NCBI GenBank assembly: GCA_001664005.1
Contig: CP016093.1
Location: forward strand, 186,001-250,000
Direction of reading: 5' to 3'
Length of the DNA stretch: 64,000 bases
Source of the DNA: Rhizobiales bacterium NRL2
GTDB taxonomy: Bacteria; Pseudomonadota; Alphaproteobacteria; Minwuiales; Minwuiaceae
Below are positions 1 to 64,000 of this stretch, piece after piece. A model generated the notes under the pieces. It was not told the DNA's origin and ran no database searches. It saw nothing but the letters and a program-made list of their open reading frames with translations. The translations under genes were made by a program, and so were the position numbers. Numbering within the stretch: the first letter of the stretch is position 1; the number at the start of each line of letters is the position of its first letter.

Positions 1-407
1 TGGACGTCACCGGCGACGGTGGCGTCGTCATCGTCGACTACAAGACCGGCAACCCGCCGACGAAGAAGCAGATCGAGGCCGGATTCGCCGTCCAGCTGCC
101 GCTGACCGCGGTCATCCTGGCGCGCGGCGGCTTTTCCGCCGAGGTGCCCGCCGCCCCGGCCGAGCTGGTCCACATCCGCGTCCACGGCGCGCAGGAGGGC
201 GGCGCGTGGAAGCGGGTTCCGCTGGACCTGGAGCCGCTGATGGCGGAGACGGCCGAAGGCGTGGCCCGGCTGCTTTCCGCCTATGACGATCCGGCCCGGC
301 CCTATCTCTCGCGGCCCCGGGTTCAGTTCCAGGGGCTGGGCAGCGACTACGACCACCTGGCCCGCGTCGCCGAATGGTCCGTCGCCGGCGGGGAGGAGGA
401 GCCATGA
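1..407 (+). CDS. addB: AddB, 3' end only: double-strand break repair helicase-nuclease subunit
   Basis: Only the last 134 codons are in the window, read in the frame starting at base 3; the gene begins upstream. The visible part carries the PD-(D/E)XK nuclease core: a DYKTG motif at visible residues 12-16, followed by a Gln-Leu pair as expected for the QhXXY region of RecB-family nucleases. AddB pairs with AddA to process double-strand DNA ends for recombination. The stop overlaps the addA start as ATGA (404-407), so the two are translationally coupled. The adjoining addA makes the assignment firm even though the helicase-like part is not visible. Confidence 0.88.
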   Translation, partial: DVTGDGGVVIVDYKTGNPPTKKQIEAGFAVQLPLTAVILARGGFSAEVPAAPAELVHIRVHGAQEGGAWKRVPLDLEPLMAETAEGVARLLSAYDDPARPYLSRPRVQFQGLGSDYDHLARVAEWSVAGGEEEP

Positions 408-3400
408 CCGCAGCCGCCGACCCCCTCGCCCGCACCATCGCCGCCCAGCGCAAGGCTGCCCGGCCCGACGCCTCGGCCTGGGTCAGCGCCAACGCGGGCT
501 CGGGCAAGACCCGGGTTCTGACCGACCGGGTCATCCGCCTGATGCTGGAACAGGACGCGCCGCCCAACCGCATCCTGTCGATCACCTTCACCAACGCCGC
601 CGCCGCCGAGATGTCGAACCGCCTGTTCCGGCGCCTGGGCGAATGGGCCGCGCTGCCCGACGATGTGCTGACGGCGAAGCTGACCGAATTGCTGGGTGAG
701 GCGGGCGCGGCGCGCCAGCCCCTGGACCTGGCGCGGCGGCTGTTCGCCCGCGCGCTGGAGACCCCGGGCGGCCTGAAGGTGCAGACCATCCACGCCTTCG
801 CCCAGTCGGTGCTCGGCCGCTTTCCGCTGGAGGCGGGCCTGAGCCCGGAGTTCCGCCTGATGGACGAGGCGGAGGCGCATGAACTGCTGGAGCGGCTGAA
901 GCACACGATCCTGGCCGGGCGGTCGACGGACAGGGAGGTGGACGCGGCGCTGGAGCGGCTGATCGACCGCATGGCCGACGGCGCCTTCGACGAACTGCTG
1001 CGCGCGGCGCTGAACGCCCGGCGGGCCATCGAGGCGGCGATCGCCCGTCATGGCGGGGTCGACGGCGTCGTCGCCGAGATCCGGTCGCGCTTCGGCCTGC
1101 GCCCCGACGAGGATGAGGCGGCGGTGACCGCCGCAGGCTGCGCCTTCGGGGCCTGGGACGAGCTCGGTCTGCGCCGGGTGCTGGCCGGCCTGCGCCGGGA
1201 CGGGGGCAAGAAGGCGGCGGCGAACGCCGATCTGATCGAGGCCTGGCTCGCCTCCGACGACGACGCGCGGCAGGCCCTGCTGGCGGACTATCGCGGCGTC
1301 TTCCTGACCCAGAAGGGGGAGCCGCGGAAGACCCTGATCCCGGCGGCCGTGGCGAAGGCCGATCCCGGCGCGCTGGCGGTGATGGAGGCCGAGCTGGGGC
1401 GGATCATGGAGCTCACCGACCGCTGCGCAGCGGCCGCCTGCGCCGACCGCACCGCCGACCTGCTGCGCCTCGCCGGCGCGCTGCTGGCGGACTACGCCGC
1501 GGAGAAGCAGCGCCTGGCGCTGGTCGACTATGACGACCTGATCCGCCGCACGCTGGGCCTGCTGCGCTCCCAGGCCGCCTGGGTGCACTTCAAGCTGGAC
1601 GAGGGGCTGGACCACATCCTGATCGACGAAGCCCAGGACACCAGCCCCGACCAGTGGCGCATCGCCGAGCTGCTGAGCGCGGAATTCTTCGCCGGCGAGG
1701 GCGCGCGGGCGGATGTCGTCCGCACGGTCTTCGCGGTGGGCGACGAGAAGCAGTCGATCTACAGCTTCCAGGGCGCCGACCCGGAAGGCTTCGACCGCAT
1801 GCGCGGCCATTTCCGCGAGCGCGCGCTGGACGCCCGGGAAAGCTTCGAGGATGTGTCCCTCGACGTCTCCTTCCGCTCCGCGCCCGAGATCCTCACGGCC
1901 GTCGACCGCACCTTCGCCGGCCCGGCGGGTGCGGGGCTGACCGCAGGCGGCGCGGCAAGCGCCCATATCGCCCGGCGCGCTGGCGCGCAGGGACTGGTGG
2001 AGCTCTGGCCGCTGGAGGCGCCCGGCGAGAGCGAGGAACAGAACCGCTGGGACGCGCCGATGGATACCGAGCGCCCCGACAGCCCCAGGCGGCGGCTGGC
2101 CGTCCGCATCGCCGAGCGGATCGCGGCCATGATCCGCGACCGGGAGACGATCGGCGAGGCCGGCGACCCGGACCGGCCGCTGCGCGCGATCACGCCCGGC
2201 GACGTGCTGATCCTGGTGCGGCGCCGCGACGCCACGGTGGCCGAGATCGCCCGCGAGCTGAAGCGCCTGCGCGTGCCCGTCGCCGGGGCAGACCGGATGG
2301 TGCTGACCGAACAGATCGCGGTGATGGACCTGATGGCGCTGGGCGACTTCCTGCTGCTGCCGGAAGACGACCTCACGCTCGCCACGGTGCTGAAATCGCC
2401 GCTCTACGGCTTCGACGACGACGACCTGTTCCAACTCGCCCATGGCCGGGAGAAGCACGAACGGCTCTGGCGCGTGCTGCGCCAGCGCGCGGACGAGCGG
2501 CCGCGATGGGCCGAAGCCGCTGCCGAACTGCGCGATCTGCTGGCCCGGGCCGACCAGTCGACGCCCTTCGCCTTCTTCGCCGAGCTGCTGGGCGCGGGCG
2601 GGGCGCGGCGGCGGCTGCTGGCGCGGCTGGGTACGGACCAGCTCGACCCGCTGGACGAATTCCTCAACGCCGCGCTGGACGACGAGCGCCGCCATCCGCC
2701 CTCGCTGCAGGGCTTCCTGCACCGCCTCCGCGCCGGCCAGTCGGCGGAGATCAGGCGCGACATGGAGCGCGGCGGCGGCGCGGTCCGCATCATGACCGTC
2801 CACGGGGCCAAGGGGCTGGAAGCGCCGGTGGTGATCCTGCCGGACACGACGCGCGCCCCGCGCTCGGGCAAGTCACCGCTGATCGCCCTGCCCGGGCCGG
2901 GCGGGGACGAGGACATTCCCGTCATGCGGGGCCGCGCCGCCGAACTGCCCGACCGCATCGCCCAGCAGGCCGAGCGGGAGCAGGAGCGCGGCCTGGCCGA
3001 ATACAACCGCCTGCTCTATGTCGCCATGACGCGGGCGGAGGAGCGGCTCTATGTCTGCGGCTTCTACAATTCGGAACGCGCCCTTCCCGACGATGCAAGC
3101 TGGTACCGCGCGGTCGAGGGCGCGCTGGCGGAAATCGGGGAGACGGACGCCGACGGCGTGCTGCGCCATGGCCGCGGCGCGCCGGCGCTGACCGACGATG
3201 CAGGGGCCGCGGACGAGACCGAAGACCTGCCGGCCTGGGCGACGGCGCCGGCGCCGGCCGAACCCGCCCCGCCCCGGCCGCTGGCGCCTTCACGGCAGCC
3301 CGGCGAGGAACCGGACGCCGAACCGGCGGCGCTGAGCCCGCTGCAGCGGACCGGCGGGGCCGGCCGCCGCCGCGGCGTGCTGGTCCACCACCTGCTGCAG

Positions 3401-3880
3401 GTGCTGCCCGAGCTGCCGCCCGGCCGGCGGGAAGATGCCGGCGCATCCATCCTGGCGCGGCGGGCCGCGGACCTGGAGGCGGCCGAGCGCGCGGCCCTGC
3501 TGGCCGAGGCGCTGGGCGTCATCGCCGCGCCGGAGATGGCGGCCGCCTTCGCGCCGGGCAGCCGCGCCGAGGCGGCCATCGCCGGGGTGATCGGCGGTCA
3601 TGTCGTCTCCGGCCAGGTCGACCGCCTCGCCGTCACGAACGATTCGGTGCTGATCGTGGACTACAAGACCAACCGCCCGCCGCCGCAGGAGGTGGCCGGC
3701 GTGCCGCTGGCCTATCTCAGGCAGATGGCGCTCTACCGCGCCGTCATGCGCCGGATCCACCCGGACCGCGAGGTGCGCTGCGCCCTGGTCTGGACCGTGG
3801 AGGCGCGGCTGATGGCGTTGCCGGCGGAGCGGCTCGACCATGCGCTGGCCTCGCTTGACCTGTCGCAGGCGGCTACCTAG
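404..3880 (+). CDS. addA: AddA: UvrD-type helicase and nuclease subunit of the AddAB complex
   Basis: The protein is 1158 aa, the usual alphaproteobacterial AddA length. A UvrD/Rep superfamily 1 helicase comes first: Walker A NAGSGKT with K35, then a DEAQDTS Walker B and [13 protein letters not shown] motif III. Helicase motifs near the C-terminal half include [13 protein letters not shown] and [15 protein letters not shown]-terminal PD-(D/E)XK nuclease follows, with DYKTN at 1086-1090. It works with AddB to unwind and resect broken DNA ends before RecA loading. The ATG at 404 is preferred over an in-frame ATG at 374 because it gives the normal N-terminus and the ATGA overlap with addB. Confidence 0.96.
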
Positions 3881-3945
3881 ATTCGGCCTCGCGCCGGAAC
3901 GAATTCCGAGACCCATTTGGCGCCCCCGTAACGGAGAGAATTCTG

Positions 3946-4263
3946 ATGACCACGGTCAAGGTAACCGACGACAGCTTCCAGTCCGACGTGCTCGGCTCCG
4001 ACGTCCCCGTGGTGGTGGACTACTGGGCCGAATGGTGCGGCCCCTGCCGGCAGATCGCGCCGGCGCTGGACGAGATCGCCGGCGAGATGAAGGATCTGAA
4101 GATCGCCAAGATCAACATCGACGAGAATCCCTCGACGCCGACCAAGTACGGCGTGCGCGGTATCCCGACGCTGATGCTGTTCAAGGGCGGCGAGGTCGTG
4201 GCCACCAAGGTCGGCGCCGTGCCGAAATCCCAGATCCAGTCGTGGATCGAGTCCAACATCTGA
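3946..4263 (+). CDS. trxA: Thioredoxin 1
   Basis: This is a 105 aa cytoplasmic thioredoxin. The redox motif WCGPC is at 30-34 with active cysteines 31 and 34, and the cis-proline loop reads GIPTLMLF. It reduces protein disulfides using thioredoxin reductase. GGAGAG lies eight bases before the ATG. It follows addA by 65 bases, the addB-addA-trxA order common in alphaproteobacteria, and is closed by an intrinsic terminator at about 4292-4323. Confidence 0.97.
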
Positions 4264-4291
4264 TCCTTATGGCCTTCGCGGTCGTATCGGG

Positions 4292-4323
4292 CGGGCCCGG
4301 CGGAAACGCGCGGGCCCGTTTTC
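4292..4323 (+). terminator. Intrinsic terminator after trxA
   Basis: CGGGCCCG at 4292-4299 pairs with CGGGCCCG at 4311-4318 around an 11-base loop, and the second arm runs directly into TTTT. It lies 28 bases after the trxA stop. Confidence 0.75.
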
Positions 4324-4390
4324 CGTTTGCGCCGCGCCGGCGGGCCATGCCATGGCTTGGTCGCGACGTGTGCAGCAGTGGAGTAGAGCG

Positions 4391-5176
4391 TTGATCGGTT
4401 TCCCCGTCCGTCCGGCCCTTGCGGGCCTCGCCCTTCTGACCCTTCAGGCTTGCGCCGGCCAGCCGGAAACGCCGCTGGAGCCCGTCGACTGGAACGCCCC
4501 GCTCGCCGGCCGCAGCATCGACGAGATTCTCGCCGCGCCGGAGCGCGGGATCGACGCCGCGAAGCAGCCGGTGCTGATGGCGCGCGAACGCGTCGGCGTC
4601 CGCGTCGTCGACGTGCGCGGACCGGGAACCTGGCGGACCACCCTGGACCATGTCCACCGTCTGAGCCGCGCGGAACGGCTGGACGACGCCGAGGTCGCGC
4701 GCGCCATCGAGGCCCGCGCCGCCGAACTGCCCGCGCCCTATCTGTTCGAGCTGGCGCGCCGCGTCGTCGAGGAGGACCCGCAACGGGGTCTCTACTGGTA
4801 CGCCCTCGGCCAGGCGCGGACGGTCTATGCCGGCGCGCGCTGCACCGATCCCAGCGTGCAGGCCAATATCCAGGCGACGCTGATCGACCTCAAACCCGTG
4901 AGCGAGAAGGCCCGGGTCGAGACCTTCGACAACGAACGGCTCTATGCCCGGATCCTGCAACAGGTCCGCGACCAGGGCCCGATCACCGACACCACGGCCT
5001 CGCCCTGGTGGATCTGCTCCAGCGGTCAGCGCACCCTGAACGCGGCCCGGCGGGGCGGGACCCTGGCGAAGGGCGACTGGCTGCTGCCGCGCGCCGACTG
5101 GCCGGTGGCGCGCAAGGCGGCGCGGGACCATCTCGACGCCGAGATCGCCCGCGCCCTGCGGGCCGCGGCGCAGTAG
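4391..5176 (+). CDS. Predicted lipoprotein, first of two tandem paralogues of unknown function
   Basis: No family was recognised. The N-terminus has a lipoprotein signal: a hydrophobic stretch ending in the lipobox LQAC, so the mature protein should be lipid-anchored. The start is uncertain. TTG at 4391 gives a compact signal (MIGFPVRPALAG...), while an in-frame ATG at 4352 adds 13 residues. The mature region shares blocks with the next gene: GTWRTTLDHVHRLSRA, LPAPYLFELARR, GLYWYALGQ, a Cys in RCTD and ASPWWICSSG near the C-terminus. The two shared cysteines could form a disulfide in the periplasm. It lies just downstream of the trxA terminator and is followed after six bases by its paralogue, so the pair is probably one operon. 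Confidence 0.8.
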   Translation: MIGFPVRPALAGLALLTLQACAGQPETPLEPVDWNAPLAGRSIDEILAAPERGIDAAKQPVLMARERVGVRVVDVRGPGTWRTTLDHVHRLSRAERLDDAEVARAIEARAAELPAPYLFELARRVVEEDPQRGLYWYALGQARTVYAGARCTDPSVQANIQATLIDLKPVSEKARVETFDNERLYARILQQVRDQGPITDTTASPWWICSSGQRTLNAARRGGTLAKGDWLLPRADWPVARKAARDHLDAEIARALRAAAQ

Positions 5177-5197
5177 GCGGCGATGAAGGAGAAGAAG

Positions 5198-5977
5198 ATG
5201 CGGAGCTGGAAGGCGGCCCTGGCCGCGGGACTGGCGCTGATCGGACCGGCCGCCGGCGCCTGGGCGCAGGAGGCGGCGGCGGACAGGCCCCGTTTCTCCT
5301 TCGCCGACATGACGGTCGAGGAAGCCATCGCGGCGCCGGAAACCGACCTGGAGATCGTCCGCTGGCCGCGCATCGCGGTCCGCGAGGTGGTGGGCGTGCC
5401 CGTCCGCGACGTGCGCGGCATCGGCACGTGGCGCACCACACTGGACCGGGTTCACCGTCTCAGCCGCGCCGCCGACCTGGACGAGGCCGCTTTGGTGCGT
5501 GCGCTCCAATCCAGCGCGGATACGTTGCCCGCACCCTATCTGATGGAGATTGCCCGCCGTCTGGTGGCAGCGGAGGCGCCGCGCGAAGGGCTCTACTGGT
5601 TCGCGCTCGGCGAACTGCGCACGGTCTATGACGCCCTGCGCTGCGCCGACGAGAGCGCGCGGCCCAACATCGCCGCCACCCTGATCGAGCTTCACCCCGT
5701 CACCGAGGAGGCGCGGATCACGGCGATCAAGCAGGGCGCGCTCTATGTCGAGGCGCTCGAGACCGCGCGGGAGAGCGAGGCCCTCTTCGCCTCCAGGGCC
5801 TCGCCCTGGTGGATCTGCTCCAGCGGCCTGGCGGCGATGGATGCGGCCCGCGACGGCCGCGCCGTCGGCCGCGACGACTGGCTGAAGCCGGAGAGCGCCT
5901 GGCCCGCCGCGCGCCAGGCGACCCTGCGTCATGCCGACCACCGCATCCGCAACACCGTGGTCCGCGTCGGCGAGTAG
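5198..5977 (+). CDS. Predicted secreted protein, second of two tandem paralogues of unknown function
   Basis: This is a paralogue of the preceding lipoprotein. It has a classical cleavable signal peptide ending near AGAWAQ in place of a lipobox, so one copy looks membrane-anchored and the other soluble periplasmic. Shared blocks are GTWRTTLDRVHRLSRA, LPAPYLMEIARR, GLYWFALGE, a Cys in RCAD and ASPWWICSSG. The ATG at 5198 is preferred because AAGGAG sits six bases upstream; an in-frame ATG at 5183 would place that Shine-Dalgarno inside the coding sequence. The function is unknown; conservation of both Cys and the WWICSSG segment suggests a structural disulfide or a binding site. Confidence 0.8.
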   Translation: MRSWKAALAAGLALIGPAAGAWAQEAAADRPRFSFADMTVEEAIAAPETDLEIVRWPRIAVREVVGVPVRDVRGIGTWRTTLDRVHRLSRAADLDEAALVRALQSSADTLPAPYLMEIARRLVAAEAPREGLYWFALGELRTVYDALRCADESARPNIAATLIELHPVTEEARITAIKQGALYVEALETARESEALFASRASPWWICSSGLAAMDAARDGRAVGRDDWLKPESAWPAARQATLRHADHRIRNTVVRVGE

Positions 5978-5990
5978 GGGCCCGGCTGTT

Positions 5991-6112
5991 GTCATCCCCG
6001 ATGGCGCCTGCGCCACTCGGGGATCGAGCGAGGCCGGACATCGGCGTCTTTCCGCCCCCCTTCTGTCATGCCCGCGCGCCTGCCGGCGGCGGGCATGACA
6101 GAAGGGGGGCGG
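5991..6112. repeat. Family A palindromic repeat, complete copy (A1)
   Basis: This is a two-hairpin intergenic element. Hairpin 1 pairs ATCCCCGA (5994-6001) with TCGGGGAT (6017-6024). Hairpin 2 has perfect 24-base arms (6052-6075 and 6089-6112) around a 13-base loop; the arms contain CTGTCATGCCCGC and its complement. It fills the convergent gap between the secreted-protein gene and the thioesterase gene. Related or partial copies are at 10300-10498, 26599-26700 and 48895-48999. Confidence 0.85.
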
Positions 6113-6128
6113 GGATCTCCGCCAGGCC

Positions 6129-6554
6129 TCACGCGACCAGCAGCTTCTCCAGATCGGCGCGGACATTGTCGGGCAGCGGGCTCGGCCTGCCCTCGACGAT
6201 GTAGACCATCACCGTCTCGGCCGTGGCGATGCACCGGTCCTCCACGAACAGCCCGTGGCCGAGCGTCAGCGAGGTGCGGCCCAGCTTCGCCACCACGGTG
6301 CCGATCTGCACCTTGCCGGGCCACCAGGCCTGGGCGCGGAAACGGATGGACAGGTGCCCGACGATGAAACGCTGCGTGTCGTCATAATCGGGCAGGAGGT
6401 CGGAACGCATGAAGGGCACCCGCCCGGATTCGACATAGCGTGCGAAGGCGACGTTGTTGACGTGGCCGGTCGCGTCCATGTCGCCGAAGCGGATGGTGTC
6501 CTCGCTCCACTCGTTGTAGATCGTGGCGTCGGTGAGATCGGGCGTGTTCTGCAT
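6129..6554 (-). CDS. Acyl-CoA thioesterase, hotdog fold (4-hydroxybenzoyl-CoA thioesterase family)
   Basis: The protein is 141 aa with the family features of a single hotdog domain: IRFGDMDATGHVNNVAFARY contains the catalytic Asp of the DxxGHVNN motif, followed by the FVEDRCIATAETVMVYI core strand. Such enzymes hydrolyse acyl-CoA thioesters in the cytoplasm; the substrate cannot be told from sequence. The ATG at 6554 gives the normal family N-terminus, although the frame stays open further upstream. It is divergent from the deacetylase-like gene, with 31 bases between the starts, so the two share a promoter region. Confidence 0.85.
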   Translation of the reverse strand: MQNTPDLTDATIYNEWSEDTIRFGDMDATGHVNNVAFARYVESGRVPFMRSDLLPDYDDTQRFIVGHLSIRFRAQAWWPGKVQIGTVVAKLGRTSLTLGHGLFVEDRCIATAETVMVYIVEGRPSPLPDNVRADLEKLLVA

Positions 6555-6585
6555 GAACGGATAGATAGACCGAAGGCGGGAACGG

Positions 6586-7344
6586 ATGAAAGAACTCGAT
6601 GCGCTGAGGGCCGAACTGGACCGCTGGGGCGAGGCGGGCCGCGAGGCGACGCTGTGGTGGCGCGACGACGACGCCGAAGCCCCGGACGCGCCCGTCATGC
6701 GCATGCTGGAGCTGTCGGCCCGCCACGAAGCCGGCTGTTTCATCGCCGCCGTGCCGGCCCGCGCCGTCGACGCCCTCGGTCCAGCCATCGTCGCCTGCCC
6801 GACGGCCGTGCCCTTCCAGCATGGCTGGGCGCATGAGGATCATTCGCCGGCCGGGGTGAAGGGCAAGTGGGAACTGGGCCTGCACCGCCCGAAAGACGAA
6901 ATCCTGGACGAACTGCGCCGCGGCCGGGCGCGGATGGCCGAGCTGTTCGGCGCGCGCGACCGGCCCATGCTGGGCCCGCCATGGAACCGCATCGCGCCGG
7001 AGCTCTACGCCGATCTGCCGGAGCTGGGCTTCGAGGTGCTGTCGACCTTCGCCCCGCGTCCCCGCGCCACCCCGGCGCCCGGCCTGCGGCAGGTCAACGG
7101 CCATGTCGACATCATCTCCTGGAAGCGGGGCCGCAGCTTCATCGGCGCGGAGAAGACCGCGAACCGGCTGGCCGATCACCTGGCGCAGCGCCGCCGGGGC
7201 GAGGTCGAGGACGAGCCGACGGGCCTGCTGACCCATGTCTGGATCAACGACGAGCCGGCATGGGAAGCGATCGACGCCGTGCTCGCGCTGGTCGCGGCGC
7301 ACCCGGCGGCGCGCTGGCTGGACGACCGGAGCTTCTTCCAGTGA
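6586..7344 (+). CDS. Polysaccharide deacetylase (NodB-like) family protein
   Basis: The protein is 252 aa. WWRDDD at 24-29 matches the first NodB motif (metal or catalytic Asp), and FQHGWAHED supplies H79 and H83, giving the Asp-His-His arrangement of metal-dependent carbohydrate deacetylases. GPPWNRI corresponds to the later catalytic-Arg region. No signal peptide is visible, so it is predicted cytoplasmic. The stop overlaps the next start as GTGA, so it is co-translated with the GNAT-like gene. The substrate is unknown. Confidence 0.75.
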   Translation: MKELDALRAELDRWGEAGREATLWWRDDDAEAPDAPVMRMLELSARHEAGCFIAAVPARAVDALGPAIVACPTAVPFQHGWAHEDHSPAGVKGKWELGLHRPKDEILDELRRGRARMAELFGARDRPMLGPPWNRIAPELYADLPELGFEVLSTFAPRPRATPAPGLRQVNGHVDIISWKRGRSFIGAEKTANRLADHLAQRRRGEVEDEPTGLLTHVWINDEPAWEAIDAVLALVAAHPAARWLDDRSFFQ

Positions 7345-8210
7345 CCGAACCCCTCTTCCGGCCCGGCACGGACGCCGATATCGACCAGGTCGCGGAACTG
7401 CTGCATCTGCATATGAACCGGAAGGTCCCGCCGGCGGTCTTCCGCCGGCTGATGGACTATGGCTGGGCCGGCGAGAAGCCCCATGTCGGCATGGTCGCCG
7501 AGGCCCGCGGAGAGATCGTCGGCTTCCACGGTAATGTCTACTCGACGCGGTTCATCGAGGGCACGCCGCGGCTCTTCGGCAGCTTCACCTCGCTCTACGT
7601 CCACCGCGACTGGCGCGGCCACGACCTGGGCCTGAAGATGATGCGGACCTACGAGGCGCGGACCGACGTCACCTACACCGTCTTCGACCCCTCGAAGCGG
7701 GTGCACGGCATCCTCGAATCCTGCGGCTTCCGCGATCTGGACACCCACCGCCGGCTCTGGACGCCGGACGGCCGGCCCGGCGACGTGGAAGTGATCGAGG
7801 GGATCGACCGGATCGGCCCGCGGGTCCCGGCGGAGGAGCAGCGCTATCTTCTCGACCACCGTGACATGAAGGCCTTTCCCGTCCTGCTTTCGGGCGATGC
7901 GGGCGAGGTGCTGACCTTCTTCCTGCAGCAGGACCGGGGCGATCATGGCTTCTGCCACGACCTGATCTACACCGGCGATCCGGCGAAGCTGGCGGCGATG
8001 ATCGACGCCGCGGCCCCGCGCATCCTGGGCGACGAGCCCCGGGCGCGGCTGCTGGCCGACGAGCGGTTCTTCGCCGGCCACGCGACGGGCGGGGCGCGCG
8101 AGCCGCTGCGCTACCGCCGCATGGTCCGCCGCGCCGATCCGGCGCTGCCCGACTGGCGCGTCGATCACCTCTACACCGAGACGCTGCTGATCGACCTGAA
8201 ACTCGGCTGA
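7341..8210 (+). CDS. GNAT-family acetyltransferase-like protein
   Basis: The protein is 289 aa with a GTG start overlapping the upstream stop (7341-7344). The N-terminal half has GNAT features: a hydrophobic strand GMVAEARGEIVGFHGNVYS, then SFTSLYVHRDWRGHDLGLKM, where RGHDLG resembles the acetyl-CoA pyrophosphate loop. The C-terminal 130 residues do not resemble a domain I know. The coupling to a deacetylase-like gene suggests a joint role in modifying a glycan or amino sugar, which is inference. Confidence 0.7.
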   Translation: MTEPLFRPGTDADIDQVAELLHLHMNRKVPPAVFRRLMDYGWAGEKPHVGMVAEARGEIVGFHGNVYSTRFIEGTPRLFGSFTSLYVHRDWRGHDLGLKMMRTYEARTDVTYTVFDPSKRVHGILESCGFRDLDTHRRLWTPDGRPGDVEVIEGIDRIGPRVPAEEQRYLLDHRDMKAFPVLLSGDAGEVLTFFLQQDRGDHGFCHDLIYTGDPAKLAAMIDAAAPRILGDEPRARLLADERFFAGHATGGAREPLRYRRMVRRADPALPDWRVDHLYTETLLIDLKLG

Positions 8211-8338
8211 CCCGCGTCCCCGGGCCGATGCCTGCGCGCCGCGCAGGACGCGGGACCGCAAGGCCGATCCGCGCATCCCTGTCCCGCTCTTGCCACGCCG
8301 CGCACAGGCCATAGACTCCGCCGTCGGGAGACGATGCG

Positions 8339-10291
<1,953 letters not shown>

Positions 10292-10519
10292 CGCTCCGGG
10301 CCGATGCCCGCGCGCTGCCGGCGGCGGGCAGGACAGAGGGGAGCGGCGAGCTCTGGCCGCGATCGGGTCTTTCACGCCGAAAGGGCACCCCCTCCCGGTT
10401 CCGCTGACGCAGAACCACCCTCCCCCTTGGCCAAGGGGGAGGGGACGGGGCGGGGGATCGACCCATCCATCCAGTCGTCGTCATCCCCGATGGCGCCGCG
10501 CCGACCGGTTTCGGTACGC
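10292..10519. repeat. Nested intergenic repeats: family B hairpin inside remnants of family A
   Basis: This convergent gap holds three pieces. A degenerate family A hairpin 2 lies at about 10300-10345 (GATGCCCGCGCGC and GGCGGGCAGGACAGA, with the left flank missing). A family B element spans about 10386-10460 and includes a perfect 24-base palindrome at 10419-10442. A family A hairpin 1 left arm lies at 10481-10498 (TCATCCCCGATGGCGC) with its right arm missing. The layout looks like family B material lodged between two parts of an older family A copy. Confidence 0.7.
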
Positions 10520-12382
10520 CTACTCCGCCGCCTGGCCGAGCAGGAAGCCGCCGGACTGGCGCGACCAGAGGTCGGCGTAGAGCCCGCCCCGGGCGATGAG
10601 ATCCTCGTGCCCGCCCTCCTCGACGATGCGGCCGCCGTCCATGACGATGAGGCGATCCATGGCCGCGATGGTCGAGAGACGGTGGGCGATGGCGATGACG
10701 GTCTTGCCTTCCATCAGGCGGTAGAGGTTCTGCTGGATCGCCGCCTCGACCTCCGAATCCAGCGCGCTCGTGGCCTCGTCCAGCACCAGGACCGGCGCGT
10801 CCTTCAGCAGCACCCGGGCGATGGCGATGCGCTGGCGCTGGCCACCGGAAAGCTTGACGCCGCGCTCGCCGACATGGGCGTCGTAGCCGCGCCGGCCGTT
10901 CATGTCCTCCAGGTCGAGGATGAAATCGTGCGCCTCGGCCCTTTTCCCCGCGGCGACGATCTCCGCCATGCTCGCGTCGCGGCGGCCATAGCGGATGTTC
11001 TCGGCCACCGAGCGGTGCAGCAGCGAGGTGTCCTGGGTGACCATGCCGATGGCGCCGCGCAGGCTCTCCTGGGTGACGCCGGCGATGTCGTGACCGTCGA
11101 TCTCGATGCGGCCCGCCTCCAGGTCGTAGAAGCGCAGCAGCAGGCTGACCAGCGTCGACTTGCCGGCGCCGGAGCGGCCGACGATGCCGATTTTCTCGCC
11201 GGGCCGGACCTCCAGATTCAGATGCTCGATAACGCGGTCGGATTCGCCCCGGGCCTTGCCGTAGTTGAAGCGGATGTCGCGGAAGGCGACGCGGCCCTCG
11301 GTCACCGCCAGCGGCGCGGCGCCGGGACGGTCGACCACCTCCCGGTCGCGGGCGATGGTGCCGATGCCGTCCTGGACCACGCCGATATTCTCGAACAGGC
11401 CGGAGACTTCCCACAGGATCCAGTGGGCCATGCCGTGGATGCGCAGCACCAGCCCCGTCGTGAAGGCCAGCGCGCCCAGTGTGACGATCCCGCCCTGCCA
11501 GAGCCAGATGGCAAGGCCGCCGACGGCGAAGAACAGCCCCGCGTTCAGCATCGTCATCAGGAACAGCAGCACCGTCGCCAGCCGCATGGAGCGGTAGACC
11601 GTGCCGAGGAAGGTCTCCATCCCCTCGCGGGCGTAAGCGTCCTCCTGTTCGGCATGGGCGAACATCTTCACCGTCTGGATGTTGGTGTAGCTGTCGACGA
11701 CGCGGCCGGTGACCATCGACCGCGCCTCCGCCTGATCGGCGGCGAGCTGCGCCATGCGCGGCACCAGGAAGTAGAGAATGGCGACATAGCCCGCCAGCCA
11801 GGCGACCAGCGGCACCGCCAGGCGCCAGTCGCTCATGGCGAACAGCACCACCGCCGAAATGAAGTAGATGCCGACATAGAGCAGGATCTCGCAGGTCTTC
11901 AGCACGGAATCGCGGACGCCGAGCGAGGTCTGCATCATCTTCGTCGCCACCCGGCCGGCGAAGTCGTCCTGGAAGAAGCCGACGGACTGGCGCAGCAGAT
12001 AGCGGTGCGCCTGCCAGCGCGTGCGCATGGCGAAATTGCCCAGCAGGCCCTGGTTCGACATCACCTCCGACAGCAGCATCACCGCCGGATAGACCACCAT
12101 GATGACAAAGCCCATGCCGACCAGTTCCGGCCAGTGGGTCTCCATGAAGGTCTCCCGGTCGGCGGCGGCCAGCCAGTCCACCAGATCGCCGATGAAGGAG
12201 AACAGCCAGACCTCGACGATGCCGACCAGCGCCGCGGTCAGCGCCGTCAGCGCGATCATGCGCCGGAACGGCCTAGCGTAATGCCAGACGAAGCTGAAGA
12301 AACCGGCGGGCGGTTTCGACGGCAGCTCAGGGGGAAAGACTTCCTGGCTCCGCTCCGCCCAATTGAAAATGCGGTCCAGCAC
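10520..12382 (-). CDS. ABC exporter half-transporter, fused permease and ATPase
   Basis: The protein is 620 aa with a GTG start preceded by GGGAG. The first 330 residues form an ABC type 1 exporter membrane domain with about six helices. The nucleotide-binding domain has Walker A GRSGAGKST near 405, the signature LSGGQRQRIAIARVLLKDAP near 510 and Walker B VLVLDEATSALDSE. Homodimers of this architecture export lipids or drugs across the inner membrane (MsbA/multidrug type). The substrate is not deducible. It is alone in its transcription unit. Confidence 0.9.
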   Translation of the reverse strand: MLDRIFNWAERSQEVFPPELPSKPPAGFFSFVWHYARPFRRMIALTALTAALVGIVEVWLFSFIGDLVDWLAAADRETFMETHWPELVGMGFVIMVVYPAVMLLSEVMSNQGLLGNFAMRTRWQAHRYLLRQSVGFFQDDFAGRVATKMMQTSLGVRDSVLKTCEILLYVGIYFISAVVLFAMSDWRLAVPLVAWLAGYVAILYFLVPRMAQLAADQAEARSMVTGRVVDSYTNIQTVKMFAHAEQEDAYAREGMETFLGTVYRSMRLATVLLFLMTMLNAGLFFAVGGLAIWLWQGGIVTLGALAFTTGLVLRIHGMAHWILWEVSGLFENIGVVQDGIGTIARDREVVDRPGAAPLAVTEGRVAFRDIRFNYGKARGESDRVIEHLNLEVRPGEKIGIVGRSGAGKSTLVSLLLRFYDLEAGRIEIDGHDIAGVTQESLRGAIGMVTQDTSLLHRSVAENIRYGRRDASMAEIVAAGKRAEAHDFILDLEDMNGRRGYDAHVGERGVKLSGGQRQRIAIARVLLKDAPVLVLDEATSALDSEVEAAIQQNLYRLMEGKTVIAIAHRLSTIAAMDRLIVMDGGRIVEEGGHEDLIARGGLYADLWSRQSGGFLLGQAAE

Positions 12383-12480
12383 GCGTGGCTCCCGTTGCGA
12401 AGGTCCGGGCTATATAGGGCAATTCCCCGCCAGATCGAACCGGCTTTCCTTCCCCCTGATTCATGGCGGGACCGGCGCAT

Positions 12481-12600
12481 CCACGCGTCCCGGGACCCAC
12501 GCCTGAGCCTTCCCGCCGGAAAAGGCGCGACCGGATCTGCTCAGGCATGGGTCCCGAATCGGGCCTGCGGCCCGTTCAGGACTCGGTCAGTATGGCGAAG
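12481..12600. repeat. Family C palindromic repeat (C1)
   Basis: The arms are 12492-12508 (GGGACCCACGCCTGAGC) and 12539-12555, complementary at 16 of 17 positions. A second small hairpin with GGGCC arms and a CAGGACTCGG tail follow. Homologues are at 36217-36363 and, inverted, at 48621-48763. It lies in the 329-base gap 12383-12711 between the exporter and cystathionine beta-synthase genes; apart from this repeat, the hairpin at 12636-12659 and the exporter's upstream region, nothing else was seen there. Confidence 0.8.
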
Positions 12601-12635
12601 GTCCGGCGACCCCCTCCCGGCGGGTGCCGCGCCGA

Positions 12636-12659
12636 CCTCCCCCTGATCCCAGGGGGAGG
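12636..12659. repeat. Family B hairpin (B5)
   Basis: CCTCCCCCTG pairs with CAGGGGGAGG around ATCC. It is preceded by CCCCTCCCGGCGGGTGCCGC, which resembles the leader of other family B copies. It lies about 50 bases downstream of the cystathionine beta-synthase stop and may also act as a transcription end structure. Confidence 0.7.
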
Positions 12660-12711
12660 TGATGTTCTCACGGATCGCCGGCCCCTCTGCGGCCCGGACC
12701 CGGTCGGGTCG

Positions 12712-14097
12712 TCACCCCTCGACGGCGTTGGCCGCGACCTGGCGCATGTGGTTGATCACGTCGACGCGGGTGATGAGGCCATAGAAGGTGTCCTCGTCGG
12801 CGACGATCGCCACCTTGTCGGCGCGCAGGATCGGCATCAGCTCGGCCTCGGAGGCGTCGGGGCGGATGGTCTCCAGCCGCGTGACCATGAACTCGCTCAC
12901 CGGCTTCTTGAAGTTCTCCTCATGGCCCTGCACGGCCAGCAACAGGTCGCTCTCGTCGATGATGCCGGTGATCCGCTCGCCCTCCATGACGGGCAGCTGG
13001 GAGACGTCGAACATGCGCAAGCGCGAATAGGCCGTCAGCAGGGTGTCGCCGGGATTGATGGTGACCACGTCGCCCTCGTCGGCACGGCGGATGATCATGT
13101 CGCGCAGATCGCCGTGGCGGCGGCGGCGGATCAGTCCCTGATCGACCAGCCAGGCGCGGTTGAAGGCCTTGGAGAGATACTTGTTGCCCGTGTCGCAGAC
13201 CAGCGTCACCACGCGCTTCGCCTCGGTCTGCTCCCGGCAGTAGCTGAGCGCCGCGGCCAGCAGCGTGCCCGTCGACGAGCCGCCCAGAATGCCTTCCTTC
13301 GTGATCAGTTCGCCCAGCGCCGCGAAGGAATCCGCGTCGGAGACCGTGATCCCGCGGGCGATCACCGAGAGATCGCAGTTCGGCGGGATGAAGTCCTCGC
13401 CGATCCCCTCGATCAGCCAGGAGCCGACATCCGTCGAGATATTTCCGGTATTCGCCGCCTCGGCGACGATCGACCCCTCCGGATCGGCGACGATCATCTC
13501 CGTCTTCGGCGAGTTCTCCTTCATGAAACGGCCGATACCGGTGATGGTGCCGCCGGAGCCGACGCCGCAGAAGATCGCGTCCACGTCGCCGTCCATCTGC
13601 GCCAGGATCTCCGGGCCCGTGCCGCGGTAGTGCGCCTCCGGATTGGCGGGATTGGAGAACTGGTCGACCCAGAAGGCGCCGGGAATCTCGCGCTCCAGCC
13701 GTTCAGCGATGTCCTGGTAATATTCCGGGTGCCCCTTGCCGACGTCGGAGCGGGTCAGCCGCACCTCGACCCCCAGGGCCTTGAGATGCTGGATCTTGTC
13801 CAGACTCATCTTGTCGGGAATCACCAGGATCAGGCGGTAGCCCTTCAGCGCGGCGACCAGCGCCAGGCCGAGGCCGGTATTGCCCGCCGTCGCCTCGATC
13901 AGCGTGCCACCGGGCTTCAGCCGGCCGTCGCGCTCGGCGGCCTCGATCATCGACAGGCCGATGCGGTCCTTCACCGAACCGCCGGGATTCTGGCTTTCCA
14001 GCTTGGCGAACAGCCGGCAGGGGCCGGCGTCGAGATTTCTCAGTTCGACCATCGGCGTGTTGCCGATCAGATCCAGCACGGACGAACAGGCGGTCAT
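12712..14097 (-). CDS. Cystathionine beta-synthase with C-terminal CBS domain pair
   Basis: The protein is 461 aa. The N-terminal fold-type II PLP domain has SVKDR with K43 as Schiff-base lysine, the substrate loop EATAGNTG and the phosphate loop GVGSGGTITG. Residues about 330-461 form two CBS motifs that usually bind adenosyl ligands and regulate activity. The reaction joins serine and homocysteine to cystathionine in transsulfuration; a cysteine synthase role cannot be excluded. The start at 14097 gives MTACSSVLDLIGNTPMVEL, the usual family beginning. It is downstream of and on the same strand as the threonine/serine dehydratase gene. Confidence 0.88.
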   Translation of the reverse strand: MTACSSVLDLIGNTPMVELRNLDAGPCRLFAKLESQNPGGSVKDRIGLSMIEAAERDGRLKPGGTLIEATAGNTGLGLALVAALKGYRLILVIPDKMSLDKIQHLKALGVEVRLTRSDVGKGHPEYYQDIAERLEREIPGAFWVDQFSNPANPEAHYRGTGPEILAQMDGDVDAIFCGVGSGGTITGIGRFMKENSPKTEMIVADPEGSIVAEAANTGNISTDVGSWLIEGIGEDFIPPNCDLSVIARGITVSDADSFAALGELITKEGILGGSSTGTLLAAALSYCREQTEAKRVVTLVCDTGNKYLSKAFNRAWLVDQGLIRRRRHGDLRDMIIRRADEGDVVTINPGDTLLTAYSRLRMFDVSQLPVMEGERITGIIDESDLLLAVQGHEENFKKPVSEFMVTRLETIRPDASEAELMPILRADKVAIVADEDTFYGLITRVDVINHMRQVAANAVEG

Positions 14098-14154
14098 GGC
14101 GCGTCTCCCCGGTCTCTTCCCCGCCGGAAAGCCTAGCGCACGCACCGTGCCGCG

Positions 14155-15147
14155 TCACGCGGCCGACGGCATCTCCGTCATGTCGAGGGCGCGGCGGAAC
14201 AGCGCCGGGTCGACATTGCCGCCGGAGACCACGACGACGGCGGTGCGGCCGGCCAGTTCCACCCGTCCCGACAGCAGCGCCGCCAGCGCCACCACGCCGC
14301 CGGGTTCGGCCACGATCTTCAGCTCCAGGAAGGCGTCGCGCATGGCCGCCAGCGCCTCCTCGTCACTGACGCCGACCCCCGCCGAGAGGGTGCGCCGGCC
14401 GATCTCGAAGGTGATCTCGCCCGGCGTCGGCGTCAGGATGGCGTCGCAGATGCTGCGCGCCGACGGGTCCACCGCAACCCGGACGCCGCCCGCCAGCGAG
14501 CGGCCCCAGTCGTCGAAATCCGCCGGCTCCGCGGGGTGCACGGCGATCCGGGGAAAAGCGTCCTTCAGCGCGATGGAGACCCCGCTGATCAGCCCGCCGC
14601 CGCCCGCCGGGCAGAGGGCGAAGTCCGGCACGACGCCCGCCTCGGCGCATTGCTCGGCGATCTCCAGCCCCACCGTGCCCTGGCCGGCGATCACGCTTTC
14701 CTGGTCGTAGGGCTTCACCAGGGTCAGGCCGCGCTCGGCCATCAGCCGCTCGCCCAGCGCCTCCCGGTTCTCCGAATAGCGGTCGTAGAGCACGACCTCC
14801 GCCCCGTACTCGGCGGTGTTGCGCTTTTTCAGCTCCGGCGCGTCATGGGGCATGATGATGGTCGCCGGCGCGCCGAACAGTTTCGCCGAGAGCGCCACGC
14901 CCTGGGCGTGGTTGCCCGAGGAATAGGCGATGACGCCCCCCGCGCGCACCGCCGGGTCCATGGCGCTCAACGTGTTGAAGGCGCCGCGGAACTTGAACGA
15001 GCCCGTGCGCTGCAGGCATTCGGGCTTCACCAGCAGCCGCCCGCCGAGGCGGTCGTTGAGGCGCGCCGATTCCAGCAGCGGTGTGCGGATGGCCCTGCCC
15101 CGCAGCCGCGCGGCAGCGGCGCGGATATCGTCGACCGAAACCGTCAT
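14155..15147 (-). CDS. Threonine/serine dehydratase (fold-type II PLP enzyme)
   Basis: The protein is 330 aa. The PLP lysine is K52 in SFKFRGA, the substrate loop is SSGNHAQG and the phosphate-binding loop is PAGGGGLISG. It lacks the C-terminal ACT-like regulatory domain of biosynthetic IlvA, so a catabolic threonine ammonia-lyase or serine racemase/dehydratase is most likely. It is followed after 57 bases by cystathionine beta-synthase, suggesting one unit handling serine, threonine and sulfur amino acids. Confidence 0.85.
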   Translation of the reverse strand: MTVSVDDIRAAAARLRGRAIRTPLLESARLNDRLGGRLLVKPECLQRTGSFKFRGAFNTLSAMDPAVRAGGVIAYSSGNHAQGVALSAKLFGAPATIIMPHDAPELKKRNTAEYGAEVVLYDRYSENREALGERLMAERGLTLVKPYDQESVIAGQGTVGLEIAEQCAEAGVVPDFALCPAGGGGLISGVSIALKDAFPRIAVHPAEPADFDDWGRSLAGGVRVAVDPSARSICDAILTPTPGEITFEIGRRTLSAGVGVSDEEALAAMRDAFLELKIVAEPGGVVALAALLSGRVELAGRTAVVVVSGGNVDPALFRRALDMTEMPSAA

Positions 15148-15319
15148 GGCGGGCTCTCTCCCCTCTCCGGCGCCCGGACACCGCGCCGGGCGGTGCTGAA
15201 AGTGACGCCTATTCTGCCGCCGTCAACCTGAAGCGCCGGCATCGTTTACCTTTCGGCAAGGATCGGGGCGATAGCATAATGGTTAACGCGTTCAGACAAT
15301 GGCCACCGGAGCGCCCCGA

Positions 15320-16372
15320 ATGATTTCCGCACCCTCCGCCATCGCCCGCTTCGCCGCTGCGCTCGCGCTCGCCGGCTGCCTCGTCATGGCCGCCGCGCCC
15401 GGTTCCGGGGTCCGCGCCGGCGCGGTGCTGGACCGCGTCAAGGCCGACGGGGTGGTGCGCTGCGGCGTCACCCGCAGCGGCCAGGGCCTCTCGGCGATCG
15501 ACGAGAACGGCCGCTGGCAGGGCATGTTCATCGACTACTGCCGGGCCCTTGCCGCCGCCGCTCTGGAGGATCCGGAGGCGGTGGAGTTCTACGAAGTCAA
15601 CGACGTCATCCGCTTCGAGGCCCTGGCGGCCGACGGCTTCGACGTGCTGATGGCCAACACCACCTGGACGATCACCCGCGACACCGCGCTGGGGATCAGC
15701 TTCACCGGGACAATCTACTATGACGGCCAGAGCTTCCTGGCCCACCGCTCCCTGGGCGCCCGCAACCTGGCCGAGGTCGAGCAGGCCAATGTCTGCGTCA
15801 GCGGCGGCACCACCACCCTGAAGAACGTCAACGAACTGGTCCGCACCTATTACCCCGGCCTCAAGGTCATCGAGTTCCAGTCCATCGACGGCACCTATGA
15901 GAGCTTCTTCGCCCGCGAGTGCGAGATCATCACCTATGACCGCGTGGTGCTGATCTCCCAGCTCCGCAACCGCGCCAGCGACCCCGGCAACTTCGTGCTG
16001 TTCCCCGAGATCGTCTCCAAGGAGCCGCTGGGTCCGGCGGTGCGCCGGGGCGACCAGGAATGGTTCGACCTGGTGCGCTGGACGGTGCTGGCCACCATCG
16101 CCGCCGAGGAGATGGGCGTGACCGCCGCGAACGTGGACGAGATGCGCGCATCCGACGACCCGGAGGTACGCCGCCTGCTGGGCGCCGACGGCGCCATCGG
16201 CGCCGGCATGGGGGTCGACAATGACTGGGCCGTGCGGGCGATCCGCGCCGTCGGCAATTACGGCGAGATCTTCGACCGTCATGTCGGCGAGAATTCGCCG
16301 CTGAAGATGGACCGCGGCCTGAACGCGCTGTGGACCGAGGGAGGGCTGCATTACGCACCGCCGGTCAGATAG
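15320..16372 (+). CDS. Periplasmic amino-acid-type solute-binding protein (AapJ-like), orphan
   Basis: The protein is 350 aa from ATG 15320; a second in-frame ATG at 15299 has no clear ribosome site. An N-terminal signal is followed by a family 3 (SBP_bac_3) fold: VVRCGVTRSGQGLSAIDENG, WQGMFIDYCRALAAA, VLMANTTWTITRD and VCVSGGTTTLKN are typical of the general L-amino acid binding protein AapJ. An LAGC string at 17-20 could serve as a lipobox but may be chance. No permease or ATPase gene is adjacent; a sensor kinase follows after 24 bases, so it may act in sensing rather than transport. Confidence 0.85.
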   Translation: MISAPSAIARFAAALALAGCLVMAAAPGSGVRAGAVLDRVKADGVVRCGVTRSGQGLSAIDENGRWQGMFIDYCRALAAAALEDPEAVEFYEVNDVIRFEALAADGFDVLMANTTWTITRDTALGISFTGTIYYDGQSFLAHRSLGARNLAEVEQANVCVSGGTTTLKNVNELVRTYYPGLKVIEFQSIDGTYESFFARECEIITYDRVVLISQLRNRASDPGNFVLFPEIVSKEPLGPAVRRGDQEWFDLVRWTVLATIAAEEMGVTAANVDEMRASDDPEVRRLLGADGAIGAGMGVDNDWAVRAIRAVGNYGEIFDRHVGENSPLKMDRGLNALWTEGGLHYAPPVR

Positions 16373-16396
16373 GCCCGGATCCCGGAGTCCGGGACG

Positions 16397-18331
16397 ATGA
16401 GGGGACGCTCCGTCGCGACCAAGTTCTCCGCGGCGCTGGCCGTGATCGCGCTGGTGGTGATCGGCGCGATCGTCACGGCGCTGTTCACCTTCGACCGCAT
16501 GCAGGGCTCCTACGAGGCGGTGGCGCGCGAAGCGATGCCGAAGCTCATCGCCGCCTCCCGCCTCGGCTCGATCACCAGCGCCATCTCGTCCACCGCGCCG
16601 TCGCTGGCGCGCGTCGATTCGGAATTCGTCCGCCAGGCCATCAACCACCGCCTGGCCGACCACCTGGGGTCGCTCGAAGCGGCGCTGTCGACCTTCGAGC
16701 GGCGCGTCGGCGTCGGCTCGCCCGCCGATCGGGAACTGGTGAGGGCCGTCGAATCCCGCCGCGCCGACATGATCGAGAACCTGCAGCGGCTGAATGACTC
16801 CGTCGCCCGCCGCATCGTCATCGAGAACAGCATCGCCGAACATACCCGCGGGGCGCTGCGGCTCCGCGCCCGGGTGCAGGATCTGGAGAGCGCCGGGCGC
16901 GAGCGCCGCCTGGCCGTGCCCTTCGGCTGGCTCACCGAGGTCGACTGGGCTCTGGGCGCGCAGCTCGCCCTGCCGGCGGCGGAAAGCTCGGTCCGGATCG
17001 GCAGGCTGGAGGACGAGTTCGAACGCCATGTCGGCATCGCCACCGAGCGGATGGACAACTTCGCCTCCGTGGCGCCCGTGCCCGAAGAGGTGGCGTCGGT
17101 CCACGAGGCCTTCGTCCGACTGGTCGCCGCGACGCGCATCTCCTTCGGTCTGCAGCGCGAGCTGGTGGTCCTGGAGCGCCGCCAGGAAGGCCTGCTGGCC
17201 AACAACAAGCTGCTGTCCAACCGGCTCAACAGCGCCGTGTCCGACCTGTTCTTCCACATCCGCGACGACACCGAGCGGCGCAACGCCGACATCGTGCAGC
17301 TGGAGCGCGAGAGCACCGCGATCCTGACGGTCGCCCTGGTGCTGAGCGTGCTGCTGATCGGCGGCCTGCTGTTCTTCGTGCGCAACGACGTGCTGGCGCG
17401 CCTGTCGAACCTGAAGTCGTCCATGTTCGCCTGGGTCGAGGGCGAGCGCGCGCCGATCCCCGTCGACGGCCGCGACGAGATCGCCGACATGGGGCGCGCC
17501 TTCGACTACATGGTCGGCGCGGTCACCGAGCGCGAGCAGCGCCTGACCGAGGCCAAGGAGAAGGCCGAGGTGCTGGCCGAGGAAGCCGAGACCGCGAACC
17601 GCGCCAAGTCGATGTTCCTGGCCAACATGAGCCACGAACTGCGCACGCCGCTGAACGCCATCATCGGCTTCTCGGAGATGATCACGATCTTCAAGTTCGA
17701 TCCCGGCAAGAACGAGGAATACGCCGGCTACATCAACACCAGCGGCAAGCACCTGCTGGCGGTGATCAACGATGTCCTGGACTTCTCCAAGATCGAGGCC
17801 GGCAAGCGCGAACTGGAGCTGGCGCCGCTGGATCTCGGCGAGGCCGTGGCCGCGGTCACGCCCATGATCGAGTTCCAGATGGAGGACAAGGATCTGGAGC
17901 TGCGCCAGCGGCTGGAGCCGGACGTCCGGCTCAACGCCGACGCCCAGGCCATCCGCCAGATCCTGCTCAACCTGCTGTCGAACGCCGTCAAGTTCTCCCA
18001 TCCGGGCGGCGTCATCGAGGTGCGCGCCCGCGACGCCGGCGGCGAATACCTGGTCGAGGTCGCCGACCAGGGCATCGGCATCTCGCCGGACCAGCTGCGG
18101 GAAATCCTCCAGCCCTTCCATCAGGCGCGCAATCAGTACCAGTCCCAGGGCGGCGGCACGGGGCTGGGGCTCAGCATCGCCGACAGCCTGATGCGCATGC
18201 ACGGCGGCCGCATCGAGATCGAGAGCCGCCGCGGCGCGGGCGCCACGGTGCGCCTCTTCTTCCCCGGCCACCTGGTGCTCCGCACCGAGACCGAACCGGC
18301 GGCGCGGCTGTCAGCAGGCGCCGCGGGCTGA
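16397..18331 (+). CDS. Membrane sensor histidine kinase
   Basis: The protein is 644 aa. Transmembrane helices at about 12-32 and 308-328 flank a 275-residue periplasmic helical region. HAMP is about 329-378 with a short coiled coil to 405. HisKA holds [10 protein letters not shown] with phospho-acceptor H413; the HATPase domain has [17 protein letters not shown] and GGTGLGLS. No receiver domain or response regulator gene is nearby. It sits 24 bases after the binding-protein gene and is probably co-transcribed with it, so the binding protein may present its ligand to the kinase. Its 3' end overlaps the convergent transglycosylase gene by 21 bases. Confidence 0.92.
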
Positions 18332-20362
18332 AGCCGCGAGACAGACCGCCGCCGGTCTGAGGCCGAGATCCTCGTCGAGGCGGTTGGGCGCCGATCGGCC
18401 CCGGGCGAGGCGCACCCTGTAGACCTGCAGCCCCTCCAGCACCCGCTGCACGTAGTTGCGGGTCTCGTAGAACGGGATCATCTCCACCCAGTCGACGGGA
18501 TGAACCGCGCCGCTGCGGGGGTCGCCGTTCTCCTCGATCCACTGATTCACCCGGCTGGGGCCGGCGTTGTAGGCCGCGATGGCCATGGGCAGATAGCCGT
18601 CGAACCGGTCGATCAGCTCCCTCAGATAGCTGCTGCCGAGGGCGACGTTGTAGGCCGCGTCGCGGGTCAGCCGGGCGGGAGTGTAGGCGAGCGCGATGTC
18701 GCCGGCCTTCTCGCGCGCGGTGTCGGGCATGAGCTGCATCAGCCCGCGCGCGCCGACGGGACTCACCGCCTCGACATTGAAGGTGCTTTCCTGGCGGGCG
18801 ATGGCGTGGGCCAGGGCGGGATCGACGAAGGGGTTGTCGCGCAGGGCCGCGTGCACCGGATAGGCCGTCTGCATCACGTCGGCGCCCGCGGCGAGGCCGA
18901 TCTTGCCGAGCAGGACCTGCATGTCGGTCATGCCGGTATCGTCGGCAAAGCGCGCGGCAGCGGCGTAGTCCTTCGGCGTTTCGGCGGTCTCCACGGCGTG
19001 CGACAGCAGGGTGCGGGCCAGGGCGTTCTGGTCCACCTCCATCAGCAGGCGCGCCATGACCGCCAGCGGCCGTTCGGCGAAGGCGCGGACGCGCGCTTCC
19101 GCGACCGGCTCCGGCGGCGGCAGCGCCAGATCCGCCCGGCCCAGGCGCAGCGCGGCAAGCTGGCCGTAATAGGTGTTGGGATGGATCGCCGCCAGCTCCA
19201 GCAGTTCCTGCGCCTCCCGCGCGTTGCCCAGCTCGTGATGGGCCATCGCCGTCCAGTAGGCCCCCCGGGCGCGGCTGATCGGCGTGCCGACGCCGTCGTA
19301 GAGGGTGCGGAAATGCGCCAGCGCCGCTTCCGGCCGGCCGACGAATCGCAGCGCCAGCCAGCCGGCCTCGAACTCCAGGCGGGCGAAGTTGATGCCCTCG
19401 TCGATGCCGTGATCGCGGGCGATGCGGTAGGCGCTCTCGAAATCGCCATCCTGGATCAGATTGCGGATCTGGATGCGCCGCTCCACCCACCAGCGGCTGT
19501 CGATCCCCGGCATCGGCCCGGCCTTCGACAGGATGTCCTGGGCTTCGGCGTTGCGGTCGTGGCGGCGCAGATAGCGCACCCGCTCGTAGACCAGTCCCGG
19601 ATTGTCCTTCAGCGACGGTGGTACGCGGTCATGGGCCGCTTCGGCGCGGCTGCGGGCGAAGCGCAGGCTCAGGCGCGCATCGGCCAGCAGCCAGTAGTCG
19701 CTGGGCACCAGCGGCTCCATGCGTCCCGCCGCGCTGCTCTGCCCGTTCCAGACCAGCCGGTCGAGGCGCTTCCAGTGGTCCTCGGTGGTGAAGGCGTCGC
19801 CGAAGGCGGCAAGAAGATCCGCTTCCAGCGACTTGTCCAGATCGTGGTCGTGCCAGGCGTGCTTCGCGACGCGGATGGCCGGCAGGCGCGCGCCTTGCCC
19901 GTCGAGCAGCAGGGCGTGGCGCACGACGCCTTCGCCGGTCACCGGGGGGTGCCGTTCGAAGTGGGTCAGCGCCTCGCTGACGCCCGCCTCCCGCGCCACC
20001 AGCCGCTCCAGCTCGACGCGCACCGCGTCCAGGCTGGGGAATTCGGGATGGGCGTCCAGGAAGGCCCGGATCGCGTCGCGGTCCTCCACGCCCTCGCGGC
20101 GGATGCGCAGCCATTGCAGCACCGGAAACAGACGGTCGTCGCGGATGCCGCCGAGAATGCGGTCGAGCGCATCCCATTCGCGGTCCCGCGCCGCGTCGAA
20201 AGCCCGGCGGTAGGCCTGGCGGTCGGCGGCGGAGAGCATGGCGCTCTCGCGGCTCTGCACGCGCCGTTCCTCGTTGGCCGGGGGCAGGGGCGCGGCTGTG
20301 GCGGCGGCGGCCGTCATGGCCGACAGGACGAGGGCGATCGCAAGAATCGGGGAGGGTCGCAA
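18311..20362 (-). CDS. Soluble lytic murein transglycosylase (Slt70-like)
   Basis: The protein is about 683 aa. An N-terminal signal peptide (hydrophobic run ending AAAATAAP) is followed by a long alpha-helical superhelix and a C-terminal SLT domain: [20 protein letters not shown] with catalytic Glu near 525, [10 protein letters not shown] and [15 protein letters not shown]. It cleaves peptidoglycan glycan strands in the periplasm with formation of anhydro-muropeptides. The TTG at 20362 is chosen because GGAGG lies six bases upstream; another TTG at 20413 is in frame. It is divergent from dapA. Confidence 0.9.
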
Positions 20363-20530
20363 ACAGGGCCTCCGTTGCTGGGTCGAGCCTGCCCGACCAT
20401 ATGGGGACGTCAAGCCGGATTTCGCAGGGCCGTCGCGGCCGCCGCCACAACTCGCCGCTTGCCCGGCCTCGGGCGGCGTCGCTATAAGCGGTCGTTCCGG
20501 CCCCCGGCCTCAACCGACGGAGACAGTGAG

Positions 20531-21409
20531 ATGGATATCAAGGGATCGATCCCCGCGCTGATCACGCCGTTCCAGAACGGCGCCGTGGACGAGGCCGGCT
20601 TCCGCAAATTCGTCGAATGGCAGATCGCCGAGGGCAGCACCGGCCTTGTGCCCATGGGCACGACCGGCGAATCGCCGACGCTGTCGCATGACGAGCACCG
20701 CCGGGTGGTGGAGCTCTGCATCGAGGTCGCCGACGGGCGCGTGCCGGTGATCGCCGGCACCGGGTCGAACAACACCCGGGAGGCGATCGGCCTCACCCGC
20801 CACGCGAAGGAGGCAGGCGCCGACGCCTGCCTGGTGGTCACCCCCTATTACAACAAGCCGAACCAGGAAGGCCTCTACCGCCATTTCGAGGCGCTCAACG
20901 AGATCGGCCTGCCCATCATCATGTACAACATCCCGCCGCGCTCGGTGGTCGACATGTCCGTGGAGACCATGGCCAGGCTCTCGAAGCTGGAGAACATCAT
21001 CGGCGTCAAGGACGCGACGGCGAAGCTGGAGCGCGTCTCCCTGCAGCGCCAGGCCTGCGGACCCGACTTCATCCAGCTTTCCGGCGAGGACGGCACGGCG
21101 CTGGCGCTTATGGCGCATGGCGGCCATGGCTGCATCTCGGTCACCGCCAACGTCGCGCCGAAGCTGTGCGCCGAGTTCCAGGCCGCGTGCATGGCCGGCG
21201 ACTACGCCACGGCGCTGGCCTATCAGGACCGGCTGATGCCGCTGCACAACGCCCTGTTCCTGGAGCCCAGCCCGGGCCCGGTGAAATATGCCGTCTCCCG
21301 CATCATGACCGATCTCTCACCCCACACACGGCTGCCGCTGGCGCCCATCACCGACGAGACCAAGGCGGAGGTCGACGGCGCGCTGCGCCATGCAGGCCTG
21401 CTGAACTAG
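20531..21409 (+). CDS. dapA: 4-hydroxy-tetrahydrodipicolinate synthase
   Basis: The protein is 292 aa. It has the class I aldolase residues of the family: MGTTGES near 42-48, YNIPPR with Y132, and GVKDAT with Schiff-base K160. It condenses pyruvate with aspartate semialdehyde in lysine and meso-diaminopimelate synthesis, in the cytoplasm. It is followed by smpB after six bases, the common dapA-smpB pair of alphaproteobacteria. Confidence 0.96.
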
Positions 21410-21415
21410 ATCATC

Positions 21416-21868
21416 GTGGGACGGGTCGTCGCGGAAAACAGGAAGGCGCGCCACAACTACTTCATCGAGGACACGATGGAGGCGGGACTGGTGCTGACCG
21501 GCACCGAGGTGAAATCGCTGCGCGCCGGGCGCGCCAACATCGCCGAGAGCTACGCCTCGCCCGAACGCGGCGAGCTGTGGCTGATCAACGCCCATATCCC
21601 CGAATACAAGCAGGGCAACCGCAACAATCACGAGCCGCGGCGGCCGCGCAAGCTGCTGATGCGCAGCCGCGAGATCGGCCGGCTGATCGGCGCGCGCCAG
21701 AAGGAAGGCATGACCCTGGTGCCGTTGAAGCTCTACTTCAACGACCGGGGCATCGCCAAGCTGATGCTCGGCGTGGCCAAGGGCAAGAAACAGCACGACA
21801 AGCGCCAGTCCCAGAAGGACAAGGACTGGCAGCGCCAGAAGCAGCGCCTGCTGCGCGCCAAGGGCTGA
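21416..21868 (+). CDS. smpB: SsrA-binding protein SmpB
   Basis: The protein is 150 aa with GTG start. Family blocks: [34 protein letters not shown], and the basic C-terminal tail [14 protein letters not shown] that helps tmRNA occupy the mRNA channel. It acts in trans-translation on stalled ribosomes. No tmRNA gene is seen nearby. Confidence 0.97.
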
Positions 21869-21874
21869 GCGGCC

Positions 21875-23134
21875 TCAGCGCACCAGCCAGAGCGAGAGCC
21901 CGGGGATCCAGACCACCAGGATCAGCACGAACACCATCAGTGCGATGAAGGGCAGCACCGAGCGGCAGATCAGCAGGAAATCCTCCTTGAACGCCGTCAT
22001 GGCGACGATCAGGTTGAGCCCGATCGGCGGGGTGATGTAGCCGATCTCCAGGTTCACCACCATGATGATGCCGAAGTGGATCGGGTCGATGCCATAGGCC
22101 TGGGCGATGGGCAGCAGGATGGGGGCCAGGATCAGGATGGCGGCGCCGATGTCGACCAGGCAGCCGACGATCAGCAGGAATATGTTGAGGATCACCAGGA
22201 AGGCGAACGGGCTGTCGACCAGGCTGGTCATCCAGACCGCCAGCTCCTGCGGGATGCGCTCGGCGGTCAGCAGCAGGTTGATCGAGAGCGCGATGGCGAC
22301 GATGGGCAGCAGCGTGCCGAGCAGGCGCGAGGTCTCCACGGCGATGCCGTAGAAGTCGCGCGGCTGCAGCTCGCGGTGGATGAAGATCTCCACCAGCACG
22401 GCGTAGCCCACCGCCACGGCCGCCGCCTCGGTGGCCGAGAAGAACCCCGAATAGATACCCCCCAGCAGGATCGCCGGCGTCATCAGCGCGAAGACGCCGT
22501 CCTTCAGCGCACGGCCGAGCTGGCGGACCTCGAAGGGGAAGGCTTCGATATGGCGGTTGTGGAACAGCGAATAGGCCGTCAGCACCACGGTCAGCAGCAG
22601 CCCCGGCACGATGCCGGCCAGGAAGAGGTCGACGATCGATTGCTCGGTGACGATGCCGTAGAGGATCAGCGGGATCGACGGCGGGATGACGATGCCCAGC
22701 GTGCCCGCCGAGGCCAGGGCGCCGAGGGAGAACTTCTTCGGATAGCCCTGGGCGATCAGCGCCGGGTACATGATCGAGCCCACCGCCAGCAGCGTCACCG
22801 GCGAGGAGCCCGAGAGCGCGGCGAACACCGCGCAGGACAGGATGGTGCAGACCGCGAGGCCGCCGGGCAGCCACTGGGTCAGCGCCCGCATGATGTCGAT
22901 CAGGCGCCGTGCGATCGAGCCCCGGGTCATGATGTTGCCGGCCAGCACGAACATCGGGATGGCCAGCAGCACCTCCCGGTTCACGCTGGTCCACAGGTCC
23001 TCGATCAGGTAGGTGAGCTCGCCGTCGCCCCAGACGAAATGCACATAGGCCGCGGCGGCGAACAGGATCAGGATCACGCTCTGCCGGAGCGAGAGCAGGA
23101 GCAGGACGAGGCCGGCGAGGAGGAGGACTTCCAT
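21875..23134 (-). CDS. TRAP transporter large permease (DctM/SiaM family)
   Basis: The protein is 419 aa and hydrophobic throughout, with about 11-12 predicted helices; family blocks are FVLAGNIMTRGSIARRLI, GSSPVTLLAVGSIMYP and LIVAMTAFKEDF. It carries solute-sodium symport across the inner membrane with the small DctQ subunit and the binding protein encoded upstream. The order dctP-dctQ-dctM and the 9-base gap to dctQ indicate one operon. Confidence 0.93.
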   Translation of the reverse strand: MEVLLLAGLVLLLLSLRQSVILILFAAAAYVHFVWGDGELTYLIEDLWTSVNREVLLAIPMFVLAGNIMTRGSIARRLIDIMRALTQWLPGGLAVCTILSCAVFAALSGSSPVTLLAVGSIMYPALIAQGYPKKFSLGALASAGTLGIVIPPSIPLILYGIVTEQSIVDLFLAGIVPGLLLTVVLTAYSLFHNRHIEAFPFEVRQLGRALKDGVFALMTPAILLGGIYSGFFSATEAAAVAVGYAVLVEIFIHRELQPRDFYGIAVETSRLLGTLLPIVAIALSINLLLTAERIPQELAVWMTSLVDSPFAFLVILNIFLLIVGCLVDIGAAILILAPILLPIAQAYGIDPIHFGIIMVVNLEIGYITPPIGLNLIVAMTAFKEDFLLICRSVLPFIALMVFVLILVVWIPGLSLWLVR

Positions 23135-23143
23135 GGCGCGCGT

Positions 23144-23635
23144 TCAGCCCTTCGCGATTTCGGGCGCGGGCTTCAGGTCGGGCCGCGCGGCGAAGACCAG
23201 GTGGCGCAGCGCCGAGGAGAAGAAGGCGTAGACGATCACCGACTGGAACGGCCAGAGCGGCCAGTAGAGCACGGCGGCGACGTCGTTGTAGTGGAAGGTC
23301 TGGGAGACGTAGTCCAGGCCGACCACGCCGAGGCCGATGAACAACGCCGCCGAGATCAGGTCGCCGATGCGGCCGAGCGGGGCGCTCCAGCGCGCCGGCC
23401 ACCAGCTGTCGGCGAATTGCGGCCTGAGATGGGCGTTGGCGGCGGTGGCCAGACACAGGCCCAGGAAGCCGGCGAAGATGGCGGCGAAGACCGCCATCTT
23501 CTGCGAGCCCCAGATGGTCGTCGAGAACGCCTCCCGCGCCACGATCTCGCCCAGCAGCAGGCCGGCCACGACGACATAGGCCAGCGCCGCCACGAGGCTT
23601 TCGAGGCGCAGGAGGGCTTTCAGGAACGCCGCCAT
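23144..23635 (-). CDS. TRAP transporter small permease (DctQ family)
   Basis: The protein is 163 aa with four predicted membrane helices, the usual DctQ layout, lying between binding-protein and large-permease genes. The sequence is poorly conserved as is typical of the family; the identification rests on size, topology and context. Confidence 0.87.
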   Translation of the reverse strand: MAAFLKALLRLESLVAALAYVVVAGLLLGEIVAREAFSTTIWGSQKMAVFAAIFAGFLGLCLATAANAHLRPQFADSWWPARWSAPLGRIGDLISAALFIGLGVVGLDYVSQTFHYNDVAAVLYWPLWPFQSVIVYAFFSSALRHLVFAARPDLKPAPEIAKG

Positions 23636-23658
23636 GCCGGTTCGACGGTCTCAGGCGT

Positions 23659-24657
23659 TCAGGTGTTCAGGCAGGCCGCCTTCGCCTTCTGGATCTTCTC
23701 CCAGATTTCCGGCGCGTCGCCGCCGATCTCCTCGATCAGGCGGCTGGTGGCGCGGGCCGCCGCTTCCTTCCAGCGCGCCTTCTCCGCCGCAGGCAGCTCG
23801 TAGACCGGTGCGCCGGCCTCCGCGGCCTTGCCCAGCAGGAACTGCTCGGCCCCGCGGATCCCCTTGCGCAGTTCGTTGACGCGCTTGTCGACGATGGCCA
23901 GCGCATTCTTCTGCTCGTCGTCCAGCCCGTCCCAGACCCGCTTGGAGACGGTCACCGTGCCGATGTCGTGGGTGGCGCGGTGGACCAGGGTGAACGGCGC
24001 CAGCTTGGGCAGGCCGATCGCCATGCCGTAGACGGTCGACGTGGTGATCGCGTTGACCTGGCCGGTCTTCAGCGCCGGCACCATGTCGACGACGCCCATG
24101 GGCACGCCGTTGGCGCCCAGTTCCTCATAGAAGAACTGGCTGGCCGCGGTCGGCGGAATGCGGATCTTCATGCCCTGGATGTCCTCCAGGGTGTGGATCT
24201 TCTCCTTCGACGAGGTGTAGCTGTGGCCGACCTCGACCCAGGACAGCGTGACCACGCCGGAGGCCTGCATCTTCTCCTCGAAGATCGGCCGCACATGGTT
24301 GTCGAACATGCAGTCCGACTGCTCCGGCGAATCGAACAGATAGGGCGCGTTGAGCAGCGCGAAGCTGGGCGCGATCAGCGAGGTGGCGACGCCCGACTGG
24401 CCCGACATGTCGATGCGCCCGCGCACCACCTGGCGCAGCGCGGTCTGCTCGTCGCCCAGCGCCGAGGAGAAATAGGGCACGATCTTCAGCTTGTCCGTCG
24501 CCTTGTGGATGTCGGCGACGGTCTCGTTCAGGAACTTGCCCCAGGGCGTCCCTTCCGGGGCCGCGGTGGCGTAGCGCAATTCTGTCGGCTCGGCCTCCGC
24601 CGCGCCGGTTGCCAGTATCGCCGCGGCTGCCGCCGCCAGCGCGATCTTGCGGATCAT
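23659..24657 (-). CDS. TRAP transporter periplasmic binding protein (DctP family)
   Basis: The protein is 332 aa with a signal peptide to about residue 22. DctP features include TPWGKFLNETVADIHKAT, the LEDIQGMKIRIPPT segment whose Arg normally binds the substrate carboxylate, and ALKTGQVNAITT. The substrate is an organic acid of unknown identity. It is the first gene of the TRAP operon and is divergent from an acyl-CoA ligase gene, which suggests the imported acid may be activated to its CoA thioester. Confidence 0.92.
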   Translation of the reverse strand: MIRKIALAAAAAAILATGAAEAEPTELRYATAAPEGTPWGKFLNETVADIHKATDKLKIVPYFSSALGDEQTALRQVVRGRIDMSGQSGVATSLIAPSFALLNAPYLFDSPEQSDCMFDNHVRPIFEEKMQASGVVTLSWVEVGHSYTSSKEKIHTLEDIQGMKIRIPPTAASQFFYEELGANGVPMGVVDMVPALKTGQVNAITTSTVYGMAIGLPKLAPFTLVHRATHDIGTVTVSKRVWDGLDDEQKNALAIVDKRVNELRKGIRGAEQFLLGKAAEAGAPVYELPAAEKARWKEAAARATSRLIEEIGGDAPEIWEKIQKAKAACLNT

Positions 24658-24728
24658 CGTCCGTCCCTCCCTGTTGAATATCAGCCGGCGTTGGCCGCCG
24701 GTCCGGCATCTTCGAAAAAACTCTAGGG

Positions 24729-24766
24729 CCGGTTCCGGCGAATTGGCAAAGACAATTGTCGGACCG
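24729..24766. promoter_or_regulatory. Imperfect inverted repeat, candidate operator between TRAP operon and CoA ligase
   Basis: Left arm 24729-24745 (CCGGTTCCGGCGAATTG) and right arm 24753-24766 (CAATTGTCGGACCGG region) are complementary apart from single-base slips. It lies in the 196-base divergent gap and could bind a dimeric regulator controlling both genes. No regulator gene is adjacent. Confidence 0.35.
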
Positions 24767-24853
24767 GCCGGGGTGACGTCGCGTCAGGTTTCTCCGGCTT
24801 GCGAAGCCGCCGCGCGCTGGCGAATATGCGGCCCGTTTCCGGGGGAGGACACG

Positions 24854-26479
24854 ATGCGAGATTTTTCCGACTGGACCGTGGTTCATCTGGTCCGCCGCCA
24901 GGCGGCAAAGCTGGGCGAGAAGACCTACCTGACCTTCGACACGGGGCTGGAGCTGACCTATGCCGGCCTCGACCGGCGCTCCGACGATCTCGCCGCCGCG
25001 CTGGCCGGCGCCGGCATCGGCGAAGGGGACCGGGTGCTCATGCTGGTGAAGAACCGCGCCGAGTTCATGGTGGCGCTGTTCGGCATCATGAAGGCCGGCG
25101 CGGTCTTCGTGCCGGTGAACACCGAGCTCCGTGGCGCCTTCCTGCAGCATCAGCTGCAGAATTCCGATCCGAAGGCGGTGCTGGTCGACATCGACCTGGT
25201 GCATCATTTCGAGGGCGTCGACCGCGGCGAGGCGAAGCCCGGCCACGTGGTGGTCGTCGGCGGCCCGCCGCCGGCCGAGCTGCCTGAAGCGCTGCTGGGC
25301 GCGGAGATCAGCGGTTTCGACGATTTCGAGGCCACGGGCCGGGGCGGGACGCCGCCGGCGGTGGAGCCCGGGATCCACGACCTCGCCGCCATCATGTACA
25401 CCTCCGGCACCACCGGACCGGCCAAGGGCGTATTGCTGCCCCACGGGCATTTCTACGTCTGGATGGACCGGCAGCTGGCCAAGCTCGGCCAGACCGCGGA
25501 CGACGTCTACTACATCTGCATGCCGCTGTTTCACGTCAACGCGCTCAACCTGCAGTGCCTGGGCACGATGATGGCCGGCGGCCGGGCGCACGTCGTGCAG
25601 CGCTTCAGCCCGAACCGCTGGCTGGACGAGGTGATCGAGACCGGCGCCACCATCACCAACCTGCTGGGCGTGATGCCGGAGTTCGTCTTCAACACGCCGC
25701 CCACCGACCGCGACCGCGACCACAGGCTCCGCATGGTCACCGCCGTGCCGATCTCGAAGGAATGGGGCGCGGCGATGGAGCAGCGCTTCGGCTTCAAGAT
25801 CGTGCAGGGCTTCGGCATGACCGAATGCGGCATGACCGCCCTGGGCGACGTCAACGAATCGGGCCTGGAGCCGGGCTGCGCAGGCTATATCGACGACGAG
25901 TTCTACGAGGTTTGCATCGGCGACCCGGAGACCGACTGGCCGCTGGCGACCGACGAGGTCGGCGAGCTTCTCATCCGCCCGAAATTCCCGGGCATCTTCT
26001 CCGCCGGCTACTACCGCATGCCGGAAAAGACGGTGGAGGCCTGGCGCAATCTCTGGTTCCACACCGGCGACGCCTGCCGCATCGATGCGAAGGGCCGGCT
26101 CCACTATGTCGACCGCATCAAGGACTGCATCCGCCGCCGCGGCGAGAACATCTCCGCCTTCGAGGTCGAGCAAGTGATCAACGCCCATCCCGCCATCGCC
26201 GAAAGCGCGGTGGTGGGCGTCAAGGTCGAGGGCGCCGGCGGCGAGGAGGAGGTCATGGCGGTCATCGTCGAGGCCCCGGGCCAGAGCGTCGAGCCGAAGG
26301 AGCTGCTGGATTACTGCGCGCCGCGCATGCCGCGCTACGCCGTGCCGCGCTTCGTGCGCCGGATCGCCGAGCTGGACAAGACCGCGTCGGGCAAGCTGCG
26401 CAAGGGCGACCTGCGCGACGCGGGCGTCACGGCCGATGCCTGGGACCGCGAATCCATCGGCTACGTCGTGAAGCGATAA
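24854..26479 (+). CDS. Acyl-CoA ligase (AMP-forming, CaiC-like)
   Basis: The protein is 541 aa. ANL family motifs: MYTSGTTGPAKG near 180, the GMTEC motif in VQGFGMTECGM, FHTGDACRIDAKG, and KTASGKLRKGDL near the end with the catalytic lysine. It activates a carboxylic acid via an acyl-adenylate. The sequence resembles crotonobetaine/carnitine-CoA ligases and medium-chain ligases; the exact acid is unknown. GGGGAGGAC precedes the ATG. It is divergent from the TRAP operon. Confidence 0.88.
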   Translation: MRDFSDWTVVHLVRRQAAKLGEKTYLTFDTGLELTYAGLDRRSDDLAAALAGAGIGEGDRVLMLVKNRAEFMVALFGIMKAGAVFVPVNTELRGAFLQHQLQNSDPKAVLVDIDLVHHFEGVDRGEAKPGHVVVVGGPPPAELPEALLGAEISGFDDFEATGRGGTPPAVEPGIHDLAAIMYTSGTTGPAKGVLLPHGHFYVWMDRQLAKLGQTADDVYYICMPLFHVNALNLQCLGTMMAGGRAHVVQRFSPNRWLDEVIETGATITNLLGVMPEFVFNTPPTDRDRDHRLRMVTAVPISKEWGAAMEQRFGFKIVQGFGMTECGMTALGDVNESGLEPGCAGYIDDEFYEVCIGDPETDWPLATDEVGELLIRPKFPGIFSAGYYRMPEKTVEAWRNLWFHTGDACRIDAKGRLHYVDRIKDCIRRRGENISAFEVEQVINAHPAIAESAVVGVKVEGAGGEEEVMAVIVEAPGQSVEPKELLDYCAPRMPRYAVPRFVRRIAELDKTASGKLRKGDLRDAGVTADAWDRESIGYVVKR

Positions 26480-26494
26480 GGGGCCTGCAAACGG

Positions 26495-26564
26495 ACCCCC
26501 TCCCGGCCCGCCGACGCGGGCCACCTTCCCCTTCGGGAAGGGGGAGGGACCGGGTGGGGAATGC
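26495..26564. repeat. Family B repeat (B2)
   Basis: Two hairpins: GGCCCGC/GCGGGCC at 26505-26522 with loop CGAC, and CCTTCCC/GGGAAGG at 26524-26541 with loop CTTC, followed by GGGGAGGGACCGGGTGGGG. It is in the 313-base convergent gap 26480-26792 together with family A copy A3; nothing else was seen there. Confidence 0.8.
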
Positions 26565-26598
26565 ATTCGCCGATGGGGCCGCGGCGCCTTTCATCGAT

Positions 26599-26700
26599 GT
26601 CATGCCCGCCGCCGACGGCGCGCGGGCATCGGGCCGCGGCAGCACGCCGGTGTCCGCCTCTGCCCGATCCCCGAGTGGCGCACGCGCCATCGGGGATGAC
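26599..26700. repeat. Family A repeat (A3), inverted relative to A1
   Basis: Hairpin 2 (GTCATGCCCGC 26599-26609 with GCGGGCAT 26622-26629) comes first, then hairpin 1 at 26666-26700, in which GATCCCCGA pairs with TCGGGGATGAC and the inner GTGGCGC with GCGCCA. It follows family B copy B2, the same order as at 48811-48999. Confidence 0.8.
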
Positions 26701-26792
26701 GTCAAAGGCGGCAACGCTCCGACCGATCCGGCAAGTCACAGCCGCGCAGCGCGCCGGCCGGACCATCCCGCGCCGCGCGATTTCCGGACGCC

Positions 26793-27419
26793 TTACGGCC
26801 GCTTCAGCGCCGCGCGTTCGTCCTCGACCCGGGCGCGGAAGGCGCAGCCCTCGATGTGGTCGTTGACCAGCCCCATGGCCTGCATGAAGGCATAGGCGGT
26901 GGTCGGGCCGACGAAGCTCCAGCCGCGCTTCTTCAGCTCCTTCGACAGCCGCGTGGAAAAGGGCGTCGTCGGATTGGCCATGATGTGCGCATGGGTCACC
27001 GGGTCGGGCCGCGCGTCCGGGTCCGGCTCGAAGCTCCAGAAGAACCGCGCGAGGCCGCCCGCCTCCCGTTCCAGCTCCATCGCCCGGCGGGCGTTGTTGA
27101 TGGTCGATTCGATCTTCTTCCGGTGACGCACGATGCCGGCGTCGGCCAGCAGCCGCTCCACATCCCCCTCGCCGTATTCGGCGACGCGCCGGTAGTCGAA
27201 GCCGTCGAAGGCGGCGCGGAAGTTCTCGCGCTTGCGCAGGATGGTCAGCCAGCTCAGCCCCGACTGGAAGCCCTCCAGGCAGATCTTCTCGAACAGGCGG
27301 ATGTCGTCGGTTTCCGGCCGGCCCCATTCGTCGTCATGGTAGGCGCGGTAGTCGTCGAGCCCGCCATGCCAGCCGCAGCGGGGGAGCCCGTCGGCCCCCT
27401 CGATCAGGCCCTCGCTCAT
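26793..27419 (-). CDS. tag: DNA-3-methyladenine glycosylase I
   Basis: The protein is 208 aa. It opens with the Tag zinc-site residues RCGWH and has YHDDEWGRPETDDIRLFEK, GLSWLTILRKRENFR and, at the C-terminus, HIEGCAFR, which gives the second His and Cys of the zinc site. It removes 3-methyladenine from alkylated DNA. It is the last gene of a minus-strand run HIG1-like, pduO, tag, ten bases after pduO. Confidence 0.95.
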   Translation of the reverse strand: MSEGLIEGADGLPRCGWHGGLDDYRAYHDDEWGRPETDDIRLFEKICLEGFQSGLSWLTILRKRENFRAAFDGFDYRRVAEYGEGDVERLLADAGIVRHRKKIESTINNARRAMELEREAGGLARFFWSFEPDPDARPDPVTHAHIMANPTTPFSTRLSKELKKRGWSFVGPTTAYAFMQAMGLVNDHIEGCAFRARVEDERAALKRP

Positions 27420-27429
27420 TGCCGGAACC

Positions 27430-27993
27430 TCAGCGGTTCGCTCCCGGCGTCCAGAGCACGTCGGCGCGGCCGTCGTCGTTCAGCACCCGGCCAAGGACGA
27501 AGAGGTGGTCCGACAGGCGGTTGACGTATTTCAGCGCTGCGTCGCTGATCTCGGCCGTCTCGGCGGCGCGCCACATCAGCCGCTCGGCGCGGCGGCAGAT
27601 CGTGCGCGCCATGTGAAGCTGCGCCGCCGCCGCGCCGCCGCCGGGCAGGATGAAGCTCTTCAGCGGCTCGAGGCGTTCGTTCATCGCGTCGATCTCCGCC
27701 TCCAGGCGGTCGACCTGCGTCTGGACGATGCGCAGCGGCTCCCACTTGTAGCTTTCGGCATGGGGCGTCGCGAGATCGGCGCCGAGATCGAACAGGTCGT
27801 TCTGGATGCGCGCCAGCATGGCGTCGGCCTCGCCGTCCGTGTGCAGACGGGCGACGCCGATGGCGGCGTTGGTCTCGTCGACCGCGCCATAGGCCTCGAT
27901 CAGCGGATCCGTCTTCGCCCGCCGCGAGCCGTCGGAGAGCGACGTCTGCCCCTTGTCCCCGCCGCGGGTGTAGATCTTCGACAGCGTCACCAT
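27430..27993 (-). CDS. ATP:cob(I)alamin adenosyltransferase, PduO type
   Basis: The protein is 187 aa. The N-terminus KIYTRGGDKGQTSLSDGSR is the ATP-binding signature of PduO-type enzymes; FILPGGGAAAAQLHMARTICRRAER contains the conserved Arg of the active site. It makes adenosylcobalamin for B12-dependent enzymes. It lies between tag and a HIG1-like membrane protein gene. Confidence 0.95.
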   Translation of the reverse strand: MVTLSKIYTRGGDKGQTSLSDGSRRAKTDPLIEAYGAVDETNAAIGVARLHTDGEADAMLARIQNDLFDLGADLATPHAESYKWEPLRIVQTQVDRLEAEIDAMNERLEPLKSFILPGGGAAAAQLHMARTICRRAERLMWRAAETAEISDAALKYVNRLSDHLFVLGRVLNDDGRADVLWTPGANR

Positions 27994-27996
27994 GGC

Positions 27997-28188
27997 TCAG
28001 CCGTCCAGCAGGAACGCGAGGCCCAGCATCGCGATGGCGAGCATCTGGGCCCCCACGCGCAGACGCATCAGCTTGTTGCCGTACTTGCGGTTGAACTCCC
28101 CGCCCCGGACCATCGAGACGATGCCGGTGAACAGGACGGCCAGGACGATGAACAGCGACAGGCCGACGAGGAAATCGAAGATGCTCAT
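27997..28188 (-). CDS. Small twin-transmembrane protein, HIG1 domain-like
   Basis: The protein is 63 aa with two hydrophobic helices (about 7-27 and 44-61) separated by a basic loop GGEFNRKYGNKLMRLRVGAQ, the pattern of the HIG1/hypoxia-induced domain family. Bacterial members are inner-membrane proteins; a role near respiratory complexes is inferred only from mitochondrial relatives. It is the first gene of the pduO-tag run, three bases before pduO. Confidence 0.85.
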   Translation of the reverse strand: MSIFDFLVGLSLFIVLAVLFTGIVSMVRGGEFNRKYGNKLMRLRVGAQMLAIAMLGLAFLLDG

Positions 28189-28319
28189 GACCCCGATATA
28201 GAGCCTCGCGGCCGCCGCGTCATCCGCCCGGCGGCCTGCCGCGCGCTTTTGCTGCGCTGCGATATCCTTGACAGGCTGCTAGACAGAGCGGGCACCGAAA
28301 TCATCAGGGAGAAAGAACC

Positions 28320-29339
28320 GTGGCCCAGCCCGTGACGGAAGCCGAGCAGATTTCCAACATTGCCTTCGGGTTCATGGCGTCGAAGGCGCTGTTCGTCGCA
28401 CTGCATGTCGGCGTCTTCACCCGGCTGTCCGAAGGACCGAAATCCGCCGCCGAACTGGCGCGGGAGGCCGGCGTGCGCGAGAACCGCATGACCACGCTGC
28501 TCACCGCGCTCAACTCCATCGGCCTGCTGGTGCGGGAGGGTTCGGCCTTCGCCAACTCGCCCGGCGCGCAGGCCTTCCTGGTCCAGGGCGCCAAGTACGA
28601 CTTCGGCGACTATCTGCGCTTCCAGATCGACCGCCAGATGTTTCCCTTCATGCAGGGCCTCGAGGCCGTCGTGAAGGACGACATGGAGCCCGAACAGATC
28701 GATTCCTACGCCCGCTGGATGGACGACCCGGAGGAGGCGCGGCTCTATTCCGAGAGCCAGCATTCCGGCTCGCTCGGCCCGGCCCGGACGCTCGCCCGCA
28801 TGGTCGACCTGTCGGAGGCGCGCAGCCTGCTGGACGTCGCCGGCGGCACCGGCGCCTTCGCCATCGAACTCTGCCGCGCCTGGCCGAACCTGAAGGTCAC
28901 CATCCTCGACTTCCCGAACGTGGTGAAGCTGGGCGAGACCTTCGTCGCCGAGGCCGGCCTGTCGGACCGCATCGACTTCATCCCCGGCAACGCGCTGGAG
29001 ACCGAATGGCCGGAGGGTCAGGACGCGCTGATCATGTCGTATCTGTTCAACGGCGTCCCCGGCGAGTCGATCCCCGACCTGGCGCGCCACGCCTATCGCG
29101 TCCTCAACCCCGGCGGGCGCTACATCGTCCACGACTTCATGGTCGAGGACGACCGCTCCGGCCCGACGCTGGCCGCGCTCTGGCAGCTGCAGCACATGGC
29201 CTTCACCCCGGCGGCGAAGTCGATCACGCCCGACTGGGTCAGCGGCGTGATGGAGGGCGCGGGCTTTACCGGCATCCGCGTCGAAGAGCTGATTCCGGCC
29301 ATGACCAAGGTCGTGATGGCGACCAGGCCGAAGGACTGA
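28320..29339 (+). CDS. SAM-dependent O-methyltransferase family protein
   Basis: The protein is 339 aa with GTG start preceded by AGGGAG. An N-terminal winged-helix dimerisation region (FMASKALFVALHVGVFTRL, ELAREAGVRENRMTTLLTAL) is followed by a class I methyltransferase domain with motif I LLDVAGGTGAFAIEL near 170-184. This two-domain plan is that of plant-type O-methyltransferases and bacterial hydroxyneurosporene or polyketide methyltransferases. The substrate is unknown. It is 125 bases upstream of an acyl-CoA dehydrogenase gene on the same strand. Confidence 0.82.
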   Translation: MAQPVTEAEQISNIAFGFMASKALFVALHVGVFTRLSEGPKSAAELAREAGVRENRMTTLLTALNSIGLLVREGSAFANSPGAQAFLVQGAKYDFGDYLRFQIDRQMFPFMQGLEAVVKDDMEPEQIDSYARWMDDPEEARLYSESQHSGSLGPARTLARMVDLSEARSLLDVAGGTGAFAIELCRAWPNLKVTILDFPNVVKLGETFVAEAGLSDRIDFIPGNALETEWPEGQDALIMSYLFNGVPGESIPDLARHAYRVLNPGGRYIVHDFMVEDDRSGPTLAALWQLQHMAFTPAAKSITPDWVSGVMEGAGFTGIRVEELIPAMTKVVMATRPKD

Positions 29340-29464
29340 CCGGCGGCAATCCGGCCGGCCCCCGCCGGCGTATCGCACCCGTCCCCTCGCTTCGCGCTTG
29401 AGCGCGGCAGCCGAGGGGCATAGATACGCCAGCGAGGAAACGCCGGAAGGAAAGGTCAGCCGCC

Positions 29465-31261
29465 ATGTCCGACTATACCGCGCCCGTGCGCGACATGCGC
29501 TTCGTCCTGAACCACGTGGTGGATCTCAAGGCGCTCTCGGAACTGCCCGGCTACGACCATGCCGAGCCGGATCTGGTCGACGCCATCCTGGAGGAGGGTG
29601 CGAAGTTCGCCGGCGGCGTGCTCGCCCCCATCAACTGGGCCGGCGACCAGGAGGGCGCGAAGCTGGAGAACGGCGTCGTCCGAACCGCGCCGGGCTTCGC
29701 CGACGCCTACCGCCGGTTCTCGCAAGGCGGCTGGAACGGCGTGCCCTTCGATCCGGAGCTGGGCGGCGGCGGCCTGCCCTGGGCGGTGACCATCCCGCTG
29801 ACGGAGATGTGGAACGCCGCCAACCTCGCCTTCTCGCTCTGCCCGCTGCTGACTCAGGGCGCCATCGACGCGCTGGAGGCGCACGGCTCCGACGAGCTGA
29901 AGGCGAAATATCTCGAGAAGATGGTCTCCGGCGAGTGGACCGCGACCATGAACCTGACCGAGCCGCAGGCCGGATCGGACGTCGGCGCGCTGCGCACGAA
30001 GGCCGAGCCGCGCGGCGACGGCGCCTGGCTGATCCAGGGCCAGAAAATCTTCATCACCTTCGGCGAACACGACATGACCGACAACATCGTCCACCTGGTG
30101 CTGGCGCGCACGCCGGGCGCGCCGGAAGGGACGAAGGGCATCAGCCTGTTCCTGGTGCCGAAGTTCTTCGTCAACGACGACGGCACCCCGGGCGAGCGCA
30201 ACGACGTCCGCTGCGCCTCGCTGGAGGAGAAGATCGGCATCCACGGCAGCCCCACCTGCGTCATGTCCTATGGCGACAACGGCCAGTGCGTCGGCTGGAT
30301 GGTTGGCGAGGAGATGAAGGGCATGCGGGCCATGTTCACCATGATGAACAACGCCCGGCTCTCGGTCGGCGTGCAGGGCGTCGCCATCGCCGACCGCGCC
30401 TATCAGCGCGCCGTGCGCTTCGCCCGCGACCGGGTGCAGGGCCGCAGCCTGCGCCCCGGCGGCACGGGCGCCATCATCGACCATGCCGACGTCCGCCGCA
30501 TGCTGATGACCATGAAGGGCTATTCGGAGGCCGCGCGGGCGATCTGCATCTACAACGCCGAGTGCCTCGACTTCGCCCGCCGCCACCCCGACGAGAGCGT
30601 GCGCCGGATCCGCCAGGGCATGGCCGAGCTGCTGACCCCGATCTCCAAGGGCTTCGGCACCGATATCGGCGTCGAGATGGCCTCGGTCGGCGTGCAGGTG
30701 CATGGCGGCATGGGCTTCGTCGAGGAGACGGGCGCCGGCCAGCACTACCGCGACAGCCGCATCCTGCCGATCTACGAGGGCACCAACGGCATTCAGGCCA
30801 TGGACCTTGTCGGGCGCAAGCTGACGCTGAACGGCGGCGAGCCCATGCGCGCGCTGCTGGCCGACATTGTCGCCACCGCCGACATCGCCCAGGGCGCGGC
30901 CGACCCGTCCGTGCAGGCGATGGCCGGACCGCTGGCCGAGGCGGCTGACGCGGCGCGCGAGGCGGGCGAGAAGCTGGCCGCGATGCTGGGGTCCGACATG
31001 AACGGGGCCGGCGCGGGCGCCGCGCCGTTCCTGCGCCTGATGGGGCTGACCGTGGGCGGCTGGCTGATGACGAAGGCGGCCATCGCCGCCGCCGACCTCG
31101 TCGAGCAGGGCGCGGACGATCAGCCCTTCCTGAAGGCCAAGATCGCCACGGCGCACTTCTTCGCCACCCAGATCATGGTCCAGGCCCCGGCGCTGGCCCG
31201 CGCCGCCACCGCCGGCGCGGAGCCGCTCTACGCCATCGACGACGACGTGCTGGTGGCATGA
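29465..31261 (+). CDS. Acyl-CoA dehydrogenase, long FadE-like form (first copy)
   Basis: The protein is 598 aa. Order: N-terminal extension (YTAPVRDMRFVLNHVVDL), central acyl-CoA dehydrogenase domain with FAD/substrate motif MNLTEPQAGSDVGALRTKA, catalytic Glu in IYEGTNGIQAMDL near 437, and a C-terminal helical extension of about 130 residues. It introduces the first double bond of beta-oxidation. It is a clear paralogue of the gene at 41026, with matching blocks from end to end. Confidence 0.93.
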   Translation: MSDYTAPVRDMRFVLNHVVDLKALSELPGYDHAEPDLVDAILEEGAKFAGGVLAPINWAGDQEGAKLENGVVRTAPGFADAYRRFSQGGWNGVPFDPELGGGGLPWAVTIPLTEMWNAANLAFSLCPLLTQGAIDALEAHGSDELKAKYLEKMVSGEWTATMNLTEPQAGSDVGALRTKAEPRGDGAWLIQGQKIFITFGEHDMTDNIVHLVLARTPGAPEGTKGISLFLVPKFFVNDDGTPGERNDVRCASLEEKIGIHGSPTCVMSYGDNGQCVGWMVGEEMKGMRAMFTMMNNARLSVGVQGVAIADRAYQRAVRFARDRVQGRSLRPGGTGAIIDHADVRRMLMTMKGYSEAARAICIYNAECLDFARRHPDESVRRIRQGMAELLTPISKGFGTDIGVEMASVGVQVHGGMGFVEETGAGQHYRDSRILPIYEGTNGIQAMDLVGRKLTLNGGEPMRALLADIVATADIAQGAADPSVQAMAGPLAEAADAAREAGEKLAAMLGSDMNGAGAGAAPFLRLMGLTVGGWLMTKAAIAAADLVEQGADDQPFLKAKIATAHFFATQIMVQAPALARAATAGAEPLYAIDDDVLVA

Positions 31262-31334
31262 CAGGTTGGCGCGCGGGGGATGGTCTGGCCGGCCCGCGCG
31301 CCTGCTGAACCGATCGCGTTCATCCCCCTCCCTG

Positions 31335-31361
31335 CCCTCCCCCTTCCGGGAAGGGGGAGGG
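31335..31361. repeat. Family B hairpin (B4)
   Basis: Perfect 13-base arms CCCTCCCCCTTCC and GGAAGGGGGAGGG around a single G. It lies in the convergent gap between the acyl-CoA dehydrogenase and SDR genes, followed by GACAGCGTCAGCGGGAC and then family D. Confidence 0.8.
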
Positions 31362-31417
31362 TGGACAGCGTCAGCGGGACGAGAGGAAGTTCGTCGGCAA
31401 TGCGGCGCAACCGTCGC

Positions 31418-31486
31418 TGCCCGGCTTGTCCGGGCAGCCCACCGGGCATGGGCGCCGATGGATGGATTGCCCGGACAAGCCGGGCA
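31418..31486. repeat. Family D palindrome
   Basis: Perfect 19-base inverted arms at 31418-31436 and 31468-31486 (TGCCCGGCTTGTCCGGGCA and its complement) around a 31-base spacer. Each arm is itself near-palindromic, so a cruciform of nested hairpins is possible. Only one copy is seen in this window. Confidence 0.85.
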
Positions 31487-31509
31487 ATGACGATTTCAGG
31501 ATCCGGGCG

Positions 31510-32295
31510 TCAGTTCGCGGTCAGGCCACCATCGACCACGACCTCCGAGCCGGTCATGAAGTCCGACAGGTCGGAGGCCAGGAACAGGATCGCGTTGGCG
31601 ATGTCGAGAGGCTGGCCCAGCCGCCCGATCGGGTGGCGGGTGTGCATCTGGCGGATGCGCGCGTCCCGCTCCTCCGGCGGTACGCCGTCGATCAGATCCT
31701 GCATCATCGGCGTGTCGATGATGCCCGGATGGACCGAGTTGACCCGTACCTTCTTCCCCTGCCCGGCCAGTTCCAGCGCCGTGGCCTTGGTCATCAGCCG
31801 GACCGCGCCCTTGGATGCGCAATAGGCAGCCTGGCGCGGCGCGCCGATCAGCCCGGCGACCGAGGACAGGTTGACGATCGAGCCGCCGCCCGAGTCGTGG
31901 ATCGCGTCGGCGCAGGCCTTGATGCCGAGGAAGACCCCCAAGACGTTGATGTCCATGACGCGGCGGAAATCGTCCACGGAGATGTCGGCGATGGTCTTCA
32001 CCAGCTCGATTCCGGCGTTGTTGACCATGATGTGGAGTCCGCCGAAGGCTTCGAGGGTCGCCGTCACGGCGTCGGCCCACTGATCCTCGTCGGCCACGTC
32101 ATGGGTCAGCGAGATCGCCTGGCCGCCCTGCCCCTCGATCATGCGCGCGGTCTCCTGCGCGGTGGCCGCGTTGATGTCGGTGCAGGCGACCGCCGCGCCG
32201 GCGTCGGCCAGCACCGTCGCGGCCTTGCGGCCTATGCCCGAGCCCGCGCCCGTCACCAGGGCCACCCGCCCCGAAAGATCGATCTCCTGCGCCAT
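31510..32295 (-). CDS. SDR-family NAD(P)-dependent oxidoreductase
   Basis: The protein is 261 aa. Classical short-chain dehydrogenase motifs: TGAGSGIG at 15-22, NNAG, and YCASK near 155-159 with the upstream Ser. The substrate is unknown. It lies downstream of the Liv-type transporter operon on the same strand, separated from livF by 113 bases, and is convergent with the acyl-CoA dehydrogenase gene. Confidence 0.9.
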   Translation of the reverse strand: MAQEIDLSGRVALVTGAGSGIGRKAATVLADAGAAVACTDINAATAQETARMIEGQGGQAISLTHDVADEDQWADAVTATLEAFGGLHIMVNNAGIELVKTIADISVDDFRRVMDINVLGVFLGIKACADAIHDSGGGSIVNLSSVAGLIGAPRQAAYCASKGAVRLMTKATALELAGQGKKVRVNSVHPGIIDTPMMQDLIDGVPPEERDARIRQMHTRHPIGRLGQPLDIANAILFLASDLSDFMTGSEVVVDGGLTAN

Positions 32296-32408
32296 GGTTC
32301 CTTGTCCTCCCTCGCAAATGCCGCCGAATCCGTGCGCCTATCCTATGGCCTTTCGGCCGTCACCCGAAGGGCCCCGGCCGCACCGCACCGGGGTAGCCCA
32401 ATAAAGGC

Positions 32409-33110
32409 CTAGACGGCCAGGTAGCGCCGGCGCAGTTCGGCGTCGGCCATGAAGGCCGCCATCGCGCCCTCATGGGCCAGGGCGCCGTTCTCGATCACCA
32501 GGCAGCGTTCGGCGATCTCGGCGGCGAAGCCGAGATTCTGTTCGGCGATCAGCAGCGTCAGCCCCTCCGCCTTCAGCGTCTTCACCGTCTCGACGATACG
32601 CTCCAGCACCACGGGCGCCAGGCCCTCCGCCGGCTCGTCGAGCAGCAGCAGCTTCGGATTGCCGGCCAGCGTCCGCGCGATGGTCAGCATCTGCTGCTCG
32701 CCGCCGGACATGCGGCCGGCGCGCCGGCCCTGCATGCGGCCGAGTTCGGGGAACAGCTCGTAGAGCTTCTCCGCCGGCCAGTGCGGCGCGCCCTCGCGCG
32801 GGGCCTGACGGCCGACCTCCAGGTTCTCGGCGACGGTCAGTTCAGGGAAGACACGCCGCTCCTCGGGCACGTAGCCCAGGCCCAGCCGGGCGATCCGCTG
32901 CGGCGCCATGCGCGAGATGTCCGTGCCGTCGAAGCGCAGCGTCTCCGCGGCGCGGCGCACCATGCCGACCAGCGCCTTGATGGTGGTGGACTTGCCCGCG
33001 CCGTTGCGGCCCAGCGCGGCCACCGCCTCGCCGCGCCCGATCGAGAAGGAGATGCCGTGGATCACGGTGGCCGGGCCATAGCCGGCGGTGAGACCGGAGA
33101 CCTCAAGCAT
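32409..33110 (-). CDS. livF: Branched-chain-type ABC transporter ATPase LivF
   Basis: The protein is 233 aa. Walker A LGRNGAGKST at 33-42, signature MSGGEQQML near 137, Walker B LLLLDEPAEGL. LivF-type ATPases energise uptake of branched amino acids, amides, urea or aromatic acids. Its start overlaps the livG stop by eight bases. Confidence 0.9.
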   Translation of the reverse strand: MLEVSGLTAGYGPATVIHGISFSIGRGEAVAALGRNGAGKSTTIKALVGMVRRAAETLRFDGTDISRMAPQRIARLGLGYVPEERRVFPELTVAENLEVGRQAPREGAPHWPAEKLYELFPELGRMQGRRAGRMSGGEQQMLTIARTLAGNPKLLLLDEPAEGLAPVVLERIVETVKTLKAEGLTLLIAEQNLGFAAEIAERCLVIENGALAHEGAMAAFMADAELRRRYLAV

Positions 33111-33849
33111 CGGCGGCCTTGCCCAGATAGACCCGGCGGACTTCCGGATCGGCCCGGATCTCGTCGACCGCGCCCTCGGCGATCAGCCGCCCGCCGGCCA
33201 TCACCATGACCCGGTCGGCATGGCCGAAGACGGCGTCCATGTCGTGCTCGGTGAACAGCAGCGCCACGCCCTCTTCGGCGACGATGCGGCTGACCCGGTC
33301 CATCAGCGCCGCGCGTTCGCCCGAGGCCATGCCCGCCGTCGGTTCGTCCATGAACAGGATCTTCGGCTCGCCCGACAGCGCCAGCGCCAGGTCGAGGCGC
33401 TTGACGTCGCCATAGGGCAGCGCCGTCACCGGCCGGTCGATCGCGCCGGCCAGCTCGACGCGGCGGAGCAGATCCAGCACGCGCTCGCGGTCGGCGGGCC
33501 GGCGGCTGAAGGAGTACATGCGCCCGTCGGCCACCGCCAGCGCGGTGCCCGCCGCCTCGCCCACGGTCATGGACTGGAAGCTCTGGGCGATCTGGAAGGT
33601 GCGGCCGATACCCAGGCGGACCAGCTCGCGCGGCTTCCGCCCCGTGACCACCCGTCCGTCAAGGCGCACTTCGCCCCGATCAGCCTTCAACTGGCCGTTC
33701 AGAAGGTTGAAACAGGTGGTCTTTCCTGCACCGTTCGGGCCGATCAGGGCCACGCGCTCGCCTGCGCCGACGCGGAAGCTGACGCCGTCCACGGCGGCCA
33801 CGCCGCCGAAGGACCGGGCCAGATCGGCCACTTCCAGCAGCGCGCTCAT
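33103..33849 (-). CDS. livG: Branched-chain-type ABC transporter ATPase LivG
   Basis: The protein is 248 aa. Walker A IGPNGAGKTT at 36-45, Walker B KILFMDEPTAGM and the LivG-specific C-terminus EIRADPEVRRVYLG. The signature region reads LPYGDVKRLDLALAL, an LSYGxQR variant with Asp-Val-Lys in place of the usual Glu/Gln. Its start overlaps the fused permease stop as ATGA. Confidence 0.9.
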   Translation of the reverse strand: MSALLEVADLARSFGGVAAVDGVSFRVGAGERVALIGPNGAGKTTCFNLLNGQLKADRGEVRLDGRVVTGRKPRELVRLGIGRTFQIAQSFQSMTVGEAAGTALAVADGRMYSFSRRPADRERVLDLLRRVELAGAIDRPVTALPYGDVKRLDLALALSGEPKILFMDEPTAGMASGERAALMDRVSRIVAEEGVALLFTEHDMDAVFGHADRVMVMAGGRLIAEGAVDEIRADPEVRRVYLGKAADA

Positions 33850-35690
33850 GCCGCCGGCCGCCGCCGCAGGCGCCCCGCCAGCCCGGTCAGCTGCGGGTAG
33901 AGTCCGGTCATGCCGCCCGGCGCGGCGATGGCGATCAGCAGGATCAGCCCGCCCAGGAAGGCGCGCCAGAACTGGAACTGGTTCAGCGAGTCCTCGAGAT
34001 AGCGGAAGGTGCCGGCGCCGATCAGCGCGCCCACCAGATGGTCGACGCCGCCCAGCAGGACGACGACCAGCGCGTCGATGGATTGCGGGATCGCCGCGGC
34101 GTCAGGGAAGACGCTGCCCTTCTGGTAGACGAACATGCCGCCGGCCAGGCCGGCCAGCATCCCCGCCAGCGTGAAGGCGAACCACTTCTGGCGGCGCACG
34201 TCGACGCCGATCGCCTCGGCGCGGAGCGGGGCGTCGCGCCCGGCGCGCAGCGCCATGCCGAAGGGTGCGCTCGCCGCCCGGCGCAGGATCGCGACCACGA
34301 TCACGCCGCCGGCGAGGGCGAGGTAGTAGTAGGCGTCGTTCGACGACGCCCAGGAGGCCGGCCAGATGCCGGTCAGGCCGTCGTCGCCGCCGGTATATTC
34401 CTGCATCTGCACCGCCGCGGCCCAGACGATCTGCGCCGCCGCCAGCGTCAGCATGGCCAGGTAGACCCCGGTCAGGCGCACGCAGAACCAGCCGAACAGC
34501 AGCGCGGCCACCCCGGCGGCGACCGGCGCGGCGGCCAGTCCGCCGATCATGCCGACGCCGAAGTGGTGGCTCAGCAGGGCCGCGCCATAGGCGCCGGCGC
34601 CGAAATAGGCGGCGTGGCCGAAGCTGACCATGCCGCCCGGTCCCATCAGGAACTGCAGGCTGGCGGCGAAGACGCCGAGGACGACGATGTCGGTCGCCAG
34701 CACCACCAGGAAGTCGCCGACGAACAGCGGCAGCACGGCGAAGCCTGCCAGCACCACCAGCCAGCCCCGGCCGGACAGCGCGCCCATGCGCACGTCGGGC
34801 GGCGGATGGCTTTCCGGCGCGGACGGCGGCCGGCCCAGCAGACCGTAGGGCCGGATGACAAGCACCACGGCCATGGCGGCGAAGGCGACGATCAGCGTGA
34901 TCTCGGGCAGAATCAGGATGCCGAAGGCGTTCAGCATGGCGATCAGCACGGCGGCCAGATAGGCGCCCAGGATCGAACCCATGCCGCCGACGACGGTGAC
35001 CACGAAGACTTCGGCGATGATGGCGAGATCCATGCCCTGGGCGACCGATTCGCGCGGAATCTGCAGCGCGCCGCCCAGGCCCGCCAGCCCCGATCCGAGA
35101 CAGAACACGGCGGTGAACAGCCGGGCCTGGTTGACGCCCAGCGCCGCGGCCATCTCCCGGTCCTGGGTGGCGGCGCGGACCAGGACGCCGAAGCGCGTGC
35201 GCTCGAACACCAGCCACAGCACGCCCAGCGCCAGCGGCCCCATGGCGATCAGGAACAGGTCGTATTCCGGGACCGGCTCGCCGAAGATCCGGACCACGCT
35301 GTCCAGCCCCGGCGCGCGCGGCCCGAAGCGGTCGGCCGAGCCCCAGATGGCCAGCGCCACGTCCTGCAGGATCAGCACGATGGCGAAGGTGGCGACGAGC
35401 TGGAACATCTCCGGCGCACGGTAGACGCGGCGCAGCGCGGTGAACTCGATCAGCCCGCCGACCGCGGCGATGATCAGCGCCGTCAGCGGCAGGGCGAGCC
35501 AGAAGCCCACCTCCTTGCCGAACAGGCCGATGATGTCGAGGGCGACATAGGCCCCCAGCATGTAGAGCGTGCCGTGGGCGAAATTGACGATGCGCGTGAC
35601 GCCGAAAATGAGGCTGAGCCCGGCCGCCACCAGAAACAGAGAGGAGGCGCTGGCCAGGCCCGTCAGCGCTTGCGCGAAGTAGAATCCCAT
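33846..35690 (-). CDS. Fused LivH-LivM branched-chain-type ABC permease
   Basis: The protein is 614 aa and contains two permease domains in one chain. Residues 1-290 match LivH ([42 protein letters not shown]); residues about 310-600 match LivM ([36 protein letters not shown]). It would form the whole membrane channel with LivG and LivF. No binding-protein gene accompanies the operon, so the receptor must be elsewhere. It is the first gene of the livHM-livG-livF run. Confidence 0.92.
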
Positions 35691-35824
35691 GGGCCGGAAG
35701 TAGGCGCGAGGCAGCGCGGAGGGTCAAGCCACTTGGCCGGCCGCCGCCCTTTGCCAGGCGTACCCCCGGCGGCCCGGATCGTGTAACGCTGTCGCGCCGG
35801 GCCCCGGAGCAGGAGGAACGCCGC

Positions 35825-36154
35825 ATGCAGACCGCCGCCGCCTATCTGGGCGCCGCCATCGCCGAAATCGCCGGATGCTTCGCCTTCTGGGCCTGGCTGA
35901 AGCTGGACAAGCCGGTCTGGTGGATCGGTCCCGGCCTGGTCTCGCTGGCCCTGTTCGCCTGGCTGCTCACCCTGGCCGACAGCGCCGCGGCGGGGCGCGC
36001 CTACGCCGCCTATGGCGGGGTCTACATCGCCGCCTCGCTGGCCTGGCTGTGGCTGGTCGAAGGGGTGCGGCCGGACCGCTGGGACCTGATCGGCGTGACG
36101 CTCTGTCTCGCCGGCGCGGCGGTGATCATCGCCGGGCCCCGTCCGGTGGGGTAG
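35825..36154 (+). CDS. YnfA family (UPF0060) inner-membrane protein
   Basis: The protein is 109 aa with four predicted helices. It opens with the family pattern [24 protein letters not shown] and contains [18 protein letters not shown] and [17 protein letters not shown]. The family is related to small multidrug transporters by topology; the function is not established. It stands alone, divergent from the Liv operon. Confidence 0.9.
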
Positions 36155-36216
36155 AGAGTTCCAACATACGATGGCAGAGTTTCGCCTCGTTTGATCGAGG
36201 AGGATCGGGCCGGCGA

Positions 36217-36363
36217 ACCCCGCGTCCTGCGCGCCGCGTCAGCGGCGGCGCGGGACCCACGCCTGAGCCTTTCCGGCAAAGCGGCGTTCGGCGGATGCGC
36301 TCAGGCATGGATCCCGGACCGGACCTCCGGTCCGTCCAGGACTCGACGGTGGATTCGAAGGAC
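36217..36363. repeat. Family C palindromic repeat (C2)
   Basis: Arms 36252-36268 and 36299-36315 are complementary at 15 of 17 positions (GGGACCCACGCCTGAGC). A second hairpin, GGACCGGA/TCCGGTCC, lies at 36316-36333, then CCAGGACTCG. It fills the convergent gap between ynfA and the Mpo1-like gene. Confidence 0.82.
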
Positions 36364-36400
36364 GCGCGATCCGCCCCTGACGGCGCTCCACGCCGCCGCT

Positions 36401-36766
36401 TCAGGCGGCTTCCGAGCGGGTTTCGTCCATCTGGTCGGGGTGGCAGCCGGCGCGCTTCAGCTCCGGCCCCAGCCGGCCGGCGAGCCACATGAAGTACATG
36501 CGGAAATCGCTGACCAGCGACCAGAAGGGATAGCGGAAGGTCGCCGGGCGGTTCTTCTCGACGAAGAAGTGCGCGAACCAGGCCGGGCCGTAGCCGGCCA
36601 CGACCGCCGCCAGCAGATACCACGGGTTCAGGGTCAACGCGGCGGCGAGCAGGAACAGGATCGACAGCGTCGTGCCGACATAGTGGATGCCGCGGGTCGC
36701 GGGCGCGCTGTGCTGGTTCAGATAGAAGGGCCAGAACTGGCGGTATGACGTCGGATGCGTCGTCAA
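36401..36766 (-). CDS. Mpo1-like (DUF962) membrane protein
   Basis: The protein is about 121 aa with TTG start at 36766; GGAGG lies seven bases upstream, while a further TTG at 36790 has none. Family residues: [18 protein letters not shown] and [18 protein letters not shown], the His-rich loops of the DUF962 family. Yeast Mpo1 is an iron-dependent dioxygenase in alpha-oxidation of 2-hydroxy fatty acids; a similar activity here is inference, but a position divergent from a fatty-acid oxidation cluster fits. The start is next to the palindrome at 36808-36831. Confidence 0.82.
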
Positions 36767-36807
36767 GCTGAAGCCTCCGGAATGCGACAATCTGGGTGAC
36801 CATGGTT

Positions 36808-36831
36808 GTTGACGTTTACGTAAGCGTCAAC
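36808..36831. promoter_or_regulatory. 24-base near-perfect palindrome, likely MerR operator and promoter
   Basis: Eleven of twelve base pairs are complementary: GTTGACG at 36808-36814 mirrors CGTCAAC at 36825-36831 around TTTACGTAAG. It contains TTGACG, close to the -35 consensus, on both strands. MerR-family regulators bind palindromes between -35 and -10 elements with long spacers. It lies between the Mpo1-like gene and the MerR gene, so both could be controlled. Confidence 0.7.
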
Positions 36832-36894
36832 TACATCTCTGCGCAACCGGCCCCGACCCGGGGCGCCAGCGATCAAGGCAGAGACTACACAAAT

Positions 36895-37314
36895 ATGACC
36901 GATACGGAAAGATACAGCATCCGCGAGCTGTCGGATGAATTCGACGTGACCCCGCGGACGCTCCGCTTCTATGAGGACAAGGGGCTGCTCGGCCCGGAAC
37001 GCAAGGGCCTGCAGCGTATCTACGACCGCCGCGACAAGGCCCGGCTGGCGCTGATCCTGCGCGGCAAGCGGCTCGGCTTCAGCCTGGCGGAGATCCGCGA
37101 CTGGCTGAACCTCTACGAACTGCGGGACGGCCAGGTGGCCCAGGCGCAGATGCTACTGGCCGCGTCCCGTGAGCGCATGACCGCCCTGGTGCAGCAGCGC
37201 GAGGACATCGAGGCAACGATCCGGGAGCTGGACGAGCAGATGAAGTTCGTCCGCGACTGGCTGGCCGAACGCGGCCTGCCGGCCGAGGAGCAGCCGGCCG
37301 AGGCCGCCGACTGA
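36895..37314 (+). CDS. MerR-family transcriptional regulator (LiuR-like)
   Basis: The protein is 139 aa. The winged helix-turn-helix starts YSIRELSDEFDVTPRTLRFY at 7-26, followed by EDKGLLGPER and a long C-terminal coiled coil without metal-binding cysteines. This resembles regulators of branched-chain and fatty acyl-CoA catabolism (LiuR group). ATG 36895 gives the standard N-terminus. It lies 84 bases before the thiolase gene on the same strand and just after a 24-base palindrome. Confidence 0.85.
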   Translation: MTDTERYSIRELSDEFDVTPRTLRFYEDKGLLGPERKGLQRIYDRRDKARLALILRGKRLGFSLAEIRDWLNLYELRDGQVAQAQMLLAASRERMTALVQQREDIEATIRELDEQMKFVRDWLAERGLPAEEQPAEAAD

Positions 37315-37398
37315 CGACGTGATCCGCCGACGCGTCCCGGCCGGGCAGCGGCCGGGGCCGCCGGCCCAGAAGAAACCCGACCGGGAGCGACAGAAATC

Positions 37399-38535
37399 AT
37401 GAAGAACGTGGTCATCGCGGGCTATCAGCGCTCGCCTTTCACCTTCGCGACCAAGGGCGGCCTGGCCAGGGTCCGCCCCGACGAGACGGCGGCCCAGGTG
37501 GTCAAGGCGCTGGTGGAGAAATCCGGCGTCGATCCGGAAGACCTGGAGGACCTGATCCTCGGCTGCGCCTTCCCCGAGGGCGAGCAGGGCTTGAACGTGG
37601 CCCGCATGGTCTGCTTCCTGGCCGGCCTGCCGCAGTCGATCGGCGCCACCACGGTCAACCGCTTCTGCGGCTCCTCCATGACCTCGGTGCACATGGCCGC
37701 CGGCGCCATCCAGATGGGCGCGGGCGACGCCTTCATCTGCGCCGGCGTGGAAAGCATGACCCGCGTGCCGATGCCGGGCTTCAACCCGATGCCGCATCCG
37801 GGCCTGCACCAGAACTACCCGGAAGCCTATATCGGCATGGGCATCACCGCCGAGAACCTGGCTAAGAAGTTCTCCATCTCCCGCGACGAGCAGGAGGAGA
37901 TGGCCGTCGAGAGCCACAAGCGCGCCGCCGAGGCGCAGCAGGCCGGCCGCTTCGACGACGAGATCGTCGCCATCACCGACCGCAACAACCGCGTCGAGGC
38001 AGACGGCTGCATCCGCCCCGGCGCCACCAAGGCCGACCTGGAGGGGCTGAAGCCCGCCTTCGACCAGTCGGGCACGGTGACCGCCGGCACCTCCTCGCCG
38101 CTGACCGACGGCTGCGCCGCGGTGCTGGTGTGTTCGGAAGAGTACGCCGACGCCAACGGCCTGGAGAAGCTGGCCCGCATCCGCTCGGTCGCCGTCGCCG
38201 GCTGCGCGCCGGAAGTCATGGGCATCGGCCCGGTTCCGGCCACGGAGAAGGCGCTGAAGCGCGCCGGCCTGACCGTCAAGGACCTGGACATCATCGAACT
38301 GAACGAGGCCTTCGCGGCACAGGCGATCTCGGTCCTGCGCGAGACCGAGATCGACTTCGCGAAGACCAACCTCGACGGCGGCGCCATCGCGCTGGGCCAT
38401 CCGCTGGGCGCCACCGGCGCGCGGATCACCGGCAAGGCCGCGGCGCTGCTGAAGCGCGAGGGCAAGGAGCTGGCGCTGGCCACCCAGTGCATCGGCGGCG
38501 GCCAGGGCATCGCGACGGTGCTGGAGGCCTGCTGA
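37399..38535 (+). CDS. Acetyl-CoA acyltransferase (3-ketoacyl-CoA thiolase)
   Basis: The protein is 378 aa. Thiolase active residues: C90 in NRFCGSS, H334 in GHPLGATGAR and C364 in QCIGGGQG. It cleaves 3-ketoacyl-CoA in the last step of beta-oxidation. It is followed after one base by the multifunctional dehydrogenase/hydratase gene, so the two encode a coupled trifunctional system. Confidence 0.94.
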   Translation: MKNVVIAGYQRSPFTFATKGGLARVRPDETAAQVVKALVEKSGVDPEDLEDLILGCAFPEGEQGLNVARMVCFLAGLPQSIGATTVNRFCGSSMTSVHMAAGAIQMGAGDAFICAGVESMTRVPMPGFNPMPHPGLHQNYPEAYIGMGITAENLAKKFSISRDEQEEMAVESHKRAAEAQQAGRFDDEIVAITDRNNRVEADGCIRPGATKADLEGLKPAFDQSGTVTAGTSSPLTDGCAAVLVCSEEYADANGLEKLARIRSVAVAGCAPEVMGIGPVPATEKALKRAGLTVKDLDIIELNEAFAAQAISVLRETEIDFAKTNLDGGAIALGHPLGATGARITGKAAALLKREGKELALATQCIGGGQGIATVLEAC

Positions 38536-38536
38536 G

Positions 38537-40873
38537 ATGACGGAGATCAACAAGGTCGCCGTCATCGGCGCCGGCGTCATGGGCGCGGGGATCGCCGCCC
38601 ATGTCGCCAATGCCGGCATTCCGGTCGTGCTGCTCGACATCGTGCCCGAGGGCGCCGACGACCGCTCCTTCATCGCGAAGACGGCCGTGGAGCGCATGCT
38701 GAAGACCAATCCCGCGCCGTTCATGCACAGGAAGAACGCGCGGCTGATCGAGACCGGCAATCTGGAGGACAATCTCGATCTCGTCGCGGACTGCGACTGG
38801 ATCTGCGAGGCGATCGTCGAGAACCCGAAGATCAAGCGCGACCTCTACACGCGGCTCGACAAGGTGCGCAAGGCCGGCTCCGTCGTCACCTCCAACACCT
38901 CCACCATTCCGCTGGAGGTGCTGACCGAGGGTCTGGGCGACGGTTTCGCGCAGGACTTCGCCATCACCCACTTCTTCAACCCGCCGCGCTACATGCGCCT
39001 GCTGGAGGTGGTGAAGGGGCCGCAGACCCGCGACGACGCCTATGCGGCGCTGAAGGAATTCGGCGATGTCCGGCTGGGCAAGGAAGTCATCGAGTGCAAG
39101 GACACGCCGGGCTTCATCGGCAACCGCATCGGCATCTTCTGGTCCACGGTCGCCACCCGCCAGGCCTATGACATGGGCCTGACCGTCGAGGAGGCCGACA
39201 GCATCGTCGGCCGGCCCACGGGCGTGCCCAAGACCGGCATCTTCGGTCTGGGCGACCTGACCGGCATCGACCTCGGCCCCCACGTCATCGCCTCCATGAT
39301 CGACCTGGTGCCTGCCGAGGACCCGCTGCGCGACTTCGTCAGCCAGGATCACCCGCTGACGAAGCTGACGGCGAAGATGATCGACGAGGGCTATACCGGC
39401 CGCAAGGGCAAGGGCGGCTTCTACCGCCGCGTCAAGCAGGACGGCCGCACCATCAAGGAAGCCATCGACCTGCGCAGCGGCGAGTACCGCCCGACGCAGA
39501 AGGCGAATTTCGAAAGCGCGAAGGCGGCGAAGAAGGGCCTCCGCGCCCTGGTCGAGCACCCCGACAAGGGCGGGCAATACGCCTGGGCCGTGCTCAGCCA
39601 CGTGCTGAGCTACTCCGCGGCGCTGGCCGAGGAGATCGCCGCCGACATCCGCTCCGTCGATCTGGCCATGACGACGGGCTACGCCTGGAAGTGGGGCCCG
39701 TTCGAGATGATCGACATGCTCGACGCGGGCTGGCTGGCCGACAGGCTGGCCGGGGAGGGCCGGCCGGTGCCGGCGCTGCTGGAGGCCGCGCGGGGCAAGA
39801 CCTTCTACAGGGAGGAGGGCGAGCGGCTCTCCATCCTGGGCTTCGACGGCGAATACCGCGAGGTCGACCTGCCCGACGGCGTCTGGATGCTGGCCGACAT
39901 CAAGCGCGGCCGGCAGCCGGTGAAGTCGAACGCCTCCGCCTCGATCTGGGACGCCGGCGACGGCGTCGCGGTGCTCGAGTTCCACTCCAAGATGAACGCC
40001 CTCGACGAAGGCTCGATCGAGATGATCAGGCAGGCGGCGAAGATCGACAAGTCGGGCTTCAGGGCGCTGGTGATCGGCAACGACGCCGACAACTTCTCCG
40101 TCGGCGCCAATGTCGGCGTGGCGCTGTTCGGCGCCAACGCGGCCATGTGGCCCCTGATCGAGAACGGCGTCGCCGAGGGCCAGAAGGCCATGCAGGCGCT
40201 GAAGAACAGCCCCTTCCCCGTGGTCGCCGCGCCCGCCGGCATGGCGCTGGGCGGCGGCTGCGAGGTGTGCCTGCACGCCGACGCCATCCAGGCCCATGCC
40301 GAGACCTATATCGGCCTGGTCGAGGTCGGCGTCGGGCTGCTGCCCGGCTGGGGCGGCTGCAAGGAGCTGACGATCCGCAACATGACCAACAAGAAGCGCC
40401 CGGGCGGGCCGATGCCGGCCCTCTCGGCCGCCTTCGAGGCGATCAGCACGGCGAAAGTCGCCACCAGCGCCCAGGAAGCCCGGGACATGCAGATCCTGCG
40501 CGAGGGCGACGGCATCACCATGAACCGCCGCCGCGTGCTGGCGGACGCGAAGAAGAAGGCGCTGGCGATGGCCGGGGACTACGCCCAGCCGGAGCCGATC
40601 GTCGTCAACCTGCCGGGGCCGACGGCGCTCGCAGCCATGAAGATGGCGGTCGAGGGCTTCTACCTGCAGGGCAAGGCGACCGAGTACGACACGGTGATCG
40701 CCGAGCAGGTCGGCCGCGTCCTTTCCGGCGGCGACACCGACATCACCGAGGAGGTGACGGAGAAGAAGCTGCTGGAGCTGGAGCGGGAAGGCTTCATGAC
40801 GCTGATCCGCAACGAGAAGACGCTGCAGCGGATCGAGCACATGCTGACGAAGAACCGCCCGCTGAGGAATTGA
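38537..40873 (+). CDS. 3-hydroxyacyl-CoA dehydrogenase/enoyl-CoA hydratase, FadN-like order
   Basis: The protein is 778 aa. Domain order is 3-hydroxyacyl-CoA dehydrogenase first (NAD loop GAGVMG at 11-16, IVENPKIKRDLY, HFFNPPRYMRLLEVV, DTPGFIGNRIG), then its C-terminal domain, and an enoyl-CoA hydratase/isomerase domain from about 470 (FSVGANVG, GMALGGGCEVCLHAD, GLVEVGVGLLPGWGG). This is the reverse of E. coli FadB/FadJ and matches Bacillus FadN. It catalyses the two middle steps of beta-oxidation. With thiolase upstream and acyl-CoA dehydrogenase downstream the cluster covers a complete cycle. Confidence 0.93.
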   Translation: MTEINKVAVIGAGVMGAGIAAHVANAGIPVVLLDIVPEGADDRSFIAKTAVERMLKTNPAPFMHRKNARLIETGNLEDNLDLVADCDWICEAIVENPKIKRDLYTRLDKVRKAGSVVTSNTSTIPLEVLTEGLGDGFAQDFAITHFFNPPRYMRLLEVVKGPQTRDDAYAALKEFGDVRLGKEVIECKDTPGFIGNRIGIFWSTVATRQAYDMGLTVEEADSIVGRPTGVPKTGIFGLGDLTGIDLGPHVIASMIDLVPAEDPLRDFVSQDHPLTKLTAKMIDEGYTGRKGKGGFYRRVKQDGRTIKEAIDLRSGEYRPTQKANFESAKAAKKGLRALVEHPDKGGQYAWAVLSHVLSYSAALAEEIAADIRSVDLAMTTGYAWKWGPFEMIDMLDAGWLADRLAGEGRPVPALLEAARGKTFYREEGERLSILGFDGEYREVDLPDGVWMLADIKRGRQPVKSNASASIWDAGDGVAVLEFHSKMNALDEGSIEMIRQAAKIDKSGFRALVIGNDADNFSVGANVGVALFGANAAMWPLIENGVAEGQKAMQALKNSPFPVVAAPAGMALGGGCEVCLHADAIQAHAETYIGLVEVGVGLLPGWGGCKELTIRNMTNKKRPGGPMPALSAAFEAISTAKVATSAQEARDMQILREGDGITMNRRRVLADAKKKALAMAGDYAQPEPIVVNLPGPTALAAMKMAVEGFYLQGKATEYDTVIAEQVGRVLSGGDTDITEEVTEKKLLELEREGFMTLIRNEKTLQRIEHMLTKNRPLRN

Positions 40874-40880
40874 CACGCAG

Positions 40881-40990
40881 TGTCACCCCCGCCCCCCGAA
40901 CGGGGTCAGGGGCAGGCCTGTGCGGGGGTCCGGTGCGGCGTCGCCGCAAGACTGTTTGATTGCCGGATGCCCGCACAAGGCGGGCATGAC
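40881..40990. repeat. Family E palindromic repeat (E1)
   Basis: The element begins TGTCACCCCCGC and ends GGCGGGCATGAC, with internal TGTGCGGGGGTCCGG, GCGTCGCCGCAAG and CCGGATGCCCGCAC. The same ordered blocks are at 57114-57203. It lies between the FadN-like and second acyl-CoA dehydrogenase genes and could separate or attenuate their transcription. Confidence 0.82.
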
Positions 40991-41025
40991 GACCCGGCGA
41001 ACGCGCGAACCAGGGAGACGAGAAA

Positions 41026-42828
41026 ATGGCGACGTATCAGGCGCCCGTGAACGACTTCAAGTTCCTGCTGCACGAGTTCATCGACCTGCAGCGCTATTCC
41101 AACCTGCCCGGCTTCGCCGACGCGACGCCGGATCTGGTGGATGCGATCCTGGAGGAAGGCGCGAAGTTCTTCGAGAACGAGATCCAGCCCCTCAACCAGA
41201 TCGGCGACCGCCAGGGCTGCACCCGTCATGACGACGGCTCGGTGACCACGCCGGAGGGCTTCAAGGAGGCCTACAAGGCCTATGTCGAGGCCGGCTGGGG
41301 CGGTCTGACCGCCGATCCGGAATTCGGCGGCCAGGGCCTGCCCCACGTGCTGGGCTTCGCGGTCTCCGAGATGGCGTCCTCGGCCAACATGGCCTTCTCG
41401 ATGTATCCCGGCCTGACCCACGGCGCCTACGAGGCGCTGCGCCACTGGGGCTCGGACGAGCAGAAGCAGACCTATCTGCCGAAGCTGGTCTCCGGCCAGT
41501 GGACCGGCACCATGAACCTGACCGAGCCGCACTGCGGCACCGATCTCGGCATGATGCGCACGAAAGCCGAGCCGCAGGACGACGGCAGCTTCGCGATCAC
41601 CGGCCAGAAGATCTTCATCTCCGCCGGCGAGCACGACATGTCGGAGAACATCATCCATCTGGTGCTGGCGAAGATTCCCGGCGGCCCGGAGGGCATCAAG
41701 GGCGTCAGCCTGTTCCTGGTGCCCAAGTTCATCCCCGACGCGAACGGCGATCCGGGAACGCGCAACGGCGTCGTCTGCGGCTCCATCGAGGAGAAGATGG
41801 GCATCCACGGCAACGCCACCTGCGTGCTGAACTATGACGGCGCGACCGGCTGGCTGATCGGGGAGCCGCACAAGGGCATGCGGGCCATGTTCACGATGAT
41901 GAACGCGGCCCGCCTCGGCGTCGGCATCCAGGGCCTCAGCCAGGCCTCCGTCGCCTACCAGAACGCCGTGACCTATGCGATCGACCGCATCCAGGGCCGC
42001 TCGCTGACCGGCGCGAAGGCCAAGGACAAGCCCGCCGATCCGATCATCGTCCACCCCGACATCCGCCGCATGCTGATGAAGCAGAAGGCCTTCGTCGAAG
42101 GCGCCCGGGCGCTGGCGCTGTGGACCGGCCTGATGATCGACTTCGCCGAGAAGCACCCGGACCCGGAGGAGAAGGCGAAGGCCGACGACTTCGCCGCCTT
42201 CATCACGCCCGTCGTCAAGGCCTACCTCACCGACATGGGCTTCGAATGCGCCGTCGACGCCATGCAGGTCTATGGCGGTCACGGCTACATCCAGGAATGG
42301 GGCATGGAGCAGTTCGTGCGCGACGCCCGCATCGCCCAGATCTACGAGGGCGCCAACGGCATCCAGGCGCTCGACCTGGTCGGCCGCAAGCTGCCCGAGG
42401 GCATGGGCCGGCTGATGCGCCGCTTCTTCCATCCCGTCGACGCCTTCATCCAGGACAACGCCAGCGACGCCGCCCTGCAGCACTACGTCATGCCGCTGGC
42501 CAGGGCCTTCGCCCGGCTGCAGTCGGCGACCGCCGATCTGGGCCCGAAGATGATGGCCAACGCGGACGAGGCCGGCGCGGCGTCTTCGGACTATCTGCGC
42601 TGCGTCGCGCTGGTGGCCATCGGCTTCATGTGGGCACAGATCGCGAAGAAGGCGCAGGAGAAGCTGAACGCCGGCGAGGGCGACGCGGACTTCTACAAGT
42701 CCAAGCTGGCGACGGCGCGGTTCTTCATGGACCGCATGCTGCCCGACGTCCACGCCCACGCCGCCAAGGCGGGCGCCGGCGCGGCGACGCTGATGGCGCT
42801 GGACGAGGAAGCCTTCGCCGCCTTCTGA
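41026..42828 (+). CDS. Acyl-CoA dehydrogenase, long FadE-like form (second copy)
   Basis: The protein is 600 aa with the same architecture as the copy at 29465: YQAPVNDFKFLLHEFIDL N-terminal extension, MNLTEPHCGTDLGMMRTKA, catalytic Glu in IYEGANGIQALDL near 440, and a C-terminal helical extension. It performs the first oxidation of beta-oxidation and completes the thiolase/FadN-like set. GGGAGACGAG precedes the ATG. Confidence 0.93.
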   Translation: MATYQAPVNDFKFLLHEFIDLQRYSNLPGFADATPDLVDAILEEGAKFFENEIQPLNQIGDRQGCTRHDDGSVTTPEGFKEAYKAYVEAGWGGLTADPEFGGQGLPHVLGFAVSEMASSANMAFSMYPGLTHGAYEALRHWGSDEQKQTYLPKLVSGQWTGTMNLTEPHCGTDLGMMRTKAEPQDDGSFAITGQKIFISAGEHDMSENIIHLVLAKIPGGPEGIKGVSLFLVPKFIPDANGDPGTRNGVVCGSIEEKMGIHGNATCVLNYDGATGWLIGEPHKGMRAMFTMMNAARLGVGIQGLSQASVAYQNAVTYAIDRIQGRSLTGAKAKDKPADPIIVHPDIRRMLMKQKAFVEGARALALWTGLMIDFAEKHPDPEEKAKADDFAAFITPVVKAYLTDMGFECAVDAMQVYGGHGYIQEWGMEQFVRDARIAQIYEGANGIQALDLVGRKLPEGMGRLMRRFFHPVDAFIQDNASDAALQHYVMPLARAFARLQSATADLGPKMMANADEAGAASSDYLRCVALVAIGFMWAQIAKKAQEKLNAGEGDADFYKSKLATARFFMDRMLPDVHAHAAKAGAGAATLMALDEEAFAAF

Positions 42829-42975
42829 GGCTCACAGGACGCAGAGCACCCCGGCTCTCCCGCATCAAGGGGCGGGAAATCCGCCATCGGATGCCTGTGT
42901 CGTTCTGTCCCCGAACCTTCGTCCCGCATGCGGAACGCCCGCGACCGGCGGTTGACTCCCGGTTCGGCTCATTCA

Positions 42976-43010
42976 CTCTGGCGTAGGGCGGGAATACCGC
43001 TGCGCCAGAG
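42976..43010 (+). promoter_or_regulatory. Hairpin in the leader of the Cys-rich secreted protein gene
   Basis: CTCTGGCG at 42976-42983 pairs with CGCCAGAG at 43003-43010, with an inner GCGG/CCGC pairing. It lies 44 bases before the start codon, in the 225-base gap after the acyl-CoA dehydrogenase gene. It could be a terminator remnant or a leader structure; no T run follows. Confidence 0.4.
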
Positions 43011-43053
43011 AGACCCCGATCGCCTGGCCCAGCCCGACGAGAGGGAAATCCAC

Positions 43054-44004
43054 ATGCTTCGACATCTGTTCGGCGCCGGCCTGATGGCCTGCGTCAGCGC
43101 CGCCGCCTTGCCGGCTGCGGCGCAATCGGTCTTCGATACGCTGCGCGAGGCCGAGCCGGTTTCCGGCAAGCCCGTCTACGTCATCCCGCATGGCGGGCGG
43201 GAGATTCTGGCGCTCGACCCCAACGGGCCGTCGCTGCCGGACCTGCAGCTCAGCGGTTTTTCCAGCTTCAACCTGAACTGGGTCGGCGCGCAGCATTCCA
43301 GCATCAAGCCCAGGGTCGAGCTGTCCGAGATCAACAACTGCGGTCCCGCCGGACCCTGCTTCGAGATCCATTCGGTGGCCGAGTCCGAGACCGGGCGGGC
43401 CGGCGACTGGATCCTGCGGGTGTTCCGCCCCGCGGACGGCGAACCGCTCCGCGGCGGCGCGGAGGCCCTGGAGCCGGGCACGCCGATCTGGACCCGCGGC
43501 CCCGCTCAGGGGCAGGGCGTCAACATCGACAGGGTCCATCCCCGCCTGGTGCTGGCCCCGCATCCGACGCGGACCGACGCCTGGACCATCCGCGAACTCG
43601 GCTGGATCGAAAACGACAGCATCTACGCCCTGGACCCCTCGGTGCTGGTCAACAGCGACGATCCCGACGCGACCCCCAGACCGATCTTCAACGCCGACAA
43701 GGCCGCGCAGAACAGCTACCGGGAGGATTTCTACCTGCTGGACATCGACAACGCGGGCGGCATGGCGGTCTGGACGCTGAAGGTCTATTCCGCCTGCCGG
43801 GTCTACACGGGCACCCAGTGCTACTGGATGGAAAACACCTCGGGCAACTGGTGCTACGTGCCGTCGACCATCTTCAAGGCGGAGACGCCGAAGCGCTGCT
43901 TCGAGCTGAATTCCTGCGGCGAGGGCGGCGGCCAGTCCGGCGGCGGCTGCTACAAGTGGTCGGACAGCTCGGACGGCGCGCGCATCCCCTATACGGAGAA
44001 CTGA
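43054..44004 (+). CDS. Secreted Cys-rich protein of unknown function
   Basis: The protein is 316 aa from ATG 43054 (GAGAGGGA upstream); the frame is open earlier but without a plausible start. The signal peptide runs to about AAALPAAAQ. The mature part has a CGPAGPC pair in the first half and a Cys-dense C-terminal third (SACRVYTGTQCYW, NWCYVP, KRCFELNSCGEGGGQSGGGCYKW) likely to be disulfide-bonded in the periplasm or outside the cell. I do not recognise the family. It stands between the beta-oxidation genes and udgB, which are functionally unrelated. Confidence 0.78.
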   Translation: MLRHLFGAGLMACVSAAALPAAAQSVFDTLREAEPVSGKPVYVIPHGGREILALDPNGPSLPDLQLSGFSSFNLNWVGAQHSSIKPRVELSEINNCGPAGPCFEIHSVAESETGRAGDWILRVFRPADGEPLRGGAEALEPGTPIWTRGPAQGQGVNIDRVHPRLVLAPHPTRTDAWTIRELGWIENDSIYALDPSVLVNSDDPDATPRPIFNADKAAQNSYREDFYLLDIDNAGGMAVWTLKVYSACRVYTGTQCYWMENTSGNWCYVPSTIFKAETPKRCFELNSCGEGGGQSGGGCYKWSDSSDGARIPYTEN

Positions 44005-44022
44005 CGGCGCGGAGGGCGCGTT

Positions 44023-44667
44023 TCAGCCGAGGCGCGCCCTCAGCTCCGCCAGCACGGCCTCGAACATCGCCGGCGTCAGGCGGCCGGTGTTCACGTTGTA
44101 GCGCGAGCAGTGATAGCTGTCGGCGAGCAGCAGGCCGCCGGGCAGGTCGTGGACCGCGCCGTGGGCGAAGGGATGGGCCGCGAGCTTCAGCCCGAAGGTC
44201 CTGAGCACCGCGTCGTGGGCGATGCGGCCCAGCGCCAGCAGCGCGCGGAGCTCTCCCATCGCCTCGATCTCGGCCTCCAGGAAGGGCCGGCAGGTACGGG
44301 TCTCCTCGGGCGTCGGCTTGTTCTGCGGCGGCACGCAGCGCACGGCGTTGGTGATGCGGCAGCCCGCCGGCCGCAGGCCGTCATCGGGCCGCGCGCCATA
44401 GTCGCCGCTGGCGAAACCGGCCCCGATCAGGGAGGGGTAGAGCAGATCCCCGGCATAGTCGCCGGTGAAGGGCCGGCCGGTGCGGTTGGCCCCCTTCAGC
44501 CCCGGCGCCAGGCCGACGATCAGCAGCCGCGCGTCCAGCGGCCCGAAGGCGGGTACGGGATCGTTGTGGAAACCGGGATGGGCGCGGCGGTTGTCGTCGC
44601 GGAACCCCGCCAGACGGGGGCAGCGCCGGCAGTCCGCGGGCGGTTCATGCGCCTCGGGCGCCGCCAT
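44023..44667 (-). CDS. Type 5 uracil-DNA glycosylase (UdgB)
   Basis: The protein is 214 aa. Motif A is GLAPGLKGANRTGRPFTGD at 52-70, which lacks the polar catalytic Asp/Asn of other families, as in family 5. Motif B is DSYHCSRYNVNTGRLT. Cysteines C13, C16, one in NAVRCVPPQNKP and one in TCRPFLEAE should hold a 4Fe-4S cluster. It removes uracil and other deaminated bases from DNA. The start overlaps the upstream NYN gene stop by one base (TGATG). Confidence 0.92.
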   Translation of the reverse strand: MAAPEAHEPPADCRRCPRLAGFRDDNRRAHPGFHNDPVPAFGPLDARLLIVGLAPGLKGANRTGRPFTGDYAGDLLYPSLIGAGFASGDYGARPDDGLRPAGCRITNAVRCVPPQNKPTPEETRTCRPFLEAEIEAMGELRALLALGRIAHDAVLRTFGLKLAAHPFAHGAVHDLPGGLLLADSYHCSRYNVNTGRLTPAMFEAVLAELRARLG

Positions 44668-45320
44668 CAGCGGACGAGCGGGTCGTCGAATTCGTCATCG
44701 CTGTCGTCATAGTCCGGTTCGGCGGCGTTCCCGTGACGCTGGCTGAAGTTCTCGCGGCGGTTGCTCACGGGGCGGCCGCCCTCGCGGGCGATCAGGGGCT
44801 GCAGATCGACCAGGTCGACGAACTGGTCGGCCTGGCGGCGCAGCTCGTCGGCGATCATCGGCGGCTGCGTCTTGATGGTGGAGACCACCGTGCAGCGCAG
44901 GCCCTTGCGCTGCACCGCCTCCATGACCGAACGGAAGTCGCCGTCGCCGGAGAACAGGATGGCGTGGTCGATGAATTCGGCCATCTCCAGCATGTCGACG
45001 GCCAGCTCGATATCCATGTTGCCCTTGACCTTGCGCCGGCCGTCCTGGCCGACGAACTCCTTGGCGGGCTTGGTCACCATGGTGAAGCCGTTATAGTCGA
45101 GCCAGTCCACCAGCGGCCGCAGCGGCGAATACTCCTGATCCTCCATCAGCGCGGTGTAGTAGAAGGCCCGGACCAGGGTGCCCTGGCGGGCGAACTGGGC
45201 GCGCAGCTTGCGGTAGTCGATGTCGAAGCCCAGCGTCCGCGCGGCGGCGTAGAGGTTCGCCCCATCGATGAAGATGGCGACCTTTTCCGTGGGGTATATG
45301 CCCAGATCGACCTCTGCCAT
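44667..45320 (-). CDS. NYN-domain (LabA/DUF88-like) protein
   Basis: The protein is 217 aa. The PIN-like NYN nuclease fold shows acidic residues in AIFIDGANLY (D19, N22), NMDIELAVDML and LFSGDGDFRSVMEAVQRKG. Family members are putative RNases or nucleic-acid binders. The C-terminus is acidic (DYDDSDDEFDDP). It is transcribed with udgB and is divergent from folK. The role is not established. Confidence 0.88.
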   Translation of the reverse strand: MAEVDLGIYPTEKVAIFIDGANLYAAARTLGFDIDYRKLRAQFARQGTLVRAFYYTALMEDQEYSPLRPLVDWLDYNGFTMVTKPAKEFVGQDGRRKVKGNMDIELAVDMLEMAEFIDHAILFSGDGDFRSVMEAVQRKGLRCTVVSTIKTQPPMIADELRRQADQFVDLVDLQPLIAREGGRPVSNRRENFSQRHGNAAEPDYDDSDDEFDDPLVR

Positions 45321-45502
45321 TTCAAAAATCCCTTCAATGATCTATGCACTGGCCCGGCGGCCCGATCACGACATCGCGGTGCCGCGTACGAACACGCCGG
45401 GGACGATGTTCAAAGTTAGTGCTGACATAGGCTGGCGGGGGCGGGAATGCCAGTGATTTCCACCGCCGCGGAGCCGGCGTTTTTCCGCGAAAGGAGAGCC
45501 GT

Positions 45503-46051
45503 TTGATCATCATCGGCCTGGGGGCGAATCTGCCTCATCCGGAACACGGAGCGCCTGCGCGCACGCTGGAGGCCGCGCTGGACGAACTGGCGCTGAGGGG
45601 CGTCGGCCACAGCGCCCGCTCACGCTGGTTCGCCAGCCCGCCCTGGCCGGCGTCGCTCAGCGGCCAGCCCTGGTACGTCAACGGCGCGGCGGCGCTGGAG
45701 ACCGCGCTCGGTCCGGATGAACTGCTGCGCACGCTGCACGAGGTCGAATGGGCCTTCGGGCGGGTGCGGACCGAACGCTGGGCGCCGCGGCGCATCGATC
45801 TGGACCTGATCGCCTTTCACGGCGTCAGCGCCCGGGCCTGCGGCGAGCACGGCGTCGCCGCCCTGCCCCACCCGCGCATGAGCGAGCGCGCCTTCGTGCT
45901 TCTGCCGCTCAAGGACATCGCGCCGGACTGGCGTCATCCGGTCAGCGGACGCCATATTGACGAGATGATCGCGGCCGCCGACCGCTGCGGCGTCGAGCCG
46001 CTGGAGGAGCGGGTCGAGAAACACCTTGCGAGCGGGGCCGCGGGCAGCTAA
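45503..46051 (+). CDS. folK: 6-hydroxymethyl-7,8-dihydropterin pyrophosphokinase
   Basis: The protein is 182 aa with TTG start; AAGGAG lies six bases upstream. HPPK features: LGANLPHPEHG, WYVNGAAALET, LHEVEWAFGRVRTERWAPRRIDLDL with the catalytic Arg-Trp loop and Mg-binding DLD, and LPHPRMSERAFVLLPL. It transfers pyrophosphate to the pterin alcohol in folate synthesis. It is 45 bases before rpoZ. Confidence 0.95.
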   Translation: MIIIGLGANLPHPEHGAPARTLEAALDELALRGVGHSARSRWFASPPWPASLSGQPWYVNGAAALETALGPDELLRTLHEVEWAFGRVRTERWAPRRIDLDLIAFHGVSARACGEHGVAALPHPRMSERAFVLLPLKDIAPDWRHPVSGRHIDEMIAAADRCGVEPLEERVEKHLASGAAGS

Positions 46052-46096
46052 ATATCCGCCCTTCTCGGGAATTCTGAATGATCCAACGGAGGCCCC

Positions 46097-46411
46097 ATGG
46101 CCCGCGTTACCGTCGAAGACTGCATCGACAAGGTCGACAACCGCTTTGACCTCGTACTGCTTGCCGCCCAGCGCGCCCGCAGCATCTCCAATGGTGCGGA
46201 GATCAAGGTCGAACGCGACAACGACAAGAACCCTGTCGTCTCGCTGCGCGAGATCGCCGACGACAAGCTGTCGCCGGACGACCTCATGGAACAGCTCATC
46301 AGCAGCTACCAGCGCCGCATCGAGCGCGACGAGCCCGAGGAGGACGACCTCGCCCAGCGCATGCGGCGCGAACTCGCCGCCCTGGCCGCGGGCGAATCCA
46401 CCGAGGGTTGA
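46097..46411 (+). CDS. rpoZ: RNA polymerase omega subunit
   Basis: The protein is 104 aa. Family pattern: [20 protein letters not shown] then [32 protein letters not shown]. It assists assembly of the beta' subunit. GGAGG lies four bases before the ATG. It is followed by rsh, the usual alphaproteobacterial rpoZ-rsh pair. Confidence 0.97.
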
Positions 46412-46479
46412 GCTGACGCCCGCCCCGGGTCATCCGGCGGCGCTGCGCCGGCCGCCGATTCAAGGGTAGACTCGCCGTC

Positions 46480-48609
<2,130 letters not shown>

Positions 48610-48620
48610 CCACGGCCGGC

Positions 48621-48763
48621 TTTCGATTCCACCGCCGAGTCCTGGACGGACCGGAGGTCCGGTCCGGGAACCATGCCTGAGCAGGTCCGGCCGCGCCTTG
48701 TCCGGCGGAAAGGCTCAGGCGTGGGTCCCGCGCCGCCGCTGACGCGGCGCGCAGGACGCGGGG
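48621..48763. repeat. Family C palindromic repeat (C3), inverted
   Basis: This is the reverse complement of copy C2: CGAGTCCTGGACGGACC, then GGACCGGAGGTCCGGTCC, arms 48666-48682 and 48713-48729 complementary at 15 of 17 positions, and CGCGCAGGACGCGGGG at the end. It is in the 447-base convergent gap 48610-49056 together with copies B3 and A4; no gene was seen there. Confidence 0.82.
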
Positions 48764-48810
48764 CGCACAGGCCCAACCAACAGCGACGGGCCGGTTTCAA
48801 TGCTGCCCCG

Positions 48811-48875
48811 TCCCGGCCCGCTGACGCGGGCTACCCTCCCCCTTCAGGAAGGGGGAGGGACGGGGTGGGGGATGC
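48811..48875. repeat. Family B repeat (B3)
   Basis: GCCCGC/GCGGGC with loop TGAC is followed by 12-base arms CCCTCCCCCTTC and GAAGGGGGAGGG around AG (48835-48860), then GACGGGGTGGGGGATGCC. Layout and flanks match copy B2. Confidence 0.82.
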
Positions 48876-48894
48876 CTCTACATGAATTTCTGGT

Positions 48895-48999
48895 GTCGTG
48901 CCCGCCGCCCCTGGCGCGCGGGCATCGGGCCGCGGAAAGATGCCGGAGTGGACCTTCGCCCGATCCCCGAGTGGCTCATGCGGCCCATCGGGGATGACG
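48895..48999. repeat. Family A repeat (A4), inverted relative to A1
   Basis: Hairpin 2 pairs TGCCCGC near 48899-48905 with GCGGGCAT at 48918-48925. Hairpin 1 at 48961-48999 pairs CGATCCCCGA with TCGGGGATGACG. It follows B3, the same order and orientation as B2-A3 at 26495-26700. Confidence 0.8.
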
Positions 49000-49056
49000 G
49001 CATGATTGGAGCCGCCCGCCCCGCCGGCCCTTCGCCATCCCGCGCAGCGCGGTTTC

Positions 49057-50313
<1,257 letters not shown>

Positions 50314-50461
50314 GGGTACCGGTCGCAGGAATATGTGATTGAACAGGTGTCCGGACGGACGGACCGCTGAGGTTCCAGATCGTGTCGGCAGTTTCCGGAT
50401 CAAGCGCCGGCCAGGGAATTGGCCGGTTCTGGAGTGAAGTCGCTTCAGCGGCTGTCCGTTG

Positions 50462-50489
50462 TTAATACACGGATCGGGCCGGGCCGCAA
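50462..50489 (-). promoter_or_regulatory. Candidate promoter upstream of rho
   Basis: On the minus strand TTGCGG (50489-50484) and TATTAA (50467-50462) are separated by 16 bases, leaving a leader of about 140 bases before rho. The -35 match is weak. Confidence 0.3.
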
Positions 50490-50509
50490 GATCGAATTCG
50501 CGGCGCGGA

Positions 50510-51181
50510 TCAGTTTTTCAGCCAGATCGCCGCGCTGACATGGCTCTCCAGAAAGGCGGCGTGGGCCGCGAGTTCGGCCTCGGTCGGCGCATGCGGCCTG
50601 GGCGCGCGGTAGCGCCGCGCCGGGCCCGCCGCGCCTTCGCCCTGGTCCTCGCCGAAGGTCAGGCCCGCCTGCTTGACTCCCACCAGGTGGTAGTAGACGT
50701 CCGCCAGCAGCCGGGAATCGATCAGCGCGCCGTGCAGCGTGCGGTCGGTGTTGTCGACCTCGAAACGCCGGCACAGCGCGTCGAGGCTGTTCGCCGCGCC
50801 CGGAAAGCGCTTGCGGGCGATGGCCAGGGTGTCGACCACCCGGTCCATCGGCAGGGGCTCGCGGCCGATGTTGGTGAGCTCCCAGTTCAGGAACTTCATG
50901 TCGAAGGCGGCGTTATGGGCGACGATCGGGGCGCCGTCGACGAAGGCCAGGAATTCCTCGGCGATCGCGCCGAACGTCGGCTTGTCCGCCAGATCGGCGT
51001 CGGAGATGCCATGCACGCGATAGGCGTCGTCGGTCATGGCGCGTTCGGGATTGATATATTGCTGCCAGGTCCGCCCGGTCCAGACGCGGTCGACCAGTTC
51101 CAGACAGCCGATCTCGACGATGCGGTGGCCGTCATTCGGGTCCAGGCCCGTGGTTTCCGTGTCCAGGATGATTTCACGCAT
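50510..51181 (-). CDS. dnaQ: DNA polymerase III epsilon subunit (3'-5' exonuclease)
   Basis: The protein is 223 aa. Exonuclease motif I is [11 protein letters not shown] with D7 and E9, motif [18 protein letters not shown] and motif [17 protein letters not shown]. It proofreads during replication. It is the last gene of the ppsR-maf-aroE-coaE-dnaQ run, 64 bases after coaE, an order conserved beside the origin in several alphaproteobacteria. Confidence 0.95.
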
Positions 51182-51245
51182 GACGGTACTCTAAATCTGG
51201 CAGGCGGCAGGGCCCAAGCCTACTACATCCACCCGTCCGATGCCA

Positions 51246-51851
51246 TCATTGCGATTGCGCTTCGCGGCGCAGTTCGGCCACCAGCGCCTTCACCCGGGCC
51301 GCCGTTTCATCATGGGTGACGGCCGTGTCGATGACATGGTGGGCGCGTTCGCGCTTCTCGTGGTCGGGGGTCTGCCGGGCCAGGATCGCCTCGAACTTCG
51401 ACTCGGTCATGTTCGGCCGCGCCAGCACGCGCTCGCGCTGCTGCTCCGGCCCGGCGCTGACCACGACCACCGCGTCCATGCGCGCCTCGCCGCCGGTCTC
51501 GAACAGCAGAGGCACGTCGACCACGACGATGTCGTGGCCCGCCGCCTCGCATTCGGCGAAGAAGCGCTGGCGGTGCTGGCCGACCAGCGGATGCACGATC
51601 TTTTCCAGGTCGCGGATCGCCTCGTCGTCGGCGACGACGCGGTGGCTCAGCTTCTCGCGGTCGACCGCGCCGTCGACCACGACGCCGGGAAAGCGTTCGG
51701 CGACGGGCGCCACCGCCGCGCCGCCGGGGCTGTAGAGCTCGTGCACCGCGGCGTCCGCATCCCACACCGGCACGCCCTCGTCGCGGAACATGCCGGCGAC
51801 GGTGGACTTGCCCATGCCGATGGAGCCGGTGAGACCGACCACGTAGACCAT
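51246..51851 (-). CDS. coaE: Dephospho-CoA kinase
   Basis: The protein is 201 aa. P-loop [23 protein letters not shown] and [10 protein letters not shown] are the family motifs. It phosphorylates dephospho-CoA in the last step of CoA synthesis. Its start directly abuts the aroE stop. Confidence 0.96.
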
Positions 51852-52697
51852 TCAGAGTACCTCCAGCAGATGTCGGCGCAGCGCCGTGTCGACCTCGGGG
51901 CGCACGCCGTAGAACGCTTCGAAGGCCGGCGCCGCCTGGTGCAGCAGCATGCCCAGCCCGTCCACCGTCTTCAGCCCGCGCGCCCGTGCGGCAGCCAGCA
52001 GCGGCGTCTCAAGCGGGACGTAGACGATGTCATGGACCACGGCGGTTTCGGGCAAGGGCGACAGATCGATCTCCAGCGCCGCCTGTCCAGTCATACCCAG
52101 CGATGTGGTGTTGACCAGAAGGGCCGTATCCCTCAGAACCGCTTCCGAAACCGGGTAGGGCTTTACGGTGACAGCGGTATTGCCTGCATCATGCGCCAGT
52201 TTCCAAGCGCTTTCAGGAGTCCTGTTGACCAGACGTATGTCGGATACGCCCGCCTGAAGCAGCGCATGTAGGGCCGCCCGTGCGGCGCCGCCGGCGCCGA
52301 TCACCGTCACGGGTCCTACCGCCGGATCGACACCGTGCTGGCGCAGATTGGCCATGAAGCCGGGCGCATCGGTATTGCGGCCGAGGATGCGGCCGTCGCG
52401 GAAGACCAGCGTGTTGACCGCGCCGATGGCGCGGGCCGCCGCGTCCAGTTCGTCGGCGATCTCGAAGGCGCGGCGCTTGTGGGGCACGGTGACGTTGACG
52501 CCGGACAGTCCGGCGGCCGCGAGCCCGCGGATCGCCGTCTCGAATGCGCCGGCGACGACGGGAAAGGGCGCATAGACGCCGTCGACACCGTGCCGGCGCA
52601 GCCAGAAGCCGTGCAGCCTGGGCGACAGGCTGTGCTCGACCGGCCAGCCGGTGACGCCGGCCACTTTCGCAGCGCCGGTGGGCGCGCCCTCACTCAT
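51852..52697 (-). CDS. aroE: Shikimate dehydrogenase
   Basis: The protein is 281 aa. The shikimate site is HSLSPRLHGFWL with NVTVPHK holding the catalytic Lys, and NTDAPGF with the Asp; the NADP loop is GAGGAARAAL. It reduces 3-dehydroshikimate in aromatic amino-acid synthesis. Its start overlaps the maf stop by eight bases. Confidence 0.96.
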   Translation of the reverse strand: MSEGAPTGAAKVAGVTGWPVEHSLSPRLHGFWLRRHGVDGVYAPFPVVAGAFETAIRGLAAAGLSGVNVTVPHKRRAFEIADELDAAARAIGAVNTLVFRDGRILGRNTDAPGFMANLRQHGVDPAVGPVTVIGAGGAARAALHALLQAGVSDIRLVNRTPESAWKLAHDAGNTAVTVKPYPVSEAVLRDTALLVNTTSLGMTGQAALEIDLSPLPETAVVHDIVYVPLETPLLAAARARGLKTVDGLGMLLHQAAPAFEAFYGVRPEVDTALRRHLLEVL

Positions 52698-53274
52698 CCG
52701 CGTTCTCCCTCAGCCAACCCAGCAGTGGAAGCAGGGGCAGACCCAGAATATCGTGCCAGCCGCCGTCGATACGCTCGAACAGGCGGATGCCGGGACCCTC
52801 GACCTGATAGCCGCCGACGGTCGCCCAGGCGCTTTCCGGCGCCGCCTCCAGATAGCTTTCGATCGCCCTCTCCGGCAAGGCCCCCATGGTCAGCGCCGGC
52901 GCGCTCGCCGTCTCGAAGACGACCGCCCCGTCGCGCGCCAGGGCCATGGCCGTTCTCAGCACATGGGTGCGGCCGGCCAGACGGCGGAGGTGGTCGGCAG
53001 CGGTGGCGCGGTTGCCCGGCTTGGAGAAGATCTCGCCGTCGAGATCGAGCACCTGGTCGGCGCCGATCACCAGCGCGTCCGGATGGCGTGCCGAAACCTC
53101 CAGCGCCTTGGCGCGGGCCAGTGCGGCGGCCAGCGCGGCCGCGTCGCCGGTCCATCCCGCCTTGATCCGGTCCTCGTCGACCCGCGGCGGATCGACCTCG
53201 AAAACGAGGCCGGCCTGTTCCAGCATGGCGCGCCGCGTCGCACTGCCCGAACCCAGCACCAGACGCAGGGTCAT
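52690..53274 (-). CDS. Maf/YhdE-family nucleoside triphosphate pyrophosphatase
   Basis: The protein is 194 aa. It starts LRLVLGSGSATRRAMLEQAG, the Maf signature, with VIGADQVLDLDGEIFSKPG and GGYQVEGPGIRLFERIDG. It hydrolyses non-canonical or excess nucleoside triphosphates. It overlaps ppsR by four bases and aroE by eight. Confidence 0.93.
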   Translation of the reverse strand: MTLRLVLGSGSATRRAMLEQAGLVFEVDPPRVDEDRIKAGWTGDAAALAAALARAKALEVSARHPDALVIGADQVLDLDGEIFSKPGNRATAADHLRRLAGRTHVLRTAMALARDGAVVFETASAPALTMGALPERAIESYLEAAPESAWATVGGYQVEGPGIRLFERIDGGWHDILGLPLLPLLGWLRENADE

Positions 53275-54092
53275 GAGGCGCGTTCGCCTTCGCGGCGCTG
53301 GTAGAGCGTCAATATGGCCGCCGCCGTCTCCTCGATCGACTTGCGCGTCACGTCGATGACCGGCCAGCCATGACGGGCGAAGACGCGCCGTGCGGCCAAC
53401 AGTTCCTCCTTGACCCGCTCCTGATCGGCGTAGTCGCTGGAGGCCGTGTCCTTCAGGGAAAGCAGGCGGTTGCGGCGGATCTGGCTGAGCCGCTCCGGCG
53501 CCGTGGTCAGCCCGACCACCAGGGGCCGGCGCAGGTTTTCCAGTTCGGGCGGCAGGGCGACGCCCGGCACGAAGGGCACGTTGGCGACCTTCAGGCCGCG
53601 ATTGGCCAGGTACATCGACGTCGGCGTCTTCGACGAGCGTGAGACGCCGACGAGTACGACATCGGCACGGTCCAGATCCGCCGCCTGCTGCCCGTCATCG
53701 TGGGAGAGCGTGTAGTGCATCGCCTCGATGCGGTCGAAATACTCCTGGTTCATCTCGTGCTGGCTGCCCGGCCGGCCGGTCGTCGCCTCGCCCAGGAACT
53801 CGTGCAGGCCCATCATCACGGTGTCGAGGGCCGAGATGTGGCGCACGCCGAGACGCCGGCAGCCTTCCTCCAGCGCCGCCCGGGCCTCCGCGTCGACCAG
53901 GGTATAGAGCACCAGGCCGGGTTCCTGCCCGATCCCCGCCAGCACGTTGGCGATCTGCGCCCGGTTGCGGATCATCGGCCAGAGATGCTTGACCGGCTGG
54001 GCGTTCTCGAACTGCACCACCGCCGCATTGACGATCGTGGTGAGGGTCTCGCCGGTCGCGTCGGAGACGAGGTGCAGATGGAAACGGGTCAT
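53271..54092 (-). CDS. ppsR: Pyruvate phosphate dikinase regulatory protein (DUF299 kinase/phosphorylase)
   Basis: The protein is 273 aa. The P-loop-like VGVSRSSKTPTSMYLANRG lies near 149-167, with FHLHLVSDATGETL at the start and QEYFDRIEAMHYTLSHDDG. The family adds and removes phosphate on PEP synthase or pyruvate phosphate dikinase. It is the first gene of the minus-strand run and its start borders the proposed oriC. Confidence 0.93.
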   Translation of the reverse strand: MTRFHLHLVSDATGETLTTIVNAAVVQFENAQPVKHLWPMIRNRAQIANVLAGIGQEPGLVLYTLVDAEARAALEEGCRRLGVRHISALDTVMMGLHEFLGEATTGRPGSQHEMNQEYFDRIEAMHYTLSHDDGQQAADLDRADVVLVGVSRSSKTPTSMYLANRGLKVANVPFVPGVALPPELENLRRPLVVGLTTAPERLSQIRRNRLLSLKDTASSDYADQERVKEELLAARRVFARHGWPVIDVTRKSIEETAAAILTLYQRREGERAS

Positions 54093-54485
54093 GCAGGCAG
54101 GCCGGAGTCGATAAGTCGGGTCGATCTGTGGATATCACGGATGACAGCGTCATGCTGGCACGGCTGTCCCGCCAAGGTCCAGTGCCATACAGCATCGCGC
54201 CGTCCACCGGCCGCAGCCGCCCACCGACAACCCGGAGGGAGGACAACCGGCGCCGAGCCGGACCCGCAGGGGACGGCCGGCGCGGACGAGGCTGCTGTCA
54301 CCGTGCCTGCGATTCAGTCCACCGCTGTGAAGAGCGGGGATGAACCGGAGCGACGACGGCGGCGCCTGTGCATGAACGGGGGACGGATTCGCTCCCCGAT
54401 ATCCACATGGACAACAACATCATCTTCAAGATTCTATATATAATATAAGAAAAGAGAGAGACCGGACCGGGGAGGAGTCCCAGCC
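54093..54485. other. Probable chromosomal replication origin (oriC)
   Basis: This 393-base gap separates divergent ppsR and tauD-hemE-hemJ. TGTGGATAT at 54127-54135 and ATATCCACA at 54399-54407 each match the DnaA box TTATCCACA at 8 of 9 positions, in opposite orientations; TGTGCATGA at 54367-54375 is a weaker match. Just after the second box, 54431-54454 is A/T at 21 of 24 bases in otherwise GC-rich DNA, as expected for an unwinding element. The Caulobacter origin lies beside hemE and the same neighbours, and genes on both sides here run away from the gap. The middle of the gap shows nothing else recognisable. Confidence 0.72.
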
Positions 54486-55559
54486 ATGTCGGCCAAGCCC
54501 GAACCGCCATCGACCGAGAGCCTGCCCAAACCTCCGTCGGGCCCGAGCGTCTGGACGGGACGCGAGATGCGCGACCGGACCGACTGGATCGGCCATATGG
54601 ATACGGAGGCGCTATCCCGCCTGGAAGGGAAGGTGGACGCGTTTCTGTCAAGCGGGCGGCCGCTGGCGCAGATGACCGCCTCTGACATGACCGATCCGGC
54701 GCTGGAGCGGCTGGCCGGCGGCTGGCGGCAGGAGCTGCTGGAGGGCCGGGGCTTCCTGCTGGTCCGCGGGATGCCGGTCGGGGAATGGGCCCACGAGAAG
54801 ACGGCCGCGGCGTATTTCGGGCTGGGGCTGCTGATGGGCGCGCCGCGCAGCCAGAACGCCGCCGGCCACCTGCTGGGCCATGTGCGCGACCTGGGCCTGT
54901 CGACGGACGATCCGCGGGTGCGCATCTATCAGACGACCGAGCGCCAGACCTTCCATACCGACAGCTGCGATGTCGTCGGGCTGTTGTGTCTCAAGACAGC
55001 CAGGACCGGTGGCGAGTCGGCGATCGTCAGCTCCATGGCGATCTACCGGGCCATGTACGAGAGCCGGCCCGACCTGCTGGCGCAGCTCTTCCACGGCTTT
55101 CCGACGGACCGCCGGGGCGAGATCCCGCCGGGCAAGGGTCCGTATTTCGAGATCCCGGTGTTCAATTTTTACCGGGGTCATCTCTCTGCGATCTATGCTC
55201 GCCGCTACATCACCTCGGCGCAGAAGTTCGACCATGCACGACGCCTGAGGCCGCTGGAAATCGAGGCCCTGGACGAATTCGACCGGCTCGCCAACGATCC
55301 GGAGATGAACCTGAAGATGGAGTTCCGCCCGGGGGACATGCAGTTCCTGCACAATCACACCATCCTGCACGACCGCCTGGCCTACGAAGACTGGCCGGAA
55401 GCGGCGCGCAAGCGCCATCTGCTGCGCCTCTGGCTGGCCGTGCCCGGCGCGCGGCCCTTGCCTCCGGTCTATGCGGAACGCTATGGCAGCGTGACGTTGG
55501 GCGACCGCGGCGGCATTGTCGTCGAGGGCGCCAGCCCCACCGTGCCGCTCCATCCATAG
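54486..55559 (+). CDS. TauD/TfdA-family Fe(II)/2-oxoglutarate dioxygenase
   Basis: The protein is 357 aa. The metal triad is H157 and D159 in FHTDSCD and H295 in ILHDR; the basic residues after it (KRHLLRLWLAVPG) suit 2-oxoglutarate binding. It hydroxylates a substrate that cannot be predicted. GGGGAGGAG precedes the ATG. It lies 23 bases before hemE and probably shares its promoter, an unusual companion for a haem gene. Confidence 0.85.
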   Translation: MSAKPEPPSTESLPKPPSGPSVWTGREMRDRTDWIGHMDTEALSRLEGKVDAFLSSGRPLAQMTASDMTDPALERLAGGWRQELLEGRGFLLVRGMPVGEWAHEKTAAAYFGLGLLMGAPRSQNAAGHLLGHVRDLGLSTDDPRVRIYQTTERQTFHTDSCDVVGLLCLKTARTGGESAIVSSMAIYRAMYESRPDLLAQLFHGFPTDRRGEIPPGKGPYFEIPVFNFYRGHLSAIYARRYITSAQKFDHARRLRPLEIEALDEFDRLANDPEMNLKMEFRPGDMQFLHNHTILHDRLAYEDWPEAARKRHLLRLWLAVPGARPLPPVYAERYGSVTLGDRGGIVVEGASPTVPLHP

Positions 55560-55582
55560 AACACAGGACAACGACGTCCCCC

Positions 55583-56620
55583 ATGACTGACAAACGCTTG
55601 CTGCGGGCGCTCGCCGGCGAACCGGTGGACCGGCCGCCCTTCTGGTTCATGCGCCAGGCGGGCCGCTACCTGCCCGAATACCGCGCCACGCGCGAACAGG
55701 CCGGGGACTTCCTGGAGCTCTGCTACAACCCGGAGCTGGCCGAGGAAGTGACGCTGCAGCCGATCCGGCGGTTCGGGATGGACGCGGCGATCCTGTTCGC
55801 CGACATCCTGCTGCTGCCCCAGGCGCTGGGCCGGGAGGTGGCGTTCAGGGCCGGTGAGGGACCGGTGCTGGAGCCGCTGACCCGCAACGAGGATATCCCG
55901 GAGATGAATGCCGGCCGGCTGCACGATCATCTGGGCCCAGTCTACGAGACCGTGGGGCGGTTGTCGAATTCACTACCCGACGACGTTGCGCTGATCGGCT
56001 TCGCCGGTGCGCCCTGGACGGTGGCGACCTACATGGTCGAGGGCGGCTCGTCGAAGGACTACGCGGCGACGAAGGGCTGGGCCTTTGCCGATCGGGAGGG
56101 GTTCGGGCGGCTGATCGACGTGCTGACCCAGGCCACCGGCGCCTATCTGAAGCAGCAGATCCGCGCCGGCGCGGAAGTGGTGCAGATCTTCGACACCTGG
56201 GCCGGCGCCCTGCCCGCCGCCTGGCTGGAGCCGCTGGTTTTCGCGCCGCTCCGCCGCATCGCCGCCGACATCCACGAGAGCTTTCCCGACGTGCCGGTGA
56301 TCGGCTTTCCGCGCGGTATCGGTGCGGCGGCCGAACGTGCGGCCGAAATCGAGGGACTTGCCGGTCTTTCGGTCGACTGGGCGACCGATCCCCGCTGGGC
56401 GGCGGAACGGCTGCAGCCGCACCTGACCGTGCAGGGTAATCTGGATCCCCGGCTGGTGGTTGTGGGCGGCGAGCCCATGCGGGCGGCGGCGCGCGACATT
56501 CTCCGGGCGCTTGCAAAAGGGCCGTTCATCTTCAACCTCGGCCACGGTATCGTGCCGGAGACCCCGCCCGAGCATGTCGGCGAACTCTCCGATCTGGTCC
56601 GCAACTGGAAGGCCGAATGA
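55583..56620 (+). CDS. hemE: Uroporphyrinogen decarboxylase
   Basis: The protein is 345 aa. WFMRQAGRYLPEYRATRE is the family signature, with MDAAILFADILLLPQALG holding the active-site Asp, and NLGHGIVPETPPEHV at the end. It decarboxylates uroporphyrinogen III to coproporphyrinogen III. hemJ follows with no gap. Confidence 0.97.
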   Translation: MTDKRLLRALAGEPVDRPPFWFMRQAGRYLPEYRATREQAGDFLELCYNPELAEEVTLQPIRRFGMDAAILFADILLLPQALGREVAFRAGEGPVLEPLTRNEDIPEMNAGRLHDHLGPVYETVGRLSNSLPDDVALIGFAGAPWTVATYMVEGGSSKDYAATKGWAFADREGFGRLIDVLTQATGAYLKQQIRAGAEVVQIFDTWAGALPAAWLEPLVFAPLRRIAADIHESFPDVPVIGFPRGIGAAAERAAEIEGLAGLSVDWATDPRWAAERLQPHLTVQGNLDPRLVVVGGEPMRAAARDILRALAKGPFIFNLGHGIVPETPPEHVGELSDLVRNWKAE

Positions 56621-57067
56621 ATGGAAGACTACTACATCTGGTTCAAGGCGCTGCACCTGCTCGCGGTAATCGCCTGGATGGCCGGCATGCTCTACCTGCC
56701 CCGGCTCTACGTCTATCACGCCGACGCCGAGCCTGGCTCCGACAAGTCCGAGACCTTCAAGGTGATGGAGCGGCGCCTGCTGCGCGGCATCATGAACCCG
56801 GCGATGATCGCCACCTGGATCTTCGGCCTGCTGATGCTCTATGTCGGCTTCACCAACGAGTTCCTGACCATGGCCGACGGCTGGCTGCACGTGAAGCTGC
56901 TGCTGGTCATCGTGATGAGTGGTCTGCACGGCATGTTCTCGGCCTGGCGCAAGGATTTCGCGGTCGACCGCAACACCCGCTCGGCCAACTTCTACCGGAT
57001 CATGAACGAGATCCCGACCGTCGCCCTGATCGTCGTCGTCATCATGGCGATCGTGAAACCGTTCTGA
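56621..57067 (+). CDS. hemJ: Protoporphyrinogen IX oxidase HemJ
   Basis: The protein is 148 aa with four predicted membrane helices. HLLAVIAWMAGMLYLPRLYVYH holds the conserved His of the HemJ family, with MERRLLRGIMNPAMIATW and WLHVKLLLVIVMSGLHG. It oxidises protoporphyrinogen IX in the inner membrane. The ATG directly follows the hemE stop. Confidence 0.95.
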   Translation: MEDYYIWFKALHLLAVIAWMAGMLYLPRLYVYHADAEPGSDKSETFKVMERRLLRGIMNPAMIATWIFGLLMLYVGFTNEFLTMADGWLHVKLLLVIVMSGLHGMFSAWRKDFAVDRNTRSANFYRIMNEIPTVALIVVVIMAIVKPF

Positions 57068-57113
57068 GCGGGTGGATCGTTCCGGCAATCCACCAATCGA
57101 CGCTCACTTGACA

Positions 57114-57203
57114 TGTCACCCCCGCCTATGTGCGGGGGTCCGGAGCGGCTTCGCCGCAAGTCTATGGTCCTGACCGGATGCCCGCACGGGGGCGGGCATG
57201 ACA
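57114..57203. repeat. Family E palindromic repeat (E2)
   Basis: It is bounded by TGTCA (57114) and TGACA (57203). Inner hairpins: CCCCCGC/GCGGGGG, GCGGC/CGCCGC and TGCCCGC/GCGGGCA. It shares ordered blocks with E1. It runs into the 3' end of the carbamoylase-family gene, whose stop codon (57162-57164) lies inside the repeat. Confidence 0.85.
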
Positions 57204-58457
57204 CCGAAGCGCCCTACCCCGCCCCGCGCGGTCCAGCATGGCCCGGAGCAGGACATTGCCGCCGGCGTGGATCCATTCCGGCTTCGCGTCCTCGATCTCG
57301 TTGTGGCTGATGCCGTCGATGCAGGGGATGAAGATCATCGCGGTCGGCGCCACGCGGCTGATGTTGCAGGCGTCGTGGCCGGCGCCCGAGACGATGGCGC
57401 GCAAGGAGTAGCCCAGCGCTTCCGCGCCTTTGCTCACCGCCTCGACGCAGGCCGGATCGAAGGGCAGGGGCGCCAGGTCCATGATCTGCTTGATCTTCGC
57501 CTCGACGCGGCTGCGTTCGGCGATTTCCGCCACGCCGGCCCGCATTTCCCGGTCCATGGCCGCCAGTTCGTCCGGATCCGGATGGCGGAAGTCGATGGTC
57601 ATGAAGACCCGGCCGGGGATGACGTTGCGGCTGTTGGGATGGACGTTCAGCATGCCGACGGTGGCGCAGCCGGTGGGCGCGTGATCCAGGCCGATGCGGT
57701 TGACCAGGTCGACGATCCGGGCGGCGCCCAGCAGGGCGTCGCGGCGCACCGGCATGGGCGTCGGGCCGGCATGGCTTTCCTGACCCTTGATCTCCAGCTC
57801 GTACCATTTCTGGCCCTGTGCGCCGGTGACGACGCCGATGGTGACGTCCTCGGCCTCCAGGATCGGGCCCTGCTCGATATGGGTTTCGAAGAAGGCGTGG
57901 ATCTCGCGCCCGCCGCAGGGCTCCTCGCCGGCATAGCCGATGCGCTCCAGTTCCTCGCCGATGGTCCGCCCGTCCTGGTCGGCGCAGGCCAGGCCGTAGT
58001 CCAGGTCAAAGACGCCGGCGAAGACGCCGGAGGCGATCATCGACGGCGCGAAGCGGCTGCCTTCCTCGTTGGTCCAGACCGCGACCTCCACCGGGCGCTC
58101 GGTCTCGATCTCCAGGTCGTTGAGCGTGCGCACCACCTCGAGCCCGGCGAGGACGCCGTAGACCCCGTCGAAGCGGCCGCCCGTCGGCTGGGTGTCGAGA
58201 TGGCTGCCGGTCATCACCGGGGCCAGGCTGTCGTCCCGGCCGGGACGGCGGGCGAAGATGTTGCCCATGCGGTCGACGCGGATCGAACAGCCGGCCTCCT
58301 CGCACCAGCGCACGAACAGGTCGCGCCCCTCCCGGTCGAGATCGGTCAGCGCCAGGCGGCAGTTGCCGCCCTTCTCGGTGGCGCCGATCTTCGCCATCTC
58401 CATCAGGCTGTCCCACAGCCGGTCGCCGTCGATGCCGAGATTGTGTCCTTCGACCAT
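57162..58457 (-). CDS. Zn-dependent hydrolase, N-carbamoyl-amino-acid hydrolase family
   Basis: The protein is 431 aa. M20-type dinuclear zinc site: TGSHLDTQPTGGRFDGVYG (His and Asp), WTNEEGSRFAPSM (Glu-Glu) and ETHIEQGP. Such enzymes hydrolyse N-carbamoyl amino acids, ureidoglycolate-type or beta-ureidopropionate substrates; which one is not decidable. The final residues (CHARPRAGIRSGP) are encoded by repeat E2, so the native C-terminus has probably been altered by repeat insertion. It is alone, convergent with hemJ. Confidence 0.87.
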   Translation of the reverse strand: MVEGHNLGIDGDRLWDSLMEMAKIGATEKGGNCRLALTDLDREGRDLFVRWCEEAGCSIRVDRMGNIFARRPGRDDSLAPVMTGSHLDTQPTGGRFDGVYGVLAGLEVVRTLNDLEIETERPVEVAVWTNEEGSRFAPSMIASGVFAGVFDLDYGLACADQDGRTIGEELERIGYAGEEPCGGREIHAFFETHIEQGPILEAEDVTIGVVTGAQGQKWYELEIKGQESHAGPTPMPVRRDALLGAARIVDLVNRIGLDHAPTGCATVGMLNVHPNSRNVIPGRVFMTIDFRHPDPDELAAMDREMRAGVAEIAERSRVEAKIKQIMDLAPLPFDPACVEAVSKGAEALGYSLRAIVSGAGHDACNISRVAPTAMIFIPCIDGISHNEIEDAKPEWIHAGGNVLLRAMLDRAGRGRALRCHARPRAGIRSGP

Positions 58458-58559
58458 GGTTTCGCGCCTCCCTGTCGCCGCCGGCCTGCGTCACGATGCC
58501 AACGCGCGGGCCCGGTCCCCGACGTTATCTAATGAAGGGCGTATTCCGGAAGGGAAACC

Positions 58560-59087
58560 ATGGCGATACTGAAGATCGCGAAGATGGGCCATCCCGTGTT
58601 GCGGCAGGTCGCCGAGCCGGTGGAGGACCCCACGGCGCCGGGGATCCTGCGTCTGGTGGGCGACATGATGGCCACGCTGGAGGACATCGCCGGCGCCGGG
58701 CTGGCCGCGCCGCAGGTGCATGTCTCGAAGCGTGTGGTCATGTTCCACGTGCCGCCGGGCCGTGGCGATCCGGAAACCGTGCCCTTCACCGTGCTGGTCA
58801 ATCCCCGGATCGAGGTGCTGACGGACGAGACCGAGGCGGGCTGGGAAGGCTGCCTTTCGGTGCCCGGCCTGCGCGGTCTGGTGTCCAGGCCAGCATACAT
58901 CCGCTATTCGGGCTACGGCGTCGACGGACAGAGGATCGAGCGCGAGGCGAAGGGCTTCCACGCCCGCGTCGTCCAGCACGAATGCGACCACCTGGACGGG
59001 GTTCTCTATCCCCAGCGCATGGACGACCTGAGCCGGCTGATCTTCGAGAGCGAATTCCGCCACCACCTGGAGGAAGCGACGACATGA
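58560..59087 (+). CDS. def: Peptide deformylase
   Basis: The protein is 175 aa. All three family motifs are present: GAGLAAPQ at 45-52, EGCLS at 97-101 with metal ligand C99, and HECDH at 140-144. It removes the N-formyl group from new proteins. There is no fmt gene next to it; instead its stop overlaps the COQ9 gene start as ATGA. Confidence 0.95.
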   Translation: MAILKIAKMGHPVLRQVAEPVEDPTAPGILRLVGDMMATLEDIAGAGLAAPQVHVSKRVVMFHVPPGRGDPETVPFTVLVNPRIEVLTDETEAGWEGCLSVPGLRGLVSRPAYIRYSGYGVDGQRIEREAKGFHARVVQHECDHLDGVLYPQRMDDLSRLIFESEFRHHLEEATT

Positions 59088-59770
59088 GCGAGACCACGGA
59101 ACAGGATCCGCAGGCCGGGATCGAGGCCATGCGCGACAGGCTGCTGGAGGCCGCCCTGCCGCACGCCGCCTTCGACGGCTGGACCGAGCAGACCCTGCGC
59201 CGCGCCGCAGACGACACGGAGATGACGCCGCTGGATGTCTACCGCGCCTTTCCCGAAGGGTCGGAAGGCCTGCTGGACCATTTCATGGCGCGCGCCGACG
59301 AGCAGATGGTGCGCGACGTCCTGGAACTCGATCTCGACCAGATGCGCATCCGCGACAAGATCACGGCCGCCGTGCGGCTCCGGCTGGAGCGGGCGGCGCC
59401 GCACAGGGAGGCCGTGCGCCGCGGCCTCTCCCATCTGGGGCTGCCGCACCGCGGTCCGCGGGCGATGCGCGCGCTCTACCGGACCGTCGACCTGATGTGG
59501 CGCGCGATCGGCGACACCTCGACCGATTTCAACTTCTATTCCAAGCGCGCCCTGCTGGCCGGTGTCTACGGCTCGACGCTGCTCTACTGGCTGAACGACA
59601 GCTCCGCCGGGCACGAGCGGACCTGGGCCTTTCTCGACCGCCGCATCGGCGACGTGATGAAGTTCGAGAAGGCCAAGGCGCGGCTGAAGAACGCCGGGGT
59701 CCGCCTGCCCAGTCCGGCGCGCATCGGCCGCCGCATCGCCGAACGCCGCAACAGCCCCTTCCGGGTTTAG
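59084..59770 (+). CDS. COQ9-family ubiquinone biosynthesis accessory protein
   Basis: The protein is 228 aa. The family blocks LLEAALPHAAFDGWTEQTL, PHREAVRRGLSHLGLPH, the DLMWRAIGDTSTDFNFYSKR segment and LLYWLNDSSAGHERTWAFLDRRI are clear. COQ9 is a TetR-fold lipid-binding partner of the COQ7 hydroxylase in ubiquinone synthesis. It is translationally coupled to def. Confidence 0.93.
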   Translation: MSETTEQDPQAGIEAMRDRLLEAALPHAAFDGWTEQTLRRAADDTEMTPLDVYRAFPEGSEGLLDHFMARADEQMVRDVLELDLDQMRIRDKITAAVRLRLERAAPHREAVRRGLSHLGLPHRGPRAMRALYRTVDLMWRAIGDTSTDFNFYSKRALLAGVYGSTLLYWLNDSSAGHERTWAFLDRRIGDVMKFEKAKARLKNAGVRLPSPARIGRRIAERRNSPFRV

Positions 59771-59795
59771 GGAGAAGTTCTGTTCCTGACTTTGT

Positions 59796-59866
59796 CGCCC
59801 TTGGACTCGATCCAGGGGCCCAGCCGACCGATGGACTGGGTCCTGGGGTCAAGCCCCAGGACGCCA
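59796..59866. repeat. Family F palindromic repeat
   Basis: TCCTGGGG at 59841-59848 pairs with CCCCAGGA at 59854-59861; upstream TTGGACTCGATCCAGGGGCC and GGACTGGGTCC add partial pairing. It lies in the convergent gap between the COQ9 and kinase genes and is the only copy in this window. Confidence 0.7.
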
Positions 59867-59885
59867 CATTGTTCGCTGACCTGCC

Positions 59886-60872
59886 TCAGATCCCGCCGAT
59901 CAGCGTCTTCAGATCCTTTTCCGGCCGTGCGCCGTAGTGGCCGATGACTTCCGCCGCGGCGATGGCGCCGAGCCGGCCGCAGTCGGCCAGGTCGCGCCCC
60001 GCGGTGTAGCCGAACAGGAAGCCGGCGGCGAACAGGTCGCCCGCGCCGGTGGTGTCGACCAGCATGTCGGGCTTGCTGGCGCTGACGGTCAGAGGCTCGC
60101 CGTCCGCGACGATGACGCAGCCCTTCTCGGAGCGCGTCAGCACGGCCAGATGGGTTTCCTTCTGCACCTGCGCCAGGGCCTCGTCGAAGCTGCCGGTCTC
60201 GTAGAGCGACATGATCTCCGCTTCGTTGGCGAACAGGATGTCGACCGGGCCCTTCACCAGCTCCCGGAATTCGGCCCTGTGGCGGTCGACGCAGAAGCTG
60301 TCGGAGAGCGTCAGCGCCACCTTGCGGCCGGCGGCCTTGGCGGCGTCCATGGCCTTGCGGAAGGCGGCCTTGGCCGGCTCCGGATCCCACAGATAGCCCT
60401 CCAGATAGGTCACCTGGGCGCGGGCGATCATCGCGGGATCGATGTCGTCGGGGCCGAGCTCGGCGCTGGCGCCGAGAAAGGTGTTCATGGTGCGCTGGGC
60501 GTCCGGTGTCACCAGGATCAGGCAGCGCGCTGTGGCCGCGCCCGGCTTCGGCGCCGGCGGTTCGAAGGCCACGCCCGAAGCCCGGATGTCGTGAGTGAAG
60601 ACCTCGCCCAGCTGGTCGTCCTGGACCCGGCCGATGAAGGCGGCCCTGCCGCCCAGGGCGGCGACGCCGACGACGGTATTGGCCGCCGAGCCGCCCGACA
60701 TCTCGACGCCGGGGCCCATGTCGCCATAGAGCTTCTTCGCCTGGGATTCGTCGATCAGCTGCATGCCGCCCTTGGGCAGGCCGTGCAGGTCCAGGAACCG
60801 GTCGTCCGACTCCGACAGCACGTCCACGATCGCATTGCCCAGCGCCACGACGTCCAGATCGGTTCCGTTCAT
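59886..60872 (-). CDS. PfkB-family kinase, adenosine kinase-like
   Basis: The protein is 328 aa. PfkB signatures: GGSAANTVVGVAALGG near the N-terminus and DTTGAGDLFAAGFLFG near 276 with the catalytic Asp. The opening VVALGNAIVDVLSESDDRFL matches the adenosine kinase group, but ribokinase-like sugar kinases cannot be excluded. It is divergent from the amidase gene. Confidence 0.85.
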   Translation of the reverse strand: MNGTDLDVVALGNAIVDVLSESDDRFLDLHGLPKGGMQLIDESQAKKLYGDMGPGVEMSGGSAANTVVGVAALGGRAAFIGRVQDDQLGEVFTHDIRASGVAFEPPAPKPGAATARCLILVTPDAQRTMNTFLGASAELGPDDIDPAMIARAQVTYLEGYLWDPEPAKAAFRKAMDAAKAAGRKVALTLSDSFCVDRHRAEFRELVKGPVDILFANEAEIMSLYETGSFDEALAQVQKETHLAVLTRSEKGCVIVADGEPLTVSASKPDMLVDTTGAGDLFAAGFLFGYTAGRDLADCGRLGAIAAAEVIGHYGARPEKDLKTLIGGI

Positions 60873-60946
60873 TTCAATCTCCTCTGCGCCTCGATACCGG
60901 GCCCCGGTTTACACGCTCGGGGCCGTGGCGCAAAATCCGCCCCGTC

Positions 60947-62365
60947 ATGAACGAACTCATCCGGCTGTCTGCCAGCGAAGCCGTCGCCCGCCTGAAGGCC
61001 GGCGACGTCACCCCCTTGGACCTGATCGACGCGGCCGCCGGACAGATCGCCGCGGCCGATGGCGCCGTCAACGCGCTGCCGACCCGTTGCCTCGACCGCG
61101 CGCGGGACCACGCGAAGCGCCTGAAGCACCCCGACGATCCGCCGCCGGGCTATCTCTGGGGCCTGCCGGTGGCGATCAAGGACCTGACCGAGGTGGCCGG
61201 CGTCCGCACCACCTTCGGCTCGCCCATCTTCGCCGATCACGTGCCGGCACGCTCCGACGCCATGGTCGAGCGTATCGAGGCGCGCGGCGGCGTGGTCGTG
61301 GCCAAGGCCAACACGCCCGAATTCGGCGCCGGGGCCCAGACCTTCAACGAGGTCTTCGGCGTCACCCGCAATCCCTGGAACACGGCGATGACGCCGGGCG
61401 GCTCCTCGGGCGGGTCCGCGGTGGCGCTGGCGACGGGACAGGTCTGGCTGGCCCAGGGCAGCGACATGGGCGGCAGCCTGCGCATCCCCGCGGCCTTCAC
61501 CGGCGTCGTCGGCCTGCGTCCCAGCCCGGGACGGGTGCCGCACGGGCCGTCGGCGCTGCCCTTCGCGCCGAACTCGGTGGAGGGGCCCATGGGCCGGACC
61601 GTGGGCGACGTGGCGCTGTTCCTCGACACCATGGCCGGACACATGGCGGTCGACCCGATCTCCCTCCCCGCGCCGGCGACATCCTTCGCCGCCGCCACGG
61701 CCAACGCGCGGCCGCCGAAGCGCATCGCCTTCTCCATGGACATGGGCATCTCGCCGATCCACCGGGACGTCCGCGCCGCGGTCGAGCCCGCGCTGGCGCA
61801 TTTCCGGGCCATGGGCACGGAGATCGTGGAATCGGCCGTGGACTTCTCCTGCGCCGAGCCGGTCTTCCAGGTGATCCGCGCGGCCCAGTTCGCCGCCACC
61901 CACGGCGACAAGCTGAAGACTCACCGCGACCAGCTGAAGCCGGAGATGGTCTGGAACATCGAGAAGGGCCTGGCGCTCACCGCCGACGAGATCGGGCGGG
62001 CGGAGCGGCAGCGGGCGGACCTGTTCCAGCGCTTCCAGGCCCAGTTCGCCGATATCGACCTGTTCGTGACGCCGACGGTCAACACGCCGCCCTTCGACGC
62101 CGATACGCGCTATCTGGAAGAACTGGAAGGCGTGGCCTTCGATAGCTACATAAGCTGGCTGATCATGACCTTCGCCCTGACGCTGACCACCTGCCCGGCC
62201 ATTTCCGTGCCCTGCGGCTTCACCCCCGGCGGCCTGCCCGTCGGGCTGCAGCTGGTCGGGCCGCAACGGGGCGAGGCGTCGCTGCTCTCGGGCGCGGCGA
62301 TGTTCGAGCAGGCCACCGGTCTGGCCGGCGCGACGCCGGTCATGCCGCGGGAGGCGGCGGCTTGA
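60947..62365 (+). CDS. Amidase (amidase signature family)
   Basis: The protein is 472 aa. The catalytic triad is K78 in VAIKD, S153 in PGGSSGGSA and nucleophile S177 in GSDMGGSLR. It hydrolyses an amide of unknown identity. A GatA role is unlikely since no gatB/gatC is adjacent. Its stop overlaps the following gene start as TTGA. Confidence 0.92.
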   Translation: MNELIRLSASEAVARLKAGDVTPLDLIDAAAGQIAAADGAVNALPTRCLDRARDHAKRLKHPDDPPPGYLWGLPVAIKDLTEVAGVRTTFGSPIFADHVPARSDAMVERIEARGGVVVAKANTPEFGAGAQTFNEVFGVTRNPWNTAMTPGGSSGGSAVALATGQVWLAQGSDMGGSLRIPAAFTGVVGLRPSPGRVPHGPSALPFAPNSVEGPMGRTVGDVALFLDTMAGHMAVDPISLPAPATSFAAATANARPPKRIAFSMDMGISPIHRDVRAAVEPALAHFRAMGTEIVESAVDFSCAEPVFQVIRAAQFAATHGDKLKTHRDQLKPEMVWNIEKGLALTADEIGRAERQRADLFQRFQAQFADIDLFVTPTVNTPPFDADTRYLEELEGVAFDSYISWLIMTFALTLTTCPAISVPCGFTPGGLPVGLQLVGPQRGEASLLSGAAMFEQATGLAGATPVMPREAAA

Positions 62366-63093
62366 TCGGCGCCGTCGTCAACGGGGCGGCCAGGGGATTC
62401 CAGCAACTCGCCGCCGATCCGAAGCTGCGCAAGGTGCTGTGGAAGGCGCTGGGGCTGAGCCTGATCGCGGTGGCAGTCACCGCCGCCGCGGCCTGGTTCG
62501 CGATCGACTACATCCTGGTCTACTATGTCGGCTCCATCTCCTCCTGGGCGCTGAGCCTGATCGAGGGCACCGCCGTGCTCGGCCTGCTGGCGGTGATGTG
62601 GATCCTGTTCCCCGCCATCGTCACCGGCATCTGCGGCGTCTTCCTGGACGACGTCGTCACCGCGGTGGAGGCCCGGCACTACCCCGGCGACCCGCCCGGG
62701 CAGGAGCCGCCGCTCTGGCCGTCGATCTGGCGCGCGGCGAAGTTCACCGCGCTGGTGCTGTCCATCAACATCCTGATCATGCCGTTCTACCTGATCGGCC
62801 TGCTGATCCCGCCCATCCTGATCGTCATCTTCCTTGTCAACGGCTGGCTGCTGGGGCGGGAGTATTTCGAACTCGCCGCCTTCCACCATCTGAACGACGA
62901 CGAGGTGGTGGCGGTGCGGCGCCGAAACAGCACGCCGGTGTTGCTCGGCGGCATCGCCATCGCGGTCGGATTCACCGTGCCCTTCCTGAATCTCATCGTT
63001 CCGGTGGTCGGCGCGGCGATGATGGTGCATATTTTCAAGGACCTCGGCAGACGGGGCAGACTTCGCGCGCCATCGGGGGGCGGCCGCGATTGA
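62362..63093 (+). CDS. EI24/CysZ-family membrane protein
   Basis: The protein is 243 aa with TTG start overlapping the amidase stop. Four or more hydrophobic helices and the family pattern VVNGAARGFQQLAADPKLRK, VVTAVEARHYPG and NGWLLGREYFELAAFHH. CysZ members import sulfate, but many EI24 proteins have no assigned function. The bactofilin gene follows after 18 bases. Confidence 0.82.
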   Translation: MIGAVVNGAARGFQQLAADPKLRKVLWKALGLSLIAVAVTAAAAWFAIDYILVYYVGSISSWALSLIEGTAVLGLLAVMWILFPAIVTGICGVFLDDVVTAVEARHYPGDPPGQEPPLWPSIWRAAKFTALVLSINILIMPFYLIGLLIPPILIVIFLVNGWLLGREYFELAAFHHLNDDEVVAVRRRNSTPVLLGGIAIAVGFTVPFLNLIVPVVGAAMMVHIFKDLGRRGRLRAPSGGGRD

Positions 63094-63111
63094 CGGGAAC
63101 CGTGACGCATC

Positions 63112-63618
63112 ATGTTCAGGAAGAGGGACACGGCCGAGCCCGCGCCGCCGGTCGGGAACGTTTCCGGCCTGCCCGACCGGCCGGGTCAGCAGCAGACGAT
63201 TCCGAAGGCGCCGCCGACAGGGCGGCGCGGCCGGGACGCCGAGGATAGGGAGAGACGCGCCATGGCGGCAGAAGCCAAGACGCTGGTGATCGGCAAGGAA
63301 ATCCACGTGAAGGGGGAGATCGGCGACTGCGAACGGTTGCTGATCAACGGCACGGCCGAGGCCACGCTGACCAACTGCCGCAGTTTCGAGATCTCGGAGA
63401 CCGGCGTCCTGAAGGGCGAGGCCGAAGTGCAGCGCGCCGAGATCATGGGCCGTTTCGAGGGCACGCTGAGGGTGCGTGGGCGGCTGACGGTCCGCGCGGG
63501 CGGCCGCGCCCAGGGCAATATCGCCTATGCCGAGCTGGAGATCGAGCCCGGCGGACGCATCGACGGCGAGATCGAGATCATCGAGCCGGAACTGGTGACC
63601 TCGGCGGCGGCGGAATAG
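63112..63618 (+). CDS. Bactofilin (polymer-forming cytoskeletal protein)
   Basis: The protein is 168 aa. After a flexible N-terminal tail of about 55 residues, the bactofilin beta-helix runs from KTLVIGKEIHVKGEIGDCE to the C-terminus with regular repeats (GVLKGEAEVQRAEIMGRFEG, RLTVRAGGRAQGNIAYAELE, GGRIDGEIEI). It forms filaments that often position cell-wall enzymes. It is followed after one base by a lipoprotein gene. Confidence 0.93.
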   Translation: MFRKRDTAEPAPPVGNVSGLPDRPGQQQTIPKAPPTGRRGRDAEDRERRAMAAEAKTLVIGKEIHVKGEIGDCERLLINGTAEATLTNCRSFEISETGVLKGEAEVQRAEIMGRFEGTLRVRGRLTVRAGGRAQGNIAYAELEIEPGGRIDGEIEIIEPELVTSAAAE

Positions 63619-63619
63619 C

Positions 63620-64000
63620 CGCTTGCCCCTGCTTCGATCCGTCCTGACGGCCGCCGTCGCCGCGGCCCTGCTTTCGGCCTGCGCGGAACTGGGTCTGCGC
63701 GAGAGCGCGCCCGCCGCGCCCGAAGCCAGGAAGGCCCCGATCACCCGCTCCGACGATCTGCGCGCCGCGCTGGATGCGCGCAAGCGCCGTCAGGCGGCCC
63801 TGCCGGCGGTGGTGACGGCCAGCCCCGATACCGGCGGTGACGATCTGCCCGACGTGACGCCGGCGGCGCTGCTGGGCGCGGAAGCCGGCCAGGTGCGCGG
63901 CTGGCTCGGCCGGCCCGCCCTGGACTGGCGGGAGGGCGAGCACGCCATGTGGCAGTACGTGACCGACGACTGCGTCATCCATCTGTTCGTCAACGGCCGC
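63620..64000 (+). CDS. Predicted lipoprotein, 5' part, truncated by the window end
   Basis: TTG at 63620 opens a frame with no stop through 64000 (127 codons). A signal peptide ends in lipobox LLSAC, then a Pro/Ala/Arg-rich linker to about residue 90 and a domain beginning VRGWLGRPALDWREGEHAMW, followed by QYVTDDCVIHLFVN. I do not recognise the family with certainty. The one-base spacing after the bactofilin gene suggests co-translation. Confidence 0.75.

Follow-up and report, generated by a model that had tools for sequence, protein, structure and literature searches.

Where on its chromosome does strain NRL2, a Minwuia-like alphaproteobacterium, begin replication? The question is raised by a non-coding gap of 393 bases (54093-54485 of the window; C1:240,093-240,485), which the original prediction, made from the letters of the DNA, put forward as a candidate oriC. 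The window is the whole 64,000-base stretch of DNA analysed, C1:186,001-250,000, and C1 is the single contig of 4,700,671 bases that makes up the 4.70-Mb genome; coordinates without a prefix are those of the window. On the evidence given below, we put at roughly 0.93 the probability that the gap is a chromosomal replication origin of the hemE-ppsR type.

Gene neighbourhood of the gap

The gap and the genes nearest to it are as follows.

54093-54485, no strand: candidate oriC, non-coding gap between the divergent ppsR and a tauD-like gene
53271-54092, minus strand: ppsR (DUF299/Kinase-PPPase), homologue of Caulobacter CC0001 (PF03618, 4e-95)
54486-55559, plus strand: TauD-family dioxygenase gene, the spacer gene between the candidate origin and hemE (PF02668, 2.9e-38)
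55583-56620, plus strand: hemE (tblastn against relatives; start computed)
56621-57067, plus strand: hemJ (UPF0093; PF03653, 1e-60)

Pfam matches around the gap comprise Kinase-PPPase (ppsR), TauD, Maf, shikimate dehydrogenase, CoaE, an exonuclease (dnaQ-like), Rho and UPF0093 (hemJ); the frame at 55583-56620 we take to be hemE, a name given from context. It had been claimed that all local genes run away from the gap. This is true of the nearest ones (ppsR, maf, aroE, coaE, dnaQ and rho on one side; the tauD-like gene, hemE and hemJ on the other), but the next long frames, 46480-48609 (+) and 57162-58457 (-), face the gap. We presume aroE, coaE and dnaQ to be members of the Caulobacter-type origin context. 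Relatives show maf as part of the hemE-ppsR origin context.

Published work puts the Caulobacter origin between hemE and CC0001, a DUF299 gene; these two genes flank the Rickettsia origin as well (PMC1914354). The likeness to a known origin context, also part of the prediction, is borne out by this published pair, hemE and DUF299 (ppsR). In NRL2, ppsR adjoins the gap directly and hemE lies one gene off, behind the tauD-like insert, a displacement that we counted against the origin reading. The tauD-like gene adjoins the gap in all seven genomes of the genus, NRL2 included. It was not found beside the gap in either of the two genomes from other genera of the family, and in both of these hemE adjoins the gap. 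Among the class loci, the gap lies directly between hemE and ppsR in 38 of 48, the other 10 being without a usable hemE or ppsR match in the stretch. Of the 96 class genomes, 41 had no ppsR match at E <= 1e-30.

Here and in two congeners (L023, L024), the rho gene (49057-50403) shares the ppsR/maf side of the gap. Where it was found in loci outside the genus, rho comes after hemJ, and so on the side of hemE. These opposite positions imply that rho has changed replichore.

DnaA boxes and the A/T-rich tract

With a GC content of 0.634, against 0.691 for the window, the gap contains the following sequence elements.

54127-54135, minus strand: DnaA box ATATCCACA (8/9), ppsR side; reads TGTGGATAT on the plus strand
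54399-54407, plus strand: DnaA box ATATCCACA (8/9), beside the presumed unwinding region; consensus match, place conserved in alignments
54390-54398, plus strand: weak W-box-like site with TCCCC (54393-54397), abutting box 54399-54407 and co-oriented with it; recurs in relatives
54430-54454, no strand: A/T-rich tract, presumed DNA unwinding element (54431-54454 is 21/24 A/T); an A/T tract lies on the hemE/tauD side in relatives' alignments
54367-54375, minus strand: 7/9 box TCATGCACA from a box scan of the gap, overlapping a CTGTGC block
54336-54340, minus strand: TCCCC weak-site candidate; others on this strand at 54269-54273, 54379-54383 and 54469-54473
54105-54109, 54311-54315, 54386-54390, 54430-54434 and 54475-54479, no strand: GANTC (CcrM-type) sites, by letter match

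The letters confirm the two oppositely oriented 8/9 boxes that had drawn attention to the gap, and recomputing the tract at 54431-54454 gave the same 21/24 A/T, 23 bases from the box. Over the 64-kb window, box matches with at most one mismatch number three, which is unremarkable (28 of 100 shuffles give at least three); hence we used tests at the level of the gap and of the genome instead. When the gap itself was dinucleotide-shuffled 200 times, its two matches were never equalled (mean 0.04). The 10-mer TGTGGATATC has five copies in 4.70 Mb, two of them in the gap and mutually inverted. In ∼1.236 Mb of the genome (the window plus 60 stretches of 20 kb, including contiguous DNA from 4.64 Mb through 0 to 0.416 Mb), 43 box matches with at most one mismatch form three pairs within 400 bases, and only the pair in the gap has a 21/24 A/T tract no more than 200 bases away.

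Conservation of the boxes is partial. At the place of 54399-54407, congeners keep the box letters only in part (e.g. TATCCAGCG). The ppsR-side box of three congeners (L023-L025) is TGATCCACA or TCATCCACA in the orientation opposite to that of NRL2, and we counted this against the origin reading. The CTGTGC block is invariant across the seven sequences of the genus.

We recognised 54390-54398 as a candidate second co-oriented DnaA site solely by its TCCCC and its recurrence in relatives, not by the box consensus; a scan with the published Caulobacter W consensus, at up to one mismatch, did not pick out the 9-mer. Counting both strands, TCCCC occurs five times in the gap, compared to a shuffled mean of 1.70 (3 of 200 shuffles reach five). 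Scans of the gap with the G-box and strict W-box consensus gave no excess over chance. The five GANTC sites were equalled in 7 of 200 shuffles. Of the 99 alphaproteobacterial gaps described below, 78 have a GANTC no more than 160 bases from the aligned hemE/tauD start, versus 54.6 expected from shuffles, and in several it sits within AGAATCT at the A/T tract.

No CtrA site (TTAA-N7-TTAA) was found in the gap with up to two mismatches, and no IHF-like site with one mismatch, using a crude consensus. Exact TTAA-N7-TTAA is present in 11 of the 99 gaps, and 8 of these 11 are Caulobacteraceae, Caulobacter, Phenylobacterium or Brevundimonas records. The lack of a match to either the CtrA site or the crude IHF consensus was likewise counted against the origin reading. 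From the small number of boxes it had been suggested that the architecture might be reduced; the boxes are indeed few, but this is not odd for the class, as Caulobacter itself has few. Its origin carries two G-boxes in opposite directions together with weak W-boxes (PMC10797057).

A core shared by alphaproteobacterial gaps

We compared the gap with its counterparts in the class. Loci from the genome collection (80), the family (9) and the class (48) yielded 125 gaps, or 99 after thinning by shared 8-mers. Left out were two of the first 89 loci (L030 and L100) and 10 of the 48 class loci, all without hemE/tauD, as well as 5 of the 55 class genomes with a ppsR match. Alignments of the seven genus sequences and of 12 alphaproteobacterial gaps placed the best-aligned block on the hemE/tauD side, in the order ATCCCC, TATCCA-like box, CCAACNACCA-like triplets and A/T tract. 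Many of the 99 non-redundant gaps have this common core: a weak TCCCC site, a DnaA-box-like site, a trinucleotide run and an A/T-rich tract.

To describe the run, we searched the 200 bases next to hemE/tauD by expectation maximization (EM) for any six-fold repeated triplet, with no preset motif. The triplet obtained has C (.71) or T (.19) at position 1, A (.33), C (.36) or T (.30) but hardly any G (.01) in the middle, and A (.52) or T (.36) at position 3, that is, Y-H-W on the box strand. Its score was 2.62 log-units per sequence with 12 restarts; controls, run with 3 to 6 restarts, gave –0.04 to 0.06 when mononucleotides were shuffled (three sets) and 0.02 to 0.13 when dinucleotides were (eight sets), and the ppsR-side control gave 0.28 (n = 65). 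The run in NRL2 follows the box.

54412-54429, plus strand: DnaA-trio-like run CAA CAA CAT CAT CTT CAA (18.8 bits under the EM model, rank 2 of 99 gaps); its complement is the strand that DnaA would hold

The run model exceeds 8 bits in 81 of the 99 gaps on the box strand, on which it was trained, compared to 38 on the other strand, and the box strand scores higher in 82. The median distance of runs above 8 bits from the aligned start of the gene is 95 bases; in some gaps (e.g. L040, L091, L094) the score is below 5 bits. The other elements of the core keep a preferred distance to the 81 runs. In the 40 bases upstream, 55 have TCC[CT]C (background.18), which in 39 of these is 17-21 bases before the run, and 48 have box-like YCAC/TCCAG (background.26), which in 32 is 8-12 bases before the run. 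A/T content is.68 in the 30 bases after the run versus.46 in the 40 bases before it. With the fixed pattern C.[AT], only 22 of 64 gaps were significant, and none of the 64 when the other strand was used. Autocorrelation was seen in 15 of the 64 at lag 3, in 10 at lag 6 and in 7 at lag 4. Given how few gaps are significant in fixed-pattern tests, the run is a class-level signal, clear in some gaps and absent in others.

Chromosome-scale signals

GC skew of the 64-kb window alone was tried and rejected as too noisy, and stretches from the whole genome were used instead: 60 of 20 kb, 40 of them spread over the chromosome and 20 packed around the contig start. In the 476 contiguous kb around the contig start, cumulative GC skew has its minimum at C1:234,845, ∼5 kb from the gap, as the candidate origin had led one to look for. 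The arms, split at 240,290 and 2.64 Mb (limits chosen after the first 20 samples), are opposite in sign, with positive skew in 22 of 28 right-arm stretches (mean +0.0108) and in 3 of 32 left-arm stretches (mean –0.0118). The far switch falls between the stretch that begins at 2.585 Mb and the one that begins at 2.640 Mb; the point opposite the gap on the chromosome is at 2.59 Mb. The motif GGGNAGGG is found 92 times forward and 49 times reverse in right-arm stretches, and 35 and 78 times in left-arm stretches. Its whole-genome counts (504/498; reversed-pattern control, 380/356) hold no arm information. As a signal the skew is weak, with local noise: 6 of 28 right-arm and 3 of 32 left-arm stretches have the opposite sign. 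This weakness, the late choice of arm limits and the 5-kb offset of the minimum were counted against the origin reading.

In most bacteria, parS and parB lie near the origin. The NRL2 genome has three parS-like places (up to two mismatches), at 260,118, 264,638 and 266,652, all 20-26 kb from the gap, and the best of 10 ParB_N matches (parB) lies beside them at 268,176. In three of five congeners (G003, G004, G007), parS is 8-26 kb from ppsR on one contig. In the other two (G005, G008), parS and ppsR are on separate contigs, and additional two-mismatch parS-like places occur elsewhere in G004 (two) and G005 (one); both of these observations were counted against the origin reading.

Other ParB_N matches have features of their own. 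One, C1:3375581-3375877 (-), lies within an exceptionally large open frame of 11,288 amino acids. Two more, C1:857390-857689 (+) and C1:2705361-2705660 (-), have equal scores and lie in 625-aa frames that are oppositely oriented; they look like two copies of one gene or mobile element. At C1:335581-335636, nine overlapping GGGAAGGG matches in 6-base steps form a small GGGAAG tandem array.

Could the true origin be elsewhere nearby, for example in the parS/parB region 20-28 kb off, with the gap an ancestral or secondary site? The skew minimum is broad and 5 kb from the gap, and the proximity of parS/parB to origins would suit such a placement. Nevertheless, the 1.236 Mb examined contain no second box pair with an A/T tract, and the divergent hemE(tauD)-ppsR gap at the published origin place recurs across the class, with the core in many such gaps. 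We consider a different location improbable. That the gap is merely a divergent promoter region, with DnaA boxes serving transcription of ppsR or the tauD-like gene, is less probable still and very unlikely: divergent genes need promoters, and DnaA also acts as a transcription factor, but the placement of skew and parS argues against this, as does a core that many lineages retain whether hemE or tauD lies downstream, and that keeps a preferred distance from box-like sites. The skew minimum ∼5 kb off, parS/parB 20-28 kb off and the published hemE/ppsR context (PMC1914354) thus support the candidate oriC.

The trinucleotide run as a possible relaxed DnaA-trio

If the gap is the origin, what does the run do? 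In B. subtilis, a pair of co-oriented boxes leads into DnaA-trios, 3'-GAT-5', which correspond to 5'-CTA-3' when the opposite strand is read (PMC8287927, PMC10721633, PMC8235120), and in a cryo-EM structure Asn187 of DnaA holds the middle adenine of the trio (PMC10721633). A 2021 survey, which set three NAN triplets as its minimum, counted 1755 of 2070 origins with such a run; for the 15% of genomes in which no trio was seen, its authors suspected deviant ones that lack the middle adenine (PMC8287927). According to the 2023 structure paper, DnaA homologues may read other sequences (PMC10721633).

Whether 54412-54429 works as a DnaA-trio unwinding element of a relaxed kind is, in our estimate, close to a coin toss. 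At the level of the class, we tentatively propose, at somewhat less than even odds, that alphaproteobacterial origins open via a relaxed trio, 3'-[G/A][A/G/T][T/A]-5', recognised by a DnaA that usually has an aromatic residue (Tyr, Phe, His or Trp) in place of Asn187. Instead of reading the middle base, this residue could stack on it. In such a trio, positions 1 and 3 would be kept and the middle would be free, yet almost never C on the held strand.

An alternative, to which we give a little short of an even chance, is that the origin is right and the run is not a relaxed trio. Opening would then depend on an ordinary 3'-NAN-5' trio in another frame (ATC ATC TTC, 54419-54427), or the A/T tract alone would suffice. 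In favour of this, the ATC frame begins 11 bases past the box, inside the published peak of 10-13 (PMC8287927). The NRL2 gap also satisfies a simplified version of the published rule on the plus strand (box with at most two mismatches, spacer of up to 16, at least three NAN triplets), as do 24 of the 99 gaps on the plus and 27 on the minus strand, compared to shuffled means of 6.8 and 7.2; and the run model exceeds 8 bits on the other strand in the 38 gaps mentioned above. On the other hand, EM without a preset motif yielded Y-H-W with no fixed middle T. Moreover, four consecutive [CT][ACT][AT] triplets follow the box in 36 of 99 gaps on the plus strand (shuffled mean, 1.1) and in 6 of 99 on the minus strand (shuffled mean, 0.6), whereas three canonical [CT]T[AT] triplets do so in 2 of 99 on the plus strand and, in the NRL2 gap, on neither strand. 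One caveat here is that our positive control for canonical trios, loci of other Pseudomonadota next to dnaA, gave one weak match in 24 loci, with nothing clear in 6 loci that have box clusters, and hence the power of the method to find canonical trios is undemonstrated.

We then turned to the protein that would read a relaxed trio. The dnaA gene of NRL2 lies at 1.139 Mb, 0.9 Mb from the gap, and the gene beside it is, judging from its sequence, presumably dnaN. Besides the true DnaA, the genome encodes another protein that has the C-terminal, box-binding domain of DnaA (C1:93702-93899, L002); its frame is 256 aa long. Relative to the B. subtilis chain 8btg, Asn187 corresponds to Tyr226 in NRL2 DnaA and Arg202 to Lys, while Glu228 is kept. 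Among 65 alphaproteobacterial genomes, the Asn187-equivalent is Y 48, F 5, H 3, W 2, S 2, R 2, V 2 and N 1 times, and thus aromatic (counting His) in 58; among 24 other Pseudomonadota it is never aromatic (T 8, A 6, Q 4, N 3, S 2, G 1). Thirty of the 65 were the best matches to NRL2 DnaA from 89 class genomes with a match, a choice that favours Tyr; the rest were chosen by the ppsR stretch at hand or came from the phylum search. As the alphaproteobacteria are one lineage, the aromatic residue counts as one correlated change at most, and the spread of residues in other Pseudomonadota implies that Asn at this place is not required in general. Lys at the Arg202 place occurs in 65 of 65 alphaproteobacterial DnaAs and also in 22 of 24 others, and is thus not special to the class. 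Within the alphaproteobacteria, the middle base could not be tied to the DnaA residue, as Tyr is present in most of the paired genomes.

Comparison with known origins

The gap resembles the Caulobacter crescentus origin, Cori, in its ppsR/DUF299 flank with hemE nearby, its A/T-rich region, its two oppositely directed moderate boxes with few strong ones, and its TCCC-type weak sites. It differs in the tauD-like gene that separates the origin from hemE, in boxes that are ATATCCACA rather than the T-to-G G-box (no TGATCCACA match with one mismatch), and in that no CtrA TTAA-N7-TTAA and, by the crude consensus, no IHF-like site was found in the gap. A further point of difference is dnaA, which in NRL2 is 0.9 Mb distant. 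The in silico origins of Rickettsia and Wolbachia (PMC1914354) are similar as well, being gaps by hemE or the DUF299 gene with few DnaA boxes and raised A/T, but that prediction includes CtrA and IHF sites, which were not found here.

With the basal unwinding system of B. subtilis (DnaA-boxes 6/7 and DnaA-trios), the gap shares its layout: abutting co-oriented sites, of which 54390-54398 is a weak candidate, a 4-base spacer, a trinucleotide run and an A/T tract. As in the Bacillus trios, position 1 of the triplet is mostly C (G on the held strand) and position 3 mostly A/T. Unlike there, the middle position on the box strand may hold A, C or T and not T alone, so that the 'conserved' middle adenine is not kept; the proximal rather than the distal box fits the consensus better; and Asn187 of DnaA is Tyr in NRL2.

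A proposed model for initiation

We propose the following sequence of events. DnaA would bind the box at 54399-54407 and, cooperatively, the abutting weak TCCCC site, perhaps assisted by the opposite box at 54127-54135 and the scattered weak sites. It would then extend along one strand over the trinucleotide run at 54412-54429. The A/T tract at 54430-54454 would melt, and helicases would load there, giving two forks that would meet near 2.6 Mb.

No description of a Y-H-W core was found in the available portions of PMC8287927, PMC10721633, PMC6669920, PMC8235120, PMC10225481, PMC10797057, PMC4468827 and PMC1914354; an earlier report of alphaproteobacterial trios is possible. Our results suggest that the oriC of NRL2 is of a known type and that the relaxed trio is a candidate variant of the unwinding element, testable and as yet unproven. 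They place oriC in a genus, Minwuia, for which we found no origin paper, judging from titles and the first lines of abstracts. The Y-H-W run and the usually aromatic reader residue of DnaA provide a concrete pair for mutation, one that bears on the deviant trios left open in print (PMC8287927, PMC10721633). These data suggest that the repeat presumed to assist in opening the DNA may follow a looser rule in alphaproteobacteria than in Bacillus.
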